A stretch of 64,000 nucleotides of DNA from Nocardioides sp. R-C-SC26 (GTDB lineage: Bacteria > Actinomycetota > Actinomycetes > Propionibacteriales > Nocardioidaceae): NCBI RefSeq assembly GCF_021246465.1, contig NZ_JAHRHK010000005.1, positions 166,958 to 230,957 of the forward strand, written 5' to 3'. A program made the translations under genes and the position numbers. A model generated the notes under the pieces. That model had not been told where the DNA came from, did not search any database, and saw only the letters and a program-made list of their open reading frames with translations. Positions 1-64,000 of this stretch are shown in pieces (position 1 is the first letter of the stretch; the number at the start of each line of letters is the position of its first letter).

Positions 1-2463
1 CTCCGTGCCGTCGCGGACGCCGGAGGAACCGCCCTGGTCGCCGGTCGAGAGTCGCTCGATCAGTCGCCGTTCGTGCCGTTCCTCGCTCTTCTCGCCGAGC
101 ACGGACTGTCGCCGGACGACCCTCTCTCGGTGTTGGCCGGGCTTCCCTCGGCGTTGCTGGCCTCGCGCGCCCGGCTCGTCGTCGACGACATCGAGCGTCT
201 GGATGCTGCCAGTGCCGTGCTGCTCGGGCAGAGCCTCCGGGCCGGGGTTCCGATGGTGCTGGGGCTCACCGAGATCACGGCTGCGCCCGAACCGTTGCGC
301 GACCTCGTGCTCACCATGGCGCAGAGCCGTCTGACCCCACTCGGCGCAGACGACGCGGCGGACCTCGGTGCGCGGTGCGCGGGTGGCCCCCTCGATCCGC
401 CGAGCGTCGCCGCGCTCTGGCGTCGCTCCCACGGCATCCCCGGCGTGATCACCGCGATCGTCGATGCCGCCGTCGCCTGCGGTGCCGTCCGCCAGACGCG
501 AGCCGGCATCCACCTGACCCGGCTGCCGGCGACGCATACGGCGCTCGAGGCTCTTGGGCTGAGTACGGACGCGCTCGAGCGTCATCGACCCCTCCTGCAG
601 CTGGTGGCCGTGGCGCACCGGATGCCGGTCGGGGCGCTCCCCGCGGACGAGCTCGCGGCCGCGACGGCCGATGGCGTCCTGCGCGAGGACGGCGCAGTGG
701 CCTGGCTTCCTGCACAGCTCGCCGTCGACTGGGCGCTCGCAGAGCTGTCCGGCGAGCGTCGACGCGACCTCGCGCGGCGCGCAGTGCTCGGTCTGGACGC
801 GGTCGCCGGCGGGGAGTCGCTCCCCTGGAGGACCCATGCCGCGCGGCTGCGGACCCTGGCTGGCGACGGCGACGCCGTCGTCGAGACGGCGCGGTGGCTG
901 GCCTCGACCGATCGTCGCGAGGAGGCCCTGGCGCTGGTGGGAGGCAGCGAGCTCACGGCGGCCGACACCGGCAGGCGGGACGCGGTCGAGCAGCGGGAGC
1001 GGGCCGGTGGGCGCAGCGGCCTCCCCGAGCCGCCGGTGCTCCTGGCGCGCGCCGACGTGCTCGCCGACCTGGGTCTCGTCGATGCGGCGATCGCCACCCT
1101 CGACCTCGCGGCGGTCGAGGCGACCGAGTCGGAGCTGCTCGATATCACTCGCCGACTGGCAGACCTCTTGCGCGGCGGCGTCGAGGAGGACGCTGCCCTC
1201 GATCAGCGCCTTCTCGCGTTCGCGTCCCGACTCGAGGACGCAGAGCTTCGGCGCCGGTGGGAGGCGGCGGTGGCCCGTCGTCAGGTGGTGCGGGGGGCCG
1301 CGATGACATCGGAGGAGGATCCATTGGCCGCGCTGCTCCGCGAGTCGCTGACCGGTTCGCTGTCGGCAGCGCGTGCCGGATCGGGGGTGACCGACCTCGC
1401 TCCGGGCTCGCTGCCGGTGGTCGAGGCGGACACCCCCGACGAGATGTCCATGGATCGACACTTCCGGGTGCTGATCCACTTCCTCTCCCTGGTCTACGAC
1501 GGTCGACTCGTGGAGGGTCGGGAGATCGCCGAGCACGAGTACGCCCTCGCCACCCATCGCGTAGACCCCGTGTTGGGACTCTGGAGCTACAACCGCACCA
1601 AGATCGCGTTGCACGCCGGCCAGTACGAGGAGTCGGCCCGCGTCGGGACCCAGATGATGCGCGACCTGGAGTGGCGCGATCCCTTCGGGCTGCTGGTCTC
1701 CGGACGCGCGCTGCTCGCCTCGGCCGTGGCGCGACTCGGTCGGATCGTCGAGGCCGAGGCCATGATCGCCGACCTCGGTGCCATCGACGCCGATCTACCT
1801 CGCGCCCGGCTCGGCATCGCCCGCGTGCGTGCAGAGCGACTTCTGCTCGAGGGTCGCCCCCACGATGCTGCGGAGGCCCTCGCGGAAGCGGGTCGATGGG
1901 CGCTCGACCACGACGAGGCGCACAGCGGGCTGCTCGGTCTGGACGAGGCGTTCTGGTGCGATCCCACACCGGAACGTGCCCGTCCGCTGGTCGAGGCGGA
2001 GGAGCGCTCGGGTCTCACCGCTGCCTTCGCCATGCGCGCCAAGGGCCTGCTCGACGGCGACACCGGCGCGATGACGCGTGCCGCCGAGCTGTTGGAGCAG
2101 GCGATCCAGCCCGGGCGCGCGGCGTCGACCTGGACGGCGATCGCACGGCGGGCCGACGAGACGGGCGATGTCGAGGGGAGCTCCGCGGCACGCCGGCAGG
2201 CGGCGCGACTGGCGCTGCGTTGGTCGTGCGTCCCGTGGCCCGACCGTGATGACCGGATCACACCCCTGAGCGAACGGGAGCACGAGGTCGCCCGGCGCGC
2301 CGGGGCTCGGCTGCGCAGTCGAGAGATCGCCGAACAGCTCGACCTCAGCAGCCGTACGGTCGACAACCACCTCGCCCGGGTCTTCCGCAAGGTCGGGGTG
2401 CGCAGTCGGGAGGAGCTCGCCGAGGTGCTGGGGATCGGGACGGCCGCGATGGTCAGACGATGA
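1..2463 (+). CDS. Large LuxR-family transcriptional regulator (5' end cut by window)
   Basis: The reading frame is open from base 1, so the start lies outside the window; 820 residues are visible. The visible N-terminal part contains a Walker B-like stretch (LVVDDIERLD) of a STAND/AAA ATPase, so the P-loop should lie upstream. A long helical middle region looks TPR-like. The C-terminus is a LuxR helix-turn-helix (LSEREHEVARR, REIAEQLDLSSRTVDNHL, KVGVRSREEL). This is the architecture of MalT/LAL-type regulators, which bind ATP and an inducer and then activate transcription. No target can be read from the sequence, and the genes downstream give no clue. A GTG at 73 could be mistaken for the start, but the frame and homologous-looking sequence continue upstream of it. 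Confidence 0.88.
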   Translation, partial: LRAVADAGGTALVAGRESLDQSPFVPFLALLAEHGLSPDDPLSVLAGLPSALLASRARLVVDDIERLDAASAVLLGQSLRAGVPMVLGLTEITAAPEPLRDLVLTMAQSRLTPLGADDAADLGARCAGGPLDPPSVAALWRRSHGIPGVITAIVDAAVACGAVRQTRAGIHLTRLPATHTALEALGLSTDALERHRPLLQLVAVAHRMPVGALPADELAAATADGVLREDGAVAWLPAQLAVDWALAELSGERRRDLARRAVLGLDAVAGGESLPWRTHAARLRTLAGDGDAVVETARWLASTDRREEALALVGGSELTAADTGRRDAVEQRERAGGRSGLPEPPVLLARADVLADLGLVDAAIATLDLAAVEATESELLDITRRLADLLRGGVEEDAALDQRLLAFASRLEDAELRRRWEAAVARRQVVRGAAMTSEEDPLAALLRESLTGSLSAARAGSGVTDLAPGSLPVVEADTPDEMSMDRHFRVLIHFLSLVYDGRLVEGREIAEHEYALATHRVDPVLGLWSYNRTKIALHAGQYEESARVGTQMMRDLEWRDPFGLLVSGRALLASAVARLGRIVEAEAMIADLGAIDADLPRARLGIARVRAERLLLEGRPHDAAEALAEAGRWALDHDEAHSGLLGLDEAFWCDPTPERARPLVEAEERSGLTAAFAMRAKGLLDGDTGAMTRAAELLEQAIQPGRAASTWTAIARRADETGDVEGSSAARRQAARLALRWSCVPWPDRDDRITPLSEREHEVARRAGARLRSREIAEQLDLSSRTVDNHLARVFRKVGVRSREELAEVLGIGTAAMVRR

Positions 2464-2498
2464 TCCGCCGGGTGAGGCGATCGACGCGACGCGCTCAC

Positions 2499-2504
2499 TA
2501 GCGT
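2499..2504 (+). promoter_or_regulatory. Candidate -10 box for a leaderless transcript
   Basis: TAGCGT ends six bases before the ATG at 2511 and no Shine-Dalgarno sequence is present. The same spacing recurs before several other genes in the window, which suggests a leaderless mRNA. There is no clear -35. Confidence 0.35.
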
Positions 2505-2510
2505 CACCGC

Positions 2511-2978
2511 ATGAGCGAAGAGAACCCGGACGCGACCGAGCACGACGGGCCCGACGACGCCCACCGTCGACCGGACGGCGTCACCGATGCGACCGTCGAG
2601 GCGCTGGGCAAGCTCTCGGCGGCGCTCGACCACGTGGAGGACGCGCGAGGTCACCTCTACGCCTTCCACCGGCTGTGCGGTAGCGCCGAGCGCACCTGGG
2701 AGGAGGCGACCGAGCTGTTGCGCGAGGCCGGCCACACCGAGCTGGCCGATCTGTCCGACCGCGACGTGCTCGGTGGCAATCCGCTACCGGGCATGTGGTC
2801 GTTCCAGATGGTCGAGGCCTACGACGATGGCTACTACGCGCGCGCGCGAGCGCTGCACCAGCGAGCCCTCGACGAGCTGGTCGAGGGCCGCCGCCACCTG
2901 TTCGAGGCCGAGATGAAGGAGCTGCGACGCACGCACGGCCGGCGGGGCCACGAAGCGACCCCGGACGACGTCTCGTAG
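2511..2978 (+). CDS. Hypothetical protein, small, charged and helical
   Basis: 155 residues with an acidic, disordered first ~20 residues, then predicted helices rich in Arg, Glu, His and Ala (DHVEDARGHLYAFHRLCG, HQRALDELVEGRRHLFEA). No signal peptide, membrane segment or catalytic motif is visible, so it is probably cytoplasmic. I recognise it only as a type of conserved actinobacterial hypothetical protein. It stands alone between the LuxR regulator and a flavodoxin-fold oxidoreductase, all on the same strand but with gaps, so operon membership is uncertain. Confidence 0.7.
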   Translation: MSEENPDATEHDGPDDAHRRPDGVTDATVEALGKLSAALDHVEDARGHLYAFHRLCGSAERTWEEATELLREAGHTELADLSDRDVLGGNPLPGMWSFQMVEAYDDGYYARARALHQRALDELVEGRRHLFEAEMKELRRTHGRRGHEATPDDVS

Positions 2979-3050
2979 TCGGACCCCATCGTCGCCGCGG
3001 TCACCCCAAGGGTGGGCGTGGGAGTGGAGGGGGCGGGGCACCGGAGAGAC

Positions 3051-3698
3051 ATGCCTGACCAGACTCCTGACACCGTGACCGCGACGTCCCCCGACCTGAC
3101 GGCCATCGTGCTCGCCTGCACGCTCTCGCCGTCGCCGTCCGACTCCAGTTCGATCAAGCTCGGCACAGAGGTGCTCGACGCCCTGCACGAGCACGGCGTG
3201 CAGGGCGGGACCGTGATCCGGGTGGTCGACCACGACGTGCGCTTCGGCGTCTCCGACGACGAGGGCGACGGCGACGAGTGGCCCGGGATCCGCGAGCAGG
3301 TGCTGGCCGCCGACATCCTCGTCTTCGCCACTCCGATCTGGATGGGCCAGCCGTCCGCGGTCGCGAAGATGGTGCTCGAGCGTCTCGACAACGAGATCGC
3401 CGAGACCGACGACGCCGGCCGTCCGCTGCTCTCGGACAAGGTCGCCGTGGCCGCGATCGTCGGCAACGAGGACGGCGCGCACCACAGCTCGGCGATGATC
3501 TTCCAGGCGCTCAACGACGTCGGATACACGATCCCGGCCCAGGGCGTCACGTACTGGGTGGGCGAGGCGATGGGATCCACCGACTACCAGGACCTCGACG
3601 AGGTACCGGAGAAGACCGCGCAGACGACCGCCACCGTCGCGCGGCACGCGGCCCACCTCGCCCGCGCGCTGCGCGCGATGCCCTACCCGGCGCCGTAG
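3051..3698 (+). CDS. NADPH-dependent FMN reductase / flavodoxin-fold oxidoreductase
   Basis: 215 residues. After a Thr/Pro-rich start, the fold begins at AIVLACTLSPSPSDSSSIKL, the phosphate-binding loop position of flavodoxin-like NAD(P)H:FMN reductases. The second FMN loop is ATPIWMGQPSAVAKMVLERL, typical of this family. The family transfers hydride from NAD(P)H through FMN to quinones, azo compounds or free flavin; the substrate here is unknown. I chose the ATG at 3051 because GGAGAG lies just upstream. An in-frame GTG at 3012 would add 13 poorly conserved residues. It ends 22 bp before the convergent MocR gene. Confidence 0.85.
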   Translation: MPDQTPDTVTATSPDLTAIVLACTLSPSPSDSSSIKLGTEVLDALHEHGVQGGTVIRVVDHDVRFGVSDDEGDGDEWPGIREQVLAADILVFATPIWMGQPSAVAKMVLERLDNEIAETDDAGRPLLSDKVAVAAIVGNEDGAHHSSAMIFQALNDVGYTIPAQGVTYWVGEAMGSTDYQDLDEVPEKTAQTTATVARHAAHLARALRAMPYPAP

Positions 3699-3720
3699 CG
3701 GCAGGGCGGCGACGCCGGTC

Positions 3721-5070
3721 TCACCCGTCGCCCCGGGCGGCGTCGGCGAGCGCGTCCGCGGCCACGTCGGCGTCCTCGACGGGGACCAGGCCGGAGGTGA
3801 CGCGGATGTGCGGGGAGCCGGCGTCACCGGGCGCCAGGAACGGAGCCCCGGCGGCGACGCGGATCCCTGCCGTCGTCAGGTGCAGCAGGGCCTTCCGCTC
3901 GTCGGCGACGGGCAGCCACAGGTTGATCCCGTCGGGCACGGCGGTGCGCACGCCGCGAGATTCGAGTGCGGCGCAGAGCGTGTGCTGGCGGGCGTAGTAC
4001 TGACGGCGGGCCTCGGAGACCTCGTCGAGTGAGCGCGCCTGGGTCAGCAGGTCGAGCAGGATCGTCTGCACCATCCGCGATGTCCACGCCGGTCCGAGCA
4101 TGCGGCGCGCGACGATGGCGTCCACCAGCGACGACGGTCCGCCGAGCGCCGCGATCCGCAGGTCGGGACCATGCGACTTGGAGTAGGACCGCACGTGCAC
4201 GACCCGGTCGGGCAGGTGAGTGCCGAGGGACACGTCGGGCGCGGTGGAGATCCAGCCGGAATGGTCGTCCTCGATGATCCACGGACCGTCGTCGCGCTGA
4301 CGGCGCACCAGTCGCGCCAGTGCCGCGGCACGGGCCGTCGACATCGAGACCCCGGTCGGGTTGTGGGCACGCGGTTGCAGCAGCACGGCGACGGGGCGGG
4401 TCGCCAGGGCCCTGCGCAGCGACTCCGGCCGCACCCCCTCGGCGTCCAGCTCCAGCGGCACGATCTCGGCGCCGAGCGCCTCGACGAGGTCGAAGAACGG
4501 TGGGAAGCCGGGCGACTCCACGGCGACGCGGTCGCCGAAGGAGACCAGGTGCTCCAGGGTGCGCGCGATCCCGTCCGTGGCGCCGTCGGCCACCGTCAGT
4601 GTCTGCACGGGGTAGGGCCATGATGCGGCGAGCACGTCGCGCAGAGCCGGCACCACGGGCTCGGCCTGGTAGGCCCAGGTGCCCGCTCGCTCGGAGACGC
4701 GTTGCAGGGCGGGACCGAGCGCGGGCAACAGCGCGGGGTCGGGCGTTCCTCGGGAGAGGTCGAGCCGGCTCGCCTCCGGGACGGCGCCCACCAGCCCGCG
4801 TTGCCGCGGGCTGAGCCACGCCGTCGGCTCGTCGCGGACGAACGTGCCCGCGCGGCCACGGGAGACGACCAGCCCGGTTCGCCGCAGTGCCTGCCACGCG
4901 GCACTGACGGTCGCGGGGGACACGCCGAGCTCGGCGGCGACGTCGCGCACGGTGGGCAGACGCTCACCGGGTGCGAGCGCGCCGGCCCTGATCGAACGGG
5001 AGAACGCGCCGGCGATACCGCGCGGCGTCCGATCCTCCAGGCCCGAGAGATCGACCGCGGTCGCTGCCAT
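3721..5070 (-). CDS. MocR-type regulator (GntR winged helix + aminotransferase-like domain)
   Basis: 449 residues. Residues ~10-75 form a GntR winged helix-turn-helix (LPTVRDVAAELGVSPATVSA). The rest is a fold-type I aminotransferase domain with the PLP lysine in HVRSYSKSHGPDLRIAAL. MocR proteins sense a small amine or PLP-reactive ligand and usually control a divergent gene. Here the divergent genes form a pyrimidine/beta-alanine catabolic cluster, so a regulator responding to beta-alanine or an amine intermediate is a reasonable inference. The start at 5070 has a strong GGAGG upstream. An open frame extends to 5220 but has no ribosome site or family similarity. Confidence 0.88.
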   Translation of the reverse strand: MAATAVDLSGLEDRTPRGIAGAFSRSIRAGALAPGERLPTVRDVAAELGVSPATVSAAWQALRRTGLVVSRGRAGTFVRDEPTAWLSPRQRGLVGAVPEASRLDLSRGTPDPALLPALGPALQRVSERAGTWAYQAEPVVPALRDVLAASWPYPVQTLTVADGATDGIARTLEHLVSFGDRVAVESPGFPPFFDLVEALGAEIVPLELDAEGVRPESLRRALATRPVAVLLQPRAHNPTGVSMSTARAAALARLVRRQRDDGPWIIEDDHSGWISTAPDVSLGTHLPDRVVHVRSYSKSHGPDLRIAALGGPSSLVDAIVARRMLGPAWTSRMVQTILLDLLTQARSLDEVSEARRQYYARQHTLCAALESRGVRTAVPDGINLWLPVADERKALLHLTTAGIRVAAGAPFLAPGDAGSPHIRVTSGLVPVEDADVAADALADAARGDG

Positions 5071-5209
5071 GGGCTGCCTCCGGGTCTCGTGACACTCGCT
5101 CCTGGCTGGCCGACGACGTCGGGTGGGTGCCGGCGGAGTTGGCGTCGGCGCACACTCATCCAGCGCGAGGTGCGAGCACCCTATCTGTCGGCGAAATCGG
5201 CTGCGACCC

Positions 5210-5238
5210 TTGACAACCACGAAATCCGAGCGAAATGT
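5210..5238 (+). promoter_or_regulatory. Candidate promoter of the pyrimidine catabolic operon
   Basis: A perfect TTGACA at 5210-5215 is followed after 17 bases by AAATGT at 5233-5238. The -10 is weak. It lies in the divergent space between the MocR gene and the beta-ureidopropionase gene, where MocR control would be expected. Confidence 0.35.
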
Positions 5239-5294
5239 TCACCTCCCACGATAACAGTTCCGGTGCACCACCAGCAGACCTCGGAGGGCTCGTC

Positions 5295-6143
5295 TTGACC
5301 ATCGTGAAAGCCGCCATCAGCCAGACCACCTGGACCGGCGACAAGGAGTCCATGCTCGATCGTCACGAGCAGTTCTCCCGCGACGCCGCGGCCCAGGGCG
5401 CGCAGGTGATGTGCTATCAGGAGCTCTTCTACGGGCCCTACTTCGGCATCACCCAGGACCAGAAGTACTACCGCTACGCCGAGCCGGCCGACGGCCCGAT
5501 CGTGCAGCGGTTCGCGGCGCTGGCCAAGGAGCTCGGCATGGTGCACGTCCTGCCGATCTACGAGGAGCAGCAGACCGGGGTCTACTACAACACCACCGTC
5601 GTGGTGGACGCCGACGGCACCGTGCTCGGCACGTACCGCAAGAACCACATCCCGCACGTGGAGAAGTTCTGGGAGAAGTTCTACTTCCGCCCCGGCAACC
5701 AGGGCTACCCGGTCTTCGAGACCGCGGTCGGCAAGGTCGGCACCTACATCTGCTACGACCGGCACTTCCCCGAGGGCTGGCGCGAGCTGGGCCTGAACGG
5801 CGCGCACATGGTGTTCAACCCCAACGCCACCAAGCCCGGCCTCTCCAACCGGCTGTGGGAGGTGGAGGGCCCGTGCGCCGCCGTCGCGAACGGCTACTTC
5901 GTGCTGCAGCCCAACCGCGTCGGCCGCGAGGACAACGAGTACGGCGACGAGGCGGTCACCTTCTACGGCACCAGTCAGATCATCGACCCGCGCGGCAACT
6001 TCGTCGGAGCGCTCGGCTCCAGCGAGCACGAGGAGCTGCTGGTGCGCGACCTGGATCTCGACATGGTGCAGGAGATGCGCGACGACTGGCAGTTCTACCG
6101 CGACCGCCGTCCTGACTCCTACGCCTCCATCGCCCAGGCGTGA
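5295..6143 (+). CDS. Beta-ureidopropionase (nitrilase-superfamily N-carbamoyl-beta-alanine amidohydrolase)
   Basis: 282 residues. It should hydrolyse N-carbamoyl-beta-alanine to beta-alanine, CO2 and ammonia, the third step of reductive uracil degradation. The nitrilase catalytic triad is visible: Glu in CYQELFYGPYFG, Lys in YRKNHIPHVEKF, and Cys in TYICYDRHFPEGW. I chose the TTG at 5295 because GGAGGG sits seven bases upstream and the protein then begins MTIVKAAISQTTW, the usual start of the family. An upstream in-frame ATG at 5235 lacks a ribosome site. It is the first gene of a run including dihydropyrimidinase, aminotransferase and semialdehyde dehydrogenase, which supports the pathway assignment over a generic nitrilase. 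Confidence 0.9.
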   Translation: MTIVKAAISQTTWTGDKESMLDRHEQFSRDAAAQGAQVMCYQELFYGPYFGITQDQKYYRYAEPADGPIVQRFAALAKELGMVHVLPIYEEQQTGVYYNTTVVVDADGTVLGTYRKNHIPHVEKFWEKFYFRPGNQGYPVFETAVGKVGTYICYDRHFPEGWRELGLNGAHMVFNPNATKPGLSNRLWEVEGPCAAVANGYFVLQPNRVGREDNEYGDEAVTFYGTSQIIDPRGNFVGALGSSEHEELLVRDLDLDMVQEMRDDWQFYRDRRPDSYASIAQA

Positions 6144-6144
6144 G

Positions 6145-6202
6145 TCTCGACGGGCTCGACCACCGCGGACCGTTCGACCACCGCGGACCGTTCGACCAAC
6201 GG
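6145..6202 (+). repeat. Intergenic tandem repeat, 18-bp unit (GGTGGTCGAG family)
   Basis: Two exact copies of CGACCACCGCGGACCGTT (6157-6174, 6175-6192) followed by a partial third, preceded by TCTCGACGGGCTCGACCACC. On the other strand this is the GGTGGTCGAG...CCCGTCGAGA repeat family found at many sites in the window. It separates two co-directional catabolic genes. Confidence 0.8.
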
Positions 6203-6213
6203 AAGGGAATCTG

Positions 6214-7653
6214 ATGGGCACCCTGCTGATCACCGGCGGCACCGTCGTCAGCTCGACGGGCCGCACCGAGGCCGACGTCCTGGTCGACGGCGAGCAGATC
6301 GTCGCCGTGCTGGCTCCCGGCAGCACCCTGCTGGGCAGCGACCTGACGGCGAGCGTCGACCGCGTCATCGACGCACGAGGCAAGTACGTCATCCCGGGCG
6401 GCATCGACGCCCACACCCACATGCAGCTGCCCTTCGGCGGCACCGAGGCCTGCGACACCTTCGAGACCGGCACCATCGCGGCGGCCTGGGGCGGCACGAC
6501 CTCGATCATCGACTTCGCGGTGCAGACCCAGGGTCAGCGTGTCGAGGAGGGGTTGGCCGCCTGGCACGAGAAGGCGCGCGGCAACTGCGCCGTCGACTAC
6601 GGGTTCCACCAGATCATCGGCGGCGTCGACGAGCACTCGCTCAAGGCGATGGAGACCCTCGTCGACGAGGGCATCACCTCCTACAAGATGTTCATGGCCT
6701 ACCCGGGCGTCTTCTACGCCACCGACGACCAGATCCTGCGAGCGATGCAGAAGGCCCGCGACCTGGGCCTGATGACGATGATGCACGCCGAGAACGGTCC
6801 CGCCATCGACGTGCTCGCCGAGCAGCTCTACAACGCCGGCAAGACCACGCCCTACTTCCACGGCATCGCGCGCGCCTGGCAGCTGGAGGAGGAGGCCACC
6901 CACCGGGCGATCATGCTCGCGCATCTGACCGACGCCCCGCTCTACGTCGTCCACGTCAGCGCGAAGCAGGCCGTCGAGCAGCTGGCCGCGGCGCGCGACC
7001 GCGGGCAGAACGTCTTCGGTGAGACCTGCCCCCAGTACCTCTACCTCTCCCTGGAGGAGCAGCTGGGCGCCACGGGCGACCCGACCTGGGGCGAGTTCGA
7101 GGGCGCCAAGTGGGTCTGCTCGACCCCGTTGCGCAGCCGGGCCGAGGGGCACCAGGACGCCATGTGGCAGGGCCTGCGCACCAACGACCTGCAGATGGTG
7201 AGCACCGACCACTGCCCCTTCTGCATGAAGGACCAGAAGGAGCTGGGCCGCGGCGACTTCCGCGCCATCCCCAACGGCATCGGCTCGATCGAGCACCGGA
7301 TGGACCTGCTCTACCAGGGCGTCGTCACCGGCCGCCTCACGCTGGAGCGCTGGGTGGAGATCACCTCCACCACGCCTGCGCGGATGTTCGGCCTCTACGG
7401 CCGCAAGGGCGTGATCGCCCCCGGCGCGGACGCCGACATCGTCGTCTACGACCCCGCCGGCCACACCTCCATCGGCTACGAGAAGACCCACCACATGGCG
7501 ATGGACCACAGCGCGTGGGAGGGCTACGAGATCGACGGGCACGTCGACGTCGTCGTCAGCCGCGGCGCTGTGCTCGTCGACGACGACGGCTTCCACGGCC
7601 GCGCGGGCCACGGCCAGTACCTCAAGCGCGGCCTGACCCAGTACCTGACCTGA
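6214..7653 (+). CDS. hydA: Dihydropyrimidinase / D-hydantoinase
   Basis: 479 residues, normal length for the family. It opens the ring of dihydrouracil or dihydrothymine to the N-carbamoyl-beta-amino acid. Metal-site features are in the right order: HTHMQLPFGG (HxH), the carboxylated lysine in TSYKMFMAYPG, HAENG, the His in VVHVSAKQAVEQ, and the Asp in VSTDHCPF. A GGAAGGGA ribosome site precedes the ATG. Its position directly after beta-ureidopropionase supports true dihydropyrimidinase activity rather than a detached hydantoinase. Confidence 0.93.
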   Translation: MGTLLITGGTVVSSTGRTEADVLVDGEQIVAVLAPGSTLLGSDLTASVDRVIDARGKYVIPGGIDAHTHMQLPFGGTEACDTFETGTIAAAWGGTTSIIDFAVQTQGQRVEEGLAAWHEKARGNCAVDYGFHQIIGGVDEHSLKAMETLVDEGITSYKMFMAYPGVFYATDDQILRAMQKARDLGLMTMMHAENGPAIDVLAEQLYNAGKTTPYFHGIARAWQLEEEATHRAIMLAHLTDAPLYVVHVSAKQAVEQLAAARDRGQNVFGETCPQYLYLSLEEQLGATGDPTWGEFEGAKWVCSTPLRSRAEGHQDAMWQGLRTNDLQMVSTDHCPFCMKDQKELGRGDFRAIPNGIGSIEHRMDLLYQGVVTGRLTLERWVEITSTTPARMFGLYGRKGVIAPGADADIVVYDPAGHTSIGYEKTHHMAMDHSAWEGYEIDGHVDVVVSRGAVLVDDDGFHGRAGHGQYLKRGLTQYLT

Positions 7654-7660
7654 CCGACCC

Positions 7661-7698
7661 GGTGGTCGAGGAGGTCGCGCGTCGACCGTCACGAGACC
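7661..7698. repeat. Intergenic imperfect palindrome shared with 18310-18346
   Basis: This 38-bp element starts GGTGGTCGAGGAGGTCGC and ends GACCGTCACGAGACC. A near copy lies at 18310-18346, more than 10 kb away. It is a variant of the GGTGGTCGAG repeat family in which the two ends can pair. Confidence 0.65.
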
Positions 7699-7718
7699 AC
7701 TGCCGAGAGGAGAACCAG

Positions 7719-8747
7719 ATGGACTTCGGTGTCGTCCTGCAGACGAACCCGCCGGCCTGGCGCACGGTCGGCCTGGCCAAACAGGCCGAGGAGCACGGCT
7801 TCGACTACGTGTGGACCTTCGACTCCCACCTACTGTGGCAGGAGCCGTACGTCATCTACAGCCAGATCCTGGCCGAGACCCGGCGCGTGATCGTGGGTCC
7901 GATGGTGACCAACCCGGCCACGCGTGACTGGACCGTGACGGCGTCGGTCTTCGCGACCCTCAACGAGATGTACGGCAACCGCACGGTCGTCGGCATCGGC
8001 CGCGGCGACTCCGCAGTCCGGGTGCTCAACGGCAAGCCCTGCACATTGAAGGAGGTCCGCGAGGCGACCCACGTGATCCGCGAGCTCGGCAACTGCCGGC
8101 CCGTCGAGCACAACGGGTCGACCCTCCAGTTCCCGTGGGCGCGCACGTCCGCGCTGGAGGTGTGGATGGCGGCCTACGGCCCGCTGGCGCTGAAGACGAC
8201 GGGCGAGGCCGCTGACGGCTTCATCCTGCAGCTGGCCGACGTCGACGTCGCGCAGTGGATGATCACCCAGGTCCGCAGCGCTGCCGAGACTGCCGGGCGC
8301 GACCCCGACGCGATCACCTTCTGCGTCGCCGCACCGGCCTACGTCGGAGACGGCTCGGAGGAGTCGATGCGCCACCAGCGCGAGCAGTGCCGCTGGTTCG
8401 GCGGGATGGTCGGCAACCACATCGCCGACATCGTCGAGAAGTACGGCGCGGAGGCGGACTTCCCCGAGGTGCTGGTCGACTACATCAAGGGTCGTACCGG
8501 CTACGACTACAACACCCACGGCAAGGCCGACAACGACCACGTCGACTTCGTGCCCGACGAGATCGTCGACCGGTTCTGCCTGCTCGGCACGCCGGCCGAC
8601 CATGTCGCCAAGCTGGAGCAGCTCAAGGCGATCGGCGTCGACCAGTTCTGCGTCTACCTCCAGCACGACAACAAGGAGGAGACGATGCGGATCTACGGGG
8701 AGTCCATCATGCCGAAGCTCCGCGACCAGATCACCGCCAAGGCCTAG
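7719..8747 (+). CDS. LLM-class flavin (F420-type) oxidoreductase of the pyrimidine cluster
   Basis: 342 residues. Luciferase-like monooxygenase fold, resembling the subgroup usually labelled TIGR03842 F420-dependent oxidoreductase. Visible signatures are FDYVWTFDSHLLWQEPYV near the start, VVGIGRGDSAVR, the central VWMAAYGPLALKTTGEAADG, and GTPADHVAKLEQLKAIGVDQ near the end. Members use F420 or FMN. Its substrate is unproven. Placement between dihydropyrimidinase and the importer suggests a step on a pyrimidine ring: either reduction of uracil/thymine, since no PydA/PreTA-type dehydrogenase is present, or an accessory oxidation. A GAGAGGAGAA ribosome site lies eight bases before the ATG. Confidence 0.87.
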   Translation: MDFGVVLQTNPPAWRTVGLAKQAEEHGFDYVWTFDSHLLWQEPYVIYSQILAETRRVIVGPMVTNPATRDWTVTASVFATLNEMYGNRTVVGIGRGDSAVRVLNGKPCTLKEVREATHVIRELGNCRPVEHNGSTLQFPWARTSALEVWMAAYGPLALKTTGEAADGFILQLADVDVAQWMITQVRSAAETAGRDPDAITFCVAAPAYVGDGSEESMRHQREQCRWFGGMVGNHIADIVEKYGAEADFPEVLVDYIKGRTGYDYNTHGKADNDHVDFVPDEIVDRFCLLGTPADHVAKLEQLKAIGVDQFCVYLQHDNKEETMRIYGESIMPKLRDQITAKA

Positions 8748-8768
8748 AGAGACGGGGCCACCGCACCG

Positions 8769-9764
8769 ATGACCGACCTCGCACAGAGTCTGACGCCGCC
8801 GCCGGTCGCGGCGGCGTCCAGCGACCAGGGCAGCCCCGGACGTCGACGTGGCGCGCGCCGGGCCTCCGGCGGAGCTGCCGGGCGCATGGCCCGCGGAGTC
8901 CGGCGCGTCTGGACGGCGCTGCTCGGCCTGCTGGGTCTCGTCGCCGTCGGCGCGATCTGGGAGGGCTACAAGGCGATCGGCCCGGACGACGGCGTGCTGA
9001 TCGGTGAGACCCGGGTGCTCCCGCGCACCACCGACCTGGCCATGCCGCACCTCCTCGACATGGTGCGGCGCCTCGGTGAGCCGGTGACCAGTGCGCCGGG
9101 CGCCGAACCCCTGTGGCGGGCGGTCTACGACGCCGCGAGCACCTCGTTCGGCATCGCCGCGGTGGGGTGGCTGGTGGGCGTCACTGTCGGCCTGCTGCTG
9201 GCTCTGCTGATGCAGCGGATCCGACTGGCCGAGTACGGACTCCTCCCGTGGATCGTGCTGAGTCAGACGGTTCCGTTGATCGCGTTCGCTCCCGTCGTGC
9301 GGCGATGGGGCAACCAGATCGAGATCGGCACCTGGGAGTGGCCGCCGTGGCTCTCGGTCGCGTTGATCGCCAGCTATCTGGCGTTCTTCCCGGTCGCCGT
9401 CGGCGCGCTGCGAGGTCTGCAGTCGCCGGCGCGCATCCACACCGAGCTGATGCACACCTACTCCGCCGGGTGGTGGGCCACGTTGCGGTCGGTCCGGCTG
9501 CCGGCCGCGGTTCCACATCTGCTGCCCGCCCTGCGACTGGCTGCTGCGGGCGCCGTCGTCGGCACGGTGGTCGCGGAGGTCTCGATCGTCTATCCCGACG
9601 GGATCGGTCGCCAGTTGATCACCTTCGCGGGTCAGGCCTCGGGCGATCCGGCCAAGGCCTGGGCGCCGATCTTCGGTGCCGTGGCGCTCGGCCTGGTCGC
9701 AGCGGTCGCCGTGTCGTTGATCGGTCTGCTGCTGCGCAACTACCGACGCGGGGAGGCGCTGTGA
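8769..9764 (+). CDS. ABC transporter permease (NitT/TauT type)
   Basis: 331 residues. A disordered, basic N-terminal ~35 residues is followed by about six or seven membrane segments of a binding-protein-dependent permease. The EAA-loop region reads LMHTYSAGWWATLRSVRLPAAVPHL (shown as two pieces: LMHTYSAGWWATL and RSVRLPAAVPHL). It is the first of four genes of one importer; its stop overlaps the next gene's GTG by four bases. With a second, non-identical permease downstream, the membrane pore is probably a heterodimer. Confidence 0.88.
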   Translation: MTDLAQSLTPPPVAAASSDQGSPGRRRGARRASGGAAGRMARGVRRVWTALLGLLGLVAVGAIWEGYKAIGPDDGVLIGETRVLPRTTDLAMPHLLDMVRRLGEPVTSAPGAEPLWRAVYDAASTSFGIAAVGWLVGVTVGLLLALLMQRIRLAEYGLLPWIVLSQTVPLIAFAPVVRRWGNQIEIGTWEWPPWLSVALIASYLAFFPVAVGALRGLQSPARIHTELMHTYSAGWWATLRSVRLPAAVPHLLPALRLAAAGAVVGTVVAEVSIVYPDGIGRQLITFAGQASGDPAKAWAPIFGAVALGLVAAVAVSLIGLLLRNYRRGEAL

Positions 9765-10813
9765 GCGACCGGGGATCGAACCAGCCAGAGCCGCCGACCG
9801 GTCACGTCGACCCCCGCGAGTCCGCGGCATCCCCCGATGCATTGCCCGTTGAAGACAGAGAGGCAGCGATGACGGAGACGACCCCGGTCCCCCCTGTCGA
9901 GGGCCCCGTCGAGCACAGCGCGCACGACGACGCCTCGACCGCAGCGGACGACGTGGGGCGAGCCGCGAGCGCCACCGAGGTGGCCGTGCCGGCCGCGGCG
10001 CCGTTCGGCCCGCCGCCACCCGCCGTCCTGGTGACCGGGTTGACCAAGCGGTTCGGCACCCGCAAGGGAGCCGTCCACGCACTGCAGGACGTCGAGCTGC
10101 GCGTCGAGCCGGGCGAGTTCGTCTCGCTGATCGGGCCCTCGGGCTGCGGCAAGTCGACGTTGATGCGGCTGATCGCCGACCTGGAGAAGCCGACGTCGGG
10201 GAGCATCGAGGTCTTCGGCAAGACGGTGAAGCAGGCCCGAGCCGACCAGGACTACGGCATCGCCTTCCAGCAGGCCGGACTGCTGCCCTGGCGCACGGTG
10301 GCCGCCAACATCGCACTGCCGCTCGAGCTGCACGGCGTGAGCCGCAAGGAGCGCCGGGAGCGGGTGAGCGAGCTGGCCGAGATGGTCGGCCTGACCGACT
10401 TCGTCAAGCATCACCCCGACCAGCTCTCCGGTGGCATGCAGCAGCGGGTGGCCATCGCGCGCTCGCTCGCCGAGCAGCCACGTCTGCTCCTGATGGACGA
10501 GCCCTTCGGCGCGCTGGACGAGATGACCCGCGAGCGGATGCAGGGCGAGCTGTCGCGGATCGCGCGCGAGACCGGCGCCGCCGTGGTGTTCGTGACGCAC
10601 TCGATCCCCGAGGCGGTGTTCCTCTCCGACCGCGTGGTCGTGATGTCGCCCCGTCCTGGCCGGATCACCGGGATCGTCGAGACCGGCATCGGTGCCGACG
10701 CCGCCCGTGACGAGGCTCTGCGTGAGAACCCGGCGTTCTTCGCCAAGGTCACCGAGGTGCGTGAGGCGTTGCACGGGGTGCCAGTGGCCGAGGGCGGGCG
10801 GGAGGCCCGCTGA
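9761..10813 (+). CDS. ABC transporter ATP-binding protein (NitT/TauT type)
   Basis: 350 residues: a low-complexity, acidic leader of ~85 residues, then a complete ATPase. Walker A is GPSGCGKST, the signature LSGGMQQRVAIARSL, Walker B LLLMDEPFGALDE, and the switch His is in VVFVTHS. The GTG start at 9761 has GGGGAGG and a GTGA overlap with the permease stop. An ATG at 9869, also with a ribosome-site-like AGAGAGG, would give a shorter, more typical protein, so the true start is uncertain. It energises the importer of this cluster. Confidence 0.87.
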   Translation: MSDRGSNQPEPPTGHVDPRESAASPDALPVEDREAAMTETTPVPPVEGPVEHSAHDDASTAADDVGRAASATEVAVPAAAPFGPPPPAVLVTGLTKRFGTRKGAVHALQDVELRVEPGEFVSLIGPSGCGKSTLMRLIADLEKPTSGSIEVFGKTVKQARADQDYGIAFQQAGLLPWRTVAANIALPLELHGVSRKERRERVSELAEMVGLTDFVKHHPDQLSGGMQQRVAIARSLAEQPRLLLMDEPFGALDEMTRERMQGELSRIARETGAAVVFVTHSIPEAVFLSDRVVVMSPRPGRITGIVETGIGADAARDEALRENPAFFAKVTEVREALHGVPVAEGGREAR

Positions 10814-11619
10814 TGTCCCAGCCGTCGGCACAGCTCGCCGGGTGGTCCGCGTTCCTGGACCGGTTCGGACGCGTGCTCGCGCCGGTACTGGTCGGGGCCG
10901 CGCTGCTCGGCGTCTGGCAGTACCTGGTGAGCGTCGTGCAGGTGGACGACGTGCTGCTGCCCAGCCCGGCGCGGATCTGGGAGGAGTGGGAGGCCAACAC
11001 CGGGCCCATCCGCGAGGCCGCCGGGATCACCGGCACCAACGCCCTAGCGGGGCTCGCGTTCGGCAGCGTGCTCGGCGTGGTGCTCGCCGGGATCGCGGCG
11101 GCAGCGCGCTGGTTCGAGGGCATGCTCGCCTCGGTGGTCGCCGCCCTGGCCGTGGTACCGATCGTGGCGCTGGCGCCCGTGCTGAACTCGATGTTCGGCG
11201 CCGACAGCGAGTTCGGACGGCGTGCCGTGGCCGCGATCGCGGCGTTCGTGCCGGTCTACATCAACACCGTGCGCGGCCTGCGCCAGACCACGCCGCTGCA
11301 CCGGGACCTGATGAGCACCTACGCCTCGACCCGGTGGCAGACCTTCCGCACCCTCACCCTGCCCTCGGCGGCGCCGTACGTGCTGACCGGCGTCCGCGTG
11401 GCCAGCTCGCTCGCCGTCATCTCCGCCCTGGTCGCCGAGTACTTCGGCGGACCCCGCGGCGGGCTCGGCGCCTTCATCTCCACCTCCGCCGCCACCAGCC
11501 GCTACGCCCTCGCCTGGGCGTACGTGGGAGCGGCCATCGTGCTCGGGTTGGCCGCCTACGTCGCCACCGTGCTGCTCGAACGACTCGTGCAGTGGCGACT
11601 CCCGGCCGGGGGCTCGTGA
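10813..11619 (+). CDS. ABC transporter permease (NitT/TauT type), second subunit
   Basis: 268 residues with six predicted membrane segments. The EAA-type loop is LMSTYASTRWQTFRTLTLP. Its ATG overlaps the ATPase stop by four bases (ATGA), so it is translationally coupled. It differs in sequence from the permease at 8769, suggesting the two pair as a heterodimer. Confidence 0.88.
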   Translation: MSQPSAQLAGWSAFLDRFGRVLAPVLVGAALLGVWQYLVSVVQVDDVLLPSPARIWEEWEANTGPIREAAGITGTNALAGLAFGSVLGVVLAGIAAAARWFEGMLASVVAALAVVPIVALAPVLNSMFGADSEFGRRAVAAIAAFVPVYINTVRGLRQTTPLHRDLMSTYASTRWQTFRTLTLPSAAPYVLTGVRVASSLAVISALVAEYFGGPRGGLGAFISTSAATSRYALAWAYVGAAIVLGLAAYVATVLLERLVQWRLPAGGS

Positions 11620-11749
11620 TGAGCCCCGCGAAGTACGGGACGGGATGGGTGATCGGGATCCGCGCACTCTCGTCCACGCCGTCACTGCGCAACGGCGCGC
11701 AGTGCTTCCCCTGTGGCACCCCCTCATGCACCGCCGAAAGGAACACCGA

Positions 11750-12904
11750 ATGAAGCACACATTCCGCCGCACCGTGGTGGCAGGCGCCGCGCTCCTCGCG
11801 ACGGCCTCGATGTTGACCGCCTGCGGCAGCGACAGTGGAGACGGCGACTCGGGGGGCTCCGGGGGATCCGCCTCGGGCGACCTCCAGGAGATCAAGCTGC
11901 AGCTGCAGTGGCTGCCCCAGGCCCAGTTCGCCGGCTACTACGCCGCGCTCGACCAGGGCTATTTCGAGGACGAGGGTCTCGACGTCGAGATCATCCCGTC
12001 CGGTGGCGACATCGTGCCGCAGGACGCTCTCGCCAACGGCGACGTCGACTACGCGATCGCCTGGGTCCCCAAGGTGCTCGGCTCGATCGAGCAGGGGGCG
12101 AACCTGACCAACGTCGCCCAGATCTTCCAGCGCTCGGGCACGCTGCAGGTCGCCTGGGCCGACTCCGGCATCGACTCCGTCGCCGACTTCGAGGGCAAGA
12201 AGATCGGCTCGTGGGGCTTCGGCAACGAGTGGGAGATCTTCGCGGCGATGGCCGACGAGGGTCTCGACTCCTCGACGGTCGACATCGTCACCCAGGACTT
12301 CAACATGAACGCCTTCCTGCAGCGCGACATCGACGCGGCCCAGGCGATGACCTACAACGAGTACGCGCAGTTGCTCGAGACCGAGGACCCCGACACCGGC
12401 GAGCTCTACACGCCCGACGACTTCAACGTCATCAGCTACGAGGACACCTCCGGTGCGATGCTGCAGGACGCCATCTGGGCCGACACCGAGCGCCTCGCCG
12501 ACGACGAGGAGTACGCCGAGACGACCGTGAAGTTCCTCAAGGCCGTCGTCAGGGGCTGGATCTTCGCCCGCGACAACGTCGAGGACGCCGCGAACATCAC
12601 CGTCGCCGCCGGGTCGAGCTGGGGTCCGAGCCACGAGCTGTGGATGGCCAACGAGGTCAACAAGCTGATCTGGCCCGCCGACGCCGGCATCGGCGTGATC
12701 GACGAGGGCGCCTGGGACCAGACCGTCGAGGGTGCGCTCGCCGCCGTCAACGAGCAGGGCCAGCACCTCATCACCACCGAGCCTCCGGCCACCGCCTACG
12801 ACAACACCTACATCGAGGAGGCACTGGCCGACCTCGGTGACGACGACACCACCGGCGAGGGCTACGAGCCGATCGAGGTCACCCTGGCCAAGGGCGGCAA
12901 CTAG
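11750..12904 (+). CDS. ABC transporter substrate-binding lipoprotein (NMT1/THI5-like)
   Basis: 384 residues. A lipoprotein signal peptide ends with the lipobox LTAC (around residue 25), followed by a Gly/Ser/Asp-rich tether, so the mature protein is membrane-anchored outside the cell. The binding domain starts IKLQLQWLPQAQFAGYYAAL, characteristic of the NMT1/THI5 group that binds pyrimidine-like or aromatic small molecules. With catabolic genes for dihydropyrimidine on both sides, the ligand is probably a pyrimidine or related cyclic ureide; this is inference from context. The ATG at 11750 is preceded by GAAAGGA. Confidence 0.9.
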   Translation: MKHTFRRTVVAGAALLATASMLTACGSDSGDGDSGGSGGSASGDLQEIKLQLQWLPQAQFAGYYAALDQGYFEDEGLDVEIIPSGGDIVPQDALANGDVDYAIAWVPKVLGSIEQGANLTNVAQIFQRSGTLQVAWADSGIDSVADFEGKKIGSWGFGNEWEIFAAMADEGLDSSTVDIVTQDFNMNAFLQRDIDAAQAMTYNEYAQLLETEDPDTGELYTPDDFNVISYEDTSGAMLQDAIWADTERLADDEEYAETTVKFLKAVVRGWIFARDNVEDAANITVAAGSSWGPSHELWMANEVNKLIWPADAGIGVIDEGAWDQTVEGALAAVNEQGQHLITTEPPATAYDNTYIEEALADLGDDDTTGEGYEPIEVTLAKGGN

Positions 12905-12913
12905 CCCGGTCAT

Positions 12914-12953
12914 CGAGCTTGTCGAGATGCCACCGGGGGTCTCGACAAGCTCG
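12914..12953. terminator. Strong hairpin of the CGAGCTTGTCGAGA repeat family, possible terminator
   Basis: Perfect 14-bp arms CGAGCTTGTCGAGA (12914-12927) and TCTCGACAAGCTCG (12940-12953) with a 12-base loop, starting ten bases after the binding-protein stop. There is no T-run. The same hairpin recurs inside coding sequence at 39440-39473, so it is a dispersed repeat that may act here as a terminator or mRNA-stabilising stem. Confidence 0.6.
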
Positions 12954-13023
12954 ACCACCGTGGTGTCGAGATCCCACCCCGCGACACCACGACCACATCA
13001 CCATCTTCGAAGGAGACCCGACG

Positions 13024-14355
13024 ATGTCGACGGATCAGCAGGTCGCACATGATCTGGACGCCTATGCCAAGAGCCTGGACCGCGCCCACGTGTTCCACTC
13101 CTGGTCGGCGCAGGGCGCGCTCGATCCGCTCGTCATCGCCGGGGGGAGCGGGTGCCGGGTGTGGGACCACGCCGGCACCCGCTACCTCGACTTCTCCAGT
13201 CAGCTGGTCAACGTCAACATCGGCCATCAGCACCCTGCCGTCGTCGCGGCGATCCAGGAGCAGGCGGCGCTGCTGACCACGATCTCCCCACCCACGGCGA
13301 ACCTCGCCCGGGGCGAGGCTGCCCGGCGGATCACCGATCGGGCTCCTGCGGGCATGAGCAAGGTCTTCTTCACCAATGGTGGGGCGGACGCCAACGAGAA
13401 CGCCATCCGGATGGCGCGCCTGCACACCGGACGCGACACGGTGCTCTCCACGTACCGCAGCTACCACGGCAACACCGGCTCGGCGATCGTCGCCACCGGC
13501 GACTGGCGGCGTGTGCCCAACCAGTACTCGCGCGCCCACGCGCACTTCTTCGGTCCCTACCTCTACCGCTCCGAGTTCTGGGCCAGCACGCCGGAGGAGG
13601 AGAGCGAGCGCGCGCTGCGTCATCTGCGGCGGGTGATCGAGTGCGAGGGTCCGGGGAGCGTCGCAGCGATCCTGCTCGAGACGATCCCCGGCACCGCCGG
13701 CATCCTGATGCCGCCGCCGGGCTACCTGCCCGGGGTGCGGGCACTGGCCGACGAGTTCGGCATCGTGCTGATCCTCGACGAGGTGATGGCCGGCTTCGGC
13801 CGCACCGGTGAGTGGTTCGCCTTCGACTCCTACGACGTGCGCCCGGACCTGATCACCTTCGCCAAGGGCGTCAACTCCGGGTACGTGCCGATCGGCGGCG
13901 TCGTGATCGGCGACCACATCGCCTCCGACTTCGACGAGGCCGTCTTCCCCGGCGGGTTGACCTACAGCGGCCACCCGCTCGCGGCCGCCTCGGTGGTCGG
14001 CGCACTCGACGCCATGGAGGCCGAGGGCGTCGTCGCCAACGCCAAGCGGATCGGAACCGACGTGCTCGGCCCCGCGCTGGCCGACCTCGCCGAGCGCCAC
14101 GCCGTCGTGGGCGAGGTGCGTGGCACCGGCGTCTTCTGGGCGATCGAACTGGTGGCCGACGCCGCCACGAAGGCTCCGCTCCCCGCCGCCCTGATGGGCA
14201 GGGCGAAGAGCGCCTTGATGGAACGGGGCCTGCTGCCCTTCGTGACCGACAACCGGATCCACGCCGTACCACCGTGCGTGGTGACCGACGACGAGGTGGC
14301 CGAAGCGGTCGCCGCCTACGACGCAGTGCTGACGCTGCTGGACGGAGAGATCTGA
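13024..14355 (+). CDS. Class III omega-aminotransferase (probable beta-alanine:2-oxoacid aminotransferase)
   Basis: 443 residues. PLP-dependent fold-type I class III enzyme: NGGADANENAIRMAR, SYHGNTGSA, LILDEVMAGFGRTGEW with the cofactor Asp, and the Schiff-base lysine in TFAKGVNSGYVPIGG. In this cluster the expected reaction is beta-alanine (or beta-aminoisobutyrate) to malonate (methylmalonate) semialdehyde, feeding the dehydrogenase whose ATG overlaps its stop by one base. The ribosome site AAGGAG precedes the ATG. The family includes many substrate types, so the assignment rests on context. Confidence 0.88.
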   Translation: MSTDQQVAHDLDAYAKSLDRAHVFHSWSAQGALDPLVIAGGSGCRVWDHAGTRYLDFSSQLVNVNIGHQHPAVVAAIQEQAALLTTISPPTANLARGEAARRITDRAPAGMSKVFFTNGGADANENAIRMARLHTGRDTVLSTYRSYHGNTGSAIVATGDWRRVPNQYSRAHAHFFGPYLYRSEFWASTPEEESERALRHLRRVIECEGPGSVAAILLETIPGTAGILMPPPGYLPGVRALADEFGIVLILDEVMAGFGRTGEWFAFDSYDVRPDLITFAKGVNSGYVPIGGVVIGDHIASDFDEAVFPGGLTYSGHPLAAASVVGALDAMEAEGVVANAKRIGTDVLGPALADLAERHAVVGEVRGTGVFWAIELVADAATKAPLPAALMGRAKSALMERGLLPFVTDNRIHAVPPCVVTDDEVAEAVAAYDAVLTLLDGEI

Positions 14356-15884
14356 TGACCGACCACACTGACGTGACCACCCTGCCGGTGCTCGACCACT
14401 GGATCGACGGCGCACTCACCGCCGGGGACTCCTCGCGGCTGGGGCCGGTCTTCGACCCCGCGCTCGGGCAGCAGACCAAATCGGTGCGGCTGGGTTCGGC
14501 AGCCGACGTCGGCACCGCCGTCGCCGCCGCCAAGGCGGCCTTCGACGGGCCCGGGGGCTGGGGCCGCGCCTCGATCGCCAAGCGGCAGCAGGTGATCTTC
14601 GCGTTCCGCGAATTGCTTAACGCCCGCAAGGGCGATCTCGCGGCGATCCTCACCTCCGAGCACGGCAAGGTGCTCAGCGACGCCGCCGGCGAGGTCGCTC
14701 GAGGGCTGGAGGTCGTGGAGTTCGCGTGCGGGATGCCGCACCTGGCCAAGGGCAGCTACTCCGAGAGCGTCTCGACCGACGTCGACGTCTACTCGGTCAA
14801 GGAGCCGCTGGGCGTCGTCGGCATCATCAGCCCGTTCAACTTCCCGGCGATGGTGCCGATGTGGTTCTTCCCGATCGCGATCGCGGCGGGCAACACCGTG
14901 GTGCTCAAGCCGAGCGAGAAGGACCCCTCGGTCGCCAACTGGATGGCGGCACTGCTCACCGAGGCCGGCCTGCCCGACGGCGTCTTCAACGTCGTGCACG
15001 GTGACAAGGAAGCCGTCGACGCGCTGCTCGAGCACCCCGACGTCGCCTCGGTCTCGTTCGTCGGCTCGACCCCGATCGCCCAGTACGTCTACGAGAAGGG
15101 CACGGCGTCCGGCAAGCGGGTGCAGGCGCTGGGCGGTGCGAAGAACCACATGCTGGTGCTGCCCGACGCCGACCTCGACCTCGTCGCCGACGCCTGCGTG
15201 AACGCCGGCTTCGGCTCCGCGGGCGAGCGGTGCATGGCGATCTCCGTCGTGCTCGCGGTCGACCCGGTGGGTGATGCGCTGATCGAGAAGATCACCGACC
15301 GGATGGGCAAGCTCGTCACCGGCGACGGTCGCGGCGCGGCCGACATGGGCCCGCTGATCACCCGGGAGCACCGCGACAAGGTGGCCGGGTACCTCGACGT
15401 CGCTCCGGCCGACGGTGCGACCGTCGTCGTCGACGGCCGCGAGACCCAGATCGACGGCGCGGCCGACGGCTTCTGGCTCGGTCCGTCGCTGGTCGACCAC
15501 GTTCCTACCGACTCGCGCGTCTACACCGAGGAGATCTTCGGCCCGGTGCTCTCCATCGTGCGGATCGCCTCCTACGCCGAGGGGGTGGAGCTGATCAACT
15601 CCGGGCCTTACGGCAACGGCACCGCGATCTTCACCAACGACGGCGGCGCCGCGCGGCGCTTCCAGCGCGAGGTCGAGGTGGGCATGGTCGGCATCAACGT
15701 GCCGATCCCCGTGCCGGTCGCCTACCACTCCTTCGGTGGCTGGAAGGCCTCGATCTTCGGAGACGCCAAGGCCTACGGCCCGCACGGCGTGGACTTCTTC
15801 ACCCGTGAGAAGGCCGTGACCGCGCGGTGGCTCGACCCCGCCACGCACGGCGGGATCAACCTGGGGTTCCCACAGAACACCTGA
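14355..15884 (+). CDS. mmsA: CoA-acylating (methyl)malonate-semialdehyde dehydrogenase
   Basis: 509 residues. It should oxidise malonate or methylmalonate semialdehyde with NAD+ and CoA to acetyl- or propionyl-CoA and CO2. Signatures are ISPFNFPAMVPMWFFPIAI, the catalytic cysteine in SAGERCMAISVV, and the C-terminal VAYHSFGGWKASIFGD typical of MmsA. It starts on TGATG shared with the aminotransferase stop. This completes a path uracil/thymine -> beta-amino acid -> semialdehyde -> acyl-CoA within one transcription direction. Confidence 0.93.
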   Translation: MTDHTDVTTLPVLDHWIDGALTAGDSSRLGPVFDPALGQQTKSVRLGSAADVGTAVAAAKAAFDGPGGWGRASIAKRQQVIFAFRELLNARKGDLAAILTSEHGKVLSDAAGEVARGLEVVEFACGMPHLAKGSYSESVSTDVDVYSVKEPLGVVGIISPFNFPAMVPMWFFPIAIAAGNTVVLKPSEKDPSVANWMAALLTEAGLPDGVFNVVHGDKEAVDALLEHPDVASVSFVGSTPIAQYVYEKGTASGKRVQALGGAKNHMLVLPDADLDLVADACVNAGFGSAGERCMAISVVLAVDPVGDALIEKITDRMGKLVTGDGRGAADMGPLITREHRDKVAGYLDVAPADGATVVVDGRETQIDGAADGFWLGPSLVDHVPTDSRVYTEEIFGPVLSIVRIASYAEGVELINSGPYGNGTAIFTNDGGAARRFQREVEVGMVGINVPIPVPVAYHSFGGWKASIFGDAKAYGPHGVDFFTREKAVTARWLDPATHGGINLGFPQNT

Positions 15885-15895
15885 CGCCCCGTCGT

Positions 15896-15929
15896 CCCGC
15901 ACCACGAGCCGCCCGGGCCGGGGTGCGGG
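15896..15929 (+). terminator. Candidate terminator hairpin after the pyrimidine operon
   Basis: CCCGCACC (15896-15903) can pair with GGTGCGGG (15922-15929), 12 bases after the mmsA stop. There is no T-run, as is common in actinobacteria. The 157-bp space up to 16041 otherwise holds nothing I recognise. Confidence 0.45.
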
Positions 15930-16040
15930 GCGCTGGCGGACGCCGAGCCGCCTGGCCGATCGGTCACACCTCACCGTCCCGGAGAACCATTTCCCCCGAC
16001 GACGGTGGTCGTCGTCTTCGCTGCGTGGTGAGGTAGGAGC

Positions 16041-16754
16041 ATGGGCCAGCCTGCTCCCGTCGTCGGCGGGCGCGGTCTGCACGTCCGCTTCGGCGAGGTC
16101 GAGGCCGTCGCCGGCGTCGACCTCACCGCCGATGCCGGGCAGTCGACGGCGCTGCTCGGACGCAACGGCGCCGGCAAGTCGACGACGATGCGGGTGCTCG
16201 CCGGCGTCGTCCCCCCGACCGCCGGCTCCGTGCGCGTGGCGGGGTTCGACGCGCGGCACGACCCGCTGCGCGTCAAGCAGGCCGTCGGGTACTGCCCTGA
16301 CGTCGGCGGCCTCGTGCCCCGAGCGACTCCGTGGGAGCACCTGCAGTTGGCGGCCCGGCTGCGCCGGATGCCGGCCTGGGAGGACCGGGCCCGCACGCTG
16401 CTGGAGCGATTCGAGCTCGGCGACGTCGCCCACCGCGTGACCGCCGGCTTCTCCCACGGGATGGGCCGCCGCCTCTCGGTGCTGCTCGCGGCCTTCCACG
16501 AGCCCGTCGTCCTGTTGCTCGACGAGCCCTTCGACGGCGTCGACCCGATCGGCGTCGAGGCGACCCTGGAGGAGATCAACGACGCACGCGCGCGAGGCGC
16601 CTGTGTGCTGGTCTCGACCCACTTGCGCGAGCTCGCCGTCGAGGCGTGCACGAACGTCAGCGTGCTGCGCGGCGGCGCCCAGGTCGCCACGATGAGCGCT
16701 GCGGAGATGAGCGGCGAGGAGGGCGCTCGTGCCTACCGCGGTCTCCTCGACTGA
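16041..16754 (+). CDS. ABC transporter ATP-binding protein (ABC-2/export type)
   Basis: 237 residues. Walker A GRNGAGKST, signature-like FSHGMGRRLSVLLAAFH (degenerate for LSGGQ), Walker B VLLLDEPFDGVDP, switch His in VLVSTHLREL. The GLVPRATPWEHLQLAARL region matches drug/ABC-2 exporter ATPases. A TAGGAGC ribosome site precedes the ATG. It overlaps the membrane-protein gene by 26 bp, so the two form a coupled exporter of unknown substrate. The unusual FSHGMG in place of LSGGQ is worth noting but occurs in this subfamily. Confidence 0.87.
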   Translation: MGQPAPVVGGRGLHVRFGEVEAVAGVDLTADAGQSTALLGRNGAGKSTTMRVLAGVVPPTAGSVRVAGFDARHDPLRVKQAVGYCPDVGGLVPRATPWEHLQLAARLRRMPAWEDRARTLLERFELGDVAHRVTAGFSHGMGRRLSVLLAAFHEPVVLLLDEPFDGVDPIGVEATLEEINDARARGACVLVSTHLRELAVEACTNVSVLRGGAQVATMSAAEMSGEEGARAYRGLLD

Positions 16755-18300
16755 CGCGCGGCCGGCACCGACCCGACGCGACACCCCCGGCCGGACGGCC
16801 GACGCCGTCCGCGCGGTGGTCGACGTCGGGCACCTGCTGCGGTTCCGGATGGCGAGCACGCGCCGCCGCGCGACGTCACTGATCGCGGCCCTGGCGCTCC
16901 TGGGCCTGACGGCGGCCGTGGCCGTCGTACCCGCGTTCCTCCCCGGTGCGGGTGAGAGCGGCCAGGCGTTCGACCTGCTGCTGATCCTGCCCACGGCACT
17001 CGCGGGCTTCCTGATCCTGGCCGTGGTGTCGGCGACGGCGTCCGGGGGCGGCCGCGAACTGATCGCCCGTGACCCGGCGTCGGTGTTCCCCGTCAGCCCG
17101 ACGACCGACCATCTCGGCGCGCTGCTGCTGGCACCGCTCAACATCGCCTGGTTGATGCAGGCGTGGGGCCTGCTCGGCATGACGGCGTTCGCGGTCGGCG
17201 TCGACGACCTGGGTACCGCTCAACCGATCGTGGTGATGTGGCTGACCGCGGGAACCGCGGTGGCCCAGGTGCTCGCGTGGACGCTCGAGGGTGTGCGCCG
17301 GGTGCCTCACGGCATCGGCATCGTGCGCGGGCTGACGATTCTGTTCTTCGGCATCGCGCTGGGGCTTCAGATCACTGACCAGCTGCTCACCGCCTTCGAC
17401 CAGGTGCCGACCCGCGAGGTCGTCGTCGGCATGGTCTCCGGCTTCGGTGCGCGGTGGGTGCTGACGCTCGGTGCGATCGTGGCGGCCTTCCTGATCGCGG
17501 TGGCGCTCGGAGCCGTGCCGGCCACGATCGCCTCCCGGCGCGTCCCGCGCGACGAGCTGCGTGTCGAGGCGGGCCGGTATCCGGCCCGGCGCACGCCGCG
17601 CACCCTGCGGGGAATGCTGATCCGCATCGACCGGGCCTCGGTGTGGCGCGCAGTGCCGATGCGTCGTGGCGTCGCGGTGCTGGCGCTGGGGCCGGGTCTG
17701 GTCGCCGTGCTCGGCGACCTCGGCTGGTCCGACACGATGATCCTGCCCGGTCTCGTCGCCTCGGGCGGTGCACTGCTGTACGGCGTGAACGCGTGGTGCC
17801 TGGACTCCCGGGGCGCGTTGTGGCGCGAGAGCCTCCCCGCGCCCCCGGCTGCCGTCTTCGACGCGCGCGCCTTCGTGCTCGGCGAGCTCCTGCTCGCCGG
17901 ATCGTTGGTCACCGTGGCGATCGCCGCAGTGCGTGCGGGCATGCCGACCTCGGTGGAGGCGACGGCGCTCGCGGTGACGCTGCTCGTGGTGACCGTGCAG
18001 GTCGTCGCCGCGGCGATGCGCTGGTCGGCGGCCCGGCCCTATGCCACCGACCTTCGTTCCTCCCGCGCGACGCCGGCGCCGCCGGCCGTGATGGTGGGTT
18101 ATTCCGCAAGGTTGGCCATCTCCACGACGATGACCGGCTTGGTCTTCTCACTCCTCTCTCGGGCCGAGGACGCGACCATCGCAGTGCTCCTCGCCGTCAC
18201 CATGTGCTGCTGGTCGGGCTTCCGCTTGGCCCGCACCCGGCGTCGCTGGTGCGATCCCTCCGAGCGCGCCCGCGTGGTCATGACGGTCGCCGCCTCCTGA
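16729..18300 (+). CDS. ABC-type exporter membrane protein, multi-pass
   Basis: 523 residues with roughly ten to twelve hydrophobic segments (for example LIAALALLGLTAAVAVVPAF and TALAVTLLVVTVQVVAAAM). No soluble enzymatic domain is visible. It starts with GTG inside the last 26 bases of the ATPase gene, a strong indication that it is that ATPase's membrane partner. The substrate is unknown. Confidence 0.8.
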   Translation: MPTAVSSTDARPAPTRRDTPGRTADAVRAVVDVGHLLRFRMASTRRRATSLIAALALLGLTAAVAVVPAFLPGAGESGQAFDLLLILPTALAGFLILAVVSATASGGGRELIARDPASVFPVSPTTDHLGALLLAPLNIAWLMQAWGLLGMTAFAVGVDDLGTAQPIVVMWLTAGTAVAQVLAWTLEGVRRVPHGIGIVRGLTILFFGIALGLQITDQLLTAFDQVPTREVVVGMVSGFGARWVLTLGAIVAAFLIAVALGAVPATIASRRVPRDELRVEAGRYPARRTPRTLRGMLIRIDRASVWRAVPMRRGVAVLALGPGLVAVLGDLGWSDTMILPGLVASGGALLYGVNAWCLDSRGALWRESLPAPPAAVFDARAFVLGELLLAGSLVTVAIAAVRAGMPTSVEATALAVTLLVVTVQVVAAAMRWSAARPYATDLRSSRATPAPPAVMVGYSARLAISTTMTGLVFSLLSRAEDATIAVLLAVTMCCWSGFRLARTRRRWCDPSERARVVMTVAAS

Positions 18301-18309
18301 GGCTCTCCC

Positions 18310-18346
18310 GGTGGTCGGGAGGTCGCTCTGTGACCGTCACGAGGCC
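18310..18346. repeat. Intergenic repeat, near copy of 7661-7698
   Basis: It begins GGTGGTCGGGAGGTCGCT and ends GTGACCGTCACGAGGCC, differing from the copy at 7661 by a one-base length change and a few substitutions. It fills the short space between the exporter and the histidine phosphatase gene. Confidence 0.65.
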
Positions 18347-18364
18347 CCTTGGCAGGATGTGCCC

Positions 18365-19048
18365 ATGGGTCAGCTCCTCCTCGTGCGGCACGGCCAGGCC
18401 TCGTTCGGAGCGGCCGACTACGACGTGCTGTCCGACGTCGGCTGGGAGCAGGGCCGCGCTCTCGGCACCTGGCTGCGGGAGGCCGACCTCGCCCCGACGA
18501 CGTTGATCCGCGGCGACATGCGACGCCACCGCGAGACCCTGGAGGCGATCCTCGACGGCGCGGGCTGGGCGGGATCCGATGTCGCCGATCAGGTGCAGGT
18601 CGACGCGGACTGGAACGAGTTCGACCATGTCGCGCTGGTGAGCTCCTTCCCCGAGCTTCCGCCCGGGGAGCTGGACCGTCGGGCGTTCCAGCACGTGTTC
18701 GAGCAGGCGACGGCGGCCTGGATCGCCGGCACCTTCCCGGCGGAGGGAGCGGGGGAGACCTTCGCCGACTTCGTCGCCCGGGTGCGTTCCGCACTCGGGC
18801 GCGCGGCCGAGCGAGCGGGTTCGGGCCAGACGGCGGTGGTCGTCACCTCGGGCGGCGCGATCGCCGTCGCGGCCTCCCTGCTCGTGGGCGGTGACGACCC
18901 GGCGACCGTCGGTGCGCTGTGGTCGCGTTTCAACACCGTGATCGCGAACTCCTCGGTGACACGCGTCGTCGTCGGCCCCCGTGGCCCCCGACTCCTCACC
19001 TTCAACGAGCACGCCCACGCCGTCGGCTCGTTGCTCACCTACCGCTGA
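18365..19048 (+). CDS. Histidine phosphatase family protein (phosphoglycerate mutase-like)
   Basis: 227 residues. The catalytic phosphohistidine motif is LLVRHGQASFG at residues ~5-15, with the partner Arg in RGDMRRHRETLE and the late His/Ser region VVTSGGAIA. In this family the second histidine usually lies in GHxG; here the stretch reads TSGGAIA, so the second His is replaced by Ser and activity may differ. No ribosome site is seen. A CAGGAT six bases before the ATG suggests a leaderless transcript. The substrate is unknown. Confidence 0.85.
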   Translation: MGQLLLVRHGQASFGAADYDVLSDVGWEQGRALGTWLREADLAPTTLIRGDMRRHRETLEAILDGAGWAGSDVADQVQVDADWNEFDHVALVSSFPELPPGELDRRAFQHVFEQATAAWIAGTFPAEGAGETFADFVARVRSALGRAAERAGSGQTAVVVTSGGAIAVAASLLVGGDDPATVGALWSRFNTVIANSSVTRVVVGPRGPRLLTFNEHAHAVGSLLTYR

Positions 19049-19098
19049 ACCACCGCCGTCCCCGGACGTGCGTCCACGGGGCGCGTCGATTGAGGGAG

Positions 19099-19230
19099 CG
19101 GTGCCCGGGAGAGGGTTTGCCCGGTCGCGGTCGGGCGAGCGGTGACCTAGAGAGGAAACTCAGACTCAGTTCCCGCACTGCCTCACCGCTCGGCCTCGGG
19201 AGACGCGTCGAAGCCGCAGTAGCTCACCGC
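19099..19230. repeat. Four-copy 17-mer cluster 1 (GCGGTGASNNNCWGAGG)
   Basis: Copies at 19099-19115 (+), 19139-19155 (+), 19173-19189 (-) and 19214-19230 (-). This is the most divergent cluster: copy 1 has GCGGTGCCC and copies 3-4 end in GCGG instead of GAGG. It occupies the 336-bp gene-free space between the histidine phosphatase and the DUF559 gene. Nothing else is recognisable there. Confidence 0.7.
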
Positions 19231-19383
19231 TCCGGCGCCGCGGCGTGCGTGCCCAGGTCGATCCACGGCCTGGCAGAGCCGTGAGCGAACCCTGATCGAG
19301 CACAGGATGCCGATACCCGGGACGCTCCACAGCCCCACGGCGGGATGCCGGCGTCGGACGGCGCGCACCCATGGGATCGGCAC

Positions 19384-20346
19384 ATGCGTCCGATCCCCGA
19401 GGAACTCACGACAGGCCCCTTCACCTACGCCACCGCCGCCCTGCACGGCGTCCCGGGGCACATGCTGACGGGGCGTCGATTCACGCGCATCTATCCGCGG
19501 GTATGGCGCTGGACAGGGCTCGAGCTCACGCATCGACAGCAGATCGAGGCCGCGCGGCTGGCGTTGCCCGCGGACGCGAGGCTCACCGGAATCACCCGGC
19601 TGCAGATTGCCGGTTTCAACGGCGGGCCGCTGACCCCGTTGCGCTTCGTCGTCGCCCGCGACCACCACATCTCGCTCGACGGCATCTTTCTGCACCGCAC
19701 CAAGCGGCTCCCACCTACGGACGAGGTAGGCGTGACTCCGGCGGCAGCGTTCGTCGCCTACTGCGGCCTGGCGCGTGTCATCGACGTGATCCAAGCGGGG
19801 GATTGGTTGCTGGCCCAGGGCCTCATGACCACCACCGAGCTCGGGTTGCTGGTGACAGAGGCGCCCTGGCGGGCCGGGGCTCATCAGGCCGGCTGGGTCC
19901 TCCGGCGCCTGCGACCGGGTGTCGCCTCCCGATCGGAGTCGGTGGTGAGGACCTTGCTCGACTTCGCCGGCGTCGAGGTCCCCGAGGTGAACGGCGCCCT
20001 GGTGCTGGACGGGCGCGAGCTGCATTCAGACCTGCTCTATCGACGTTGGGGACTCGTGATCGAGTTCGAGGGACGGCAGCACCAGGCCGACCGGGTCCAG
20101 TACCTCAACGATCTTGGGCGCTACGCCCGGTATCGGGACCACGGGCTGGAGTACCTGCAGCTGACCGGAGAGGATCTACGGACTCCCCAGCATCTGGTCC
20201 GTCGTGTGCACCGGGCGCTCGTTCGTCGTGGGTATGACGGAGCTCAGCCCGACTTCGGTGGCGCATGGCGCCAGCTGTGGCGCTCGGTGACGGCGGCCGC
20301 CGGCCCGCGCCCCGATCGCGCCGACCTGAGTCGGGCCTCGGCCTAG
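19384..20346 (+). CDS. DUF559 (Vsr-like nuclease fold) protein with AbiEi-like N-terminus
   Basis: 320 residues. The N-terminal ~150 residues resemble the AbiEi-type antitoxin region often found in actinobacterial DUF559 proteins (YATAALHGVPGHML, RIYPRVWRW). The C-terminal ~110 residues carry the DUF559 core: LHSDLLYRRWGLVIEFEGRQ, a PD-(D/E)xK-like motif, then YARYRDHGLEYLQLTGEDL. The family fold is that of very-short-patch-repair endonucleases, but enzymatic activity is rarely shown. I chose the ATG at 19384. An ATG at 19345 would add 13 residues overlapping repeat-flank sequence. It is bracketed by two four-copy repeat clusters. Confidence 0.82.
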   Translation: MRPIPEELTTGPFTYATAALHGVPGHMLTGRRFTRIYPRVWRWTGLELTHRQQIEAARLALPADARLTGITRLQIAGFNGGPLTPLRFVVARDHHISLDGIFLHRTKRLPPTDEVGVTPAAAFVAYCGLARVIDVIQAGDWLLAQGLMTTTELGLLVTEAPWRAGAHQAGWVLRRLRPGVASRSESVVRTLLDFAGVEVPEVNGALVLDGRELHSDLLYRRWGLVIEFEGRQHQADRVQYLNDLGRYARYRDHGLEYLQLTGEDLRTPQHLVRRVHRALVRRGYDGAQPDFGGAWRQLWRSVTAAAGPRPDRADLSRASA

Positions 20347-20402
20347 TTCGCTTGGTCGCTGCGTGCTCCGTCGCCGCTGTCGGCGCGGTATGGGCTGAGT
20401 GG

Positions 20403-20536
20403 GCGGTGAGATGCGGAGGATTCCGCCGGGTTCTTACCTGGGAGCGGTGAGCTACAGAGGAATCGCCGACCCAGAACCCTCTGTGGGTCACCGCGCCCCG
20501 GGCCGGCGTCGGGCTGAAACCTCTGCAGGTCACCGC
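20403..20536. repeat. Four-copy 17-mer cluster 2 (GCGGTGASNNNCWGAGG)
   Basis: Copies at 20403-20419 (+), 20444-20460 (+), 20478-20494 (-) and 20520-20536 (-), all with intact GCGGTGA and GAGG ends but variable middles (ATGCG, CTACA, CCACA, CTGCA read in motif orientation). Most copies are followed by (A/T)(A/T)TC. It fills most of the 228-bp space before the VanZ-RDD gene. Confidence 0.85.
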
Positions 20537-20561
20537 TCGACCGGAGGGCGACGCCCACGGC

Positions 20562-20567
20562 TAACGT
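20562..20567 (+). promoter_or_regulatory. Candidate -10 box, leaderless start of VanZ-RDD gene
   Basis: TAACGT ends six bases before the GTG at 20574, and there is no Shine-Dalgarno sequence. Confidence 0.4.
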
Positions 20568-20573
20568 CGCGGC

Positions 20574-21656
20574 GTGGACAGTCAGCTCGTGAACGCGATC
20601 GTCGCGATCGCGCTCGGATCGGTGGCAGCGATCGTGCTGCTCGTGCCGACGGCCGCCTATCAGTACCGGCTGGACGGCAAGCTGCAGCCGAAGGACCTGG
20701 CCGTCCTGCTGTCGGGAGCGGTCTACGGGCTGAGCCTGTGGACCTACACGTTGCTCCCGATGCCCGAGCCCGGCGAGTTCGCCTGCAAGGGCCGCCAACT
20801 CGATCTGTTCGGGTCCATCCGTCCGATCTTCAGCGACTACCCCGGTGGGCCGCTGGGGCTGTTGCGCGATCCGGCGTTCATGCAGGTCGCCCTGAATGTG
20901 GTGCTCTTCGTACCCCTGGGCTACTTCCTGCGCGTGATCCTCAAGCGGGGCGTCGTGACAGCGGCGGTGATCGGACTCGCGACGTCGCTGCTCATCGAGA
21001 CCACCCAGGCCACCGGCGTCTGGCACCTCTACGACTGCGCCTACCGCCTCTTCGACGTCGACGACCTCGTCGTGAACACCCTCGGCGCGATCGGCGGATC
21101 GCTGCTCTCCTGGCTCTTCCTGGACCGACGCGACGACACGACGCCGCCGCTGCCGACGTCGATCACCCTCGGCCGACGTCTGATGGGCATGGTCAGCGAC
21201 GTCCTGTTCGCGGTGCTCCTCGGTGCCGCGGTGGCCGCGGCCTATCGAGGCTGGATGGTCTACGGCCCGGGCAGCGGCGGCGACGGCGTGGACCGCGGCG
21301 TCCAGACGATGCTGCTGCTCGGCGTGCCCTGGTCGATCGAGGTGCTCAGCGTGCTGGTGAGCGGACGCACGATCGGCGAGCACGTCGTGGCGGTGCGGGC
21401 GCTCGCGCGCAGGCCGGCCGCCGTCGGCCGCTCGCGCGCGATCAAGCTGCTCACCGGGGTGACGCCGTTCTACTCGGCGCTCGCGCTGGGCGTGCTCTCG
21501 GTGCCGGTGATGCTGACGTACCTGGCGGTCCTGGCCGCGGTGAACCTCGGCGCTGCCTGGGTGACCGAGCAGCATCGGGGAATGAGCCACGTGCTCGCCG
21601 ACATGGATCTGCGGATCGCCCGCGAGGAGGCGTTCGGCGCGACGGAGCGCACATGA
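20574..21656 (+). CDS. VanZ-RDD domain membrane protein
   Basis: 360 residues. The first ~185 residues are VanZ-like, with several membrane segments and the polar NVVLFVPLGYFLRVILKRG and ETTQATGVWHLYDCAYRLFD stretches typical of the family. The last ~150 residues form an RDD-type membrane domain (GRRLMGMVSDVLFAVLLGAA, GRTIGEHVVAVRAL). VanZ proteins are linked to teicoplanin resistance and cell-envelope stress, but function is not settled. The domain combination is seen in actinobacteria. It is monocistronic by spacing. Confidence 0.83.
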   Translation: MDSQLVNAIVAIALGSVAAIVLLVPTAAYQYRLDGKLQPKDLAVLLSGAVYGLSLWTYTLLPMPEPGEFACKGRQLDLFGSIRPIFSDYPGGPLGLLRDPAFMQVALNVVLFVPLGYFLRVILKRGVVTAAVIGLATSLLIETTQATGVWHLYDCAYRLFDVDDLVVNTLGAIGGSLLSWLFLDRRDDTTPPLPTSITLGRRLMGMVSDVLFAVLLGAAVAAAYRGWMVYGPGSGGDGVDRGVQTMLLLGVPWSIEVLSVLVSGRTIGEHVVAVRALARRPAAVGRSRAIKLLTGVTPFYSALALGVLSVPVMLTYLAVLAAVNLGAAWVTEQHRGMSHVLADMDLRIAREEAFGATERT

Positions 21657-21676
21657 CGACACCGCCGACAGGCAGC

Positions 21677-21704
21677 AACAAAAAGTCAGGCTTGACTGTT
21701 TGTT
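21677..21704. promoter_or_regulatory. TetR-type operator palindrome upstream of the acyl-CoA operon
   Basis: AACAAAAAGTCA (21677-21688) and TGACTGTTTGTT (21693-21704) are inverted copies matching at 11 of 12 positions with a 4-base centre. It lies 23 bases upstream of the TetR start and overlaps the -35. Autoregulation by the TetR protein at 21728 is the natural inference. Confidence 0.7.
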
Positions 21705-21721
21705 AGACACGGCGGCAGAGT
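21692..21721 (+). promoter_or_regulatory. Candidate promoter of the TetR/acyl-CoA operon
   Basis: TTGACT (21692-21697), 18 bases, CAGAGT (21716-21721), then six bases to the GTG at 21728. No ribosome site is present, so the transcript is probably leaderless. The operator palindrome covers the -35. Confidence 0.5.
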
Positions 21722-21727
21722 GACGCC

Positions 21728-22339
21728 GTGCCCGCTGCGACCCGCGTCACCCAAGAGGAGCGCACCCGCCTGATGCGGGCGCGGCTGCTGGAGGCCACCG
21801 TCGAGTTGCTCGTCGAACGCGGGTTCGCCGGGACGACGACCACGTTGGTCTCCGAGCGGGCCGGCGTGAGTCGGGGGGCGCAGCTGCACCACTTCCCGAG
21901 CAAGAACGCCCTCGTGCTGGCCGCGGTCGGCCACCTCACCGAGCAACGCGGGCGCGACCTGGCCGCCGCCGCCGCTGAGTTGCCCAGCGGGCCGCGCCGC
22001 ACGCGCGCCGTCCTGGAGATGCTGGCAGCGCACTTCACCAGCCCCGTCTTCACCGCGGCCCTCGAGCTCTGGGTCGCCGCGCGCACCGACGCGGCGCTGC
22101 TGGCCGCCGTCGCGCCGCTGGAACAGCGCGTGGGACGCGAGGCGCACCGGCTCACCGTCGACGTGCTCGGCGCCGACGAGCGTCGACCGGGAACCCGCGA
22201 GCTGGTGCAGGCCACCCTCGACCTGGTGCGCGGTCTCGGCCTCGCGTCCACCATCAGCGACGACACCCGCCGTCGTCGCCGCATCCTCGACGAATGGGCC
22301 CGCGTGCTCGACGACCGCCTCCACCGGAAGGACGCCTGA
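21728..22339 (+). CDS. TetR/AcrR-family transcriptional repressor
   Basis: 203 residues. The N-terminal HTH is complete (LLEATVELLVERGFAGTTTT, VSERAGVSRGAQLHHFPSKN). The ligand domain is unassigned. It heads a run of genes for acyl-CoA breakdown coupled by short overlaps, so it probably senses an acyl-CoA or related intermediate. The stop overlaps the next ATG by one base (TGATG). A palindrome that fits a self-operator lies just upstream. Confidence 0.9.
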   Translation: MPAATRVTQEERTRLMRARLLEATVELLVERGFAGTTTTLVSERAGVSRGAQLHHFPSKNALVLAAVGHLTEQRGRDLAAAAAELPSGPRRTRAVLEMLAAHFTSPVFTAALELWVAARTDAALLAAVAPLEQRVGREAHRLTVDVLGADERRPGTRELVQATLDLVRGLGLASTISDDTRRRRRILDEWARVLDDRLHRKDA

Positions 22340-23166
22340 TGCCCACCGTGCTCGACGAACTCCTCGCCGACCTGACCGACGAGAGCGATCGGCTCCGCGC
22401 CGTCGTCGCCGGACTGCCCGACGACGGCGAGGGGTGGCGCCTCGCGACCCCCGCGGCCGGATGGGACGTCGCCGCGCAGATCGCCCACCTGATGTGGACC
22501 GACGAGGTCGCCGCGCTCGCCGCGCACGCGCACGCCGATCAGGCGCCCTGGGACGCGATCGTGCTCACCGCGATGGCCGACCCCACCGGCTTCGTCGACA
22601 CCTGCGCCCTGGAGCTCGCCGCGCTCGACGCCGCCACCTTGCTGCAGCGATGGGACGCCGCACGGCCCGCCCTCGGCGAGGCGCTGCGGCAGGTGCCGGA
22701 GGGTCAGAAGATGCCGTGGTTCGGCCCGCCGATGTCGCCGACCTCGATGGCCACCGCCCGATTCATGGAGACCTGGGCGCACGCGCTCGACGTCTACGAG
22801 GCGCTCGGCGTCGACGCCGAGCACACCGACCGGATCAAGCACGTCGCCCACATCGGCGTGCGCACCCGCGGGTTCTCCTTCGTCACCAACGGTCTCGACG
22901 TGCCCGACGTCGAGCCGCGGATCGAGCTGACAGCGCCGAGTGGCGCCGTCTGGAGCTGGGGCCCCGACGATGCGGCGGAGCGGGTCGACGGCTCTGCTGT
23001 GGACTTCTGCCTCCTGGTGACTCAGCGCGTCCACCGCGCCGACACCGACCTGGTGGCGACGGGACCGGGTGCCGATGCGTGGCTCGACATCGCCCAGTGC
23101 TTCGCCGGGCCCCCTGGTGCGGGGCGCGAGCCCGGGCGTGACGGTGGAGCGGAGGGCGGTCGATGA
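22339..23166 (+). CDS. TIGR03084-like DinB/mycothiol-dependent metal-binding protein
   Basis: 275 residues. It begins with the MDMPI/DinB-type four-helix domain: TPAAGWDVAAQIAHLMWTDE with the first metal His, and later MATARFMETWAHALDVYEAL with another. The C-terminal ~90 residues form the small domain of TIGR03084-type proteins. Relatives include mycothiol-dependent maleylpyruvate isomerase, but this subgroup has no proven reaction. Its place in the operon suggests a role with a CoA or thiol conjugate. It overlaps the next gene by four bases (ATGA). Confidence 0.82.
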   Translation: MPTVLDELLADLTDESDRLRAVVAGLPDDGEGWRLATPAAGWDVAAQIAHLMWTDEVAALAAHAHADQAPWDAIVLTAMADPTGFVDTCALELAALDAATLLQRWDAARPALGEALRQVPEGQKMPWFGPPMSPTSMATARFMETWAHALDVYEALGVDAEHTDRIKHVAHIGVRTRGFSFVTNGLDVPDVEPRIELTAPSGAVWSWGPDDAAERVDGSAVDFCLLVTQRVHRADTDLVATGPGADAWLDIAQCFAGPPGAGREPGRDGGAEGGR

Positions 23167-25022
23167 CGACGTCGGACTCGGGGGGTTTCGAGACGCTCGC
23201 TGGCGCTCGCTCCTCAACCACCGGGGGGACGGTCATCGAGCCTGTCGAGATGGGGGTCTCGGCAAGCTCGACCACCGGGGGGACGGCCGGCGGAGTGATC
23301 CGGGTCGCCAACTGCTCGGGCTTCTACGGCGACCGCCTCCGCGCGATGCGTGAGCAGCTCGAGGGTGGGCCGCTGGACGTCGTCACCGGCGACTACCTCG
23401 CCGAGCTCACCATGCTGATCCTGGGCAAGGACACGATGAAGGACGCCCGCCTCGGATACGCGCGCACCTTCGTCACGCAGGTGGAGGACTGCCTTGGCCT
23501 GGCGCTGGAACGTGGCGTGAAGATCGTCAGCAACGCCGGCGGACTCAACCCGTCCGGGCTCGCCGACCGACTGCGCGAGGTCGCCCGGGGTCTCGGTCTG
23601 GACCCCGCCATCGCTCACGTCGAGGGCGACGACCTCCGTTCACGCGCCGCCGAGCTCGGCCTGGACGGCGCGCTCACCGCCAACGCCTATCTCGGCGGCT
23701 TCGGCATCGCCGCCGCCCTGCGCGAGGGCGCCGACATCGTCGTCACCGGCCGCGTCACCGACGCCTCGGTCGTCGTCGGTCCGGCCATCGCGCATTTCGG
23801 ATGGACGCCGCGCGACTACGACGCCCTGGCGGGAGCCGTCGTCGCCGGACACGTCATCGAGTGCGGCACTCAGGCGACGGGTGGCAACTTCTCCGGCTTC
23901 ACCTCGCTGCCGATGGCGGCGCTCGGCAGTCCGCTCGGATTCCCGATCGCCGAGATCGCCGCCGATGGCTCCAGCGTCATCACCAAGCACGAGGGCACCG
24001 GGGGCGCCGTCACCGTCGACACCGTCACCGCCCAGCTGGTCTATGAGATCCAGTCCACGCGCTACCTGAACCCCGACGTCACCACGCAGCTGGACTCCCT
24101 CCAGCTCACCCAGGACGGCGACGACCGCGTCGCGATCACGGGCGTGCGGGGCGACGCGCCGCCCGAGACGCTCAAGGTCTGCGTCAACTCCCTCGGCGGG
24201 TTCCGCAACTCGATGGAGCTGGTGCTCACCGGGCTCGACATCGAGGCCAAGGCCGACTGGGTGCAGTCCCAGCTCGACGGCGCGTTCAGTGCCGCCGAGG
24301 TCGTGTGGACCCGGTCCTCCCTCCCACCGGCCGACGCCGACACCGAGGAGGGCGCCTCGACCCTGCTGCGCGTCACCGTCAAGGATCCCGAGGCGGGCCC
24401 CTGCGGCAAGGCGTTCACCGCGCCCTTGGTGGAGATCGCCCTCGGGTCGTACCCGGGCTTCACGATGACGACGCCTCCCGGGCCACCGTCGCCGTTCGGC
24501 GTCTACCGGGCCGCCTACGTCCCGCGCGACGCCGTGGAGCACACGGTGGTGCACCCGGACGGACGCCGCGAGGTGATCGCCGACCCCACCGACTTCGGTG
24601 CCGTCGCCGACGGACTCGGCCGCCGCCCCTCGCCGTACCCGGCACCGATCGACTCGATCACGCGCCGGATGCCGCTGGGCACCTTCGTACATGCCCGGTC
24701 GGGCGACAAGGGCGGCGACGCCAACCTCGGCTTGTGGGTCGCCCACGACGGCAGCAGCGACGAGACCTACACCGCGCGCGTCACCTGGCTCACCAAGCTG
24801 ATCACGCCGCGCAAGGTCCGGGAGCTGATCCCCGAGGCGGCCGATCTGCCCGAGGACGCCGTCGACGTCTACGTGCTGCCGAACCTCGGTGGCGTCAACG
24901 TCGTGATCCGCGGGCTCCTCGGCGACGGCGTCGCGGCATCGACCCGGTTCGACCCTCAGGCCAAGGGCCTGGGGGAGTGGGTGCGCTCGCGCATCGTGCA
25001 CGTGCAGGACCACCTGGTGTGA
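23163..25022 (+). CDS. AtuA-like acyclic terpene utilization family protein (DUF1446)
   Basis: 619 residues. Residues ~43 to 480 match the AtuA/DUF1446 family (VANCSGFYGDR, GGLNPSGLADRLREVARGLG, VTGRVTDASVVVGPA, IECGTQATGGNFSGF). The C-terminal ~100 residues are the small AtuA-type domain with ARSGDKGGDANLGLWV. AtuA is needed for citronellol/geraniol use in Pseudomonas, but its reaction is unknown. Residues ~8-42 are not family sequence: they are encoded by dispersed repeat DNA (SSTTGGTVIEPVEMGVSASS). The ATG overlaps the previous stop (ATGA), so this repeat-coded leader seems to be translated. A start at or near residue 43 cannot be excluded, although no ATG or GTG with a ribosome site is obvious. 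Confidence 0.87.
   Translation: MTTSDSGGFETLAGARSSTTGGTVIEPVEMGVSASSTTGGTAGGVIRVANCSGFYGDRLRAMREQLEGGPLDVVTGDYLAELTMLILGKDTMKDARLGYARTFVTQVEDCLGLALERGVKIVSNAGGLNPSGLADRLREVARGLGLDPAIAHVEGDDLRSRAAELGLDGALTANAYLGGFGIAAALREGADIVVTGRVTDASVVVGPAIAHFGWTPRDYDALAGAVVAGHVIECGTQATGGNFSGFTSLPMAALGSPLGFPIAEIAADGSSVITKHEGTGGAVTVDTVTAQLVYEIQSTRYLNPDVTTQLDSLQLTQDGDDRVAITGVRGDAPPETLKVCVNSLGGFRNSMELVLTGLDIEAKADWVQSQLDGAFSAAEVVWTRSSLPPADADTEEGASTLLRVTVKDPEAGPCGKAFTAPLVEIALGSYPGFTMTTPPGPPSPFGVYRAAYVPRDAVEHTVVHPDGRREVIADPTDFGAVADGLGRRPSPYPAPIDSITRRMPLGTFVHARSGDKGGDANLGLWVAHDGSSDETYTARVTWLTKLITPRKVRELIPEAADLPEDAVDVYVLPNLGGVNVVIRGLLGDGVAASTRFDPQAKGLGEWVRSRIVHVQDHLV
23184..23290. repeat. Dispersed repeat within the start of the AtuA-like gene
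   Basis: Contains GGTCATCGAGCCTGTCGAGA, then TCTCGGCAAGCTCGACCACC, preceded by a TCGAGACGCTCGCTGGCGCT variant. These are members of the GGTGGTCGAG / CGAGCTTGTCGAGA family. They keep the reading frame open for about 35 codons. Confidence 0.8.
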
Positions 25023-25048
25023 CCGCCCTCGACGAGGAGAACAAGCTG

Positions 25049-26200
25049 ATGAGCGAGAACAATCAGATCAGGGACCTCGGGGCCGAGTTCACGCGCCGCG
25101 AGATCGCCCCGCACCTGGACCAGTGGGAGGACGACGGCGTCCTGCCGCGGAGCCTCCACCAGGCCGCCGCCAAGCAGGGCGTGCTCGGGGTCGGCTTCCC
25201 GGTCGAGGCGGGCGGCGAGGGCGGCGACCTGATGGACGTCACGGACCTGCAGGAGGGCATGTTCGCCGCAGGTGCGTCGTCCGGCCTGATGGCCGCGCTC
25301 TTCACCCACGGCATCGCGCTGCCGCACATGGTGGCCGCGTTCGAGAAGTCCGGTGATGCGGCGTCGACGTCGCTGGTCGACCGCTTCGTGCGCCCGACCC
25401 TCGCCGGCGACCTGATCGGCTCGCTCGCCGTCACCGAGCCCGGCGGCGGATCCGACGTCGCGCGTGTCCGCACGACGGCGGTGCGCGAGGGCGACGAGTA
25501 CGTGATCAACGGCGCGAAGACCTTCATCACCTCCGGCACCCGGGCCGACTTCGTCACCACCGCGGTGCGCACCGGCGACGCCGGGCACGGCGGTATCAGC
25601 CTGATCGTCGTCGAGACCGATCGCCCCGGCTTCGGCGTCGACCGCCGGCTGCGCAAGATGGGCTGGCACTGCTCCGACACCGCCGAACTCTCCTACGTCG
25701 ACGTGCGGGTCCCGGTCGAGAACCTGGTGGGCACCGAGAACCACGGCTTCTACCAGATCGCCGAACAGTTCGTCGTCGAGCGGATCGGTCTCGCCGTGCA
25801 CGCCTACGGCATCGCAGGCCGGGCGCTCGAGCTGACCGCCGCGTACTGCCGCGACCGCGAGACGTTCGGCAAGCCCTTGATCGCCAACCAGGTGGTGCGG
25901 CACAAGCTGGTCGAGATGCGGCGCCAGGTCGAGGTCTCCCGCGTCTACGCCCGCGACGTCGTCCGGCGTCACCTCGCAGGCGAGAGCGTGATCGCGGAGG
26001 CCTGCCTGGCCAAGCAGACGGCGTGCGACGCCGCGACCTACGTCGTCGACGAGGCGGTGCAGCTGCACGGCGGCACCGGCTACATGAACGGCACCGAGGT
26101 CGAGCGGCACTACCGCGATGCCCGGATCCTGCCCATCGGAGGAGGAGCGACCGAGGTGTTGACCGATCTCGCCGCGAAGTTGCTGGGGTACGCGTCATGA
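25049..26200 (+). CDS. Acyl-CoA dehydrogenase
   Basis: 383 residues. All landmarks of the acyl-CoA dehydrogenase family are present: SLAVTEPGGGSDVARVRT (FAD/substrate loop), GAKTFITSGTRADF, the RETFGKPLIANQVVRHKL helix, and QLHGGTGYMNGTEVERHYRD with the catalytic-region Glu. It introduces a 2,3 double bond into an acyl-CoA. GAGGAGA precedes the ATG at 25049. A GTG at 25019 overlapping the AtuA stop (GTGA) is an alternative and would add ten residues. Order with AtuA and a biotin carboxylase pair is like terpene/leucine-type branched acyl-CoA pathways. Confidence 0.9.
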   Translation: MSENNQIRDLGAEFTRREIAPHLDQWEDDGVLPRSLHQAAAKQGVLGVGFPVEAGGEGGDLMDVTDLQEGMFAAGASSGLMAALFTHGIALPHMVAAFEKSGDAASTSLVDRFVRPTLAGDLIGSLAVTEPGGGSDVARVRTTAVREGDEYVINGAKTFITSGTRADFVTTAVRTGDAGHGGISLIVVETDRPGFGVDRRLRKMGWHCSDTAELSYVDVRVPVENLVGTENHGFYQIAEQFVVERIGLAVHAYGIAGRALELTAAYCRDRETFGKPLIANQVVRHKLVEMRRQVEVSRVYARDVVRRHLAGESVIAEACLAKQTACDAATYVVDEAVQLHGGTGYMNGTEVERHYRDARILPIGGGATEVLTDLAAKLLGYAS

Positions 26201-26279
26201 CCGCCACCACGGTGGTCGAGATGCCGGCCGCTCTGCGGTCTGCCTCGGAGACGCTCATGACGACAGGAGGCTCCACGCG

Positions 26280-27854
26280 ATGACGACGAATCGCCAAGCA
26301 CTGCTGGAGAAACTCGATCAGCTGGAGGCCGAGCACGCGAAGGCGATCGCCGGCGGCGGTGAGCGTGCGGTCGAGAGGCACCGCAAGCGCGGCAAGCTGA
26401 TGCCGCGCGAGCGCATCGAGCTGCTCATCGACGAAGGCTCGGCCTTCCTGGAGCTGAGCCCGCTGGCGGGCTGGGGTTCCGACTTCACCGTGGGCGCCTC
26501 CGTGGTCACCGGCATCGGCGTCGTCGAAGGCGTCGAGTGCTTGATCACGGCCAACGATCCGTCGGTGAAGGGCGGCGCCTCGAACCCGTGGACGGTCAAG
26601 AAGATATTCCGCGCCTCCCAGATCGCGGAGGAGAACGGTCTGCCGACGATCTCGCTGGTGGAGTCGGGTGGTGCCGATCTGCCCACGCAGAAGGAGATCT
26701 TCATCCCCGGAGGCAAGCTCTTCCGCGACATCACTCGCGCCAGCGCCCGGAAGGAGCCGACCATCGCGCTGGTCTTCGGCAACTCCACGGCCGGCGGCGC
26801 CTACGTGCCCGGCATGAGCGACTACACCGTGATGGTGCGCAACCAGGCCAAGGTGTTCCTGGGGGGCCCGCCACTCGTGAAGATGGCCACCGGCGAGGAG
26901 TCCGACGACGAGTCCCTGGGCGGCGCGGAGATGCATGCTCGCACGTCGGGTCTGGCCGACTACCTCGCCGAGGACGAGCTCGACGCGATCCGGATCGGAC
27001 GTCGGATCGTGGCGCGGCTCAACCGGGAGAAGGCGGGCCGCGCGGCAGTGATCGACGTCAGCGAACCCGATGCCAACCCCGAGGAGCTGCTCGACCTCAT
27101 CCCCAGTGACCTCAAGGAGCCCTTCGATCCGCGCGAGGTGATCGCCCGCGTGGTCGACGGCGTCTCGGGCGACAACGCCGTCGCGTTCGACGAGTTCAAG
27201 CCGCTCTACGGCACCTCGCTCGTCACCGGCTGGGCACGCCTGCACGGGTTCCCGATCGGCATCCTCGCCAATGCCCAGGGCGTGCTGTTCAGCGCGGAGG
27301 CGCAGAAGGCCACCCAGTTCATCCAGCTCGCGAACCAGAGCGACACCCCGCTGCTGTTCCTGCACAACACCACCGGCTACATGGTCGGCAAGGAGTACGA
27401 GCAGGGCGGCATCATCAAGCACGGCGCGATGATGATCAACGCGGTCTCCAACTCCACCGTGCCGCACCTGAGCGTGATCATGGGCGCCTCCTACGGTGCC
27501 GGCAACTACGGCATGAACGGTCGCGCTTTCGACCCGCGCTTCCTCTTCACCTGGCCCTCGGCCAAGTCGGCGGTGATGGGCCCCGCGCAGTTGGCCGGCG
27601 TCCTCTCGATCGTCGCCCGGGCGGCGGCAGAGTCGAAGGGGCAGGCCTACGACGAGGACGGCGACGCCGCGATGCGCACGATGGTGGAGTCGATGGTGGA
27701 GGAGCAGTCCCTGCCGCATTTCCTCTCCGGGATGCTCTACGACGACGGCGTGATCGACCCTCGCGACACCCGGACCGTGCTGGGCATCTGCCTGTCGGTG
27801 ATCGCCAACAAGCCCATCCGCGGCACCGACCGGTTCGGGGTGTTCCGACCGTGA
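26280..27854 (+). CDS. Acyl-CoA carboxylase, carboxyltransferase (beta) subunit
   Basis: 524 residues. Biotin-dependent carboxyltransferase with two crotonase-like halves: VESGGADLPTQKEIF and NSTAGGAYVPGMSDYTVMV in the first, NTTGYMVGKEYEQGGIIKHG and GASYGAGNYGMNGRAFDPRF in the second. The GNYGM-GRAF-PRFLF-WP pattern is that of 3-methylcrotonyl-CoA and geranyl-CoA carboxylases rather than propionyl-CoA carboxylase. GGAGG precedes the ATG. The 79-bp space upstream includes a short GGTGGTCGAGATGCCGGCC repeat fragment. The partner alpha subunit is two steps downstream. Confidence 0.9.
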   Translation: MTTNRQALLEKLDQLEAEHAKAIAGGGERAVERHRKRGKLMPRERIELLIDEGSAFLELSPLAGWGSDFTVGASVVTGIGVVEGVECLITANDPSVKGGASNPWTVKKIFRASQIAEENGLPTISLVESGGADLPTQKEIFIPGGKLFRDITRASARKEPTIALVFGNSTAGGAYVPGMSDYTVMVRNQAKVFLGGPPLVKMATGEESDDESLGGAEMHARTSGLADYLAEDELDAIRIGRRIVARLNREKAGRAAVIDVSEPDANPEELLDLIPSDLKEPFDPREVIARVVDGVSGDNAVAFDEFKPLYGTSLVTGWARLHGFPIGILANAQGVLFSAEAQKATQFIQLANQSDTPLLFLHNTTGYMVGKEYEQGGIIKHGAMMINAVSNSTVPHLSVIMGASYGAGNYGMNGRAFDPRFLFTWPSAKSAVMGPAQLAGVLSIVARAAAESKGQAYDEDGDAAMRTMVESMVEEQSLPHFLSGMLYDDGVIDPRDTRTVLGICLSVIANKPIRGTDRFGVFRP

Positions 27855-27874
27855 TCGATCGAGCGGCAGCTCTG

Positions 27875-27975
27875 CGAGGAACGAGCAGAGGTGCGAGTGA
27901 GACGAGGTTGAGCGAACCCTGCGACCGAGGAACGAGGTCGCCACGGGTGAGTCGAAACCCAGCGAGAGACGAGGA
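27875..27975. repeat. Intergenic GAGGAACGAG-type repeat
   Basis: The 127-bp space between the carboxylase genes contains two GAGGAACGAG boxes (starting near 27877 and 27928) with GAGTCGAAACCC near the end. The same words occur in the tandem array inside the next gene at 28921-29019. A GACGAGGAG ribosome site for the alpha subunit follows. Confidence 0.6.
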
Positions 27976-27981
27976 GTCAGC

Positions 27982-30000
27982 ATGATCAGGCGCTTGATGG
28001 TCGCCAACCGCGCCGAGATCGCCAGCCGGGTCTTCCGCACCTGCCGTGAGCTGGGCATCGAGACCGTCGCCCTGCACTCCGACGCCGACGCCGCCCTGCC
28101 CTATGTGCGCGAGGCTGACTACGCCGTCCGGCTCCCCGGGAACACCCCGGGCGAGACCTACCTGGACGCCGACGCGGTCATCGCCGCGGCGCAGCGCGCC
28201 GGGGCCGACGCGATCCATCCCGGCTACGGCTTCCTCAGCGAGAACGCCGCTTTCGCGCGCGCCGTCGAGGCGGCCGGCATCACCTGGGTCGGCCCGACAC
28301 CGACCTCGATCGAGCAGATGGGCTCCAAGATCGGCTCCAAGGAGCTGATGCGTGCCGCCGGCGTGCCGGTGCTGGAGGCGCCCGAGTCACCCACCGACGC
28401 CGACCTCCCGTTGCTGGTGAAGGCCAGCGCCGGTGGGGGAGGGCGCGGCATGCGGGTGGTGCGGACCCTCGCCGACCTCGACTCCGAGGTCGAGCGCGCC
28501 TCGGCCGAGGCGGCGTCCGCGTTCGGCGACGGCACCGTGTTCGTCGAGCCCTATGTCGAGCGGGGCCGGCACGTCGAGGTGCAGGTCGTGGGCGACGGCC
28601 GCGGCGGAGTCGCGGTCTTCGGAGAGCGTGACTGCTCGGTGCAACGCCGCCACCAGAAGGTCGTCGAGGAGGCGCCCGCGCCGAACCTTCCCGACGACGT
28701 GCGTGCGGCGTTGCACGAGGCCGCTCGGGCGGCTGCCGCGGCGGTGGACTACCGCGGCGCCGGCACCGTGGAGTTCCTCTACGACCCCGACACCGAACGC
28801 TTCTACTTCCTGGAGATGAACACCCGTCTCCAGGTCGAGCACCCCGTCACCGAGCTGGTGCACGACGTCGACCTGGTGGCGGCTCAGCTCGCCGTCGCCG
28901 AGCGCGGTGAGCTGCCCGCTCCGGTGGTTGCGGAGCGAGGAACGAGCGGCCTTCCGGTGGTTGAGGAGCGAGGAACGAGCGTCCTTCCGGTGGTTGAGGA
29001 GCGAGGAACGAGCGTCTCGAAACCCACCGGGCATGCCATCGAGGTGCGGCTCTACGCCGAGGACCCCGACGCCGACTACCAGCCGCAGAGCGGGCGACTG
29101 ACGACGTTCGAGTTCCCGGTCGAGGACGGCGTCCGGATCGACGCCGGCTTCGAGTCCGGCTCGGAGGTCTCGACCTACTACGACGCGATGCTCGCCAAGG
29201 TCATCGTGTGGTCGCCGACGCGGGAGCAGGCGATCCGCAAGCTCGCCGGCGTCCTCCGTCGTGCCCGCATCCACGGCCTCGCCACGAACCGCCAGCAGCT
29301 GTCGGCGATCCTGGCCGCGCCGGCGTTCGTGGACGGGACGATGACCACCGCACTCCTCTCCGCCCCACTGGCCCCCGGCGATGCGACGCCGCCGCCGGAG
29401 GTGGCCGACCTCGTGGCCGCCGTCGCGCTGGCGGAGTGGCGGCGCGAGCGACGCACGACGCAGGCGGGCATCCCGGTGGCGTGGCGCAACGTGGCGAGCC
29501 AGCCCCAGCGGACGACGTTCGATCTCGGCGGCGAGGAGCGCACCGTCGAGTGGTTCGGCGGCCGCGACGGCTACCGGGCCGCCGACGAGCGCGTCGCCGT
29601 GGTCACGGCGTCCTCGTCCGCCGTCACCGTCGAGGTCGACGGCGTGCGCACGAGCGCCCCGGAGCTCGTCGACGACGGCGGCATCGGGATCCCCCAGGTC
29701 GTGCACGTCGATCTCCCGGGTGGGTCGGTGAGTGCCCGGGTGGTGCCGCGCTTCGTCGATCCGGCGGACGCCGTGGCGAGTGGCAGCCTGCTGGCCCCGA
29801 TGCCAGGAACCGTCGTGCGGGTCGCCGTCGAGCAGGGCCAGCAGGTCGCTGCGGGCGAGGTCGTCCTCGTCCTCGAGGCGATGAAGATGCAGCACAGCGT
29901 GACGGCGCCGACGGACGGCGTCGTGACACAGATCAGTGTCCAGACCGGTGCGCAGGTCGCCGCCGGTGAGGTGATGGCAGTGGTGGAGGAGACGGAATGA
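27982..30000 (+). CDS. Acyl-CoA carboxylase, biotin carboxylase/biotin carrier (alpha) subunit
   Basis: 672 residues. Biotin carboxylase domain: LMVANRAEIASRVFRTCREL start, ATP-grasp loop KASAGGGGRGMRVV, active-site stretch FLEMNTRLQVEHPVTE. The biotin carrier domain is at the C-terminus with the biotinyl Lys in LEAMKMQHS. Residues ~314-350 are unusual: an 11-residue tandem repeat (PVV-ER-GTS) encoded by dispersed repeat DNA replaces the normal short loop before GHAIEVRLYAEDPD. This loop lies at the surface of the third subdomain, so the enzyme may tolerate it. It works with the beta subunit at 26280. Confidence 0.92.
   Translation: MIRRLMVANRAEIASRVFRTCRELGIETVALHSDADAALPYVREADYAVRLPGNTPGETYLDADAVIAAAQRAGADAIHPGYGFLSENAAFARAVEAAGITWVGPTPTSIEQMGSKIGSKELMRAAGVPVLEAPESPTDADLPLLVKASAGGGGRGMRVVRTLADLDSEVERASAEAASAFGDGTVFVEPYVERGRHVEVQVVGDGRGGVAVFGERDCSVQRRHQKVVEEAPAPNLPDDVRAALHEAARAAAAAVDYRGAGTVEFLYDPDTERFYFLEMNTRLQVEHPVTELVHDVDLVAAQLAVAERGELPAPVVAERGTSGLPVVEERGTSVLPVVEERGTSVSKPTGHAIEVRLYAEDPDADYQPQSGRLTTFEFPVEDGVRIDAGFESGSEVSTYYDAMLAKVIVWSPTREQAIRKLAGVLRRARIHGLATNRQQLSAILAAPAFVDGTMTTALLSAPLAPGDATPPPEVADLVAAVALAEWRRERRTTQAGIPVAWRNVASQPQRTTFDLGGEERTVEWFGGRDGYRAADERVAVVTASSSAVTVEVDGVRTSAPELVDDGGIGIPQVVHVDLPGGSVSARVVPRFVDPADAVASGSLLAPMPGTVVRVAVEQGQQVAAGEVVLVLEAMKMQHSVTAPTDGVVTQISVQTGAQVAAGEVMAVVEETE
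28921..29025. repeat. In-frame 33-bp tandem repeat inside the biotin carboxylase gene
   Basis: Three 33-bp units, 28921-28953, 28954-28986 and 28987-29019, each CCGGTGGTTGAGGAGCGAGG then AACGAGCGTCCTT with one or two changes, followed by TCGAAACCC. The period is a multiple of three and encodes PVVEERGTSVL. It belongs to the dispersed repeat family found between genes. Confidence 0.92.
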
Positions 30001-31157
30001 GCGGGTTCACCGAGACCGAGGAGCGCGCTGAGCTGCGCAAGCAGGTCGCCAAGCTGGCGTCGAAGTACGGACGCGATTACTTCGCGGCCAAGGCGCGGGC
30101 CGGGGAGAAGACCACCGACCTCTGGCTCGAGATCGGCCGCAACGGCTACCTCGGCATCAACATCCCCGAGGAGTACGGCGGTGGAGGCGGCGGTATCGGT
30201 GACATCGCCGCCGTGTGCGAGGAACTCGCCGCCCAGGGTTGCCCGCTGCTGCTCATGGTCGTCAGCCCGGCCATCTGCGGCACGATCATCTCCCGCTACG
30301 GCACCGAGGAACAGAAGCAGCGCTGGCTGCCCGGCATCTGCGACGGCACCAGCACGATGGCGTTCGCGATCACCGAGCCCGACGCCGGCACCAACACCCA
30401 CAACATCACCACCACGGCCCGTCGCGACGGTGACGGCTGGGTGCTGAACGGGCGCAAGATCTGGATCTCGGGCGTCGACGAGGCCGACAACGTCCTCGTC
30501 GTCGCGCGCACCGAGGACGCCAAGACCGGCAAGATCAAGCCGGTGCTGCTGGTGGTGCCGACTGATGCCGAGGGCTTCGAGGCGAACGCCATCCCGATGG
30601 AGATCGTCTCGCCGGAGAACCAGTTCCAGGTGTTCATCGACGACGTGCGACTCCCGGCCGACGCCCTCGTGGGCGACGAGAACGGCGGGTTGGTGCAGTT
30701 GTTCGCCGGACTCAACCCCGAGCGGATCATGGCGGCCTCGTTCTCCCTCGGGCTGGCGCGCTACGCCCTCGACCGGGCGTCGGCCTATGCCAAGGAGCGC
30801 GCGGTGTTCGGCGTCCCGATCGGCGCGCACCAGGCGATCGCGCACCCGCTGGCGCAGAGCCACATCGAGATCGAGATGGCCCGTCTGATGACGCAGAAGG
30901 CCGCCGCGTTGTACGACGCGGGCGATGAGATGGCGGCGGGCGAGGCCGCCAACATGGCGAAGTACGCGGCTGCCGAGGCAGCATGCGACGCCGTCGACCG
31001 GGCGGTGCAGACTCATGGTGGCAACGGCGCCAGCCAGGAGTACGGCATGGCCGGCCTGCTGGTCGCCACCCGCGTGGGCCGGATCGCGCCGGTAAGCCGC
31101 GAGATGATCCTGAACTTCGTGGCGATGCACTCCCTGGGGCTGCCCAAGTCCTACTGA
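29997..31157 (+). CDS. Acyl-CoA dehydrogenase, second paralogue of the operon
   Basis: 386 residues. AFAITEPDAGTNTHNITTTA, GRKIWISGVDEADN, RAVFGVPIGAHQAIAHPLAQ and QTHGGNGASQEYGMAG mark the family. It is only distantly similar to the one at 25049, so it probably acts on a different chain or step. Its ATG overlaps the alpha-subunit stop by four bases, so it belongs to the same operon. Confidence 0.9.
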   Translation: MSGFTETEERAELRKQVAKLASKYGRDYFAAKARAGEKTTDLWLEIGRNGYLGINIPEEYGGGGGGIGDIAAVCEELAAQGCPLLLMVVSPAICGTIISRYGTEEQKQRWLPGICDGTSTMAFAITEPDAGTNTHNITTTARRDGDGWVLNGRKIWISGVDEADNVLVVARTEDAKTGKIKPVLLVVPTDAEGFEANAIPMEIVSPENQFQVFIDDVRLPADALVGDENGGLVQLFAGLNPERIMAASFSLGLARYALDRASAYAKERAVFGVPIGAHQAIAHPLAQSHIEIEMARLMTQKAAALYDAGDEMAAGEAANMAKYAAAEAACDAVDRAVQTHGGNGASQEYGMAGLLVATRVGRIAPVSREMILNFVAMHSLGLPKSY

Positions 31158-31175
31158 GGGCGCGAGACTGCCCCC

Positions 31176-31955
31176 ATGGACGGGTTCGAGGCACTGCGCA
31201 CACACCATCCCGCCGCCGCAGCGGCCGCGGGACGGCTCGACGCGAGTGCGACGGCGTTCGTGGGTGCGTCCGGCGACCTGTTGGAGCACCCCGACGTCGT
31301 CGCGTTCGCCGAACAGTTCTCGGTGGACGTGACCGGCATCGAGGAACGCCAACGAGCGGCGTTCCTCGCGGCCACAGGGGTGCACGCCTTCGAGGTCGTC
31401 CAACTCCTCTACGTCCGAGATCAGCTCCCGCGGCTCCGCGTGGCCCTGGAGGCGGTGTTCGGCGAGGGGGCGTGGTGGCCCGACGCGCCGGAGCCCGCCG
31501 CCGACCTGTGGCCCGCCATCGAGGACTTCATGATCGCCGTGGCTCGGTGCATGCTGCTCGATCCGGTCGTCACCGAGGTGGTCCGGCTGCGCGGCGCGCG
31601 CCAGCACGCCTGTCGGCTCTGCATGTCGCGACGCAGTGTCGCGGCGATCGACGCCGGCGCGGATGAGGCGACCTTCGCCGCGCTCGACGAGTGGCCCGAG
31701 TCGGACCTCCCGGCCGGCACGACCGCCGCTCTGGGGCTGGTGGACGCCATGATCTGGACCCCGACGGCCATCCCGGTCGAGACGGTCGCGGCGCTGCGGG
31801 CCGAGCTCGTGCCGGGTCAGATCGTCGAGGTCGCGCTCGACGTCGTGCGCAACGCGGCGAACAAGATCGCGGTCGCGCTGGGCGCCGACGCCCCCGAGGT
31901 CGACGGCGTCCAGCTCTTCGACCTCGATCCCGACGGCACCGTGCTGGTCCGCTGA
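31176..31955 (+). CDS. AhpD-like / carboxymuconolactone decarboxylase-fold protein
   Basis: 259 residues, all-helical. The diagnostic CxxC is in RQHACRLCMSRR, as in AhpD-like peroxidatic proteins, followed by the helix AAIDAGADEATFAAL. An N-terminal domain of ~90 residues is of the same helical type but lacks the CxxC. Function is unknown; peroxide or disulfide chemistry is possible. It lies 18 bp after the acyl-CoA dehydrogenase and may belong to the operon. Confidence 0.72.
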   Translation: MDGFEALRTHHPAAAAAAGRLDASATAFVGASGDLLEHPDVVAFAEQFSVDVTGIEERQRAAFLAATGVHAFEVVQLLYVRDQLPRLRVALEAVFGEGAWWPDAPEPAADLWPAIEDFMIAVARCMLLDPVVTEVVRLRGARQHACRLCMSRRSVAAIDAGADEATFAALDEWPESDLPAGTTAALGLVDAMIWTPTAIPVETVAALRAELVPGQIVEVALDVVRNAANKIAVALGADAPEVDGVQLFDLDPDGTVLVR

Positions 31956-32005
31956 CGGCAGGTGCCTTCGCGGCGAGGGGGAGGGGCGGGAGGGTCGCCG
32001 AGAAG

Positions 32006-32011
32006 TAGGTT
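32006..32011 (+). promoter_or_regulatory. Candidate -10 box, leaderless start of the BrkB-like gene
   Basis: TAGGTT ends six bases before the ATG at 32018; no ribosome site is present. Confidence 0.4.
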
Positions 32012-32017
32012 GAGCCC

Positions 32018-33124
32018 ATGGGGGTCGTCGGGAGCGTGGACCGCACGCAGCGGCGTTTCACTCCGCTGGGCTTCCCCCTCGCCGTCATCTACAAGTTCTT
32101 CGACGACCAGGGCAACTACCTCTCGGCGGCGATCACCTACTACGCCTTCATCGCGATCTTCCCCCTGCTGCTCCTGGCCTCCTCCATCTTCGGCTTCATC
32201 CTGCAGGGCGATCCCGAGCTGCAGCAGCAGGTGCTGGACTCGGCGCTCGCGACGTTCCCGATCGTCGGCGACGAGCTCGGTCGGCCGCAGGGCCTGCAGG
32301 GTTCGACCGGTGCCGTCGTCGTCGGGGCGTTGGCGGCCCTCTACGGTGCACTCGGCCTCGGCCAGGCCATCCAGAACCTGATGGCGACGGCGTGGGCGAT
32401 CCCGCGTAACAGCCGACCCAACCCGTTCCTGCTGCGGCTCAAGAGTCTGCTGCTGCTGATGTTCGCCGGCCTCGCCGTGCTCGCGCTCTCGGTCTTCTCC
32501 GCGCTCGGGTCCAACACCCAGGTCTTCGGCGAGTTCACCGACGGCGCGATCGGGTGGAGCATCCGCCTCGGCACGGTGCTCGTCGTCGCGCTCGTGCTGA
32601 CCTCGCTCTTCCGCTTCGCCGCCGCCCGCCGCCACTCCTGGCGCAGCGCGGCCCCGGGGGGCTTCACCGTCGCGTTGCTGTGGCAGCTGCTGCAGTACAT
32701 CGGCACGATCTACGTGACCAACGTGCTCACCGGACCGGCGAGCCTGAACAAGACCTTCGGCTTCGTCCTCGGTCTGATCGGCCTCATCTACATCGCCTCC
32801 GTGATGGCCGTGCTCGGCGTCCAGGTCAACGTCGTGCTCGCGCGACGGCTCTGGCCGCGGGCGCTGCTGACGCCGTTCACCGATGCGGTCGACCTGACCG
32901 ACGCAGATCGGCGCGCCTATGCGATGTACGCGCAGATGCAGCGGCACAAGGGTTTCGAGACCGTGGTGGTGCGCTTCGACGGCCGCGACGGCGACACCCA
33001 CGAGATCGTGCTGGAGCCCGACCGCAACAAGCCCGACCTGCGGGGAGCCTCGACGCCGGTGCCGGGCGAGCATGCCGCGCCGTCCGCGCCGTCCGCGCCG
33101 TCCGCCCCGCCGGCTGTCGACTGA
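32018..33124 (+). CDS. YihY/BrkB-family inner-membrane protein
   Basis: 368 residues. The family hallmark LSAAITYYAFIAIFPLLLLA follows the first ~30 residues, then six or so membrane helices, ending at about residue 290 with a charged cytoplasmic tail and a low-complexity Ala/Pro/Ser end. The family is widespread and often mislabelled as ribonuclease BN. Its role is unknown, with transport or envelope function suspected. Confidence 0.88.
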   Translation: MGVVGSVDRTQRRFTPLGFPLAVIYKFFDDQGNYLSAAITYYAFIAIFPLLLLASSIFGFILQGDPELQQQVLDSALATFPIVGDELGRPQGLQGSTGAVVVGALAALYGALGLGQAIQNLMATAWAIPRNSRPNPFLLRLKSLLLLMFAGLAVLALSVFSALGSNTQVFGEFTDGAIGWSIRLGTVLVVALVLTSLFRFAAARRHSWRSAAPGGFTVALLWQLLQYIGTIYVTNVLTGPASLNKTFGFVLGLIGLIYIASVMAVLGVQVNVVLARRLWPRALLTPFTDAVDLTDADRRAYAMYAQMQRHKGFETVVVRFDGRDGDTHEIVLEPDRNKPDLRGASTPVPGEHAAPSAPSAPSAPPAVD

Positions 33125-33181
33125 CTCGCGGCCGTCGCCGCCCGCCGCCCGTGGCTTGCGCTGAGGCGGCTCGGGTGGGGA

Positions 33182-33315
33182 GCGGTGAGTCACAGAGGAT
33201 TCGCCGGCGTGTGGGCGTGGGGGCGGTGAGGTGCAGAGGAAATGCGCCCCGCGATACCTCAGGAGGTCACCGCCGCCCCCTCGGACGTCGGCGCGATACC
33301 TCAGTAACTCACCGC
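33182..33315. repeat. Four-copy 17-mer cluster 3 (GCGGTGASNNNCWGAGG)
   Basis: Copies at 33182-33198 (+), 33223-33239 (+), 33257-33273 (-) and 33299-33315 (-). Spacing between copies is almost identical to cluster 2. It lies between the convergent BrkB-like and phosphatase genes, so it covers both 3' ends. Confidence 0.87.
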
Positions 33316-33346
33316 CCGCCCGGAGTGCGGCGGCCCAGTGCGACGG

Positions 33347-34102
33347 TCAGGCGCGCAGCCGAGAGCGCAGCGCGGCGAGGATGTCGTCGTCGAGGCCGAG
33401 GCCGTCGCGCAGGTAGCCGTCGAGCGAGCCGTACTCCGCATCCGCCGTGGTGTAGGCCGCGTCCAGGTAGGACAGGTCGGCGACCATGGTCGGCTCGAAG
33501 GTGGCGACGCGGTCGGGGCCGAGATGCTCGGCGACCAGGCCGAGGTACTTCTCGCGGGTGCCCGCCGACCGGTTGTTCGTCTCGAGGTAGTCCGTCTCGA
33601 CGACGCCGCGCTCCACGCCCGCCACGTGCAGCATCAGCGCGGCGGCCCACCCGGTGCGGTCCTTGCCCGCGGTGCAGTGGAACAGCATCGGCGCGGACGA
33701 CGTCGCGACGGCACGGAGGACCGTTGCGAACGACGTGCGGGCGTCGGGATCGGTGACGAAGCGGCGGTAGACCCCGATGATCGCGGCGCGCGCGGCTTCG
33801 GCGTCGGGCAGCTCGGCACCGGTGCCGGGCGGGATCCCCTTGATCTCGGCGTGAGTCCAGGTGGCGCCGGGGATCTCGATGTCGGGATGCGCCTCGACCT
33901 CGTAGTCGTCGCGCAGGTCGTAGATCGCGGCGATCCCCAGGTCCGCCAGCGTCGCGGCATCCTCGTCGAGGAGTTGCAGCTCGTTCGAGCGGTAGACCAC
34001 GCCGCGGCGCAGTCCGGCGTCGGCGTCTGCCACATCACGGAAGTTGTCGGCCGAGGCGAGTCGGATCATCTCCTCGCCGAACTGCACGTCGTCGTGGCTC
34101 AC
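33347..34102 (-). CDS. PtpB-like tyrosine/dual-specificity or lipid phosphatase
   Basis: 251 residues. The signature loop Cx5R is in MLFHCTAGKDRTGWAAALM, with AGKDR as in the mycobacterial MptpB and other triple-specificity phosphatases. The N-terminal RLASADNFRDV and RRGVVYRSNELQLL segments are typical. No signal peptide is evident. It acts on phosphotyrosine or phosphoinositides in relatives; the target here is unknown. It converges on the BrkB-like gene across repeat cluster 3. Confidence 0.88.
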   Translation of the reverse strand: MSHDDVQFGEEMIRLASADNFRDVADADAGLRRGVVYRSNELQLLDEDAATLADLGIAAIYDLRDDYEVEAHPDIEIPGATWTHAEIKGIPPGTGAELPDAEAARAAIIGVYRRFVTDPDARTSFATVLRAVATSSAPMLFHCTAGKDRTGWAAALMLHVAGVERGVVETDYLETNNRSAGTREKYLGLVAEHLGPDRVATFEPTMVADLSYLDAAYTTADAEYGSLDGYLRDGLGLDDDILAALRSRLRA

Positions 34103-34179
34103 GCCGAGGAGACTAGTTGCGAGCGGCAGACTTAGACGAGCTGAGGCGCTCGATCAGCGATAGGACGTACTGAATTCGA

Positions 34180-34185
34180 TACACT
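34180..34185 (+). promoter_or_regulatory. Candidate -10 box of the HTH/nucleotidyltransferase pair
   Basis: TACACT in a locally AT-rich stretch ends six bases before the ATG at 34192; no ribosome site, so probably leaderless. Confidence 0.45.
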
Positions 34186-34191
34186 CACCCC

Positions 34192-34506
34192 ATGGGCGCG
34201 TCAGAGATGATGGAGACGATCCTGGTCCAGGGCCGGATCTCCAAGGCGGAGCTGTCCCGCCACTCGGGCGTCAGCAGGGCGTTGATCGATGCCTATCTCA
34301 AGGGCACCACGCAGCCGTCGCTCGCGCAGGTGGAACGACTGGCGAGGAGTGCGGGCCTCGAGATCGAGATCGTGCTCCGGCCGCGCCCGCAGCCGGTGCC
34401 GGCGGCGTTCATCGACGTGTTGGAGCTGGGGGAGCTCTTCCCCGCGCGCGACCGACCGCCGCTGGTCGACCTGTCCCCTGTCTGGAAGGCGGCTCGGGGT
34501 GCGTGA
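34192..34506 (+). CDS. HTH (XRE-like) regulator, probable antitoxin partner
   Basis: 104 residues. Helix-turn-helix at residues ~14-50 (GRISKAELSRHSGVSRALID, then AYLKGTTQPSLAQVERLARS). The C-terminal half is Pro-rich and may contact the partner. It overlaps the nucleotidyltransferase gene by eight bases. This arrangement of a small HTH gene followed by an AbiEii-type enzyme is typical of nucleotidyltransferase toxin-antitoxin-like pairs. Confidence 0.8.
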   Translation: MGASEMMETILVQGRISKAELSRHSGVSRALIDAYLKGTTQPSLAQVERLARSAGLEIEIVLRPRPQPVPAAFIDVLELGELFPARDRPPLVDLSPVWKAARGA

Positions 34507-35089
34507 GCCGCATACACCGGCGCTGCTTCGCAAGCTGACGGCGGTCCACGACGCGCTGACCCAGGCGGGGATCCCGCACGCGATCGGCGGCGGCATCGCG
34601 TTGGCGTTCCACACCGCCCAACCGCGTTTCACCAACGACATCGACGTCAACGTCGCTGCGCCGAGCGCCACCCCGGAGGTCGTGCTCGGGGCGATGCCCG
34701 AGGGCGTCGTGATCCATGCGGCAGCGGCCGACGAGCTGCGAGAGTCAGACCAGGTGCGCCTGGTCTGGCCCGATCGCGGGCAGCGGCCCGAGGCGGGGAC
34801 GCCGGTCGATCTCTTCCTCCCCGCGCATCCGACGTACCACCGCCTGGTCACCGATCGCGCCGAGCCGGTCGAGATCGGTGGCTCACGACTGCTCGTCATC
34901 TCTGCCACGGACCTGGTGGTTTTCAAGTCGCTCTTCGATCGCCCCAAGGACTGGGTCGACATCGCCGAGATGCTGGCCTTCGGCAAGGTCGACGTCGAGG
35001 AGGCGAGGCGGTGGCTCACGGAGTTCCTCGGCCCTGAGGACTCCCGGTGCGCCCGGTTGGACGCCGCGATCGAGGCCACGTCCCGCTGA
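34499..35089 (+). CDS. AbiEii-type nucleotidyltransferase, probable toxin partner
   Basis: 196 residues from a GTG overlapping the HTH gene. The nucleotidyltransferase core is IGGGIALAFHTAQPRFTNDI followed by DV, giving the GG...DxD metal site. VDLFLPAHPTYHRLV, SATDLVVFKSLFDRPKDWVD and the final helices match AbiEii/DUF1814-like enzymes. Relatives add nucleotides to tRNA or other targets to arrest growth. Toxicity here is inferred from gene pairing only. It could also be a housekeeping enzyme of unknown use. Confidence 0.8.
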   Translation: MREPHTPALLRKLTAVHDALTQAGIPHAIGGGIALAFHTAQPRFTNDIDVNVAAPSATPEVVLGAMPEGVVIHAAAADELRESDQVRLVWPDRGQRPEAGTPVDLFLPAHPTYHRLVTDRAEPVEIGGSRLLVISATDLVVFKSLFDRPKDWVDIAEMLAFGKVDVEEARRWLTEFLGPEDSRCARLDAAIEATSR

Positions 35090-35121
35090 CGAAGCCCCAC
35101 GCGGCGGTGGGCGCGCCCACC

Positions 35122-35955
35122 TCAGCCGCGCGGCGGCAGGGGCAGGAACATCGAGGTCCGCCGGGCGTAGGCGGGGTAGCCCGGTCGCTGCATCATGGTG
35201 CGCTCGAGCAACCGCGCGCCGGTGACCTGCACCAGGAAGAACGTCATCACGGCGGGGCAGAGCACCGTCGCGAGACCCACCTGCCAGCCGGCGCCGAGAC
35301 CGGCGACGAGCCAGATGCCCCACCACACCGTCGCATCGCCGAAGTAGTTCGGGTGGCGGGTGTAGCGCCACAACCCGGTGTCCATCACCTGTGGCCGGGT
35401 CTCGCGCGGGAGCCGCTTGTATGCGGCGAGCTGACGGTCGCCGACGGTCTCGAAAGCCAGCCCCAGCGCCCACACCAGCACGCCGGCGACGACGGCGTAC
35501 CGCCATCCGGACGCGGCCGAGGACGCCACCGCGCCGACCATCACCGGCACCGCGACGAACCACTGCGCCACCCCCTGCACCAGGAACACCCGGCGGACGG
35601 CGGTCGCCATGCCGACGTCGGCCAACGATCCGCCGAGCATCGCGGCGTAGCGCGGGTCCTCGGCACCGCCGTGCTCGCCGATCGCGCGCGACCGCACGTG
35701 CCACGCCAGCCGCAGCCCCCAGACCGCCACGAGTGCCGTCGTCAGCCAGATCCGCCAGGACTCGGCATCACCGACGACCGTGCCGAGCAGTGCCGCGAGG
35801 AGCGCCACCACCACGAAGCCCGCACCCCATGCGACGTCGACCACCGCGACCTTGCCGAGCTGACGGGCGCGCAGGGCGGCCGCCGTCATCGACAGTGCGA
35901 CGGCGCCTGCGCCCAGACCGAGCGAGGCGAGGACCCAGTGACCGGTGATCTCCAT
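35122..35955 (-). CDS. DUF1295 / steroid 5-alpha-reductase-like membrane protein
   Basis: 277 residues with six to eight membrane segments. The C-terminal signature LWRYTRHPNYFGDATVWWGI and LLERTMMQRPGYPAYARRTS is that of DUF1295 and isoprenylcysteine methyltransferase/steroid reductase relatives. A homologue (Rv0446c) sits in the mycobacterial sigK locus between the fatty-acid methyltransferase and sigK. Here it ends the same-strand run. It may act on a lipid, but the substrate is unknown. Confidence 0.85.
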   Translation of the reverse strand: MEITGHWVLASLGLGAGAVALSMTAAALRARQLGKVAVVDVAWGAGFVVVALLAALLGTVVGDAESWRIWLTTALVAVWGLRLAWHVRSRAIGEHGGAEDPRYAAMLGGSLADVGMATAVRRVFLVQGVAQWFVAVPVMVGAVASSAASGWRYAVVAGVLVWALGLAFETVGDRQLAAYKRLPRETRPQVMDTGLWRYTRHPNYFGDATVWWGIWLVAGLGAGWQVGLATVLCPAVMTFFLVQVTGARLLERTMMQRPGYPAYARRTSMFLPLPPRG

Positions 35956-36003
35956 CAGGCGATCATGGCTGACGCGGGCGCGACGAAGGGGTGATCGGCC
36001 CGC

Positions 36004-37440
36004 TCACCAGGTGCGGACGGCGGGCAGCGTGTGCTGGCCGCCCGGGCGCACCGAGAGGATCTGGTCGACGCCCATCCGCCCGTCGCGGAACGCCATCGAG
36101 CCACCGACGAGGTAGAGCCGCCACACGCGTACGACCTCCTCGCCCACCAACTCGGTGAGACGTTCGATGTTGGCCTCGAAGCGCTCGAGCCACCCCGCCA
36201 CGGTGAGCACGTAGTGCTCGCGCAGCGCGTGGACGTCGCGGACCTCCAGGCCGCCGGCCTCGATCATCCCGACGGTCTCGCCGACCGGCCGCATGTACAT
36301 GTCGGGCGCGATGAACGACTCGATGAACGGCCCGCCGCCGGGCCACTTGCCGGTGCGCGACATCTGCTGAATCAGCACGCGGCCGCCCGGCTTGACCGCC
36401 CGCCGCAGCACCTCGACGTAGGTCGGGTAGTTGCGCTGCCCGACGTGCTCGCCCATCTCGATCGAGCCGACCGCGTCGAAATGGTCGCGCTCAGGCACCT
36501 CGCGGTAGTCCTGCAGCCGGATCTCGACCCTGCCCTCGAGGCCGCGTTCGGCGATCCGGGCGTCGATGAACTTCTTCTGCTCCGCCGCGATCGTCACGCC
36601 GACGACCTGGGCGCCGAAGTGCTCGGCCGCGTGCAGCGAGAGCGATCCCCAGCCGCAGCCGACGTCGAGGAAGCGCATGCCCGGCTCGAGGCCGAGCTTG
36701 GTGCACACCAGCGACAGCTTCGCCGACTGCGCCTCGGTCAGCGGCTGCTCGGGCGCGGAGTGATAGCCCGAGGAGTAGGCCATGTTCTCCTCGAGGATCA
36801 GCGAGTAGAACTCGTTGGAGAGGTCGTAGTGGTGACTGATCGAGCGCCGGTCACGGCTCAGGCTGTGCAGGCGCCCCTTGATCTGGGCCTGGGAGGCCGG
36901 TGCGGCGGGTGGGCGACCGAACGCCCCGATGCCGACGGCGGCCCGCACGGCCTTGGCGATCGCGGACGGCGTGAGCCGCGCACCGCTGAGACCGCGCTGC
37001 TGTGCGACGGCGAAGGCGTAGGTCAGTGCCTTGTCCAGGTTCCAGCCATCGACCTCGGGCACGTCGAGCTCACCGGTGACGTAGGCCTGGGCCGCGCCGA
37101 GCTCACCGGGATGCCACAGCAAGCGGCGCACGGCGTCGGGGGAGTTGAGGACGACGAGGGGGCCATCGGGCGAGCCAGCCTCCGAACCGTCCCAGGCGCG
37201 CAGTCGTACCGGCAGCTCGCCACCGAGGAAGGGCTGGACGGCGGCGGCGAGCTTGGGGGCCACGCCGGTGGCGGGGCCGGGGTTGCGGTGGGCGGTCGGG
37301 TCGCCGGGTTTCGAGACGTCCGGCCTCGTTCCTCGGCCGGACTCCTCAACCACCGGGGTGACGTCCGGCCTCGTTCCTCGGCCGGACTCCTCAACCACCG
37401 AGGCGCGGTCATCGAGCTTGTCGAGATGCCGCTCGTCCAT
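36004..37440 (-). CDS. Cyclopropane-fatty-acid-synthase-type methyltransferase, copy 2
   Basis: 478 residues. Catalytic half from residue ~200: SISHHYDLSNEFYSLILEEN, the SAM motif MRFLDVGCGWGSLSLHAAEH, VGSIEMGEHVGQRNYPTYVE and the C-terminal MYMRPVGETVGMIEAGGLEV. It transfers a methyl group from SAM to an unsaturated phospholipid acyl chain in relatives. The first ~42 residues are not family sequence; they are encoded by dispersed repeat DNA (RHLDKLDDRASVVEESGRGT, then a second VVEESGRGTRPDV). The ATG overlaps the preceding stop (TGATG). Domain homology begins around residue 55. Confidence 0.88.
   Translation of the reverse strand: MDERHLDKLDDRASVVEESGRGTRPDVTPVVEESGRGTRPDVSKPGDPTAHRNPGPATGVAPKLAAAVQPFLGGELPVRLRAWDGSEAGSPDGPLVVLNSPDAVRRLLWHPGELGAAQAYVTGELDVPEVDGWNLDKALTYAFAVAQQRGLSGARLTPSAIAKAVRAAVGIGAFGRPPAAPASQAQIKGRLHSLSRDRRSISHHYDLSNEFYSLILEENMAYSSGYHSAPEQPLTEAQSAKLSLVCTKLGLEPGMRFLDVGCGWGSLSLHAAEHFGAQVVGVTIAAEQKKFIDARIAERGLEGRVEIRLQDYREVPERDHFDAVGSIEMGEHVGQRNYPTYVEVLRRAVKPGGRVLIQQMSRTGKWPGGGPFIESFIAPDMYMRPVGETVGMIEAGGLEVRDVHALREHYVLTVAGWLERFEANIERLTELVGEEVVRVWRLYLVGGSMAFRDGRMGVDQILSVRPGGQHTLPAVRTW
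37315..37437. repeat. Dispersed repeat at the start of the second methyltransferase gene
   Basis: Two identical 41-bp units, 37315-37355 and 37360-37400, separated by four bases (period 45), then CGAGCTTGTCGAGATGCC next to the start codon. The unit contains GTTCCTCGGCCGGACTCCTC. It encodes the VVEESGRGTRPDV repeat. Confidence 0.9.
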
Positions 37441-38726
37441 CAGGCACCGTCCTCGCGGGAGAAGGTGAGTTGGTAGTCGCCGATGTAGCCCGACTGGAAG
37501 CCGGCGCGGGAGTACTCCAGATAGAAGTGCCACATCCGCATGAAGGTCTCATCGAAGCCGAGTGCGCGCACGGCGTCGCTCTGCTCGAGGAAGGCCTCGT
37601 CCCAGAACCGCAGGGTCGGCACGTAGTGCAGGCCGAGCGAGAACGGGGTCTGCATCCGCAAGGCGGTGTGCGACCGGGTGACGTCGTCGATGGCGTCGAG
37701 CGACGGCAGCATGCCGCCCGGGAAGATGTACTTGTGGATCCACGTGTAGGTGTTGCGCGTGGCCAGCATTCGGTCGTGCGGCATCGTGATCGCCTGCACG
37801 CACACCCGGCCGCCCGGAGCGAGCACGCGGTCGAGGGTCTCGAAGTAGGTGCGCCAGTACTGCCAGCCCACCGCCTCGATCATCTCCACCGACACGATCG
37901 CGTCGTAGCTGCCCTTCAGGTCGCGGTAGTCGCAGATCTCCACTGAGATGCGGTCGGAGAGACCGGCCGCGGCGATCCGCTGGTCGGCCAGTTGCTTCTG
38001 CTCCACCGAGAGCGTCACCGTACGGACGGTCGCGCCGCGACGAGCAGCGCGGATGGCCAGTGCGCCCCAGCCTGAGCCGATCTCGAGCAGGCGGGTGCCC
38101 TGCCCGACGCCGACCTCGTCGAGCATCCGGTCGATCTTGCGGTACTGCGCCTCCTCGAGGTCCTCGCGCCGTGCGAGTGCAGGGTCTCCGGCGAAGAGCG
38201 CAGCGGAGTAGCTGAGCGACGGATCGAGGAACAGTTCGAACAGGTCGTTGGAGAGGTCGTAGTGGTGGGCGATGTTGGCCTGCGAGTTCTTCTTGCTGCT
38301 CTTCTGACGTCCCGGGGGTCGCTTGGCGACCACGGTCCGGAAACGCTGCAGGCTCCGCGGCACCAGATCGGAGATCTCTGCCGCGAGCACGGCGAGGAAG
38401 CCGCCGAGGTCGCCGTCGGGACCTTCGTCCCAGGCGCCGGTCAGGTACGCCTCACCGAATCCGATCAGCTGGTGGCGGCCGATCCGCGCGAAGAACTCGT
38501 CGGGCCGGTACACGATCGCGGTCGGTCCGCCCCTGCCGAGCTGACGGACGCCGTCCTCGTGATGCAGCAGCACCGTGACGTCGAGCCGGTTGACGGCCGC
38601 GGTGAAGAGGCGACGGGCGATGCGCGCCGAGATCGCGGCCCGCGGGCCGGAGGGCACGACGTCGAGACCCGGCCAGCGCTCGGAGGCCGCCGACGTGGTG
38701 CGCTCGGCAGACTTGTGGAGAGTCAT
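37440..38726 (-). CDS. Cyclopropane-fatty-acid-synthase-type methyltransferase, copy 1 (UfaA1/TmsB-like)
   Basis: 428 residues. NIAHHYDLSNDLFELFLDPS, SAM motif TRLLEIGSGWGALAIRAARR, VSVEMIEAVGWQYWRTYFET and WIHKYIFPGGMLPSLDAIDD match UfaA1-type enzymes. UfaA1 methylates oleoyl phospholipid to the 10-methylene form, which a flavin reductase then converts to 10-methylstearate (tuberculostearic acid). That reductase type is encoded immediately upstream with a four-base overlap, which favours this role over cyclopropanation. GGAGGGAG precedes the ATG. Confidence 0.9.
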   Translation of the reverse strand: MTLHKSAERTTSAASERWPGLDVVPSGPRAAISARIARRLFTAAVNRLDVTVLLHHEDGVRQLGRGGPTAIVYRPDEFFARIGRHQLIGFGEAYLTGAWDEGPDGDLGGFLAVLAAEISDLVPRSLQRFRTVVAKRPPGRQKSSKKNSQANIAHHYDLSNDLFELFLDPSLSYSAALFAGDPALARREDLEEAQYRKIDRMLDEVGVGQGTRLLEIGSGWGALAIRAARRGATVRTVTLSVEQKQLADQRIAAAGLSDRISVEICDYRDLKGSYDAIVSVEMIEAVGWQYWRTYFETLDRVLAPGGRVCVQAITMPHDRMLATRNTYTWIHKYIFPGGMLPSLDAIDDVTRSHTALRMQTPFSLGLHYVPTLRFWDEAFLEQSDAVRALGFDETFMRMWHFYLEYSRAGFQSGYIGDYQLTFSREDGA

Positions 38727-40897
38727 CGAACTCCCTCCTGATGATGAGTGGGACGAGGACGGATGGGCAGGCGTCGCAGCCACAGCCAGATGCCGTGTGC
38801 CCGGATGAGTGCGGACCCTCGCAGGGCTGCGGGGGCGGCGCGCCAGGGTCGGACGTCGGAACGTCTGCCCGTCAACGACGCGCTGAACCGGGCTCGACCA
38901 TCGATCTCGTCGTCGGTCCGGAGCTCGACGACGACCTGGAGCCGGTCGGTGGGCGGCGGCACAACGAGGTCGTAGGTCCCGCCGGTGCCGTGGAAGGGCG
39001 AGACGTACATCGCCTTGTCGATGCTCGCGCAGCCCGCGGGGTCGGGAAAGACCAGGTAGGCGTGGCGGTCGCCGTAGGTGTTGTGCACCTCGACGACGGT
39101 CGCGGTGAGCGATCCAGCGGTGTCGAAGCACCAGAACACCGAGATCGGGTTGAAGCAGTAGCCCAGGGCGCGCGGTTGTGCGGCCATCAGGATCCGGCCG
39201 CGAGTGAACGCGACGTCGTTCCCGCGCAGGAAGGCCACGACGTTCTCGCGAATCGTGCGTTCGGGGTCGCCGAGGTGATCGCGGGCCTCGAACCGGCCCA
39301 GGAGGCCGTGGTCGGGCAGGTCGTCGAGGTCGACGACCCAGGTGTGCGACCGGTGGGTGAAGCGTCGCTCCATCGGGTGCCGGCGGGTGTGCGTGATCGT
39401 GGTGGCATAGACGCCGGTCATCGAGCGCGGCCCGGTCATCGAGCTTGTCGAGATGGGGGTCTCGACAAGCTCGACCACCGAGAGACCCTGCTCGATCACC
39501 GAGGGACCCCGCTCGACCACCGTGGAGACGGCAGGCGCCTCGGTGGTCGAGGAGGGTCGAGGACCGAGGCCCGTCTCGAGACCTCCTGCCGCGACGTCGG
39601 TCTCCGGCCACGGCAGGCCCAGCTTCGTGACGGCGGCCAGCCCCGAGCGCGCGCCGTCCTCGTGGAAACCCCAGCCGTGGTAGGCGCCGGCGAACACGAT
39701 GCGGTCGGAGTCGATCTCGGGGAGCCGTGCCTGGGCAGCCACGGAGGCCGGGTTGTACAGCGGGTGCTCGTACTCCATCCGGTCGATCACGGTGTTCGGG
39801 TCGACCAGGTGCTCTCCGCCCAGGGTCACGAGGTAGTGGATATCGGTGTCGAGCCGTTGCAGGCGCGTGAGGTCGTAGGTGACCACGACGCCACCGTCCG
39901 CGCTCGCCGTCGAGCCGGCCGGACGGCGGAAGTTCCAGCTCGCTCGCGCGTCGGACGCCTGCGGGAGCAGAGAGGTGTCGGTGTGGAGCAGCGCTGTGTT
40001 CGGCGAGTACGGCATGGCACCGAGCACCTCGCGCTGCGCGGTGGTCGGCTCGGCGAGCAGCGAGAGCGCGTGGCTCGGATGCGTGGCGATGACGACGGCG
40101 TCGAAGGCATGGGTGGCGCCGTTTCCGTCGGTGATCGCGACCCCGGACGGCGTGGCGAGCACCGAGGTGACCTTGGTGCCGGTGCGCACGTCCTGCACGA
40201 CCGCGCCGACGCGCTGGACGTAGCTGTGCGATCCGCCGGTCACGGTGCGCCACTGCGGGGAGCCGAAGACGCCGAGCATGCCGTGGTGCTGCAGGAAGGT
40301 GAAGAGGTAGCGAGCCGGGTAGTCCAGTGCGACCTCGGGATCGCACGACCACACGGCCGCGACGAGGGGCTCCATGAAGTGCCTGCGGAAGTAGGCGGTG
40401 AACCGGCCATCGTCCAGGAACTCCCGCAACGTCCGCTGATCACCTGCGGCGCCGTCGTCGGCCAGGAGCGCCTTGGCACGGCGGTGGAACCGGGGGATCT
40501 CCGCCAGCATCGCCAGGTAGCGCGGGCGGCGGAGGTTCGCCGACGTCGGGAAGAGACCGCGACGGCCCAGCGCACCAGCCCACTCGAGCCCGGAGGCGTC
40601 GTCGCGGATCGACATGGACATCTCCGAGGGCTGCGTCGCGACGTCGAGCTCGGCGAAGAGCCGCAGCAGCACCGGGTACGTGCGCGGGTTGTGCACGATG
40701 AAACCGGTGTCGATGGCGAGTGTCCGCTCGCCCTCCGAGACGCGGTGGGTGTCGGCGTGACCGCCGAGCCGGTCATCGGCCTCGAAGAGCGTGACGTGCG
40801 CGGTGCGCGAGGCGACGTAAGCCGCGGTCAGGCCGGCGACGCCGCTGCCGACGACCGCGATACGGCGCGGCGAACCGGTGGAGTCGTGGCCCGTCAT
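38723..40897 (-). CDS. FAD-dependent oxidoreductase fused to DUF1365 through a repeat-coded linker
   Basis: 724 residues in one open frame. Residues 1-~438 are an amine-oxidase-type flavoprotein (IAVVGSGVAGLTAAYVASRT, FEADDRLGGHADTH, IVFAGAYHGWGFHEDGARSG), like Rv0449c/TmsA, the proposed 10-methylene reductase. Residues ~493-724 are a complete DUF1365 protein (YATTITHTRRHPMERRFTHR, LGYCFNPISVFWCFD), like Rv0448c. In relatives these are separate adjacent genes. Residues ~439-492 come from dispersed repeat DNA that bridges the former stop and start. ATG at 39421 could still start DUF1365 separately. Starts three bases after the rskA stop. Confidence 0.88.
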   Translation of the reverse strand: MTGHDSTGSPRRIAVVGSGVAGLTAAYVASRTAHVTLFEADDRLGGHADTHRVSEGERTLAIDTGFIVHNPRTYPVLLRLFAELDVATQPSEMSMSIRDDASGLEWAGALGRRGLFPTSANLRRPRYLAMLAEIPRFHRRAKALLADDGAAGDQRTLREFLDDGRFTAYFRRHFMEPLVAAVWSCDPEVALDYPARYLFTFLQHHGMLGVFGSPQWRTVTGGSHSYVQRVGAVVQDVRTGTKVTSVLATPSGVAITDGNGATHAFDAVVIATHPSHALSLLAEPTTAQREVLGAMPYSPNTALLHTDTSLLPQASDARASWNFRRPAGSTASADGGVVVTYDLTRLQRLDTDIHYLVTLGGEHLVDPNTVIDRMEYEHPLYNPASVAAQARLPEIDSDRIVFAGAYHGWGFHEDGARSGLAAVTKLGLPWPETDVAAGGLETGLGPRPSSTTEAPAVSTVVERGPSVIEQGLSVVELVETPISTSSMTGPRSMTGVYATTITHTRRHPMERRFTHRSHTWVVDLDDLPDHGLLGRFEARDHLGDPERTIRENVVAFLRGNDVAFTRGRILMAAQPRALGYCFNPISVFWCFDTAGSLTATVVEVHNTYGDRHAYLVFPDPAGCASIDKAMYVSPFHGTGGTYDLVVPPPTDRLQVVVELRTDDEIDGRARFSASLTGRRSDVRPWRAAPAALRGSALIRAHGIWLWLRRLPIRPRPTHHQEGVR
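39421..39582. repeat. Dispersed repeat block forming the protein linker
   Basis: Contains the perfect hairpin CGAGCTTGTCGAGA (39440-39453) / TCTCGACAAGCTCG (39460-39473), then several CTCGA(C/T)CACCG(A/T)G units near 39471, 39492 and 39511, and GGTGGTCGAGGAGGGTCGAG at 39542. All belong to the family seen between genes elsewhere. Confidence 0.9.
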
Positions 40898-40899
40898 GC

Positions 40900-41676
40900 T
40901 CAGGCCTGTTCGAAGGGCACGACCGCCAGCACGTCGTCGCTCGGCTCGATCGGCTTGGTGCCGGCGAGCTCGATGGTGATCCCCACGGCCGTGGACTTGT
41001 TCGCAGCGCCGTCGAGCAGCACGGTGCTCGACGTCGTCCCTCCGGCGATCTGACCGGCAGGGATCATCAGGCCACCTCGCTGGAGCCAGAGCTCGTAGGC
41101 GTGACCCTCGGGAGCAGCGGGCAGGTTGTCGGTGATGACCACAGCGCGATTGTGCTGCCGGGACCGCACGACGGTGACCTCGGCCCCGTCGCCGAGGCTG
41201 TGGGAGACGCGCTCCGCGTCGTCGGACTGCAGGATCTGGTCGGTCACGGACAGCGCGACCTCGCTGGTGGGGTCATCCGCCCAGGGCTGGGTGACGGCGA
41301 CGCCGGCACCGGCGACGATCACCAGCGCTGCGGCGACGGCGAGGACCTGCGGAAACCAGCGCCGCTCCGCGCGTGCCGCTGCGGGGCGGAGCGGGCGGAC
41401 GTCGCGACCTCCGGCAGGCTCGTCGGCGGACGGTGCCGGAGTCAACGGCGGCAGGGGACGCACGGTCGTGATGCCGGCCAGCACGCTGTCGCGCAGCGAG
41501 GGCGGCGGGGTCGTGGAGATGGAAGCCGGCAGCAGCGCAGCCGCCTCGCGCAGCGAGTCGACCTCCTCACGGCAGGCCGGGCACTCGGCCAGGTGCCGTT
41601 CGAAGTCGGCTCGCTCGAGGTCGTCGAGAGCGTCGACTGCATAGGCTCCGGAGAGCGCGTGGATGTCGCGCATCAT
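40900..41676 (-). CDS. rskA: Anti-sigma-K factor RskA
   Basis: 258 residues. The N-terminal zinc-associated anti-sigma domain has the HxxxCxxC motif (FERHLAECPACREEV). One membrane helix at residues ~115-137 (VLAVAAALVIVAGAGVAVT) is followed by an extracytoplasmic RskA domain (GHAYELWLQRGGLMIPAGQI). It should hold SigK at the membrane and release it after regulated proteolysis. The start overlaps the sigma-factor stop by four bases; an ATG one codon later is equally possible. Confidence 0.93.
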   Translation of the reverse strand: MMRDIHALSGAYAVDALDDLERADFERHLAECPACREEVDSLREAAALLPASISTTPPPSLRDSVLAGITTVRPLPPLTPAPSADEPAGGRDVRPLRPAAARAERRWFPQVLAVAAALVIVAGAGVAVTQPWADDPTSEVALSVTDQILQSDDAERVSHSLGDGAEVTVVRSRQHNRAVVITDNLPAAPEGHAYELWLQRGGLMIPAGQIAGGTTSSTVLLDGAANKSTAVGITIELAGTKPIEPSDDVLAVVPFEQA

Positions 41677-42297
41677 GAGCCCACTCCCATCGTGTCGCGC
41701 AGCCGGATGAGTCCATCGCGGATGCGGGTCTTGGCGGTTCCGACGGGGAGGTTCAGTATTCCCGCCACCTCGGTATGTGTGTAGCCCCCGAAGTAGGCCA
41801 ACTCGATCGCCTCCCGCTGAACCGGGGTCAGGCTGTCGAGTGCTCTGCGGACGCGTCGGGCCTCCATTGCCGCCTGGGCGGCATCGGCCGTCACGTCGTG
41901 GTCGATCGTCTGGTTCTGCTGGTGGTACGTGGTGTCGCGTCGGGTCGAGGACTCCGCTGAGCGGACCCTGTCGACGGCCTTGCGATGACACAACGTCATC
42001 AGCCACGAGAGAGCGCTGCCGCGGTCGGGATCGAATCGCGACGCGGTGCGCCAGGTCTCCAAGAATGCCTCTTGAGTGACCTCTTCCGCCTGCGCCGGGT
42101 CGCGCACCACGCGGAGTGCGAGGCCGTATACGCGAGCAGATGTCGAGTCGTACAGCTCGGCGAAGGCGGCCTCGTCGCCACGGGCCGAGCGCCGCAGCAG
42201 CTCTGCGAGCGCCGCCCCTGCGGCATCTGAGGTCCGCGCCGCGCGGGGCCCCCCGGGGGGGGGGGCCCCCGGCGGGCGTTGGGTCGATCGCGTCCAC
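41673..42297 (-). CDS. sigK: ECF sigma factor SigK, reading frame interrupted at an 11-base homopolymer
   Basis: Region 2 (LAELLRRSARGDEAAFAELY, LRVVRDPAQAEEVTQEAFLE) and region 4 (LDSLTPVQREAIELAYFGGY, LNLPVGTAKTRIRDGLIRLR) are intact. The natural start, GTG at 42297 with a GAGAGGA ribosome site, encodes VDAIDPTPAGGPPP but is in a different frame from the sigma domain. The frames meet at the run of 11 C (coding strand; 42255-42265). Removing one C gives a single 207-residue protein. As printed, translation would have to start inside, the first GTG being at 42110, which loses most of region 2. Either a sequence error or a slippage-switchable gene. Confidence 0.88.
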
Positions 42298-42360
42298 GAC
42301 GTGATCCTCTCGCGATCCGATGACGATCGGGTGTCGAGACGCGGTCAGTTTCGAACTACG

Positions 42361-43035
42361 TCACTTGACGCCGGTGAGGACCTTGTCGATCACGTACACC
42401 GTCGCGTTGGCGGTGGGGATGTTGCCGCAGAGGACGTTGGCGGTGACGGTGCCGTCGCTGACGGTCATGCCGTTCTCGTCGCCCTCGATCGTGAGCGAGT
42501 CGCCCACGAGGGTGTCCTTGTCACCGGCGACGTCGTCGACCTGGTCGTTCTCGGCGAGCACGTGGTGGCCGAGGATCTTGAAGAGGGTGCTGTCCTGACC
42601 CTTCTCGCCGGCCTCCTTGACGAGGTCGTTGAGCATGTCGGCCGGGATCTCCTCGAACGCCGGGTTGTACGGCGCGAAGACCGTGAGGGCCTCGCTCGTG
42701 TTCAGCGTGTCGGCCAGACCGTCGATGGCACCGACGGCGGCAACGAGGTTGGAGAGCAGCGGGTTGTTGCTCGCCGCGGTGGCGACCGGGTCCTGGACCA
42801 TGCCGTTGAACGAGCCCGCGCCGTCGGCCGGGACCTCGCTGCAGGCGTCACCGAAGACGTCGGCGCCGGCGTCGGTCTCGTTGTCGCCCATGCCGGTGTC
42901 GGAGCTCTCCGAGGAGTTGTCCGTGCCGTTGGTGGTGGGCTCGTCGTCCTCGCCACCACAGGCGGCGAGCGAGACGGACAGGGCGAGGACGGCGGCAGCG
43001 GCGACACCGCGGCGGCGGATGCTGTGGAGGTTCAT
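42361..43035 (-). CDS. Fasciclin-domain lipoprotein (MPT83/MPT70-like)
   Basis: 224 residues. The lipobox is LAAC at about residue 24, followed by an acidic Asp/Ser/Thr tether of ~35 residues and one fasciclin (FAS1) domain: NPLLSNLVAAVGAIDGLADT, LTVFAPYNPAFEEIPADML, FKILGHHVLAENDQVDDVAG, ATVYVIDKVLTG. In mycobacteria the FAS1 proteins MPT70/MPT83 are the main SigK targets. Here the gene sits 63 bp upstream of sigK on the same strand and has a SigK-like promoter. GAAAGG precedes the ATG. It is surface-anchored and probably an adhesion or matrix-type protein. Confidence 0.9.
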   Translation of the reverse strand: MNLHSIRRRGVAAAAVLALSVSLAACGGEDDEPTTNGTDNSSESSDTGMGDNETDAGADVFGDACSEVPADGAGSFNGMVQDPVATAASNNPLLSNLVAAVGAIDGLADTLNTSEALTVFAPYNPAFEEIPADMLNDLVKEAGEKGQDSTLFKILGHHVLAENDQVDDVAGDKDTLVGDSLTIEGDENGMTVSDGTVTANVLCGNIPTANATVYVIDKVLTGVK

Positions 43036-43087
43036 GGTGAGCCTTTCGTCGGTGCGCACCGCGTTCTCGGTGCGCTGTCGGGGGGTA

Positions 43088-43114
43088 GTTCGGCACCCCT
43101 GGCCCCCCGGATTG
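43088..43114 (-). promoter_or_regulatory. Candidate SigK-type promoter of the fasciclin-sigK operon
   Basis: On the minus strand CAATCC (43114-43109), 15 bases, CCGAAC (43093-43088). This fits the mycobacterial SigK consensus as I recall it (CCATCC, 15-17 bases, CCGAAT) at 10 of 12 positions. The leader to the ATG is about 45-50 bases. Confidence 0.5.
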
Positions 43115-43156
43115 GTGGAGATCGAAATTCTTCGGCGCCGGCGGCGGTCTGGGTCG

Positions 43157-43254
43157 GCGGGAGATTCACCGGGTACCCGGTGAATCTCCTCGGCGATGCG
43201 GCGAAACTCCCGGAGAACCGGTCGAAGGCCGCCGACAAACGGGAGTTTCGTCCC
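43157..43254. repeat. Palindrome cluster, CGGGAGWTTC type, copy 1
   Basis: A perfect 30-bp palindrome at 43160-43189 (half: GGAGATTCACCGGGT) is followed by an inverted pair GCGAAACTCCCGG (43201-43213) and CGGGAGTTTCGTCCC (43240-43254). All four arms are variants of GGGAG(A/T)TTC(A/G)(C/T)C. It occupies the 303-bp gene-free space between the MFS gene and the fasciclin gene, together with the SigK-like promoter. A similar cluster is at 48329-48420. Confidence 0.85.
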
Positions 43255-43337
43255 ACCAGACGCGCGCGGCCCGCGATCAGGGCCCGTCGGCCGCGTGACG
43301 GACGAATCGGTTCTTGCAGCGCGGGTGCCGGACGGCG

Positions 43338-44711
43338 TCACGGTGACGGCGTCGACTCGCCGCCGTCTCGTAGGGGGTGACGGAGCTCGTCGTCCGTCAG
43401 CTTGAACGCCAAGGTGAAGAACACGGCCGCGAGGCCGGGCACGATGCCCGCGATGACGAACGTGGTCGTGAGCCCGACCCAGTGCGCGAGCGGGCCGGCG
43501 AGCGCCATGGAGACCGGCATCAGGCTGACGGAGATGAAGAAGTCGAGGGAGGCGACCCGCCCGAGCAGGTGGCGGGGGACCCGCCGCTGCAGGAGCGTGC
43601 CCCAGATCACCATCGGGGCCGAGAACGTCACCCCGATGGCGAAGGCGCAGGCGATCACGACCCAGACATGGGAGGCGTTCCCGATCAGCAGGAACGGCAA
43701 GCACCCCAGCCCCCAGGTCAGGTTCATCACCGTGAGGTAGCGCCGCGGCATCGGCAACGACCCCATCGTCAGGGATCCGGCGGCCCCGCCGATGCCGAAG
43801 GCGGCCAGCACCAGGGCATGATCGCCGGGCCCACCGCCGAGTTGGTCCTTGATCAGGAACGGCACCAGCACCTCGAGCGGGCCCATGATCGCGAGCAACA
43901 TCAGCGCGGCGAAGAGCAGCGTGGCGAGAAGCCAGGGGGTGCGGATCATGTAGCCGATGCCCTCGCGCATCTCGGTGAGCGGCGAGCCGGGCGCGACCGG
44001 CTCGCCGTCCTCGTCGACCGGGCGGCGCACCGCCGTGAGCGGGACGGTGATCAGGGCCATCAGGCCCAGAGAGTGCGCCCCGGCGGCGACACCCATGGCT
44101 GCGCCCGACGTGGCCATCCCGACGACGAGCCCAGCGACGGCGGGCCCCACCGCCTGGCCGATGGTCGGACGCACCATGCCCTCGAAGCCGTTGACCGCCA
44201 TCAGGTCGGCCTCGTCGACGAGCGCGGGCAGCCACGCCGAGTACGCGGGGTAGTAGAAGGCCATGCCCACGCCGGCGCCGAACGCGATCACGACGAGGTG
44301 CCAGGCCTGGGTGGTGCCGGTGAGGGAGAGCGTCATCACCACGATCACGCCGGTGAGTTCCAGCGTCCCGACCCCGAGCAGGATCAGCTTCTGCGGCACT
44401 CGGTCGGCCAGCACGCCGCCGGCGAGCGCGGGAAGTAGGACGCCGACGGCGCTCGCCGTCGAGACCGCGGAGAGCATGCCGGGACCGCCACCGATCCGGA
44501 TCACCTCCCAGACCAGCGCGACGATCCACACGCCGCCGGCGAACGCGGTGAAGACCAACGCCACCGCGAGGCGTCGGTAGGCGGCGTGGCGGAACGGCGC
44601 CAGAACGCCGGGGAGGGCACGCCCGCCGTCGTCGGCGAAGTGCGCGACGTCCGCGGCCTCGATCGGGTCGAGCGGGTCGAGCGGGTCGTCCAGACCACCG
44701 GTCTGCGTCAT
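43338..44711 (-). CDS. MFS transporter (Entner/enterobactin-exporter-like)
   Basis: 457 residues with about twelve membrane helices. The motif-A-like loop GGVLADRVPQKLILLGVGTL lies between helices 2 and 3, and a second, GSLPMPRRYLTVMNL, lies in the C half. The sequence type is that of the MFS_3/EntS-like exporters. The start at 44711 has an excellent GGAGGAGG. An acidic N-terminal ~35 residues precedes the first helix. The substrate is unknown. It is divergent from the molybdoenzyme gene. Confidence 0.87.
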   Translation of the reverse strand: MTQTGGLDDPLDPLDPIEAADVAHFADDGGRALPGVLAPFRHAAYRRLAVALVFTAFAGGVWIVALVWEVIRIGGGPGMLSAVSTASAVGVLLPALAGGVLADRVPQKLILLGVGTLELTGVIVVMTLSLTGTTQAWHLVVIAFGAGVGMAFYYPAYSAWLPALVDEADLMAVNGFEGMVRPTIGQAVGPAVAGLVVGMATSGAAMGVAAGAHSLGLMALITVPLTAVRRPVDEDGEPVAPGSPLTEMREGIGYMIRTPWLLATLLFAALMLLAIMGPLEVLVPFLIKDQLGGGPGDHALVLAAFGIGGAAGSLTMGSLPMPRRYLTVMNLTWGLGCLPFLLIGNASHVWVVIACAFAIGVTFSAPMVIWGTLLQRRVPRHLLGRVASLDFFISVSLMPVSMALAGPLAHWVGLTTTFVIAGIVPGLAAVFFTLAFKLTDDELRHPLRDGGESTPSP

Positions 44712-44797
44712 CGGTCCTCCTCCGCCCTCATCGTGGCCCATCGCACCGACATCGCCGTGCCGAGACCGATCGCTGAGGAGGACCCCCGGCCGACGAC

Positions 44798-44825
44798 CCA
44801 TCCGGATGGGTTGGTGGCGACGAAC
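44798..44825 (+). promoter_or_regulatory. Candidate SigK-type promoter of the molybdoenzyme gene
   Basis: CCATCC (44798-44803), 16 bases, ACGAAC (44820-44825), seven bases before the ATG at 44833. The -35 matches the mycobacterial SigK consensus exactly; the -10 matches at 4 of 6. The transcript would be leaderless. Confidence 0.45.
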
Positions 44826-44832
44826 ACTCGAT

Positions 44833-46485
44833 ATGGGCTCACGACGTAGGTATGCACTGTTCGGCCTCGTGTCGACGCTGGTCGGCATGGGCATCGGCCA
44901 CCTCGTCGCGGCGCTGCTGAACCCCGACTCCTCGCCAGTGCTCGCCGTCGGCTCGCAGGTGATCGACCTGACGCCGGTGAGCATGAAGGAGTGGGCGATC
45001 CGCACCTTCGAGACCGAGAACGGCAACCTCGACAAGGTCGTGCTGGTCGGCTCGGTGTTCGTCGGCGTGCTGGTACTGGCCGCCGTCGCCGGCGTGCTGG
45101 CCCGGACACGGTTGCTCTGGGGAGCGGCTCTCCTGATCGTGATGGTGGCCGCTGCGGCCGGCGCGGCCATGAACCGCCCGAGCGCCGACGCGCTCGACCT
45201 GGTGCCGAGCCTGATCACCGCGCTCACCGGCGTCCTGACCCTGGTGCTGCTCGACCGTCTCTCCCGGGGCGCCTCGCTGTCGGTGGCGCTCTCTCCCGCG
45301 CCGACCAAGAAGCGGTTGGTGCTCACCGAGGACAGCCGCGACGGCGTCTCGCCGGACACGAGCGCGACCGCAACACCCACTGAGGAGGACGCGACCGTGA
45401 CCTCGTCGGCGTCGGCGACGCGCCGCACCGTGCTGGTCGCGGGTGCCGTGCTGACCGCCATCGCCGCGGCCGCCGGCGGCGCCGGACGCTGGATCGGAAC
45501 CCTCCGGGCGCGTCCCGAGGACATCGCCCTCCCCGACCCCTCACCCGGCGGGGCGCTCGGCCCGCTGCAGGCCGGCCTGGAGGAGCGTTTCTCCGACATC
45601 ACTCCCCTGCGGGTCTCCAACGCCGACTTCTACCGCGTCGACACCCGGCTCGACACGCCCGTCGTCGACAGCGAGGGCTGGACCCTGACGGTCGACGGCG
45701 ACGTCGAGAACGAGCTCACCATCACCTTCGACGAGCTGCTCGCCATGCCGATGGTCGAGCGCGACATCACCCTGACCTGCGTCAGCAACAGCGTCGGCGG
45801 CAAGTACGTCGGCGGCGCACGCTGGCTGGGTGTCCCGCTGAAGGACGTCCTCGACATGGCCGGAGTGGGCTCCAAGGCCGACCAGATCCTCAGCACCGAC
45901 TTCGACGGGATGACGATCAGCACGCCGCTGGACCTCGCGACCGACGGGCGTGAGGCGCTGATCGCCGTCGGGATGAACGGCGAGGCGCTGCCCCGCGAGC
46001 ACGGGTTCCCGGTGCGTCTGGTGATCCCGGGCCTCTACGGCTTCATCAGCGCGACCAAGTGGCTGACCAAGATCACCCTGACGACGTACGCCGAGCAGGA
46101 GTCCTACTGGACCAAGCGCAACTGGGACACCGTCGCGCCGATCAAGCCGTCCGCCCGCATCGACACGCCTCGCGCACTCACCACGCTCGACCCGGGCGAG
46201 GTCCTGGTCGGCGGAGTCGCGTGGGCGCAGAACAACGACGGCGTGACCAAGGTCCAGGTCCAGATCGACGGCGACGGCTGGGTGGATGCCGAGCTCGGCC
46301 CCGACGTGAACGACGTCTACTGGCGCCAGTGGTACTACCAGTGGACCGACGCCAAGCCGGGCTCGCACAAGATCGCCGCCCGGGTCGTCGACGGCGAGGG
46401 CGAGGTGCAGACCGCCGCGCGTGCCGAACCGTTCCCCGGAGGCTCCAGCGGGATCCACACCTTCCTGGTCACCGTCGCAGGCTGA
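44833..46485 (+). CDS. Sulfite-oxidase-family molybdopterin oxidoreductase with membrane domain
   Basis: 550 residues. Three or four membrane helices in the first ~160 residues, a disordered Ser/Thr linker with another hydrophobic segment (VLVAGAVLTAIAAAAGGAG), then the extracytoplasmic molybdopterin domain. The molybdenum-ligand Cys is in DITLTCVSNSVGGKYVGGA; LPREHGFPVRLVIPGLYGF and WLTKITLTTYAEQESYWTKR are family hallmarks; a Mo-co dimerisation domain follows. No heme domain is present, so electrons must pass to a partner, perhaps as in MsrPQ-like or other envelope redox systems. The ATG at 44833 has no ribosome site. Confidence 0.9.
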   Translation: MGSRRRYALFGLVSTLVGMGIGHLVAALLNPDSSPVLAVGSQVIDLTPVSMKEWAIRTFETENGNLDKVVLVGSVFVGVLVLAAVAGVLARTRLLWGAALLIVMVAAAAGAAMNRPSADALDLVPSLITALTGVLTLVLLDRLSRGASLSVALSPAPTKKRLVLTEDSRDGVSPDTSATATPTEEDATVTSSASATRRTVLVAGAVLTAIAAAAGGAGRWIGTLRARPEDIALPDPSPGGALGPLQAGLEERFSDITPLRVSNADFYRVDTRLDTPVVDSEGWTLTVDGDVENELTITFDELLAMPMVERDITLTCVSNSVGGKYVGGARWLGVPLKDVLDMAGVGSKADQILSTDFDGMTISTPLDLATDGREALIAVGMNGEALPREHGFPVRLVIPGLYGFISATKWLTKITLTTYAEQESYWTKRNWDTVAPIKPSARIDTPRALTTLDPGEVLVGGVAWAQNNDGVTKVQVQIDGDGWVDAELGPDVNDVYWRQWYYQWTDAKPGSHKIAARVVDGEGEVQTAARAEPFPGGSSGIHTFLVTVAG

Positions 46486-46502
46486 GATCCCTCGACCCCG
46501 TT

Positions 46503-46526
46503 CCGGTGGTCGAGCCTGTCGAGACC
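46503..46526. repeat. Single GGTGGTCGAG-family repeat unit
   Basis: CCGGTGGTCGAGCCTGTCGAG followed by ACC, in the short space between convergent genes. It matches one half of the dispersed hairpin repeat. Confidence 0.75.
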
Positions 46527-46557
46527 CCGCGGGCCCCCACGGCTTCGGACGGGTCGT

Positions 46558-47184
46558 TCAACCGGCGACCCGCCCGCACCACGCCAGCAGTCGGACGTCG
46601 GGCAGGGCGTCGTCCGACGTCGGGCGGATGGCCGCGAAGAGCACCGGCCGATCGGAGGCGCCGATGAGGTGGTGCGCGGTCGGCAGCAAGCCCTGGGCCA
46701 ACGACAGCGGGACGCGCGCACCGCTACCCGTGGCGCGCCCGACGTCCCAGCCGTGCACGGTGATCTCCAGCGCGGCCGCCAGGGCGATCACCTCGGTCGA
46801 GACGGCCGACGCCTGGCGAGCGCCGCTCGCGGACGACCCTCGGGCGGGCGCACCGACGACGGCGTGCGCTGCCGCGCGGGGAGAGCGCCACGCCGTCAGG
46901 AGATCGCAGGCCTTGACCCGCATCCCGTCGAGACGTGGTGCCACGTCGGTGCGAGCGGGCGGTCTCGCGGTGCCGGTATGCCCGCGGACGAAGCCGGAGG
47001 CACCCTCGGTGAACGCGTCGAGAGCGTCGTCCATGTGGGTCAGCAGGCGATCGAGGTCCCAGCCGGCGCAGGGCGTCGGACGCGCCAGGTCGTCGACGGT
47101 GACGGTCTGCAGCGACCCGCTCGCATAGGCGAGCGCCCCTTCGAGCAGCTCCAGCGCGTGCGCCCCGACCGGGGCGCCACTCAC
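46558..47184 (-). CDS. TIGR03086-like mycothiol-dependent/DinB family protein
   Basis: 208 residues. PTPCAGWDLDRLLTHMDDAL carries the first metal His of the DinB-like fold, and ALEITVHGWDVGRATG the conserved His/Trp pair seen in TIGR03086 proteins. These are related to maleylpyruvate isomerase but of unknown reaction. The GTG start overlaps the sigma-factor stop by four bases, so the two are cotranslated. It may be a target or modulator of that sigma factor. Confidence 0.82.
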   Translation of the reverse strand: MSGAPVGAHALELLEGALAYASGSLQTVTVDDLARPTPCAGWDLDRLLTHMDDALDAFTEGASGFVRGHTGTARPPARTDVAPRLDGMRVKACDLLTAWRSPRAAAHAVVGAPARGSSASGARQASAVSTEVIALAAALEITVHGWDVGRATGSGARVPLSLAQGLLPTAHHLIGASDRPVLFAAIRPTSDDALPDVRLLAWCGRVAG

Positions 47185-48245
47185 GCCGTCGCCTCGGCGA
47201 GGGTGGGCTCGTAGCCGGACGGCAGCCGGTCGGGAAGGCCGAACCGAGCGAAGTGACGCGGATCGGCGAAGGCCTCGACGTGCCGAACCCGCTCGCCGTC
47301 CAGAGAGACGACCTGGAGCTGGAACGGCACGAAGTGCCCCTCGGGCTGGCGCATGTAGAGGCCGTAGGCGGGCTGGCCGTTGGCCTCGGTGCGCAGCATC
47401 GGCATGTCGTGGATGCCGCCGGGGCAGCGCGTCGCGATGAGCTCGCCGATGTTCTCCGCGCCGCGGTACCAGCCGATGAAGGGCGGCATCTCCCAGATCG
47501 CGTCGGCGCGCAGCAGGCTCACGATGGTGTCGATGTCCTTACGCCAGAAGGCGTCGACGTAGCGGGTGAGCAACTCCTCTTGGGCGTGGGTGAGGTCGCT
47601 GACGACGGTGTCGGCGGTCAGGCTCTGCTGCTCCATCTGGGCGTGTGCGCGCTGCAGCGCGGAGTTCACGGCGGCCGTGGTGGTGTCGAGGGCCTCGGCG
47701 GTCTCGGCGGCCGTCCACCTCAGGACGTCACGCAGGATCAGCACGGCGCGCTGACGCGCCGGGAGGTGCTGCAGTGCGGCGACGAACGCGAGTCGGATCG
47801 TGTCGCGCTCGGCGACGACGACGGCGGCGTCCGGAACAGGCTCGAGCCAGGTGATCTCGTGGTTCTCCTCCAGCGCGTCGCCGGCCATCTGGTCGGGTGT
47901 GCCGAGCCCTGCCGGAAGGGGACGGCGCGGCTTGCCCTCCAGGTTGGTCAGGCAGACATTGGTGGCGATCCGGTAGAGCCAGGTGCGGACACTGCTGCGT
48001 CCCTCGAACGTCGCGCTCGCCTTCCACGCCCGCAGCAGGGTCTCCTGGACCAGGTCCTCGGCCTCGTGCACGGACCCGCTCATCCGGTAGCAGTGCGCGA
48101 GAAGCTCGCGTTGGTAGGTCGACGTCAGGGTGTCGAAGTCGGCGAGCTCGTTGCCGGTCTGTCCGCCCGTCGTCCCGCCCGTCGGGTTCGCCGCGATCTC
48201 ATTCGTCGTCACCTGTGTGCGCTCCCCATCGATGGTGATCGTCAT
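47181..48245 (-). CDS. ECF sigma factor with NTF2/SnoaL-like C-terminal domain (SigG/SigX5-like)
   Basis: 354 residues. Region 2 is SVHEAEDLVQETLLRAWKAS and RTWLYRIATNVCLTNLEGKP; region 4 is LPARQRAVLILRDVLRWTAA with TTAAVNSALQRAHAQ. Residues ~215-354 form an NTF2/SnoaL-like domain (YVDAFWRKDIDTIVSLLRAD, MPPFIGWYRG). This is the layout of TIGR02960-type ECF factors, which lack a classical anti-sigma gene and are thought to be controlled by their own C-terminal domain. Consistent with this, no anti-sigma gene lies nearby. Confidence 0.9.
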   Translation of the reverse strand: MTITIDGERTQVTTNEIAANPTGGTTGGQTGNELADFDTLTSTYQRELLAHCYRMSGSVHEAEDLVQETLLRAWKASATFEGRSSVRTWLYRIATNVCLTNLEGKPRRPLPAGLGTPDQMAGDALEENHEITWLEPVPDAAVVVAERDTIRLAFVAALQHLPARQRAVLILRDVLRWTAAETAEALDTTTAAVNSALQRAHAQMEQQSLTADTVVSDLTHAQEELLTRYVDAFWRKDIDTIVSLLRADAIWEMPPFIGWYRGAENIGELIATRCPGGIHDMPMLRTEANGQPAYGLYMRQPEGHFVPFQLQVVSLDGERVRHVEAFADPRHFARFGLPDRLPSGYEPTLAEATA

Positions 48246-48328
48246 GCCCCGCTCCCAGCCTCGTCCAGTGTGCAGGCTGGTGATGACTCCGGTCGACGCC
48301 CGAACTCATCGCTGCACCCACAATCCGG

Positions 48329-48420
48329 GCGAAACTCCCGCTGTCGGGGCGGTTGTGGCCCCGTGAACGGGAGTTCCACCCGGTCGTGGCGGAGGAACAC
48401 CGGGTAGCCGGTGTTCCTCC
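48329..48420. repeat. Palindrome cluster, CGGGAGWTTC type, copy 2
   Basis: Inverted pair GCGAAACTCCCG (48329-48340) and CGGGAGTTCCACCCGG (48368-48383), then a palindrome with 13-bp arms GGAGGAACACCGG (48391-48403) and CCGGTGTTCCTCC (48408-48420). Same ingredients as the cluster at 43157-43254 but in mirror order. It lies between the ECF sigma gene and the NTF2-like gene. Confidence 0.83.
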
Positions 48421-48442
48421 CCCGCAGACGAGGCCCACCGGA

Positions 48443-48826
48443 TCACCGCGACAGCTCTGCCCCCATCGCGGCGATGACCGACTCGAGACCGCGAAGCGGT
48501 CGGATCATCACGGTGAACGAGGTGAGCCGGCCATCGGTTCCCCACCGCAGCATGTCGACGCCGTGCACGGTGCGGCCGTCCACCTCGGCCTCGAACTCCA
48601 GCACTGCCGAGTTGTCGGAGACCCACTGCTCGACGTAGCGCAACGTGCTGCCGAGGACGACGACGGCGGCGCTCAGGTAGGCGGTGGTCAGCGCCTTTCC
48701 CTCCTGCGGGGCGTGCACCGCTGGCGAGCGGAACACACACTCCTCGGCGAGGAGGTCGTCGAGGAGCGCGGTGTCGCGGGTCTCGACGAGTCGGTGCCAG
48801 GTCTGCACGGTGTCGATGGCGGTCAT
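48443..48826 (-). CDS. NTF2-like (SnoaL-type) small protein
   Basis: 127 residues, the usual length for a single NTF2-like cone fold: WHRLVETRDTALLDDLLAEE at the start, then VDGRTVHGVDMLRWGTDGRL and the C-terminal MIRPLRGLESVIAAMGAEL. Family members are enzymes (isomerases, cyclases) or binding proteins; the function cannot be read here. It lies upstream of an ECF sigma gene that carries the same fold at its C-terminus, but a repeat cluster separates them. Confidence 0.82.
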   Translation of the reverse strand: MTAIDTVQTWHRLVETRDTALLDDLLAEECVFRSPAVHAPQEGKALTTAYLSAAVVVLGSTLRYVEQWVSDNSAVLEFEAEVDGRTVHGVDMLRWGTDGRLTSFTVMIRPLRGLESVIAAMGAELSR

Positions 48827-48903
48827 GGACGTCAGTCAATCGGCTCCGGGGTTTGGCCGGTAGGGCCGCCGTTCGCGCCGCCGATGACCCGTCGTCGGCA
48901 CCT

Positions 48904-48983
48904 GGACCGATGAAACCGGACCTTGGCCGACGAAACTTCGCAGGCCGACGTCCGGATTCATCGGCCGGCCGAGAAAACCGGAC
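48904..48983. repeat. Four-copy repeat cluster, GGMCGATGAAACCGGAC type
   Basis: Copies GGACCGATGAAACCGGAC (48904-48921, +), GGCCGACGAAACTTCGC (48925-48941, +), GTCCGGATTCATCGGCC (48950-48966, -) and GGCCGAGAAAACCGGAC (48967-48983, +). It fills the 170-bp space between the NTF2-like gene and glpD. Unrelated in sequence to the other clusters but alike in unit length and number. Confidence 0.75.
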
Positions 48984-48995
48984 AGTCGGCCGACC

Positions 48996-50630
48996 TCAGC
49001 CCGTCGCGACGCCGACGGCGGCCAGCGCGCGCTCGGCCATCGGGACGGCGAGAGCGCGGTCGGCGGGAACGAGGCCGACGCGGGTGCGGCGGGCGAGCAG
49101 GTCGTCGACGTCGGCCGCTCCCTCGTGGGTGACGCCGAAGAGCAGCTCGGCCAGAGTGATCGGCACGTGCGGTGCCACCGGAGTGAGCAGATCGCCCGCG
49201 GCGATCCCGGCCGCGGCCGCGATCGAGCGCGCCGAGGCGAGCACCAGGCCCGCGTCGGTGCCGTACCGCCGCACCAGTCGCGCTGGCAGCTCCAGGGCGG
49301 CGAGTTCGGCCCGCGGGGCGGCGCCCAGCAGCGGGAGCGAGGTCGTGCGGCAGGGCGTGGCGGCGAGTCCCGACCATGCCAAGGCGGCGTCGACGGCGTC
49401 CTGTGCCATCTGCCGGTAGGTGGTCAACTTGCCGCCGACGACGGTGACGACGCCCTCGGGCGAGGTCAGCACGGCATGCTTGCGCGAGAGGTCCGCGGTC
49501 GCTCCCGCGTGCGCCCCGTCGGCACCCCCCGCGGCGCTGGTGTCCAGGAGCGGCCGCAGGCCGGCGTAGGCACCGACGACGTCGGACCGGTGCAGCGGTC
49601 GCTCGAACGCCGCGGCGACGACGTCGAGCAGGAACCCGATCTCGGCCTCCGACGGCGTCGGCACGTCGGGGATCTCGCCCTCGACCGGCTCGTCGGTGAG
49701 GCCGACGTAGAGGGTGCCGTCCGGCTGCGGCAGCACCATCACGTAGCGGTTGGTCGAGCCGGGCACGGGTGCGAACACGGCGGAGGTCAGACCGGGCAGC
49801 GTCTCGGCGCGCAGCACCAGGTGGGTGCCGCGGCTCGGGCGCAGCGAGATGCCGTCGACCAGGCCGGCGGCCCACACGCCGCCGGCGTTGACGACGACCC
49901 GGGCGCGCACTATGTGCGTCGCGCCGGTCAGCTCGTCTCGCAGGGTGACCGACGGGCCGCCCGTCGCGGAGCCGTCCCGCGCGGTGCCGTCGATGGCCAC
50001 GACCCGGGCGCGGGTGCGCACGTGCGCACCGTGCTCGGCAGCGGTGCGGCCGATCGTGACGACGAGCCTCGCGTCGTCCTCGAGCTGACCGTCCCAGGAG
50101 AGCAGGCCACCGCGCAGGCCCGCCGCGCGCAGGCACGGCGCATAGGCGCGCAACTCGGTCGCCGAGAGACGGCGCGGCCCGGGCAGGGTGTCCGACGACG
50201 TGCGCGCGCCACGGCGCAGGAGGTCGCCGGCCCGCAACCCGAGCCTGGTGAGGGCACGCTGGAAGGGCTTGGTGGAGGTCGTGAAGGGCACGACGTACGG
50301 CATCGCGTGGGTGAGGTGCGGCGCGGTGATCTCCATCAGGATGCCGCGCTCGACGGCGCTCTCCATCGCCACGCCGACCTGGCCGTTGGCGAGATAGCGC
50401 AGGCCGCCGTGCACCAGCTTCGATGACCAGCGCGAGGTGCCGAAGGCCAGGTCGTGGGCGTCGACGGCGAGCACGGAGAGGCCGCGCGTGGCTGCGTCGA
50501 GGGCGACGCCGGCACCGGTGACGCCGAGCCCCACGACGAGGACGTCGACCTCGCTCGGCGCGCCGGCCAGACCGGGAGTGATCCGCTGCGCGGTCTGGGT
50601 CGTCCGCGTCGTGGAGGAGCGGTGCGTCAC
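48996..50630 (-). CDS. glpD: FAD-dependent glycerol-3-phosphate dehydrogenase
   Basis: 544 residues. FAD motif VLVVGLGVTGAGVALDAATR, TSRWSSKLVHGGLRYLANGQ (substrate/flavin region of GlpD), YVGLTDEPVEGEIPDVPTPS and VVTVVGGKLTTYRQMAQDAV. It oxidises sn-glycerol-3-phosphate to dihydroxyacetone phosphate at the membrane, passing electrons to quinone. The GTG start overlaps the TetR stop by four bases. The order glpD-TetR / flavoprotein-lipid kinase equals Rv2249c-Rv2252 in M. tuberculosis. Confidence 0.9.
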   Translation of the reverse strand: MTHRSSTTRTTQTAQRITPGLAGAPSEVDVLVVGLGVTGAGVALDAATRGLSVLAVDAHDLAFGTSRWSSKLVHGGLRYLANGQVGVAMESAVERGILMEITAPHLTHAMPYVVPFTTSTKPFQRALTRLGLRAGDLLRRGARTSSDTLPGPRRLSATELRAYAPCLRAAGLRGGLLSWDGQLEDDARLVVTIGRTAAEHGAHVRTRARVVAIDGTARDGSATGGPSVTLRDELTGATHIVRARVVVNAGGVWAAGLVDGISLRPSRGTHLVLRAETLPGLTSAVFAPVPGSTNRYVMVLPQPDGTLYVGLTDEPVEGEIPDVPTPSEAEIGFLLDVVAAAFERPLHRSDVVGAYAGLRPLLDTSAAGGADGAHAGATADLSRKHAVLTSPEGVVTVVGGKLTTYRQMAQDAVDAALAWSGLAATPCRTTSLPLLGAAPRAELAALELPARLVRRYGTDAGLVLASARSIAAAAGIAAGDLLTPVAPHVPITLAELLFGVTHEGAADVDDLLARRTRVGLVPADRALAVPMAERALAAVGVATG

Positions 50631-51205
50631 GGCTGCAGCATCCGTTCGAGGATCAGGGTGAGCTCGGCGTCGAGGTCGTCCTCGCTGACGTCGTCGCCGA
50701 TCATCGTGTGCGCCGACAGCACGAATCCGTGGGCGGCGAGCACGGCGGCGCGGGCGATCAGCACCGGCGACCCTGCCCGGATCTCACCGGTGCGCTGGCC
50801 CTCGGCTATCGCTGCGGTGAGCAGTCCGAGGATGAGGTCCTGCGAGCGACCGCGTCGCTCCAGCAGATAGGGAAGGATCAGCTCGGCGTCGAGTTGGATG
50901 ATCCGCACGAAGAGGTGGTTGCCGCGCAGGGTGCGCGCCGCCGCGACCATCGACTCCACCAGCGGCCGGTCGGTCACGGCGGCCTGCACGATGCCGGTCC
51001 ACTCCCGCGTCATGAGGTCGGCCAGGAGTGAGGCCATGTCGGGCCATGCGCGATAGATGGTCATGCGCGAGACTCCGGATCGACGGGCGACCTCGGTGAG
51101 GGTCGTGCGGCGCCAGCCGACCTCGAGGATGCAGCCGCGTGCGGCGTCGAGGTACGCGTCGCGCGGGCTCGTCGTCTCCGAGCGGTTGTGACGAAGTGAC
51201 GTCAT
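50627..51205 (-). CDS. TetR-family repressor of the glycerolipid locus
   Basis: 192 residues. HTH: GWRRTTLTEVARRSGVSRMT with IYRAWPDMASL. The C-terminal ligand domain is unassigned. It is coupled to glpD by a four-base overlap and faces the flavoprotein gene across only 17 bp. The start has no ribosome site; a TACAGT seven bases upstream suggests leaderless translation. A palindrome covering both start codons is the likely operator. Confidence 0.9.
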   Translation of the reverse strand: MTSLRHNRSETTSPRDAYLDAARGCILEVGWRRTTLTEVARRSGVSRMTIYRAWPDMASLLADLMTREWTGIVQAAVTDRPLVESMVAAARTLRGNHLFVRIIQLDAELILPYLLERRGRSQDLILGLLTAAIAEGQRTGEIRAGSPVLIARAAVLAAHGFVLSAHTMIGDDVSEDDLDAELTLILERMLQP

Positions 51206-51227
51206 GTGTCACACTGTAACACATGAC
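51201..51227. promoter_or_regulatory. Operator palindrome covering both divergent start codons
   Basis: Perfect 9-bp arms GTCATGTGT (51201-51209) and ACACATGAC (51219-51227) around CACACTGTA. The minus-strand ATG (51203-51205) lies in the left arm and the plus-strand ATG (51223-51225) in the right arm. Overlapping -10-like boxes TACAGT (minus, 51218-51213) and CACACT (plus, 51210-51215) fill the centre. Confidence 0.72.
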
Positions 51228-52833
51228 GACCACCGGCCTCCCGTTCGAGCAGACCGAGATGCACCCCCAGCGTTGGGGCTCGCCCGACCGCGCCACGACG
51301 CTCCCCGAGCAGGCCCGTGGCCTGGTCGACTTCGCCTTCGGGCTCCGGTCGACTCCGGCCGATGTCGAGGTGGCGCTGCCGCCGCTCGCCGTGGACGCCG
51401 CTCACGTGCAGGCCCTCGCCGACCTGCTCGGTGCCGAGCACGTGCTCACCGACGACGCCGACCGCCGCCAGCGCACCCGCGGCAAGTCGACCCCCGACCT
51501 GCTCCGTGCTCGCACCGGTGACCTCAGCGACGCCCCCGACGTCGTCGTCCGCCCGGCCGACCACGAGCAGGTCGCCGCGGTGCTCGACTACGCCGTGCGG
51601 CATCATCTCGCCGTCGTGCCGTTCGGCGGCGGCACCTGCGTCACCGGGGGCCTCGCCGCGCGACGCGACGGATTCGCCGGCCTGATCTCTCTCGACCTCG
51701 TGCGGATGAAGCGGCTGCTCGCGGTCGACCACACCTCGATGACGGCGGTGCTCGAGCCCGGTCTCCGCGGCCCCGAGGCCGAGGCACTCCTCGCCGCCGA
51801 GGGCCTCACGCTCGGCCACTATCCGCAGTCGTTCGAGTTCGCCACCATCGGAGGATTCGCCGCCACCCGCTCCAGCGGGCAGAGCAGCGCCGGCTACGGC
51901 CGCTTCGACGCCCTCGTCGTCGCGCTCCGCGTCGCCACGCCGCGCGGTGAGATGCGCCTGGGTTCCTCTCCCGCCAATGCGGCCGGCCCCGACCTGCGCC
52001 AGCTGATTCTCGGCTCCGAGGGCGCCTTCGGTGTGATCACCGAGGTCACGGTGCGCGTGCGCCGCCTGCCGGCCCAGAAGGTCTACGAGGGCTGGCGCTG
52101 GGCCAGCTTCGAGGCGGGCGCCGACGCCATGCGCACTCTCGCCCAGGCCGGTCTGCTGCCCACCGTGCTCCGCCTCTCCGATGAGAACGAGACCGCGATC
52201 AACCTGGCCAAGCCCGACCAGATCGGCGACAGCCCCGAGGCGACCGACGAGTCCGCGGGCGGCTGCCTGATGATCGTCGGCTACGAGGGCGAGCCGGACG
52301 CCGTCCAGGCGAAGCAGCAGGCCGTCACCGCAGTTCTGACCGGGCTCGGCGGGGAGGCACTGGGTACCGCGCCGGGTGAGTCGTGGGCGCACGGTCGCTT
52401 CGACGCCCCGTACCTGCGCGACTCCCTGCTCGACGTCGGCGTGCTCGTCGAGACGATGGAGACGGCGACGTTCTGGAGCAACCGCCAGGCGCTCTACGAC
52501 GGCGTGCGCACCGCCCTGGTCGACTCCCTGGGCGAGGGTGCGCTGGTGCTCTGCCACATCTCGCACGTCTACGAGACCGGCTGCTCGCTCTACTTCACGG
52601 TGGCAGCGAAGGCGGGCGACGACCCGCTGCCGCAGTGGATGGCTGCCAAGTCCGCGGCCTCCGACGCGATGATGGCTGCGGGTGCCACCATCACCCACCA
52701 CCACGCCGTCGGCACCGACCACCGGCCCTGGCTGACCAGCGAGATCGGAGATCTCGGCGCCTCGGTCCTTCGCGCCGTCAAGGCCGACCTCGACCCCACC
52801 GGCATCCTCAACCCGGGAGTGCTGATCCCGTGA
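51223..52833 (+). CDS. FAD-linked oxidase, alkyldihydroxyacetonephosphate synthase-like
   Basis: 536 residues. FAD_binding_4 region: VVVRPADHEQVAAVLDYAV, VVPFGGGTCVTGGLAARRDG, EFATIGGFAATRSSGQSSAG, ILGSEGAFGVITEVTVRVRR. The C-terminal half has CHISHVYETGCSLYFTVAAK and the HHHAVGTDHRPWL histidine cluster also seen in AGPS. AGPS swaps the acyl chain of acyl-DHAP for an alkyl chain in ether-lipid synthesis. GlpD next door makes DHAP and the following gene is a diacylglycerol kinase, so a glycerolipid substrate is likely. The exact reaction is not established for the actinobacterial group. An ATG at 51259 is a possible alternative start. Confidence 0.87.
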   Translation: MTTTGLPFEQTEMHPQRWGSPDRATTLPEQARGLVDFAFGLRSTPADVEVALPPLAVDAAHVQALADLLGAEHVLTDDADRRQRTRGKSTPDLLRARTGDLSDAPDVVVRPADHEQVAAVLDYAVRHHLAVVPFGGGTCVTGGLAARRDGFAGLISLDLVRMKRLLAVDHTSMTAVLEPGLRGPEAEALLAAEGLTLGHYPQSFEFATIGGFAATRSSGQSSAGYGRFDALVVALRVATPRGEMRLGSSPANAAGPDLRQLILGSEGAFGVITEVTVRVRRLPAQKVYEGWRWASFEAGADAMRTLAQAGLLPTVLRLSDENETAINLAKPDQIGDSPEATDESAGGCLMIVGYEGEPDAVQAKQQAVTAVLTGLGGEALGTAPGESWAHGRFDAPYLRDSLLDVGVLVETMETATFWSNRQALYDGVRTALVDSLGEGALVLCHISHVYETGCSLYFTVAAKAGDDPLPQWMAAKSAASDAMMAAGATITHHHAVGTDHRPWLTSEIGDLGASVLRAVKADLDPTGILNPGVLIP

Positions 52834-53735
52834 CCCGCACCTTCACCTTCCTGGTCAACCCCGCCTCCGGCGGCGGCGCCGCACCTGAGGCCGTCGTGCC
52901 CGTCGCACGGGCGCTGCGCGATGCCGGCGCGCAGGTCGACGTCACCTACTCGCCCGGGCCCCAGGCCATGGCCGCGCTCGTCGACGCCGCGGTCGCACGT
53001 GGCGACGTGGTGGTCTCCGTCGGTGGCGACGGCATGCTCTCCTCCCTCGCCGGAGCCGTCTCCCGTGCCGGCGGCACGTTGGCCGTCCTCCCGGCCGGCC
53101 GCGGCAACGACTTCGCCCGCATGCTCGGCCTCCCCGAGGAGCCCGAGGCCCTGGCGCGGCTGCTGCTCGACGCCGCACCGACGTCGGTCGACCTGCTCTC
53201 CTGGACGACGTCGGCCGGCGAGCGTCGCGTCGCGGGTTCGGTGTACTGCGGCGTCGACGCCCGCGCCGCGGAGCTCGTCGACCGTGCCCACTGGCTCCCG
53301 CGCAAGCTCCAGTACCCCTACGCCGCAGTCCGCTCCCTGGCCACCTACCGTCCCGCGCGGTTCCGAGTCGACGTCGACGGCCGGGTCAGCGAGCACCTCG
53401 CGTCGAACGTCGTGATCGCGAACTCGGCGTACTACGGCAAGGGCATGAAGATCGCCCCCGACGCCGTGGTGGACGACGGTCTCCTCGACGTCGTCATCAT
53501 CGAGGCGGCCTCGCGACTGGCGCTGGTGCGCTCGTTGCCCAAGGTCTACGACGGCTCCCACGTGGCGCTGCCCCAGGTCACCCTGCTGCGCGGACGTCGG
53601 GTCTCGGTCGCCGCCTCGGTGCGCGGCGGGGTACCCGCAGGCGGTGACGGCGAGCCGCTCGGCGTCCTGCCCGGCCTCGACGCCGAGCCCGCCGTCGCCG
53701 AGGTGCTGCCGGGCGCGCTCATGATCCTGCGCTGA
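52830..53735 (+). CDS. Diacylglycerol kinase family lipid kinase
   Basis: 301 residues. LVNPASGGGAAPEAVVPVAR at the start, the nucleotide loop VVVSVGGDGMLSSLAGAV, LPAGRGNDFARMLGLPEEPE, and the C-terminal NSAYYGKGMKIAPDAVVDDG. It phosphorylates diacylglycerol or another lipid alcohol. The GTG overlaps the flavoprotein stop by four bases, so the two are coupled. The homologue Rv2252 in M. tuberculosis is a characterised diacylglycerol kinase, and the gene order is conserved. Confidence 0.92.
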   Translation: MTRTFTFLVNPASGGGAAPEAVVPVARALRDAGAQVDVTYSPGPQAMAALVDAAVARGDVVVSVGGDGMLSSLAGAVSRAGGTLAVLPAGRGNDFARMLGLPEEPEALARLLLDAAPTSVDLLSWTTSAGERRVAGSVYCGVDARAAELVDRAHWLPRKLQYPYAAVRSLATYRPARFRVDVDGRVSEHLASNVVIANSAYYGKGMKIAPDAVVDDGLLDVVIIEAASRLALVRSLPKVYDGSHVALPQVTLLRGRRVSVAASVRGGVPAGGDGEPLGVLPGLDAEPAVAEVLPGALMILR

Positions 53736-53787
53736 GACTGGCGGGCCGGCGAGCCGGCCTCGCCGTTCAGGTGCGGGTGGGTGGCGG

Positions 53788-53911
53788 GCGGTGACCTGCT
53801 GAGGATTCGCGCGGCTCTGGCGCGGTGGGACGGTGACCTGCTGAGGGTCGGTACGTGCCGATTCCTCAGCGGCTCACCGCCGTGGGCCTCAGGACCTCCG
53901 CCACTCACCGC
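53788..53911. repeat. Four-copy 17-mer cluster 4 (GCGGTGASNNNCWGAGG)
   Basis: Copies at 53788-53804 (+), 53830-53846 (+), 53864-53880 (-) and 53895-53911 (-). Most copies match the consensus at all fixed positions; copy 2 begins ACGG and copy 4 has CCGC next to the CTCC end. It lies in the 274-bp space between the lipid kinase and the SGNH gene. Confidence 0.85.
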
Positions 53912-54009
53912 TCCCCGCGACCGGAGGACGGGCGACGGACGGCGCACGACGCCCGAAATTCGGCCTTCGTCTGCGGGCGTCCTGGGGCCCATGTGACCAT
54001 GGGGGCACC

Positions 54010-54990
54010 ATGACGACGCTGACTTCCCCCTCGCTCTCGGGCCGCCTTCCCCGTTCGCTCGCGGCTCTTCTCGCGGTGCTGATAACCGCGACCATGCTCC
54101 TGTTCACCGCCACCGCGGCGGACGCCGTCCAGCCGAGCCGCGACTACCCGCGGATCCCCAAGAAGTGCGCCTCGTCGCAGGAGAAGATCCCGCAGAAGCC
54201 GGTGGTCTGCCACCTCAACCCGTATAAGGCCGGTCGTCCGACCGTCGTCATGTGGGGCGACTCCCACGCCTGGATGTTCATCCCCGCCGTGCAGAAGGCA
54301 GCCGGGGGCAAGGTCAACCTGGTGGCCTCGATGATGGGCGGCTGCCCCGCGATGGACAACCAGGTACGCGCCAGCGACAGCACGCCGGCCTGCTTCCAGT
54401 CCAACCGGATGGGTATCGAGTACGTCCGCAGCCTCGTCGACGACAACCAGATCGTCCGCGTGATCATCGGAGGCAGCTGGCAGCGCTACCGCCAGGCCGT
54501 GAAGACCCGGGCCGGCGACTACGCCGAGACCATGGGCCGCGCCATGGTGAGCGGCGCGCCGCGGCTCGCGCGGACGCTCTCGGCGATGGATGTGCCGGTC
54601 AAGGTGATCGGCCAGGTCGCGACGGTGCCCGAGAAGCGCGCCGCGTGCCGCGCCGGCGAGAAGCCCTATGCGTGCAACGTGCCCAAGAGCAAGGCCCTCG
54701 CCGACGCCGCGGGAACGAAGTCGTGGGTCACCAAGCTCTTCAAGCCGGCCAAGCCCGGCAAGCTGATCGACGTCAACGGCCTCTACTGCAAGGGCTCGGT
54801 CTGCAAGGGCAAGGTCGGCAAGACCTTCACCTGGTGGGACGACCTGCACCTGAGCGCCACGACCTCCAAGCGCGCGTCCCGCTTCTTCAAGCCGATCATC
54901 ACCGAGGCCCTCGCGGCCGCGACGCCGACCAACCCCGGCGGTGGGGGCGGCGGTGGCGGTGGCTGCACGCTGCTGATCTTCTGCCGCTGA
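54010..54990 (+). CDS. Secreted SGNH-hydrolase-like protein with Gly9-Cys tail
   Basis: 326 residues. A signal peptide (LAALLAVLITATMLLFTATA then ADA) precedes the mature protein. SGNH block I is TVVMWGDSHAWMF and the terminal catalytic Asp/His is in TWWDDLHLSATTS, as in the periplasmic SGNH domains that accompany OafA-type acyltransferases. At least six cysteines suggest disulfides. The C-terminus is nine glycines followed by CTLLIFCR, which is not part of the fold. It probably deacylates or acylates a cell-wall glycan. It is monocistronic. Confidence 0.85.
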   Translation: MTTLTSPSLSGRLPRSLAALLAVLITATMLLFTATAADAVQPSRDYPRIPKKCASSQEKIPQKPVVCHLNPYKAGRPTVVMWGDSHAWMFIPAVQKAAGGKVNLVASMMGGCPAMDNQVRASDSTPACFQSNRMGIEYVRSLVDDNQIVRVIIGGSWQRYRQAVKTRAGDYAETMGRAMVSGAPRLARTLSAMDVPVKVIGQVATVPEKRAACRAGEKPYACNVPKSKALADAAGTKSWVTKLFKPAKPGKLIDVNGLYCKGSVCKGKVGKTFTWWDDLHLSATTSKRASRFFKPIITEALAAATPTNPGGGGGGGGGCTLLIFCR

Positions 54991-55046
54991 CCTGGGCCGG
55001 AACGAGGTCCGGTCACGGCGGTGGCGGTCGCCGTCTGTCCGGGCGG

Positions 55047-55063
55047 GCGGTGAGCGGCTGAGG
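55047..55063 (+). repeat. Single copy of the GCGGTGASNNNCWGAGG 17-mer
   Basis: GCGGTGAGCGGCTGAGG, a full match, between the convergent SGNH and condensation-GNAT genes. No companion copies are seen within 100 bp. The following bases TTTCCGCGC match the 3' extension of the clustered copies. Confidence 0.75.
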
Positions 55064-55101
55064 TTTCCGCGCGCTGGCAGCGCGTGGCCGCGGGGCTCGG
55101 A

Positions 55102-56877
55102 TCACAGGTCGCGTTTGAGGCCCACGTGGGTGTCGCGATAGCCGAGCCGGGCGTAGAAGCTCCGGGCGCGGCCCCGGGCGGCGTCGGTGGAGAGCTGGGC
55201 CAGGCGGGCGCCGCGGGCGCGGCCGTGGCCGTGTGCCCACTCCAGCATCGCCGAGCCCAGGCCGGTGCCGCGCACGTCGACGGCGATCCGCACGCCCTCG
55301 ATCTGCAGCCGGGTCGCGCCGCCGCGTGAGAGTCCTGGCAGCACGGTGAGCTGCATGGTTCCGACGATCCGGTCGGACTCGTCACGCACGACGGCGAGGT
55401 AGTGCGCGCTGTCGCGGGCGACGGCGTCGAACGCCGCTTCGTAGGGGCCCGCGTCGGCGATCTCGCGAGTCGCGCCGATCTCGTCGTCGGCCAGCAGCGC
55501 CGCGATGTCGGCGATGTCGGCGCGTGCGGCGCGCTGGACACGGAAGACCCGCTCGCCCAGCCGCAGCCGACCCCCGGCGGAGGCACGCGCCTCGGCGCGC
55601 AGGCGCGCAGTGAGTGCGTCAAGCCAGCGGCCCACGTGCCGGCGCGCCTCGGTGGTGTCGGGGTAGCGGCAGCGCAGGTGCAGTCCGGACTCGTCGAGCA
55701 CGAACCAGAGCATCACGCCGTCGGTGCGGATCGCCGCGCCGACGTACTGCGCCTCCAGCCCCACCGAGTCGACCCGCACCGGCAGGCGCCGCAGGTCGAG
55801 CCAGGAGATCGCGAACATGCCGGGTGCGGCCGGCATCCCGCCCCAGGGTGCGAGCACGTCCTCCAGGGGCCAGGACCCGAGTCGGATGGCCTCCTTGACG
55901 GCGGCCGCGCTGGCTCGCGGATCGGGGTCGGCCGATTCGAGGACGGCGTTGGTGATGAACCAGCCCACCGCGTCGTGCCAGGCCGCGTCGTAGCGGCTGT
56001 GCACCGGGAACACCGCTCTCAACGGGGTTCCGGCGAGGTCCTGGGTGACCGCCGTCATCGCCGCGACGACGAGCGCGAGCGTCGAGACGCCCTGGTCGCG
56101 GGCCTCCGCGGCGAACGCCGCGCTGTCGTCGACGTCGAGCACGTCGCGCACCTCGACCCGCTCGCGGTGCGGTGTCGCGACGTCGCCCAGCGGCAGCGGA
56201 AACCGCGGCATGACGTCTCCGGACGCTCCCAGCACCTCCGCCCATCGGTCGCGGACGTCGTCCGGCGCGCGCGGCCGCTCGCGCAACGACGCGGTGTGGT
56301 CGGCGAAGGGTGGGGCGGGAGCGAGCGCGGGCGTTCCACCGGCGCGCACGGTGGCCAGGGCGGCGAGCAGATCGCGTGTGATCACCAGCATCGACCACAT
56401 GTCGACGTGGGCGTGGTCGGCGGCGATCACCACGCAGCCGCCGGTCGCGGTCTCCAGCAGGCAGAGTCGGTGCGAGGGTCGGGCGTACGGCGTGCAGGTG
56501 TCGTCGAGGACGGCGCGCAGCGCGTCGTTCACCGCTTGCCCGGGCGCGACCGGGTGCTCCATCCACCCGCCCTCGTCGACGGTGACCTCGTGCAGGCGTG
56601 GCCCGTCCTCCTCCGATGAGCCGGGCAGGAACGCCGTGCGCAGGGTGCCGTGCCGTGCGATGACCGCGAGCCAGGCCGCCGCCAGGTCGTCGGGGTCCAC
56701 CGGCTCGGTGAGTCGGAAGGACAGCGCCATCCACGAGCCCGCCCGGTCTCCAGCGCCGACGTGACGGCCCTGGTCGAAGGAGACCGGCAGCCGGCGTCCG
56801 GGCGGTCCGACGGTGACGTCGTATCCCAGCAGCCGACCGAAGGGGAGCCGAAGATGCGCCACGTTGGTCAGCCGCAT
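55102..56877 (-). CDS. Condensation-domain / GNAT N-acetyltransferase fusion
   Basis: 591 residues. Residues 1-~440 resemble the NRPS/PapA-type condensation superfamily: LSFRLTEPVDPDDLAAAWLA, the active-site-like AADHAHVDMWSML (HxxxD as H-A-H-V-D), and the DAVGWFITNAVLES latch region. Residues ~445-591 are a GNAT domain: RIVGTMQLTVLPGLSRGGAT, the acetyl-CoA loop VDVRGTGLGSAMLEWAHGHG, and SFYARLGYRDTHVGLKRDL. Each domain alone is common, but the combination is unusual to me. It is standalone and faces a hydrolase gene. A role in acylating a lipid or peptide is possible; no substrate can be named. Confidence 0.82.
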   Translation of the reverse strand: MRLTNVAHLRLPFGRLLGYDVTVGPPGRRLPVSFDQGRHVGAGDRAGSWMALSFRLTEPVDPDDLAAAWLAVIARHGTLRTAFLPGSSEEDGPRLHEVTVDEGGWMEHPVAPGQAVNDALRAVLDDTCTPYARPSHRLCLLETATGGCVVIAADHAHVDMWSMLVITRDLLAALATVRAGGTPALAPAPPFADHTASLRERPRAPDDVRDRWAEVLGASGDVMPRFPLPLGDVATPHRERVEVRDVLDVDDSAAFAAEARDQGVSTLALVVAAMTAVTQDLAGTPLRAVFPVHSRYDAAWHDAVGWFITNAVLESADPDPRASAAAVKEAIRLGSWPLEDVLAPWGGMPAAPGMFAISWLDLRRLPVRVDSVGLEAQYVGAAIRTDGVMLWFVLDESGLHLRCRYPDTTEARRHVGRWLDALTARLRAEARASAGGRLRLGERVFRVQRAARADIADIAALLADDEIGATREIADAGPYEAAFDAVARDSAHYLAVVRDESDRIVGTMQLTVLPGLSRGGATRLQIEGVRIAVDVRGTGLGSAMLEWAHGHGRARGARLAQLSTDAARGRARSFYARLGYRDTHVGLKRDL

Positions 56878-56918
56878 GTCGGTACCCTAGGGCCCGATTC
56901 ACCCTCCCAGGAGCCGAT

Positions 56919-57695
56919 GTGACGACCTTCTCCGTTCCCGGGGCCGAGCTCGACGTGGAGCTGAGCGACGAAGGGGGCCACCCCGTCGTCCAGCTCCACG
57001 GCCTCACCTCCAGCCGCTACCGCGACCGGCTGCTCGACCTCGATCTCGGTCGGGGTCTGAGCGGCACCCGGCTGCTGCGCTACGACGCACGCGGCCACGG
57101 TCGATCCACCGGGCGCGCCGTGCCGGAGGACTTCCGCTGGACGACGCTGGCCGACGACCTGTTGCGACTGCTGGACCACTGGTTCCCCGGCGAACGCGTG
57201 CACGGCGTCGGTCCGTCGATGGGCACGGGCACCCTGCTGCACGCCGCGGTGCGCGACCCGGAGCGCTTCAGCAGCCTCACGCTGCTGGTGCCGCCGACGG
57301 CGTGGTCGACGCGCGTCGGCAAGGCCGACGACTACCGCCGCGCTGCCGACGTCGTCGAGCAGGTCGGCATGGCGGCCTTCGTCGAGGCCGGACGAACGGT
57401 GGCGCGGCCCCCCGCCACCGTGGGCGTCCCCGAGACGGTGCCCGACGTCGTCGAGCACCTGCTGCCCTCCCTCCTGCGCGGTGCCGCGCTGAGCGACCTC
57501 CCCGCCCCCGAGCTCGTCGCACGCATCGACGTCCCGGTGACCGTGCTCGCGTGGAGCGAGGACCCCGCGCACCCGGTCTCGACCGCCGAGGCGCTGGTCG
57601 GCCTGCTGCCGCACGCGAGGCTCGAGGTCGCCGCCGCGCCGTCGGACGTCGCACGGTGGCCCGGCATCTTGATGGACGACGTCTCGCGTCACTGA
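56919..57695 (+). CDS. Alpha/beta-fold hydrolase
   Basis: 258 residues. HGLTSSRYRDR (oxyanion region), LLRYDARGHGRSTGRAV, the nucleophile elbow GVGPSMGTGTLLHAA (GxSxG), and VTVLAWSEDPAHPVSTAEAL with the acid; the last His is expected near LEVAAAPSDVARWP, but no clear catalytic His is visible there, so activity is uncertain. The GTG at 56919 is preceded by CCAGGAG. The space to the divergent condensation-GNAT gene is 41 bp, so the two may share a control region. Confidence 0.82.
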   Translation: MTTFSVPGAELDVELSDEGGHPVVQLHGLTSSRYRDRLLDLDLGRGLSGTRLLRYDARGHGRSTGRAVPEDFRWTTLADDLLRLLDHWFPGERVHGVGPSMGTGTLLHAAVRDPERFSSLTLLVPPTAWSTRVGKADDYRRAADVVEQVGMAAFVEAGRTVARPPATVGVPETVPDVVEHLLPSLLRGAALSDLPAPELVARIDVPVTVLAWSEDPAHPVSTAEALVGLLPHARLEVAAAPSDVARWPGILMDDVSRH

Positions 57696-57760
57696 TCGAG
57701 CGGCCCGGTGGTCGAGCGGCCCGGTGGTCGAGCGGCCCGGTGGTCGAGCTTGTCGAGACC
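57695..57760. repeat. 16-bp tandem repeat plus CGAGCTTGTCGAGA unit
   Basis: Three consecutive copies of (G/A)TCGAGCGGCCCGGTG at 57695-57710, 57711-57726 and 57727-57742, then GTCGAGCTTGTCGAGACC (57743-57760). It starts directly after the hydrolase stop. The unit length is not a multiple of three. Confidence 0.9.
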
Positions 57761-57805
57761 CTCGGCACGCTCGATGCCCGCGCCCGATGATGCTTGGATG
57801 GCGCG

Positions 57806-58312
57806 GTGACGACCGACCAGCCACGATTCAGCGCCGCCGAGATCACCGAGGCCTACGCCGCGATGCACCAGCGCGTGCAGCGCCACCAGGAGACCGGCGA
57901 CTGGGACGACTTCTGTCTCAACTTCACCGAGGACGCGACCTACATCGAGCACGCGTTCGGCACCTTCACCGGACGCGATCAGATCCGCGAGTGGTCGGTG
58001 AAGACGATGACCTCGTTCCCCGGGTCGGTGATGACCGGCTTCCCCATGGCCTGGCAGGTCGTGGACGAGTCGACGTCGCGACTGATCTGCGAGGTGCGCA
58101 ACCTGATGCCCGATCCGGGCGACGGGACGATGCTCGAGCAGTCGAACATGACGATCATGACGTACGCGGGCGACGGTCTCTTCTCCTGCGAGGAGGACAT
58201 CTACAACCCGATGCGCTTCATGCGGATGTCGGTCAAGTGGGCTCGGATCGCCCAGCAGCACGGCAACCTCAGCGACGAGGGCCAGGCCTACCTCGCACAG
58301 TTCGCGGGCTAG
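57806..58312 (+). CDS. NTF2-like (SnoaL-type) protein
   Basis: 168 residues. FSAAEITEAYAAMHQRVQRH, WDDFCLNFTEDATYIEHAFG and TFTGRDQIREWSVKTM are typical of SnoaL-like polyketide cyclase relatives. A TTG at 57794 is an alternative start. A TTGGAT box six bases before the GTG fits the leaderless pattern seen elsewhere. The stop overlaps the stop of the convergent membrane-protein gene by four bases. Function is unknown. Confidence 0.82.
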   Translation: MTTDQPRFSAAEITEAYAAMHQRVQRHQETGDWDDFCLNFTEDATYIEHAFGTFTGRDQIREWSVKTMTSFPGSVMTGFPMAWQVVDESTSRLICEVRNLMPDPGDGTMLEQSNMTIMTYAGDGLFSCEEDIYNPMRFMRMSVKWARIAQQHGNLSDEGQAYLAQFAG

Positions 58313-58824
58313 AGCTCGCGGTACTCCCGGTCGGCCTCGTCGACCTCCGCGTCGAGCGCGGCCCTCGCCTCCGGTTTGCCGTAGAACCGGCGGAACGAGT
58401 ACACGATCAGCGCGAGGGCGATCGCGGCCGACACGAGCTGGGTGACGGCGGTCGCTGCGCCGCCGGGCAGCCACAGGGCCTCGGGCAGCGGCCACCAGTC
58501 CGGCTCGTCCGGCTCGGCCAGCCACAGCGCGCCGGCCGCGACGAGGAGGACGACACCACTCAGCGACATCACGATGCGCGGCACGGTCTCCACGCTCTCG
58601 GCCGCGCCGCGCAGGGCGCGGTACTTGATCGGGTCGAGGCGCTTCTCGGCCCACTCGTACTGCTGGCTCAAGATCGCCAGCGCACCGAAGATCATCAGCA
58701 GACCGGGCCCGGGGAGCACGAGCGCCGCGATGCCGGCGACCAGCAGCACCCAGCCGATCGTCTCCAGCGCCAGTCGGCGGGCCGCGCCCATCATGGCCAC
58801 GAGCATGCCAAACGGGTCAACCAC
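58309..58824 (-). CDS. PGPGW-family small membrane protein
   Basis: 171 residues. The family motif LVLPGPGLLMIFGALAILSQ lies in the second membrane hairpin, followed by YEWAEKRLDPIKYRA; two more helices follow. The C-terminus is acidic. The start is uncertain: GTG at 58824 or ATG at 58806 or 58794, none with a good ribosome site. Function is unknown. Confidence 0.8.
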   Translation of the reverse strand: MVDPFGMLVAMMGAARRLALETIGWVLLVAGIAALVLPGPGLLMIFGALAILSQQYEWAEKRLDPIKYRALRGAAESVETVPRIVMSLSGVVLLVAAGALWLAEPDEPDWWPLPEALWLPGGAATAVTQLVSAAIALALIVYSFRRFYGKPEARAALDAEVDEADREYREL

Positions 58825-58837
58825 TCCAGGGTGAGCG

Positions 58838-58884
58838 GCGGCTCGCCGGGCGCCGGCGGCCGCGCATGGTGAGCGGCGAGCCGC
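58838..58884. terminator. Hairpin after the MMPL-TetR operon
   Basis: GCGGCTCGCC (58838-58847) pairs exactly with GGCGAGCCGC (58875-58884). A direct repeat GGTGAGCGGCG occurs at both flanks. It sits in the 76-bp space after the TetR gene; it may end that transcript. No T-run. Confidence 0.4.
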
Positions 58885-58900
58885 GGGTGGTCGGGCACCG

Positions 58901-59482
58901 TCAGGGTGTCGACTCGATCGCCGCCGTCACCAGCCGGACGACGTCCTCGGCGTCGATGGCGTGCAGGGTCGGCAGGGTGGCGAGGAGGTCGCGCCGGATG
59001 AGGGCGAGGCCGTGCACGGTCGACCAGCACGCCATGTTGAGCTTCTCGGCCGGGACGCCGGCACCCCACCCGCGCTCGCGCTGAGCGGTGCGCACGATGT
59101 CGAGGGTGTAGTCCCACATCGCGAGCCTGGCCGTCACCAGCTGGTCGTCCTCCGGGTGGAGCAGCTCCGCTCGCGACATCACGTCGAAGGTGGTCGGCTC
59201 GGCGTCGGCATAGCGCAGATAGGCCACGCCCATCGCGGCCACCGGGTCCTGTCCCGACGCTCGGGCCGCCTCGACGTCGTCGCGGGTGCGCGCGAGCATC
59301 CGCTCGAACCCGTCGGCCGCCAGCGCGGTGAAGAGGCCGGCGCGGTCGGCGAAGTGGTGTGCGCTGGCCTGGTGCGAGACGCCGCAGCGCCGCGCGATCG
59401 CACGCAGACTGGCCTTGGCCAACCCGTTCTCGCCGATCTCCTCGACGGCGGCACGCAGCAGCCCGGTGCGGACCTCGCTCAC
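58901..59482 (-). CDS. TetR-family repressor of the MMPL exporter
   Basis: 193 residues. HTH: AVEEIGENGLAKASLRAIAR then RCGVSHQASAHHFADRAGLF. The C-terminal domain resembles TetR_C_33-type ligand domains. Its GTG overlaps the MMPL stop by four bases (GTGA), so repressor and pump are made from one transcript. The perfect palindrome in front of the MMPL gene is the likely operator. Confidence 0.9.
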   Translation of the reverse strand: MSEVRTGLLRAAVEEIGENGLAKASLRAIARRCGVSHQASAHHFADRAGLFTALAADGFERMLARTRDDVEAARASGQDPVAAMGVAYLRYADAEPTTFDVMSRAELLHPEDDQLVTARLAMWDYTLDIVRTAQRERGWGAGVPAEKLNMACWSTVHGLALIRRDLLATLPTLHAIDAEDVVRLVTAAIESTP

Positions 59483-62400
59483 GACGTCGCCCCAGCACCG
59501 AGCACGCCGCGATCGCCGGGCTCGACCGCCAGCGGGGCGGCACGCCGTCGGCGCGGCCACCACAGGTGGCGACCCAGCAGCGTGGCCAGAGCCGGCACGA
59601 CCAGCGTGCGCACGACGAAGGTGTCGATGAGCAGCCCCATCCCGATGGTGAAGCCGACCTGCACGAGCGTCGTCACGCTGGCTGCCATCAGGGCGAACAT
59701 GCTGGCCGCGAAGATCACCCCGGCCGCGGTGATCACGCCACCGGTGGCGGCGGTCGCACGCGCGATGCCGACGGGCTCGCCGTCCGGTGCCTCCTCCTGC
59801 ATCCGCTTGGCGAGCAGCATGTTGTAGTCGGCCCCGACCGCCACCAGGATCACCAGGGTCAGCGAGGGCACCGACCACTCCAGCGGCTTGTCGAGCACGA
59901 TCTGCCACACCAGGACGGCGAGTCCGATGGCCGAGGCGTAACTGAGCGCGACAGTGCCGAGCAGCACCGAGGCCGCCACGAGCGACCGCAGCAGCACCAG
60001 CAGCACGAGGAAGACCGTGATCAGCGCGACGATCAGGATCAACCGGAAGTCGTCGCGGTCGAGCGAGGCGAGGTCGGCGTTGGCCGCGGCCATGCCGGTC
60101 ACGTGCACCTCGGCGTCCTCGAGCCCGGTGCCGCGCAGCGCGGTCGCGATCGACTCCCGTACCCGCGTCGTCCGTTCGGAGGCCTGGGGGCCGAAGGCAT
60201 CGGTGTCGCCGAGGACGACGATGCGCGCGGTCCGGCCGTCGTCGGAGAGGAACTGGCTGCTGGCGACGGCGAAGCGCTGGTCGCCCAGTGCCACCGGCGG
60301 GAGGTAGAACCCGCCCATCTCCGGTGTCCCGGCCCGGTCGGCGGTCTCGGTGAGGAACGCCGACGCCTCGCCGAGGCCGCCTTGCAGCTCGGTGACGGAG
60401 TCGGCCAGACGGGCGGTGCCGTCGGCGACCTGGCCGGTGCCGTCGCGCAGTCGGGCCGAGCCGTCGGCGAGGTCGCCGAGCTTGTCGGTGAAGGTGCGCT
60501 GACCCCGCGCCAGTCGGTCGACGCCATCGCGCGCGTCGGCCAGGCCCGCGTCGAGCCGGGCCAGCCCGGTCCCGAGGTCGGCGGTGCCGTCGGCCAGTGC
60601 CCGTGCGCCGTCGGCAGCCTCCTGGAGACCGGGGATCAGCTCGTCGCGCTGGCCGCGGTAGACCTGCCGGACGCCGTCGCGAGCGCGGGCGCACACCGGG
60701 TCCAGGGTGCAGGCGAGGCTGCTGCGCAGCGCGCGGTCGATGCGGGCCAGGCCGTCGACGGCGATGCGGGTCTGGTCGACGGCGGTCTGCAGGCCGGTGG
60801 CCAGAAGAGCGGCCCCGTCACGCAGGTCGGCGCTGCCGGTGCTGGCGCGGTCGGCGCCGTCGGCGAGCCGGACGACGCCCGCGCGCAGCTCCTCGATCCC
60901 CCGCAGCAGGCGGCCGGCGCCGTCGACGGCCTGGTCGGCACCGGAGGCGAGCTCGCCCGCGCCGTCGTCCAGCTGCGCGGATCCGTCGGCGAGCTCCCGC
61001 GCACCGCGGGTGCCGTCGTCCAGCTGCTGCTCGGCGTCGCCGAGCCGCTGCCCGACCTGACCGGCCTGGTAGGCCACCTGTGCCTGCGGGATGGGCTCGC
61101 CGAGGGGGCGGGTGGTGCCGCGCACCAGACCGACACCGGGCACCCGCGACGCCGCGGCGCCGGCCTGCTCGAGAGCGGCGAGGTCCTCGGCGTTGCGCAG
61201 GTCGCGGTCGGCGTGCACGAGCACGTAGTCGGGCAGCACCTCGTTCACCGGGTAGTGCGCGTCGAGCAGGGCGTAGCCCCGGTTGCTCTCGGTGTCGCTC
61301 GGCTGCACCTGGCGCTCGTCGAAGCTGGGCTCCATCGCGGGGAAGAACGCCGCGAGCAGCAGCAGGGGGATCAGCGCGGCGGCGGCGAAGCGCCCGGGCC
61401 GGGCCACGACGGCGTCGGCGACGCGCGCCCAGCCGGTCGCGGCGCTGGGGTTGCGGGGTCGCGGCTCGCACAGACCGCGCGAGCCGAGCAGCGCCAGGAG
61501 CGCCGGCAGCAAGGTGATCGAGACCAGCAGGGTGACCGCGACGCTCGCCGCGATCGCCGGCCCCGTCGTCCGGTAGACGCCGAGCTGGGCGATCACCAGC
61601 ACCGCGTTGGCCAGCATCACGGTGAGCGCCGAACCGACGATCACCGCCGAGACGCGGCTCGCGGCGTACCGCGCAGCGGCGGGCGCCGGCACGCCGTCGC
61701 GGCGCTGCTCGTGATAGCGACTGACGACGAAGATCGCGTAGTCGGTCGCGGCGCCGAGCACGATCGCGGTGAGGAACGATCCGGTGAAGGTGGAGACGTC
61801 GAAGACGCCGGTCAGGCCGAGCAGGCTCGTGGTGGCGCGCGCGACCACCAGCGAGATCCCGACGCTGCCGAGGATGAGCGCCGCCGTCGACCAGCGACGG
61901 TAGATGAGCATCAGGATCGCGAAGATCATCGCGACGGTGATCAGCGTGATCGGCAGGATGCTCGCCTCGGCCTCGACGGCCATGTCGCTGATGGTGGCGC
62001 TCGGGCCGGTGACCAGCACGGTCAGGCCCGCGGGCGCGCCGTCGCGGACGAGGTGGCGCACGGCCTCGATCTGCTGGATCGCCGACGGGGCGCCGGTCTC
62101 GCCCGGGATGCCGATCTGGAAGTAGAGCGCCTCGCCGTCCTCGCTGCTCAATGCCCGGGTGACCGCCACGCTGCGGATGTCCTGCACGAACGTGACGTCG
62201 TCGGGGTCGGCGCGCAGCTGGGGAACGAGTCGGCGCAGGTAGCGCTTGTCGTCGGCGGTGAGGCCGCCGGTGCGCTCGGCCACGACGACGAGGAAGCTGT
62301 TGCTGCGCCCGCTGCCGAACGCGGAATCCATCAGGTCGGTCGCGACGGCGGACGGTGCGTCGAGCGGCACGACCGGCGTGGAGTCCTTCGCGACGACCTC

Positions 62401-62526
62401 CTCCAGTTGCGGCACGGCCGTGTTGAGCACGCCGGTCACCAGCAGCCAGGCCGCGAGCACCCACCCCGCGCGGCGGACGACGAGCGTGGCGAGGCCGGTG
62501 AGCAGACGGCCCGGGCGATGTTCCAT
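59479..62526 (-). CDS. MMPL/RND-family membrane transporter
   Basis: 1015 residues, twelve expected membrane helices in two RND halves (ILPITLITVAMIFAILMLIY; LILIVALITVFLVLLVLLRS). ATDYAIFVVSRYHEQRRDG and VGADYNMLLAKRMQEEAPDG are the conserved charged stretches after TM4 and TM10. Between the halves, residues ~470-720 form an extracytoplasmic domain with many ADG/DDG heptad-like repeats (ADGSARLRDGTGQVADGTAR), a long coiled coil as in YhgE/MmpL-like proteins. It probably exports a lipid or drug. I chose the ATG at 62526 because a -10 lies seven bases upstream; a frame to 62583 would run through the operator. Confidence 0.92.
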   Translation of the reverse strand: MEHRPGRLLTGLATLVVRRAGWVLAAWLLVTGVLNTAVPQLEEVVAKDSTPVVPLDAPSAVATDLMDSAFGSGRSNSFLVVVAERTGGLTADDKRYLRRLVPQLRADPDDVTFVQDIRSVAVTRALSSEDGEALYFQIGIPGETGAPSAIQQIEAVRHLVRDGAPAGLTVLVTGPSATISDMAVEAEASILPITLITVAMIFAILMLIYRRWSTAALILGSVGISLVVARATTSLLGLTGVFDVSTFTGSFLTAIVLGAATDYAIFVVSRYHEQRRDGVPAPAAARYAASRVSAVIVGSALTVMLANAVLVIAQLGVYRTTGPAIAASVAVTLLVSITLLPALLALLGSRGLCEPRPRNPSAATGWARVADAVVARPGRFAAAALIPLLLLAAFFPAMEPSFDERQVQPSDTESNRGYALLDAHYPVNEVLPDYVLVHADRDLRNAEDLAALEQAGAAASRVPGVGLVRGTTRPLGEPIPQAQVAYQAGQVGQRLGDAEQQLDDGTRGARELADGSAQLDDGAGELASGADQAVDGAGRLLRGIEELRAGVVRLADGADRASTGSADLRDGAALLATGLQTAVDQTRIAVDGLARIDRALRSSLACTLDPVCARARDGVRQVYRGQRDELIPGLQEAADGARALADGTADLGTGLARLDAGLADARDGVDRLARGQRTFTDKLGDLADGSARLRDGTGQVADGTARLADSVTELQGGLGEASAFLTETADRAGTPEMGGFYLPPVALGDQRFAVASSQFLSDDGRTARIVVLGDTDAFGPQASERTTRVRESIATALRGTGLEDAEVHVTGMAAANADLASLDRDDFRLILIVALITVFLVLLVLLRSLVAASVLLGTVALSYASAIGLAVLVWQIVLDKPLEWSVPSLTLVILVAVGADYNMLLAKRMQEEAPDGEPVGIARATAATGGVITAAGVIFAASMFALMAASVTTLVQVGFTIGMGLLIDTFVVRTLVVPALATLLGRHLWWPRRRRAAPLAVEPGDRGVLGAGATS

Positions 62527-62533
62527 GAGCGGG

Positions 62534-62563
62534 ACCGTAGGGACACCTCCTTGCCACTGGCAA
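62534..62563 (-). promoter_or_regulatory. Candidate MMPL promoter overlapping the operator
   Basis: Minus strand TTGCCA (62563-62558), 18 bases, TACGGT (62539-62534), seven bases before the ATG at 62526. The -35 lies in the centre of the palindrome; the transcript would be leaderless. Confidence 0.5.
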
Positions 62564-62571
62564 GGAGGTGT
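62543..62571. promoter_or_regulatory. Perfect TetR operator palindrome of the MMPL operon
   Basis: 13-bp arms ACACCTCCTTGCC (62543-62555) and GGCAAGGAGGTGT (62559-62571) with centre ACT, no mismatch. It overlaps the -35 of the MMPL promoter, fitting repression by the TetR encoded at the end of the operon. Confidence 0.78.
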
Positions 62572-62658
62572 GAGCGGAGCCACGCCGAGCCGCGACGTAC
62601 TGCCCGAGCGGGCGATCTCCCCACCCGCTGTCGGACAGGATCTCTACGCTCAGCCTCG

Positions 62659-64000
62659 ATGCCCCTGCACCTCCATCACGCCCCGAGCACGCTGCCGCTC
62701 GCCGACGCGCTCGGCGAGCTGCTGGCCGAGCCCCTGCCCGACCCGTTCGCGGAGGAGCTCGTCGTGGTGCCGGCCCGGGGGATCGAGCGGTGGCTCACCC
62801 AGCGGCTCGCCCACCGGCTCGGCATCGGCCAGGCGGGTCGGGCGGACGGCGTGTGCGCCGGCGTCCGGTTCATCACGCCGTGGTCGTTGGTCTCGGTGCT
62901 GATCGACCGCGACCGTGACGACCCGTGGAGCCCCGACCGCTTGACCTGGCCGCTGCTCGGGGTGATCGACGAGGTCGTGGGTGAACCGTGGTGTGCCGCG
63001 CTGGCCCGCCATCTCGGGCACGGGCTGGACGATGCCGAGGCCGAGCTGCGGCGGGGCCGCCGCTATGCCGTGGCCCACCGCCTGGCCGGGCTCTACGCCG
63101 CCTATGCAGTGCAGCGCCCCGACGTCCTGACGGCGTGGCGCGCCGGCGACGACACCGACGGCGCCGGCCGCGACCTCCCGCCCGACCAGGTGTGGGAGGC
63201 CGAACTCTGGCGCCGTCTGCTCGCCGCCGTCGGCGTCGAGCCACCGGACGCGCGTCTTGACCGGGTGGTCGCCGCGCTGGAGGGTCGCGAGCGGGACGAC
63301 CTCGACCTGCCCGACCGGCTCAGCCTCTTCGGCCACACCCGGATGTCGGTGAGCGAGGTGCGGTTGCTCGGCGCACTCGCACGGCACCGCGACGTCCATC
63401 TCTGGCTGCCCCAGCCGTCGGCCGCGTTGTGGCAGCGACTGACGGGCGTGCGCGCCGCGGGCGTCGTGCCACGTGCCGACGACGAGTCGAGCACGCTGGT
63501 GCGCCATCCCCTGCTGGCCTCGCTCGGCCGCGACGCCCGCGAGCTGCCGCGCGTGGTCGCGCCCCTCCTCGCGGCACCCGACGCGGTGGAGTACGAGGTC
63601 GCCGATCCGGCACCGCTCCCGGGCACCCTGCTCGGGTGGCTGCAGACGGACCTGCGTGAGGACGCCGTCCCCGACGTCGCGCGGCGTGAGGCGCGCACGC
63701 TGAGCCCGACCGACCGTTCGGTGCAGGTGCACGCATGCCACGGCCCGGCCCGCCAGGTCGAGGTGCTGCGCGACGTCCTGGTGGGGTTGCTCGACGACGA
63801 CTCGACGCTCGAACCCCGCGACATCGTGGTGATGTGCCCCGACGTCGAGACCTACGCGCCGCTCATCTCCGCCGCTTTCGGTCTCGGGGAGGGGGAGGCT
63901 CCCTCGGACGGTGACCCGGCGCACCCGGCGCACGGTCTGCGGGTCCGGCTGGCCGACCGCGCGCTGACCAGCACCAACGCGCTGCTGGCCCTGGCCGCGA
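62659..64000 (+). CDS. recC: Exodeoxyribonuclease V subunit gamma, RecC (3' end cut by window)
   Basis: 447 codons are visible; the frame is open to the window end. The start LHLHHAPSTLPLADALGELL, then VVVPARGIERWLTQRLAHRL, the VGVEPPDARL region and LFGHTRMSVSEVRLLGALAR are typical of the N-terminal helicase-like domain of RecC. RecC recognises Chi and splits DNA in RecBCD repair; recB and recD would be expected to follow outside the window. A TACGCT eight bases before the ATG suggests a leaderless transcript. Confidence 0.92.
   Translation, partial: MPLHLHHAPSTLPLADALGELLAEPLPDPFAEELVVVPARGIERWLTQRLAHRLGIGQAGRADGVCAGVRFITPWSLVSVLIDRDRDDPWSPDRLTWPLLGVIDEVVGEPWCAALARHLGHGLDDAEAELRRGRRYAVAHRLAGLYAAYAVQRPDVLTAWRAGDDTDGAGRDLPPDQVWEAELWRRLLAAVGVEPPDARLDRVVAALEGRERDDLDLPDRLSLFGHTRMSVSEVRLLGALARHRDVHLWLPQPSAALWQRLTGVRAAGVVPRADDESSTLVRHPLLASLGRDARELPRVVAPLLAAPDAVEYEVADPAPLPGTLLGWLQTDLREDAVPDVARREARTLSPTDRSVQVHACHGPARQVEVLRDVLVGLLDDDSTLEPRDIVVMCPDVETYAPLISAAFGLGEGEAPSDGDPAHPAHGLRVRLADRALTSTNALLALAA

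Follow-up and report, generated by a model that had tools for sequence, protein, structure and literature searches.

The four clusters of a degenerate 17-mer found in a 64,000-nucleotide stretch of the Nocardioides sp. R-C-SC26 genome (hereafter the window; contig NZ_JAHRHK010000005.1) belong to a dispersed repeat family, and we consider it fairly probable that this family has a dedicated partner protein, the product of one intact repeat-flanked gene, which we infer to bind the repeats, dimerise and cleave DNA, with cleavage driving their spread. The starting points of this reading are direct observations, namely the repeat family, its spacing grammar, its lineage dialects, its location, its partnership with the gene, and a predicted protein fold in which acidic and His residues are invariant.

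Four clusters in the window belong to a dispersed repeat family

Each cluster in the window has its four copies in the order + + - -, as the first-pass annotation had described. Cluster 1 (19098..19230; copies at 19098-19114 +, 19139-19155 +, 19173-19189 - and 19214-19230 -) starts one base before the position given there and is degenerate and weak, with 2, 1, 2 and 1 mismatches per copy. Cluster 2 (20403..20536) has copies at 20403-20419 +, 20444-20460 +, 20478-20494 - and 20520-20536 -, while cluster 3 (33182..33315; 33182-33198 +, 33223-33239 +, 33257-33273 -, 33299-33315 -) lies between a convergent pair of genes, BrkB-like (32018-33124 +) and Y_phosphatase3 (33347-34102 -). Cluster 4 (53788..53911; 53788-53804 +, 53830-53846 +, 53864-53880 -, 53895-53911 -) lies between tandem YegS/DAGK-like (52830-53735 +) and SGNH (54094-54990 +) genes. 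The gaps between copies are 24, 17 and 25 in clusters 2 and 3, and 25, 17 and 14 in cluster 4, where the last gap is thus 14 and not 24 or 25. A lone 17-mer at 55047..55063 (+), also reported previously, is an exact match, with no second copy within 1 kb at ≤2 mismatches. In total, the window holds 19 matches to the 17-mer at ≤2 mismatches, against 6.17 expected from 100 shuffles (maximum 13).

The genome-wide search that the annotation had proposed gave counts above chance, with non-random order and spacing. Across the 3,717,144 bases and 106 contigs of the source genome, GCGGTGASNNNCNGAGG has 56 exact matches and its reversed control none. At ≤3 mismatches, 28 places carry the inner inverted pair with its copies exactly 17 bases apart, again with none for the control. 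The sequences of 24 of these 28 places were analysed (all except C23:50361, C55:2, C86:117519 and C96:157272). Four copies scored above threshold at 14 of the 24, with one to three at the remainder, so that "exactly four copies" describes a common state and not a rule. The outer gaps at the 24 places were mostly 24-25 (15 for ++ and 12 for --), with 14-15 at three each and a single gap of 10, so that the two main classes of outer gap are separated by roughly one turn of the helix.

Two elements, at C55:1-93 and C96:157271-157363, are identical over 93 nt as far as the end of copy 4, beyond which they diverge. Both lie at contig ends, and elements of this kind probably break the assembly.

Elements across the genus share outer bases, lineage dialects and a spacing grammar

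The pattern GCGGTGA-N37-TCACCGC is present in 43 of 215 genus genomes, compared with 2 of 215 for the reversed control, and 30 of the 215 contain at least two such elements (maximum 42). The exact 21-base form of the motif is found in the source genome only among the 215. The second half of the motif varies by genome, being GCCACCG, GCAACCG, TGAACCG or GGACCGG elsewhere versus CWGAGG in the source genome, and certain genomes have a dialect in common. Thus the outer seven bases are common, the inner bases form a lineage dialect and the three or four bases between them vary. A scan of genome contigs with a 22-base version of the motif returned 15 stretches in scattered taxa, each with a single match, which we read as chance.

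Spacing was examined in 80 regions from 11 other genomes. Neighbouring copies that face each other (+ -) were 17 bases apart in 139 of 141 cases, which partly reflects the choice of regions by that spacing; a free-spacing scan of one genome, G085, allowed gaps of 24-52 and placed 42 of 54 matches at exactly 37. In the same 80 regions, 50 of 54 back-to-back pairs of copies (- +) were 11-12, 21-23, 31-33 or 44 bases apart, and 32 of 35 same-direction pairs were 13-15 or 24-25 apart. The steps of ~10.5 bp fit proteins sitting on one face of double-stranded DNA, and this helical phasing is a strong but not conclusive sign of such binding, because tandem duplication could also preserve spacing. Copy orders include ++--, +-+- and +++----, even inside a single genome. 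In other genomes the element pairs show an apparent polarity, strongest in G085 and G049, which is not seen in the source genome.

The first-pass annotation had also placed the clusters at 3' ends, which proved correct for the wider family. Of 107 elements with called genes, 47 lie in convergent, 50 in tandem and 4 in divergent spaces, and 6 inside a called gene; comparison spaces from the same regions, between genes ≥100 bp apart and including those that bear elements, numbered 64 convergent, 156 tandem and 93 divergent (gene calls from a custom codon-score script).

Two local patterns are recorded separately. In G085 (L092-L121) the arms of a pair fall into two types by their centre bases, GCCT with GCTG being the commonest combination (16 of 37 pairs), and in G084 three identical element pairs stand ~185 bp apart (L163, 4050, 4235 and 4421), suggesting that a longer unit was duplicated in tandem.

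A gene between clusters 1 and 2 is partnered with the repeats

Clusters 1 and 2 form the left and right flanks of a gene that is absent from the first-pass annotation (19384..20346, +, 320 aa; a longer ORF from 19345 would give 333 aa) and whose product is a predicted nuclease. When proteins near elements were clustered, this family was the second most widespread, with 6 ORFs in 5 genomes; the most widespread within 3.5 kb of elements was another family (26 ORFs, 10 genomes). The partner gene stands between two arrays in the source genome, G029, G071 and G073, in the last of which it is broken, and in G058 an array is seen on one side only. The four intact proteins are ~50% identical.

A search of the genus with these proteins, made regardless of elements and scoring the ten best candidates of each genome, identified the gene at E ≤1e-40 in 61 of 215, nearly always in one copy and in several cases carrying a stop. 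It is present in 18 of the 30 genomes with at least two elements versus 43 of the 185 others (Fisher p 1e-4). These 43 of the 61 gene-bearing genomes have fewer than two GCGGTGA-type pairs, and several among them use other dialects or spacing; de novo reading of the flanks recovered repeats beside the gene in genomes with a score of zero, such as G072, where GCGGTGGGTTNGGCTCGG stands on either side of it. Conversely, 12 of the 30 genomes with at least two elements have no close homologue, including G085, which has the most exact pairs (42). Nine of these 12 have weak paralogues only, which are not element-flanked, and at 20 loci of weak homologues in element-bearing, gene-less genomes a GCGGTGA pair was found at none. 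Elements can therefore outlast the protein or rely on a different one.

The partnership is well supported by the flanks themselves. An inverted pair of 17-17-17 form, scored at ≥13 of 17 matching, lies within 520 bp of the gene at 25 of 32 genus loci and in the distal stretches of 3 of the same 32. Loops of 15 and 19 score equally (26 and 25 of 32), since a sliding window picks up one and the same palindrome at each loop length; the result therefore demonstrates flanking palindromes and not an exact loop. Likewise, among retrieved loci, the left and right 450-bp flanks have a 13-mer in common for 51 of 69 homologues versus 12 of 163 control genes (Fisher 1.7e-24), where the 69 exclude duplicate fetches and the broken copy in the source genome. 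The 51 comprise 23 of 32 homologues in the genus and 28 of the other 37 (which include the weaker same-genus L222 and L229), and weak paralogues gave 2 of 20. With 11-mers the separation is poorer: one is common to both flanks in 85 of 163 controls and 8 of 20 weak paralogues, as well as in 62 of 69 homologues. A plain hairpin score of ≥13 was reached in either flank by 32 of 69 homologues, 6 of 20 weak paralogues and 14 of 163 controls, and in both flanks by 10 of 69, 0 of 20 and 0 of 163, respectively. The window protein had no match at 1e-5 in phage and plasmid records.

The source genome also holds a second, frame-broken copy of the gene (G000:C38:110848-111709; L289, about 1001-1862), which is flanked on both sides by remains of a second dialect, GCGGTGAGTMTGGGACGG-like at ≤3 mismatches. 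This dialect occurs elsewhere at C38:38977, itself one of the 24 inner-pair places analysed, and near C86:68282, with matches at positions 4978, 5011 and 5084 of L082 and at position 9283 of L091. A gene together with its own dialect is thus seen twice in a single genome.

The partner protein is predicted to join an AbiEi-like domain to a nuclease domain

The window protein had no Pfam match up to E 0.1. Among 30 homologues, AbiEi_4 was matched in 4 (best 1.7e-5) and DUF559 weakly in 2, PADLOC AbiEi models matched up to 16 of the 30, and no transposase family was found in any of these members using Pfam, NCBIfam and PADLOC. Searching PDB sequences with the 30-row profile returned nothing up to E 1. 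AlphaFold2 modelling from the 30-row alignment gave a pLDDT of 92.9 and a pTM of 0.88. In this model residues 182-284 align with the catalytic domain of I-Bth0305I (3r3p; Z 12.3, rmsd 2.6, 97 aligned) and residues 180-283 with Vsr (1cw0; Z 10.1, rmsd 2.2, 99 aligned), while residues 1-177 align with AbiEi (6y8q; Z 10.2, rmsd 5.5 over 170 residues) and the N-terminal part with Rv2827c at Z 6.5. Foldseek E-values were weak, the best being 0.027 for a mitoribosome chain, with 3r3p at 0.07 and a probability of 1.00. Residues E185, D216, E227, E229, H233 and D243 do not vary among the 30 members, and E185, D216, H233 and D243 may, by their order, correspond to an EDxHD site. The partner is thus predicted to consist of an AbiEi-like DNA-binding domain (about 1-177) and a Vsr/I-Bth0305I-like nuclease domain of EDxHD type (about 180-285). 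No DUF1814 toxin was found beside the window gene, where the neighbours match histidine phosphatase and VanZ families.

AbiEi and Rv2827c are reported to recognise inverted repeats in the promoters of their own genes (PMC7319586), and I-Bth0305I to dimerise on a target just short of 60 bp (PMC3943268). By analogy, these properties suggest that the modelled protein may sit as a dimer on the 51-bp pair, with its nuclease domains at the 17-bp centre.

The partnership extends beyond the genus

Across the class, 41 of 394 genomes, in 15 of 137 genera, match the partner protein at E ≤1e-25. The palindromes flanking these genes differ strongly by lineage (CCACTTTTGGAAG, GAGAAGTGGGGCACCTGAG and GTTGATCTTGGAGTTGTTCGGC). 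In the one distant family tried, GTTGATCTTGGAGTTGTTCGGC was predicted from its position beside the gene to be dispersed in its own genomes, and at ≤1 mismatch 118, 105, 81 and 2 arm copies were found in four genomes of its genus, with none for the control; many among the matches listed form inverted pairs 49-50 apart. In one of these distant genomes 23 elements were read, each 71-72 bp long, of which 13 lie in tandem, 7 in convergent and 3 in divergent spaces. Three of the 23 are identical, two having related left flanks and the third lying in unrelated flanks.

Proposed mechanism and alternative explanations

In the mechanism that we propose, each 17-mer is a putative binding site of the partner protein, and the unit is the inverted pair of 17 + 17 + 17 = 51 bp, to which a dimer most likely binds. 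Its N-terminal, AbiEi-like domains would contact the two 17-mers, its two EDxHD/Vsr-like nuclease domains would face the variable 17-bp centre, and additional copies would be placed at helical intervals. Cleavage at an element or close to it, and the repair that follows, would most likely copy and homogenise elements within a genome, giving one dialect per lineage, and purifying selection would leave elements mainly downstream of genes. Spread is supported by the identical 72-mer found at loci whose flanks are unrelated, as well as by the source-genome elements that are identical for 93 nt and then differ. Whether the system amounts to a class-wide actinobacterial form of miniature replicating DNA, in which palindromes are copied by an EDxHD/Vsr-like nuclease of homing type that reads them as a dimer through its AbiEi-like domain, we regard as evenly balanced. 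If it does, REP-like repeats would have an origin independent of HUH transposases, and the dialect would co-evolve with the protein.

Alternatively, the protein could be a site-specific DNA-binding or chromosome-organising factor, or an autoregulator like the AbiEi antitoxins, with elements serving as arrays useful to the host and a nuclease domain that is vestigial or otherwise used. The helical phasing of copies, the array upstream of the gene in the window, the promoter binding by AbiEi and Rv2827c noted above (PMC7319586), and the elements of G085, which among the matches listed spread from 24 kb to 3.63 Mb of a 4.0-Mb chromosome, are all consistent with such a factor. However, the six putative active-site residues are invariant in every member examined, divergent spaces, which would contain promoters, are mostly avoided (4 of 107), 154 of 215 genus genomes have no gene match at 1e-40, and the dialect changes wholesale between lineages, and we judge this explanation rather unlikely.

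A second alternative is that the repeats are MITE-like remnants of a conventional transposon, with the flanking palindromes as its ends. While this would account for a gene between inverted repeats, for short dispersed copies and for identical copies with differing flanks, many loci carry a complete palindrome or tandem array on each side and not one terminal repeat, there is usually one gene copy per genus genome, and the absence of any transposase family from the 30 members again argues against it, making this origin improbable.

An ordinary RNA function, as bidirectional terminators or mRNA 3'-end hairpins, appears very improbable. It would fit the distribution of elements, with 47 of 107 in convergent-gene spaces and so few in divergent ones, and the predicted + strand folds of clusters 2 and 3 (z -5.9 and -5.7); however, such strong folds are expected from the inverted copy order and so give no evidence for RNA function, and the z for cluster 1 on the same strand is only -0.5. 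The first-pass annotation had suggested that copies 2/3 and 1/4 might be pairing arms, and the covariation tests that it proposed did not bear this out. In the source genome, identity at the variable centre bases was 0.555 for copies 2/3 compared with 0.525 for shuffled partners (22 pairs) and 0.357 for copies 1/4 compared with 0.439 (14 pairs), with no covariation in either. In eight other genomes, the paired arms were less alike than chance, being identical at 151 of 364 comparisons of the four centre bases (0.415) versus 0.567 when re-paired (s.d. 0.024), and no excess of pairing was found in the spacer bases adjoining the arms. These tests lend no support to an RNA or single-stranded DNA hairpin under pairing selection. 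Furthermore, spacing steps of ~10.5 bp have no obvious RNA reason, the dialect is common genome-wide and tied to one gene, and Rfam gave 0 matches in the window at gathering score.

Of the three options that the annotation had offered, there was no sign of a 3'-end RNA structure, while the protein-binding array and the REP/BIME-like element both gained support: copies are spaced by approximately helical turns, and a family that is dispersed and specific to its dialect lies on both sides of a single dedicated gene. These two options seem to be one thing.

Finally, REPIN-RAYT proper, in which a Y1 HUH tyrosine transposase elsewhere moves the repeats and the nuclease gene is flanked by chance or as cargo, matches the organisation (inverted doublets, dispersal, dialects and a dedicated flanked gene) but is exceedingly improbable, as our search for a RAYT partner detected PF01797 in 5 of 14 control genomes but in none of 43 genus genomes, of which 22 carry GCGGTGA elements and 21 lack them, the consensus has no GTAG end, and at 51 of 69 homologues the two flanks of the nuclease gene have a 13-mer in common.

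Comparison with known systems

Non-coding repeats of the REP-like kind are common in bacterial genomes, and the RAYT HUH transposase is, to our knowledge, their known dedicated partner. Homing enzymes are known for single targets, whereas here there are tens of dispersed palindromes and the DNA-binding domain is AbiEi-like. None-the-less, the predicted nuclease fold matches the catalytic domain of I-Bth0305I, whose dimer target of just under 60 bp is near the 51-bp pair in length (PMC3943268). Vsr mismatch endonuclease and DUF559 likewise resemble the partner in predicted fold (Z 10.1 for Vsr) and by the weak Pfam DUF559 matches in 2 of 30 members. The AbiEi and Rv2827c type IV antitoxins resemble the partner in the predicted N-terminal fold, and inverted-repeat binding is known for them (PMC7319586); unlike them, the partner has this domain fused to a nuclease domain, its sites are dispersed over the genome and the window gene has no adjacent toxin gene.

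Among REP-like palindromes, the CGTC-tagged REPs are described as a large class with no known RAYT partner (PMC3733652), but the consensus here has no CGTC tag and a partner gene was found. In that nearest comparison, the words actinobacteria and actinomycet- are absent from the text (PMC3733652), and among the matches listed from the open-licence PMC literature there was no description of such a repeat-nuclease partnership. The closest resemblance is to REPIN-RAYT, which is described as also having inverted doublets at a conserved distance, mostly outside genes, lineage-specific and with a repeat-flanked dedicated gene (PMC3116915, PMC3733652). It differs in that the partner here is predicted to be an AbiEi-like and Vsr/EDxHD-like nuclease and not a Y1 HUH transposase, in that the GTAG tag is absent from the consensus GCGGTGASNNNCWGAGG and from the other dialects, and in that the unit is 51 bp, phased as double-stranded DNA, and forms arrays such as ++--. 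The system is therefore organised like REPIN-RAYT with an unrelated nuclease as partner, and is not a member of it.

A second, unrelated type of enzyme thus stands in a RAYT-like relation to its own dispersed palindromes. With one partner gene and elements that can be read from its flanks, the origin of the repeats, their spread and the upkeep of their dialects become directly testable, and flank reading, which worked in the one distant family tried, can be attempted in any genome that bears the gene.

Follow-up and report, generated by a model that had tools for sequence, protein, structure and literature searches.

The DNA that we analysed (the window) is a stretch of 64,000 nucleotides from a Nocardioides genome. 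Its forward strand carries, at 27982–30000, a gene for the alpha subunit of an acyl-CoA carboxylase (biotin carboxylase and biotin carrier; 672 amino acids), identified by its open reading frame and by NCBIfam and PDB matches to biotin carboxylases and the alpha subunits of methylcrotonyl- and propionyl-CoA carboxylase. A carboxyltransferase gene lies on one side and an acyl-CoA dehydrogenase gene on the other, and conservation of the gene extends through the genus, with an orthologue in 180 of 197 Nocardioides genomes. Both TRF and a repeat search confirmed that the gene contains the three 33-bp units (28920–29018, forward strand) reported in the original prediction, with 96% matches. According to the array layout, units 1 (28920–28952) and 2 (28953–28985) each consist of the left part of a palindromic element without its right arm. 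The third 33-bp unit (28986–29018) runs on into the right arm TCTCGAAACCCACCG, which completes the element at 28986–29028 (covariance model match at 28988–29027, 52.8 bits, E = 6.4e-10). The predicted PVV-ER-GTS repeats are encoded in the frame of the gene (PVVAERGTSGL, PVVEERGTSVL and PVVEERGTSVSKPT), and a 24-mer of the array, searched at ≤3 mismatches, gave three matches compared with 0.00 in shuffled sequences. Exact copies of GGTGGTTGAGGAG are found in the window at 28956 and 28989 and, on the opposite strand, at 23210, 37342, and 37387. At the protein level, the inserted loop extends over approximately residues 312–350 (28915–29031) in the AlphaFold2 model and the orthologue alignment. 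Copies and arrays of the element also lie at several contig ends, so copy numbers may be off. However, the carboxylase array lies inside its contig between unique flanks, point changes distinguish its units, the reading frame stays open across it, and in-frame arrays of a similar kind are present at other loci and in another genome; an assembly or sequencing error is therefore a highly improbable source of the array.

The element is an imperfect palindrome of about 40–50 bp (∼38–56 bp across copies), and its copies in the genome share CGGTGGT(T/C)GAGG ... (T/A)CGA(A/G)ACC with a variable hairpin in between. As predicted, the repeat is dispersed: in the genome (3.7 Mb, 106 contigs), a DNA search returned 51 matches, a two-arm pattern returned 45 (compared with 0 for the reversed control), and a covariance model, with 150 candidates scored, returned at least 147 copies at E ≤ 0.01. 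Because single-strand folding of individual copies scored little above shuffles, one subtype excepted, it is covariation that makes the case for a stem. Here, 26 cells were changed on both sides compared with 12.7 in shuffles (0 of 500 shuffles as high), and the structure paired 86% of cells compared with 33–51% in slid controls. The outer T-A pair is replaced by C-G in 8 of 27 distinct sequences, and an inner pair flips from G-C to C-G in 12. The same model detected the element in 29 of 37 Nocardioides genomes, the richest of which have at least 108 matches each, compared with 0 of 21 genomes from other genera of the order. The array core GAGGAGCGAGGAACGAG has an exact match elsewhere in the genome only at hisH, as might be expected if the repeat had been born in the carboxylase gene and had then spread outward, but the ≥147 genome copies include other stem variants and many copies are found in congeners whose carboxylase is repeat-free, which makes an origin in this gene barely credible. 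Four element-bearing loci gave no match at the Rfam gathering score, with only a sub-threshold chance match near the array locus. A literature search, with most subscription journals outside its coverage, found no published work on the element or its sequence in Nocardioides.

The original prediction also placed the DNA words of the array between genes at 27875–27975. There, GAGGAACGAG is present twice (27876 and 27927), as claimed, but GGTGGTTGAGGAG is absent, and the sequence is a degenerate relative rather than an identical copy of the repeat. This 5′ intergenic gap contains two degenerate hairpins with the core GAGGAACGAG (27870–27960, forward strand; CTCTGC..GCAGAG and GCGACC..GGTCGC), both below the covariance model threshold, and the arm remnants GGTTGAG (27906) and CGAAACC (27953). 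Elsewhere in the window, a complete copy lies on the reverse strand near the 5′ end of the ORF listed from 23163 (23181–23223, 64.3 bits), and another on that strand is part of a 45-bp tandem array detected by TRF (37304–37400, 49.6 bits). On the forward strand are copies at 7660–7701 (51.4 bits) and 39541–39586 (54.7 bits; called in frame within an ORF of the other strand) and a weaker copy at 18309–18349 (33.7 bits). A perfect 16-bp tandem repeat of TCGAGCGGCCCGGTGG (3.4 units, 57696–57749) adjoins a short-form match to the element at 57738–57763.

Genome-wide, the copies group into 111 blocks, 10 of which (∼10%) lie in frame within genes, where "in gene" is defined by codon statistics and open frames. 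All 26 blocks between opposed genes are between convergent genes, and none is between divergent genes. The proposal that an intergenic repeat entered a gene in frame is borne out with respect to the entry, with the correction that the element is mainly, not solely, intergenic, and the carboxylase insertion is one of many such cases, not unique. In-gene copies are found in unrelated genes, including those for RecB-like, CobN, lipoyl E2, HisH, AAA+, DNA ligase, and TetR proteins and an APS-kinase/phosphatase ORF, among others; the lipoyl E2 and AAA+ cases, slightly under the automatic in-gene threshold, were read from their translations. The RecB-like gene carries two separate in-frame insertions (G000:C23:78624–78766 and 79386–79437), one of which is a 33-bp array (PVVEERARVVS three times plus a full copy) directly after the VDYKTN nuclease motif. 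In the lipoyl E2 gene (2-oxoacid dehydrogenase acyltransferase), the linker contains an in-frame 33-bp array (PVVEERAPVVS; G000:C96:84009–84124). The interval between the hisB stop and HisH (G000:C1:125195–125336) holds an array of four 33-bp units whose core is that of the carboxylase array. Most congeners start hisH on a GTG that overlaps the hisB stop; this start is lost here, and the visible in-frame starts are GTGs of the repeat. As read from the sequence, HisH most likely starts on a GTG within the repeat.

Most tandem arrays of the long element share one architecture, in which the left part plus a few bases is repeated and the final copy is complete. The left boundary of the units is fixed (CCGG), and periods range from 25 to 65 across the stretches around element copies. 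Arrays inside intact genes have periods of 33, 33, 33, and 39, with hisH adding another of 33. Thus, counting hisH, the period is a multiple of three in 5 of 5 arrays in genes compared with 6 of 24 elsewhere; the Fisher p value of 0.0016 counts in one further coding array, of 27 bp, which does not consist of the element. The comparison is biased in that a frame-shifting array would escape being called coding, and the result therefore shows that the surviving arrays are frame-neutral, not how strong selection is. Simple slippage was not accepted as the sole source of the arrays, because the bases preceding unit 1 match the junction bases in some arrays, as a fork that stalls in the hairpin and slips back over the flank and the left part would lead one to expect, but give no clear match in others, including the carboxylase array. 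Slippage stimulated by the hairpin is the most likely source of the arrays, at about an even chance. Copies or arrays at or near the ends of contigs C21, C23, C38, C66, and C75 suggest that the element breaks the assembly there and that array lengths are underestimated.

The original prediction proposed modelling the loop on a biotin carboxylase structure. In an AlphaFold2 model built with the orthologue alignment (mean pLDDT 84.5), the array is predicted disorder between well-folded flanks: residues 315–344, at a pLDDT of about 31–51, are the only longer stretch below 50, with values of ∼90 on both sides. Because this stretch lies between a well-modelled helix (298–308) and a well-modelled strand (351–358), the latter carrying the conserved EVRLYAED, the array most probably projects from the protein as a disordered loop that would leave the fold intact. 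The inserted peptide itself is most likely without function. Insertions of Rickettsia palindromic elements (RPE) are presumably likewise tolerated in surface loops.

As had been predicted, relatives have a shorter loop at the array site, on which the orthologue alignment and a broad homologue sample agree. Among the first 24 orthologues of the genus, most have a loop of 10–20 residues between LAVAEG and GHAIEVRLYAED. The same loop conserved in distant homologues devoid of the repeat, the finding named in advance as contradicting the insertion, was not what we observed: in the 70 readable of 80 broadly sampled homologues, 33–43 residues separate NTRLQVEH from the following strand, and the loop is short and free of any such repeat. 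Within the genus, sampled at one genome per species (closest orthologue 87% identical over the N-terminal 310 residues), a model match of ≥20 bits falls in the loop at 19 of 122 loci. This amounts to 19 matches in 5.95 kb of loop compared with 14 in the remaining 139.7 kb of gene sequence, a 32-fold higher density. The insertions occur in either orientation and in several phases; they fall into at least five orientation/phase classes, which are dispersed across the tree, and their peptides are unrelated between species (PVVEERGTS, VEEVALQPSRDP, GFETGLRPSSTTG, and others). On a quick tree of the flanking sequence, we counted 17 label changes, of which at least eight are forced across well-supported branches, and the pattern of the loop-insertion trait is indistinguishable from random scatter. 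Related species thus have insertions of this repeat class that arose separately, and the loop looks like a recurrent landing site. In another species (G003, L012:2479–2652), the same loop holds an independent 30-bp tandem array (GHSTSEAGTA) and a further copy. The carboxylase also has a second insertion hotspot in the linker that follows the biotin carboxylase domain, ∼100 codons downstream of the loop, where the in-gene matches outside the loop gather (L022:2773–2815, L342:523–565, L321:529–571, L327:541–580, L319:524–563, L331:535–574, and others).

The strong enrichment at one short place, together with the fixed CCGG left boundary of the units, could also be understood if the hotspot reflected a target-site preference of the mobilising machinery rather than structural tolerance, with the insertion otherwise as we describe it. 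However, the insertions differ in orientation and phase, the loop DNA is unconserved between species, and repeat-free orthologues vary in loop length as well, and we regard such a preference as unlikely. Alternatively, selection in Nocardioides may repeatedly have favoured an adaptive, functional loop, e.g. a flexible tether or a binding segment, in keeping with the occupancy and density given above and with an array kept without stop or frameshift. Yet most orthologues lack an insert, the insert is predicted to be disordered, and the peptides are wholly different between species because orientation and phase differ, whereas the second hotspot in the downstream linker fits mere tolerance; a functional loop is accordingly very unlikely.

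Identity to the dispersed family, the short loops of homologues, the open frame, and the predicted disorder together show that a copy landed in the loop. We consider it very probable that the loop arose by in-frame insertion of a REP-like palindromic element, followed by duplication to three units, and that it was tolerated in the carboxylase. Under this explanation, an element abundant in Nocardioides would have landed, in a stop-free phase, in an insertion-tolerant surface loop. Two duplications of the segment that reaches from the left boundary into the hairpin would have followed, in 33-bp steps that kept the frame, with the final copy retaining the right arm. We infer that these duplications came from replication forks that stalled at the hairpin and slipped back over the flank and the left part. 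Copies that break genes would be purged by selection, and the survivors would be those in mostly intergenic positions, often between convergent genes, and the frame-neutral copies in loops and linkers. With the corrections given above, the reading of the array in the original prediction is supported by these sequence comparisons as right in essence.

With regard to known systems, the element has the generic properties of a REP, being a short, high-copy palindrome located mostly between genes and 3′ of them. The GTAG/CGTC-tagged REP superfamilies, which have an unpaired GTAG or CGTC at one stem end, are similarly short, abundant, and hairpin-forming, often occur as inverted pairs, lie mainly between convergent or unidirectional genes, and are in some cases in frame in ORFs (Di Nocera et al. 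2013, PMC3733652). That study describes REPs inside ORFs in frame, with clusters encoding 43–82 amino acids and with recB insertions at roughly matching positions in two species of Xanthomonas. It also describes CGTC REPs that have no dedicated transposase and links the Rickettsia elements RPE-4 and RPE-6 to CGTC repeats (PMC3733652). In contrast to those REPs, the Nocardioides element has no GTAG end, and its CGTC is not clearly terminal: it is present in most copies, but between the inner stem and the outer arm, and the GGGCCTCG subtype lacks it. Further differences are a longer two-part stem, arrays of the left part closed by one complete copy, and one loop hit in many species. The element is also actinobacterial, and the main text of PMC3733652 names neither Nocardioides nor Actinobacteria. 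RPE are palindromic repeats in frame in many unrelated protein genes (PMC3733652), and the Nocardioides element resembles them in its behaviour, with in-frame insertions in several unrelated genes. Unlike RPE, it is intergenic in most of its copies and often amplified in tandem, and its host is a free-living high-GC actinobacterium rather than an organism with a reduced intracellular genome. The 15 inverted pairs in this genome, with a regular ∼25–27 bp between partners, recall REPINs and BIMEs. However, the sequence between the partners is not conserved, and no RAYT-type transposase (Y1_Tnp, PF01797) was found in 25 genomes (this one and 24 relatives), with control matches in 5 named genomes. 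A transposase-free, hairpin-driven system, in which replication slippage and template switching alone produce both new copies and tandem growth, and in which protein loops serve as a genus-wide reservoir where the repeats are amplified and kept as coding sequence, with new start codons (hisH) among the gains, is conceivable, yet decidedly unlikely. In its behaviour, the element belongs with intragenic REPs and RPE and is an actinobacterial variant of them.

The single carboxylase case is ordinary for its class, and the interest lies in the genus-wide recurrence at one loop and in the in-frame arrays. They widen the range of intragenic REP-like elements to a large free-living actinobacterial genus, with in-frame tandem growth within genes, and offer a natural experiment on selfish palindromic DNA turning into coding sequence: one enzyme loop in more than 100 orthologues, with many independent insertions of one element class in differing orientations and phases and with repeat-free orthologues as controls. 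For annotation, the peptides PVVEERGTS, GLETxxxxSSTT, and VEEVAxxPSRDP in Nocardioides proteins should be read as repeat-derived and not as conserved motifs. In the window, two copies of the element open the ORF listed from 23163 (23163–23280; RSSTTGGTVIEPVEM...SASSTTGG), whose true start may be further downstream.
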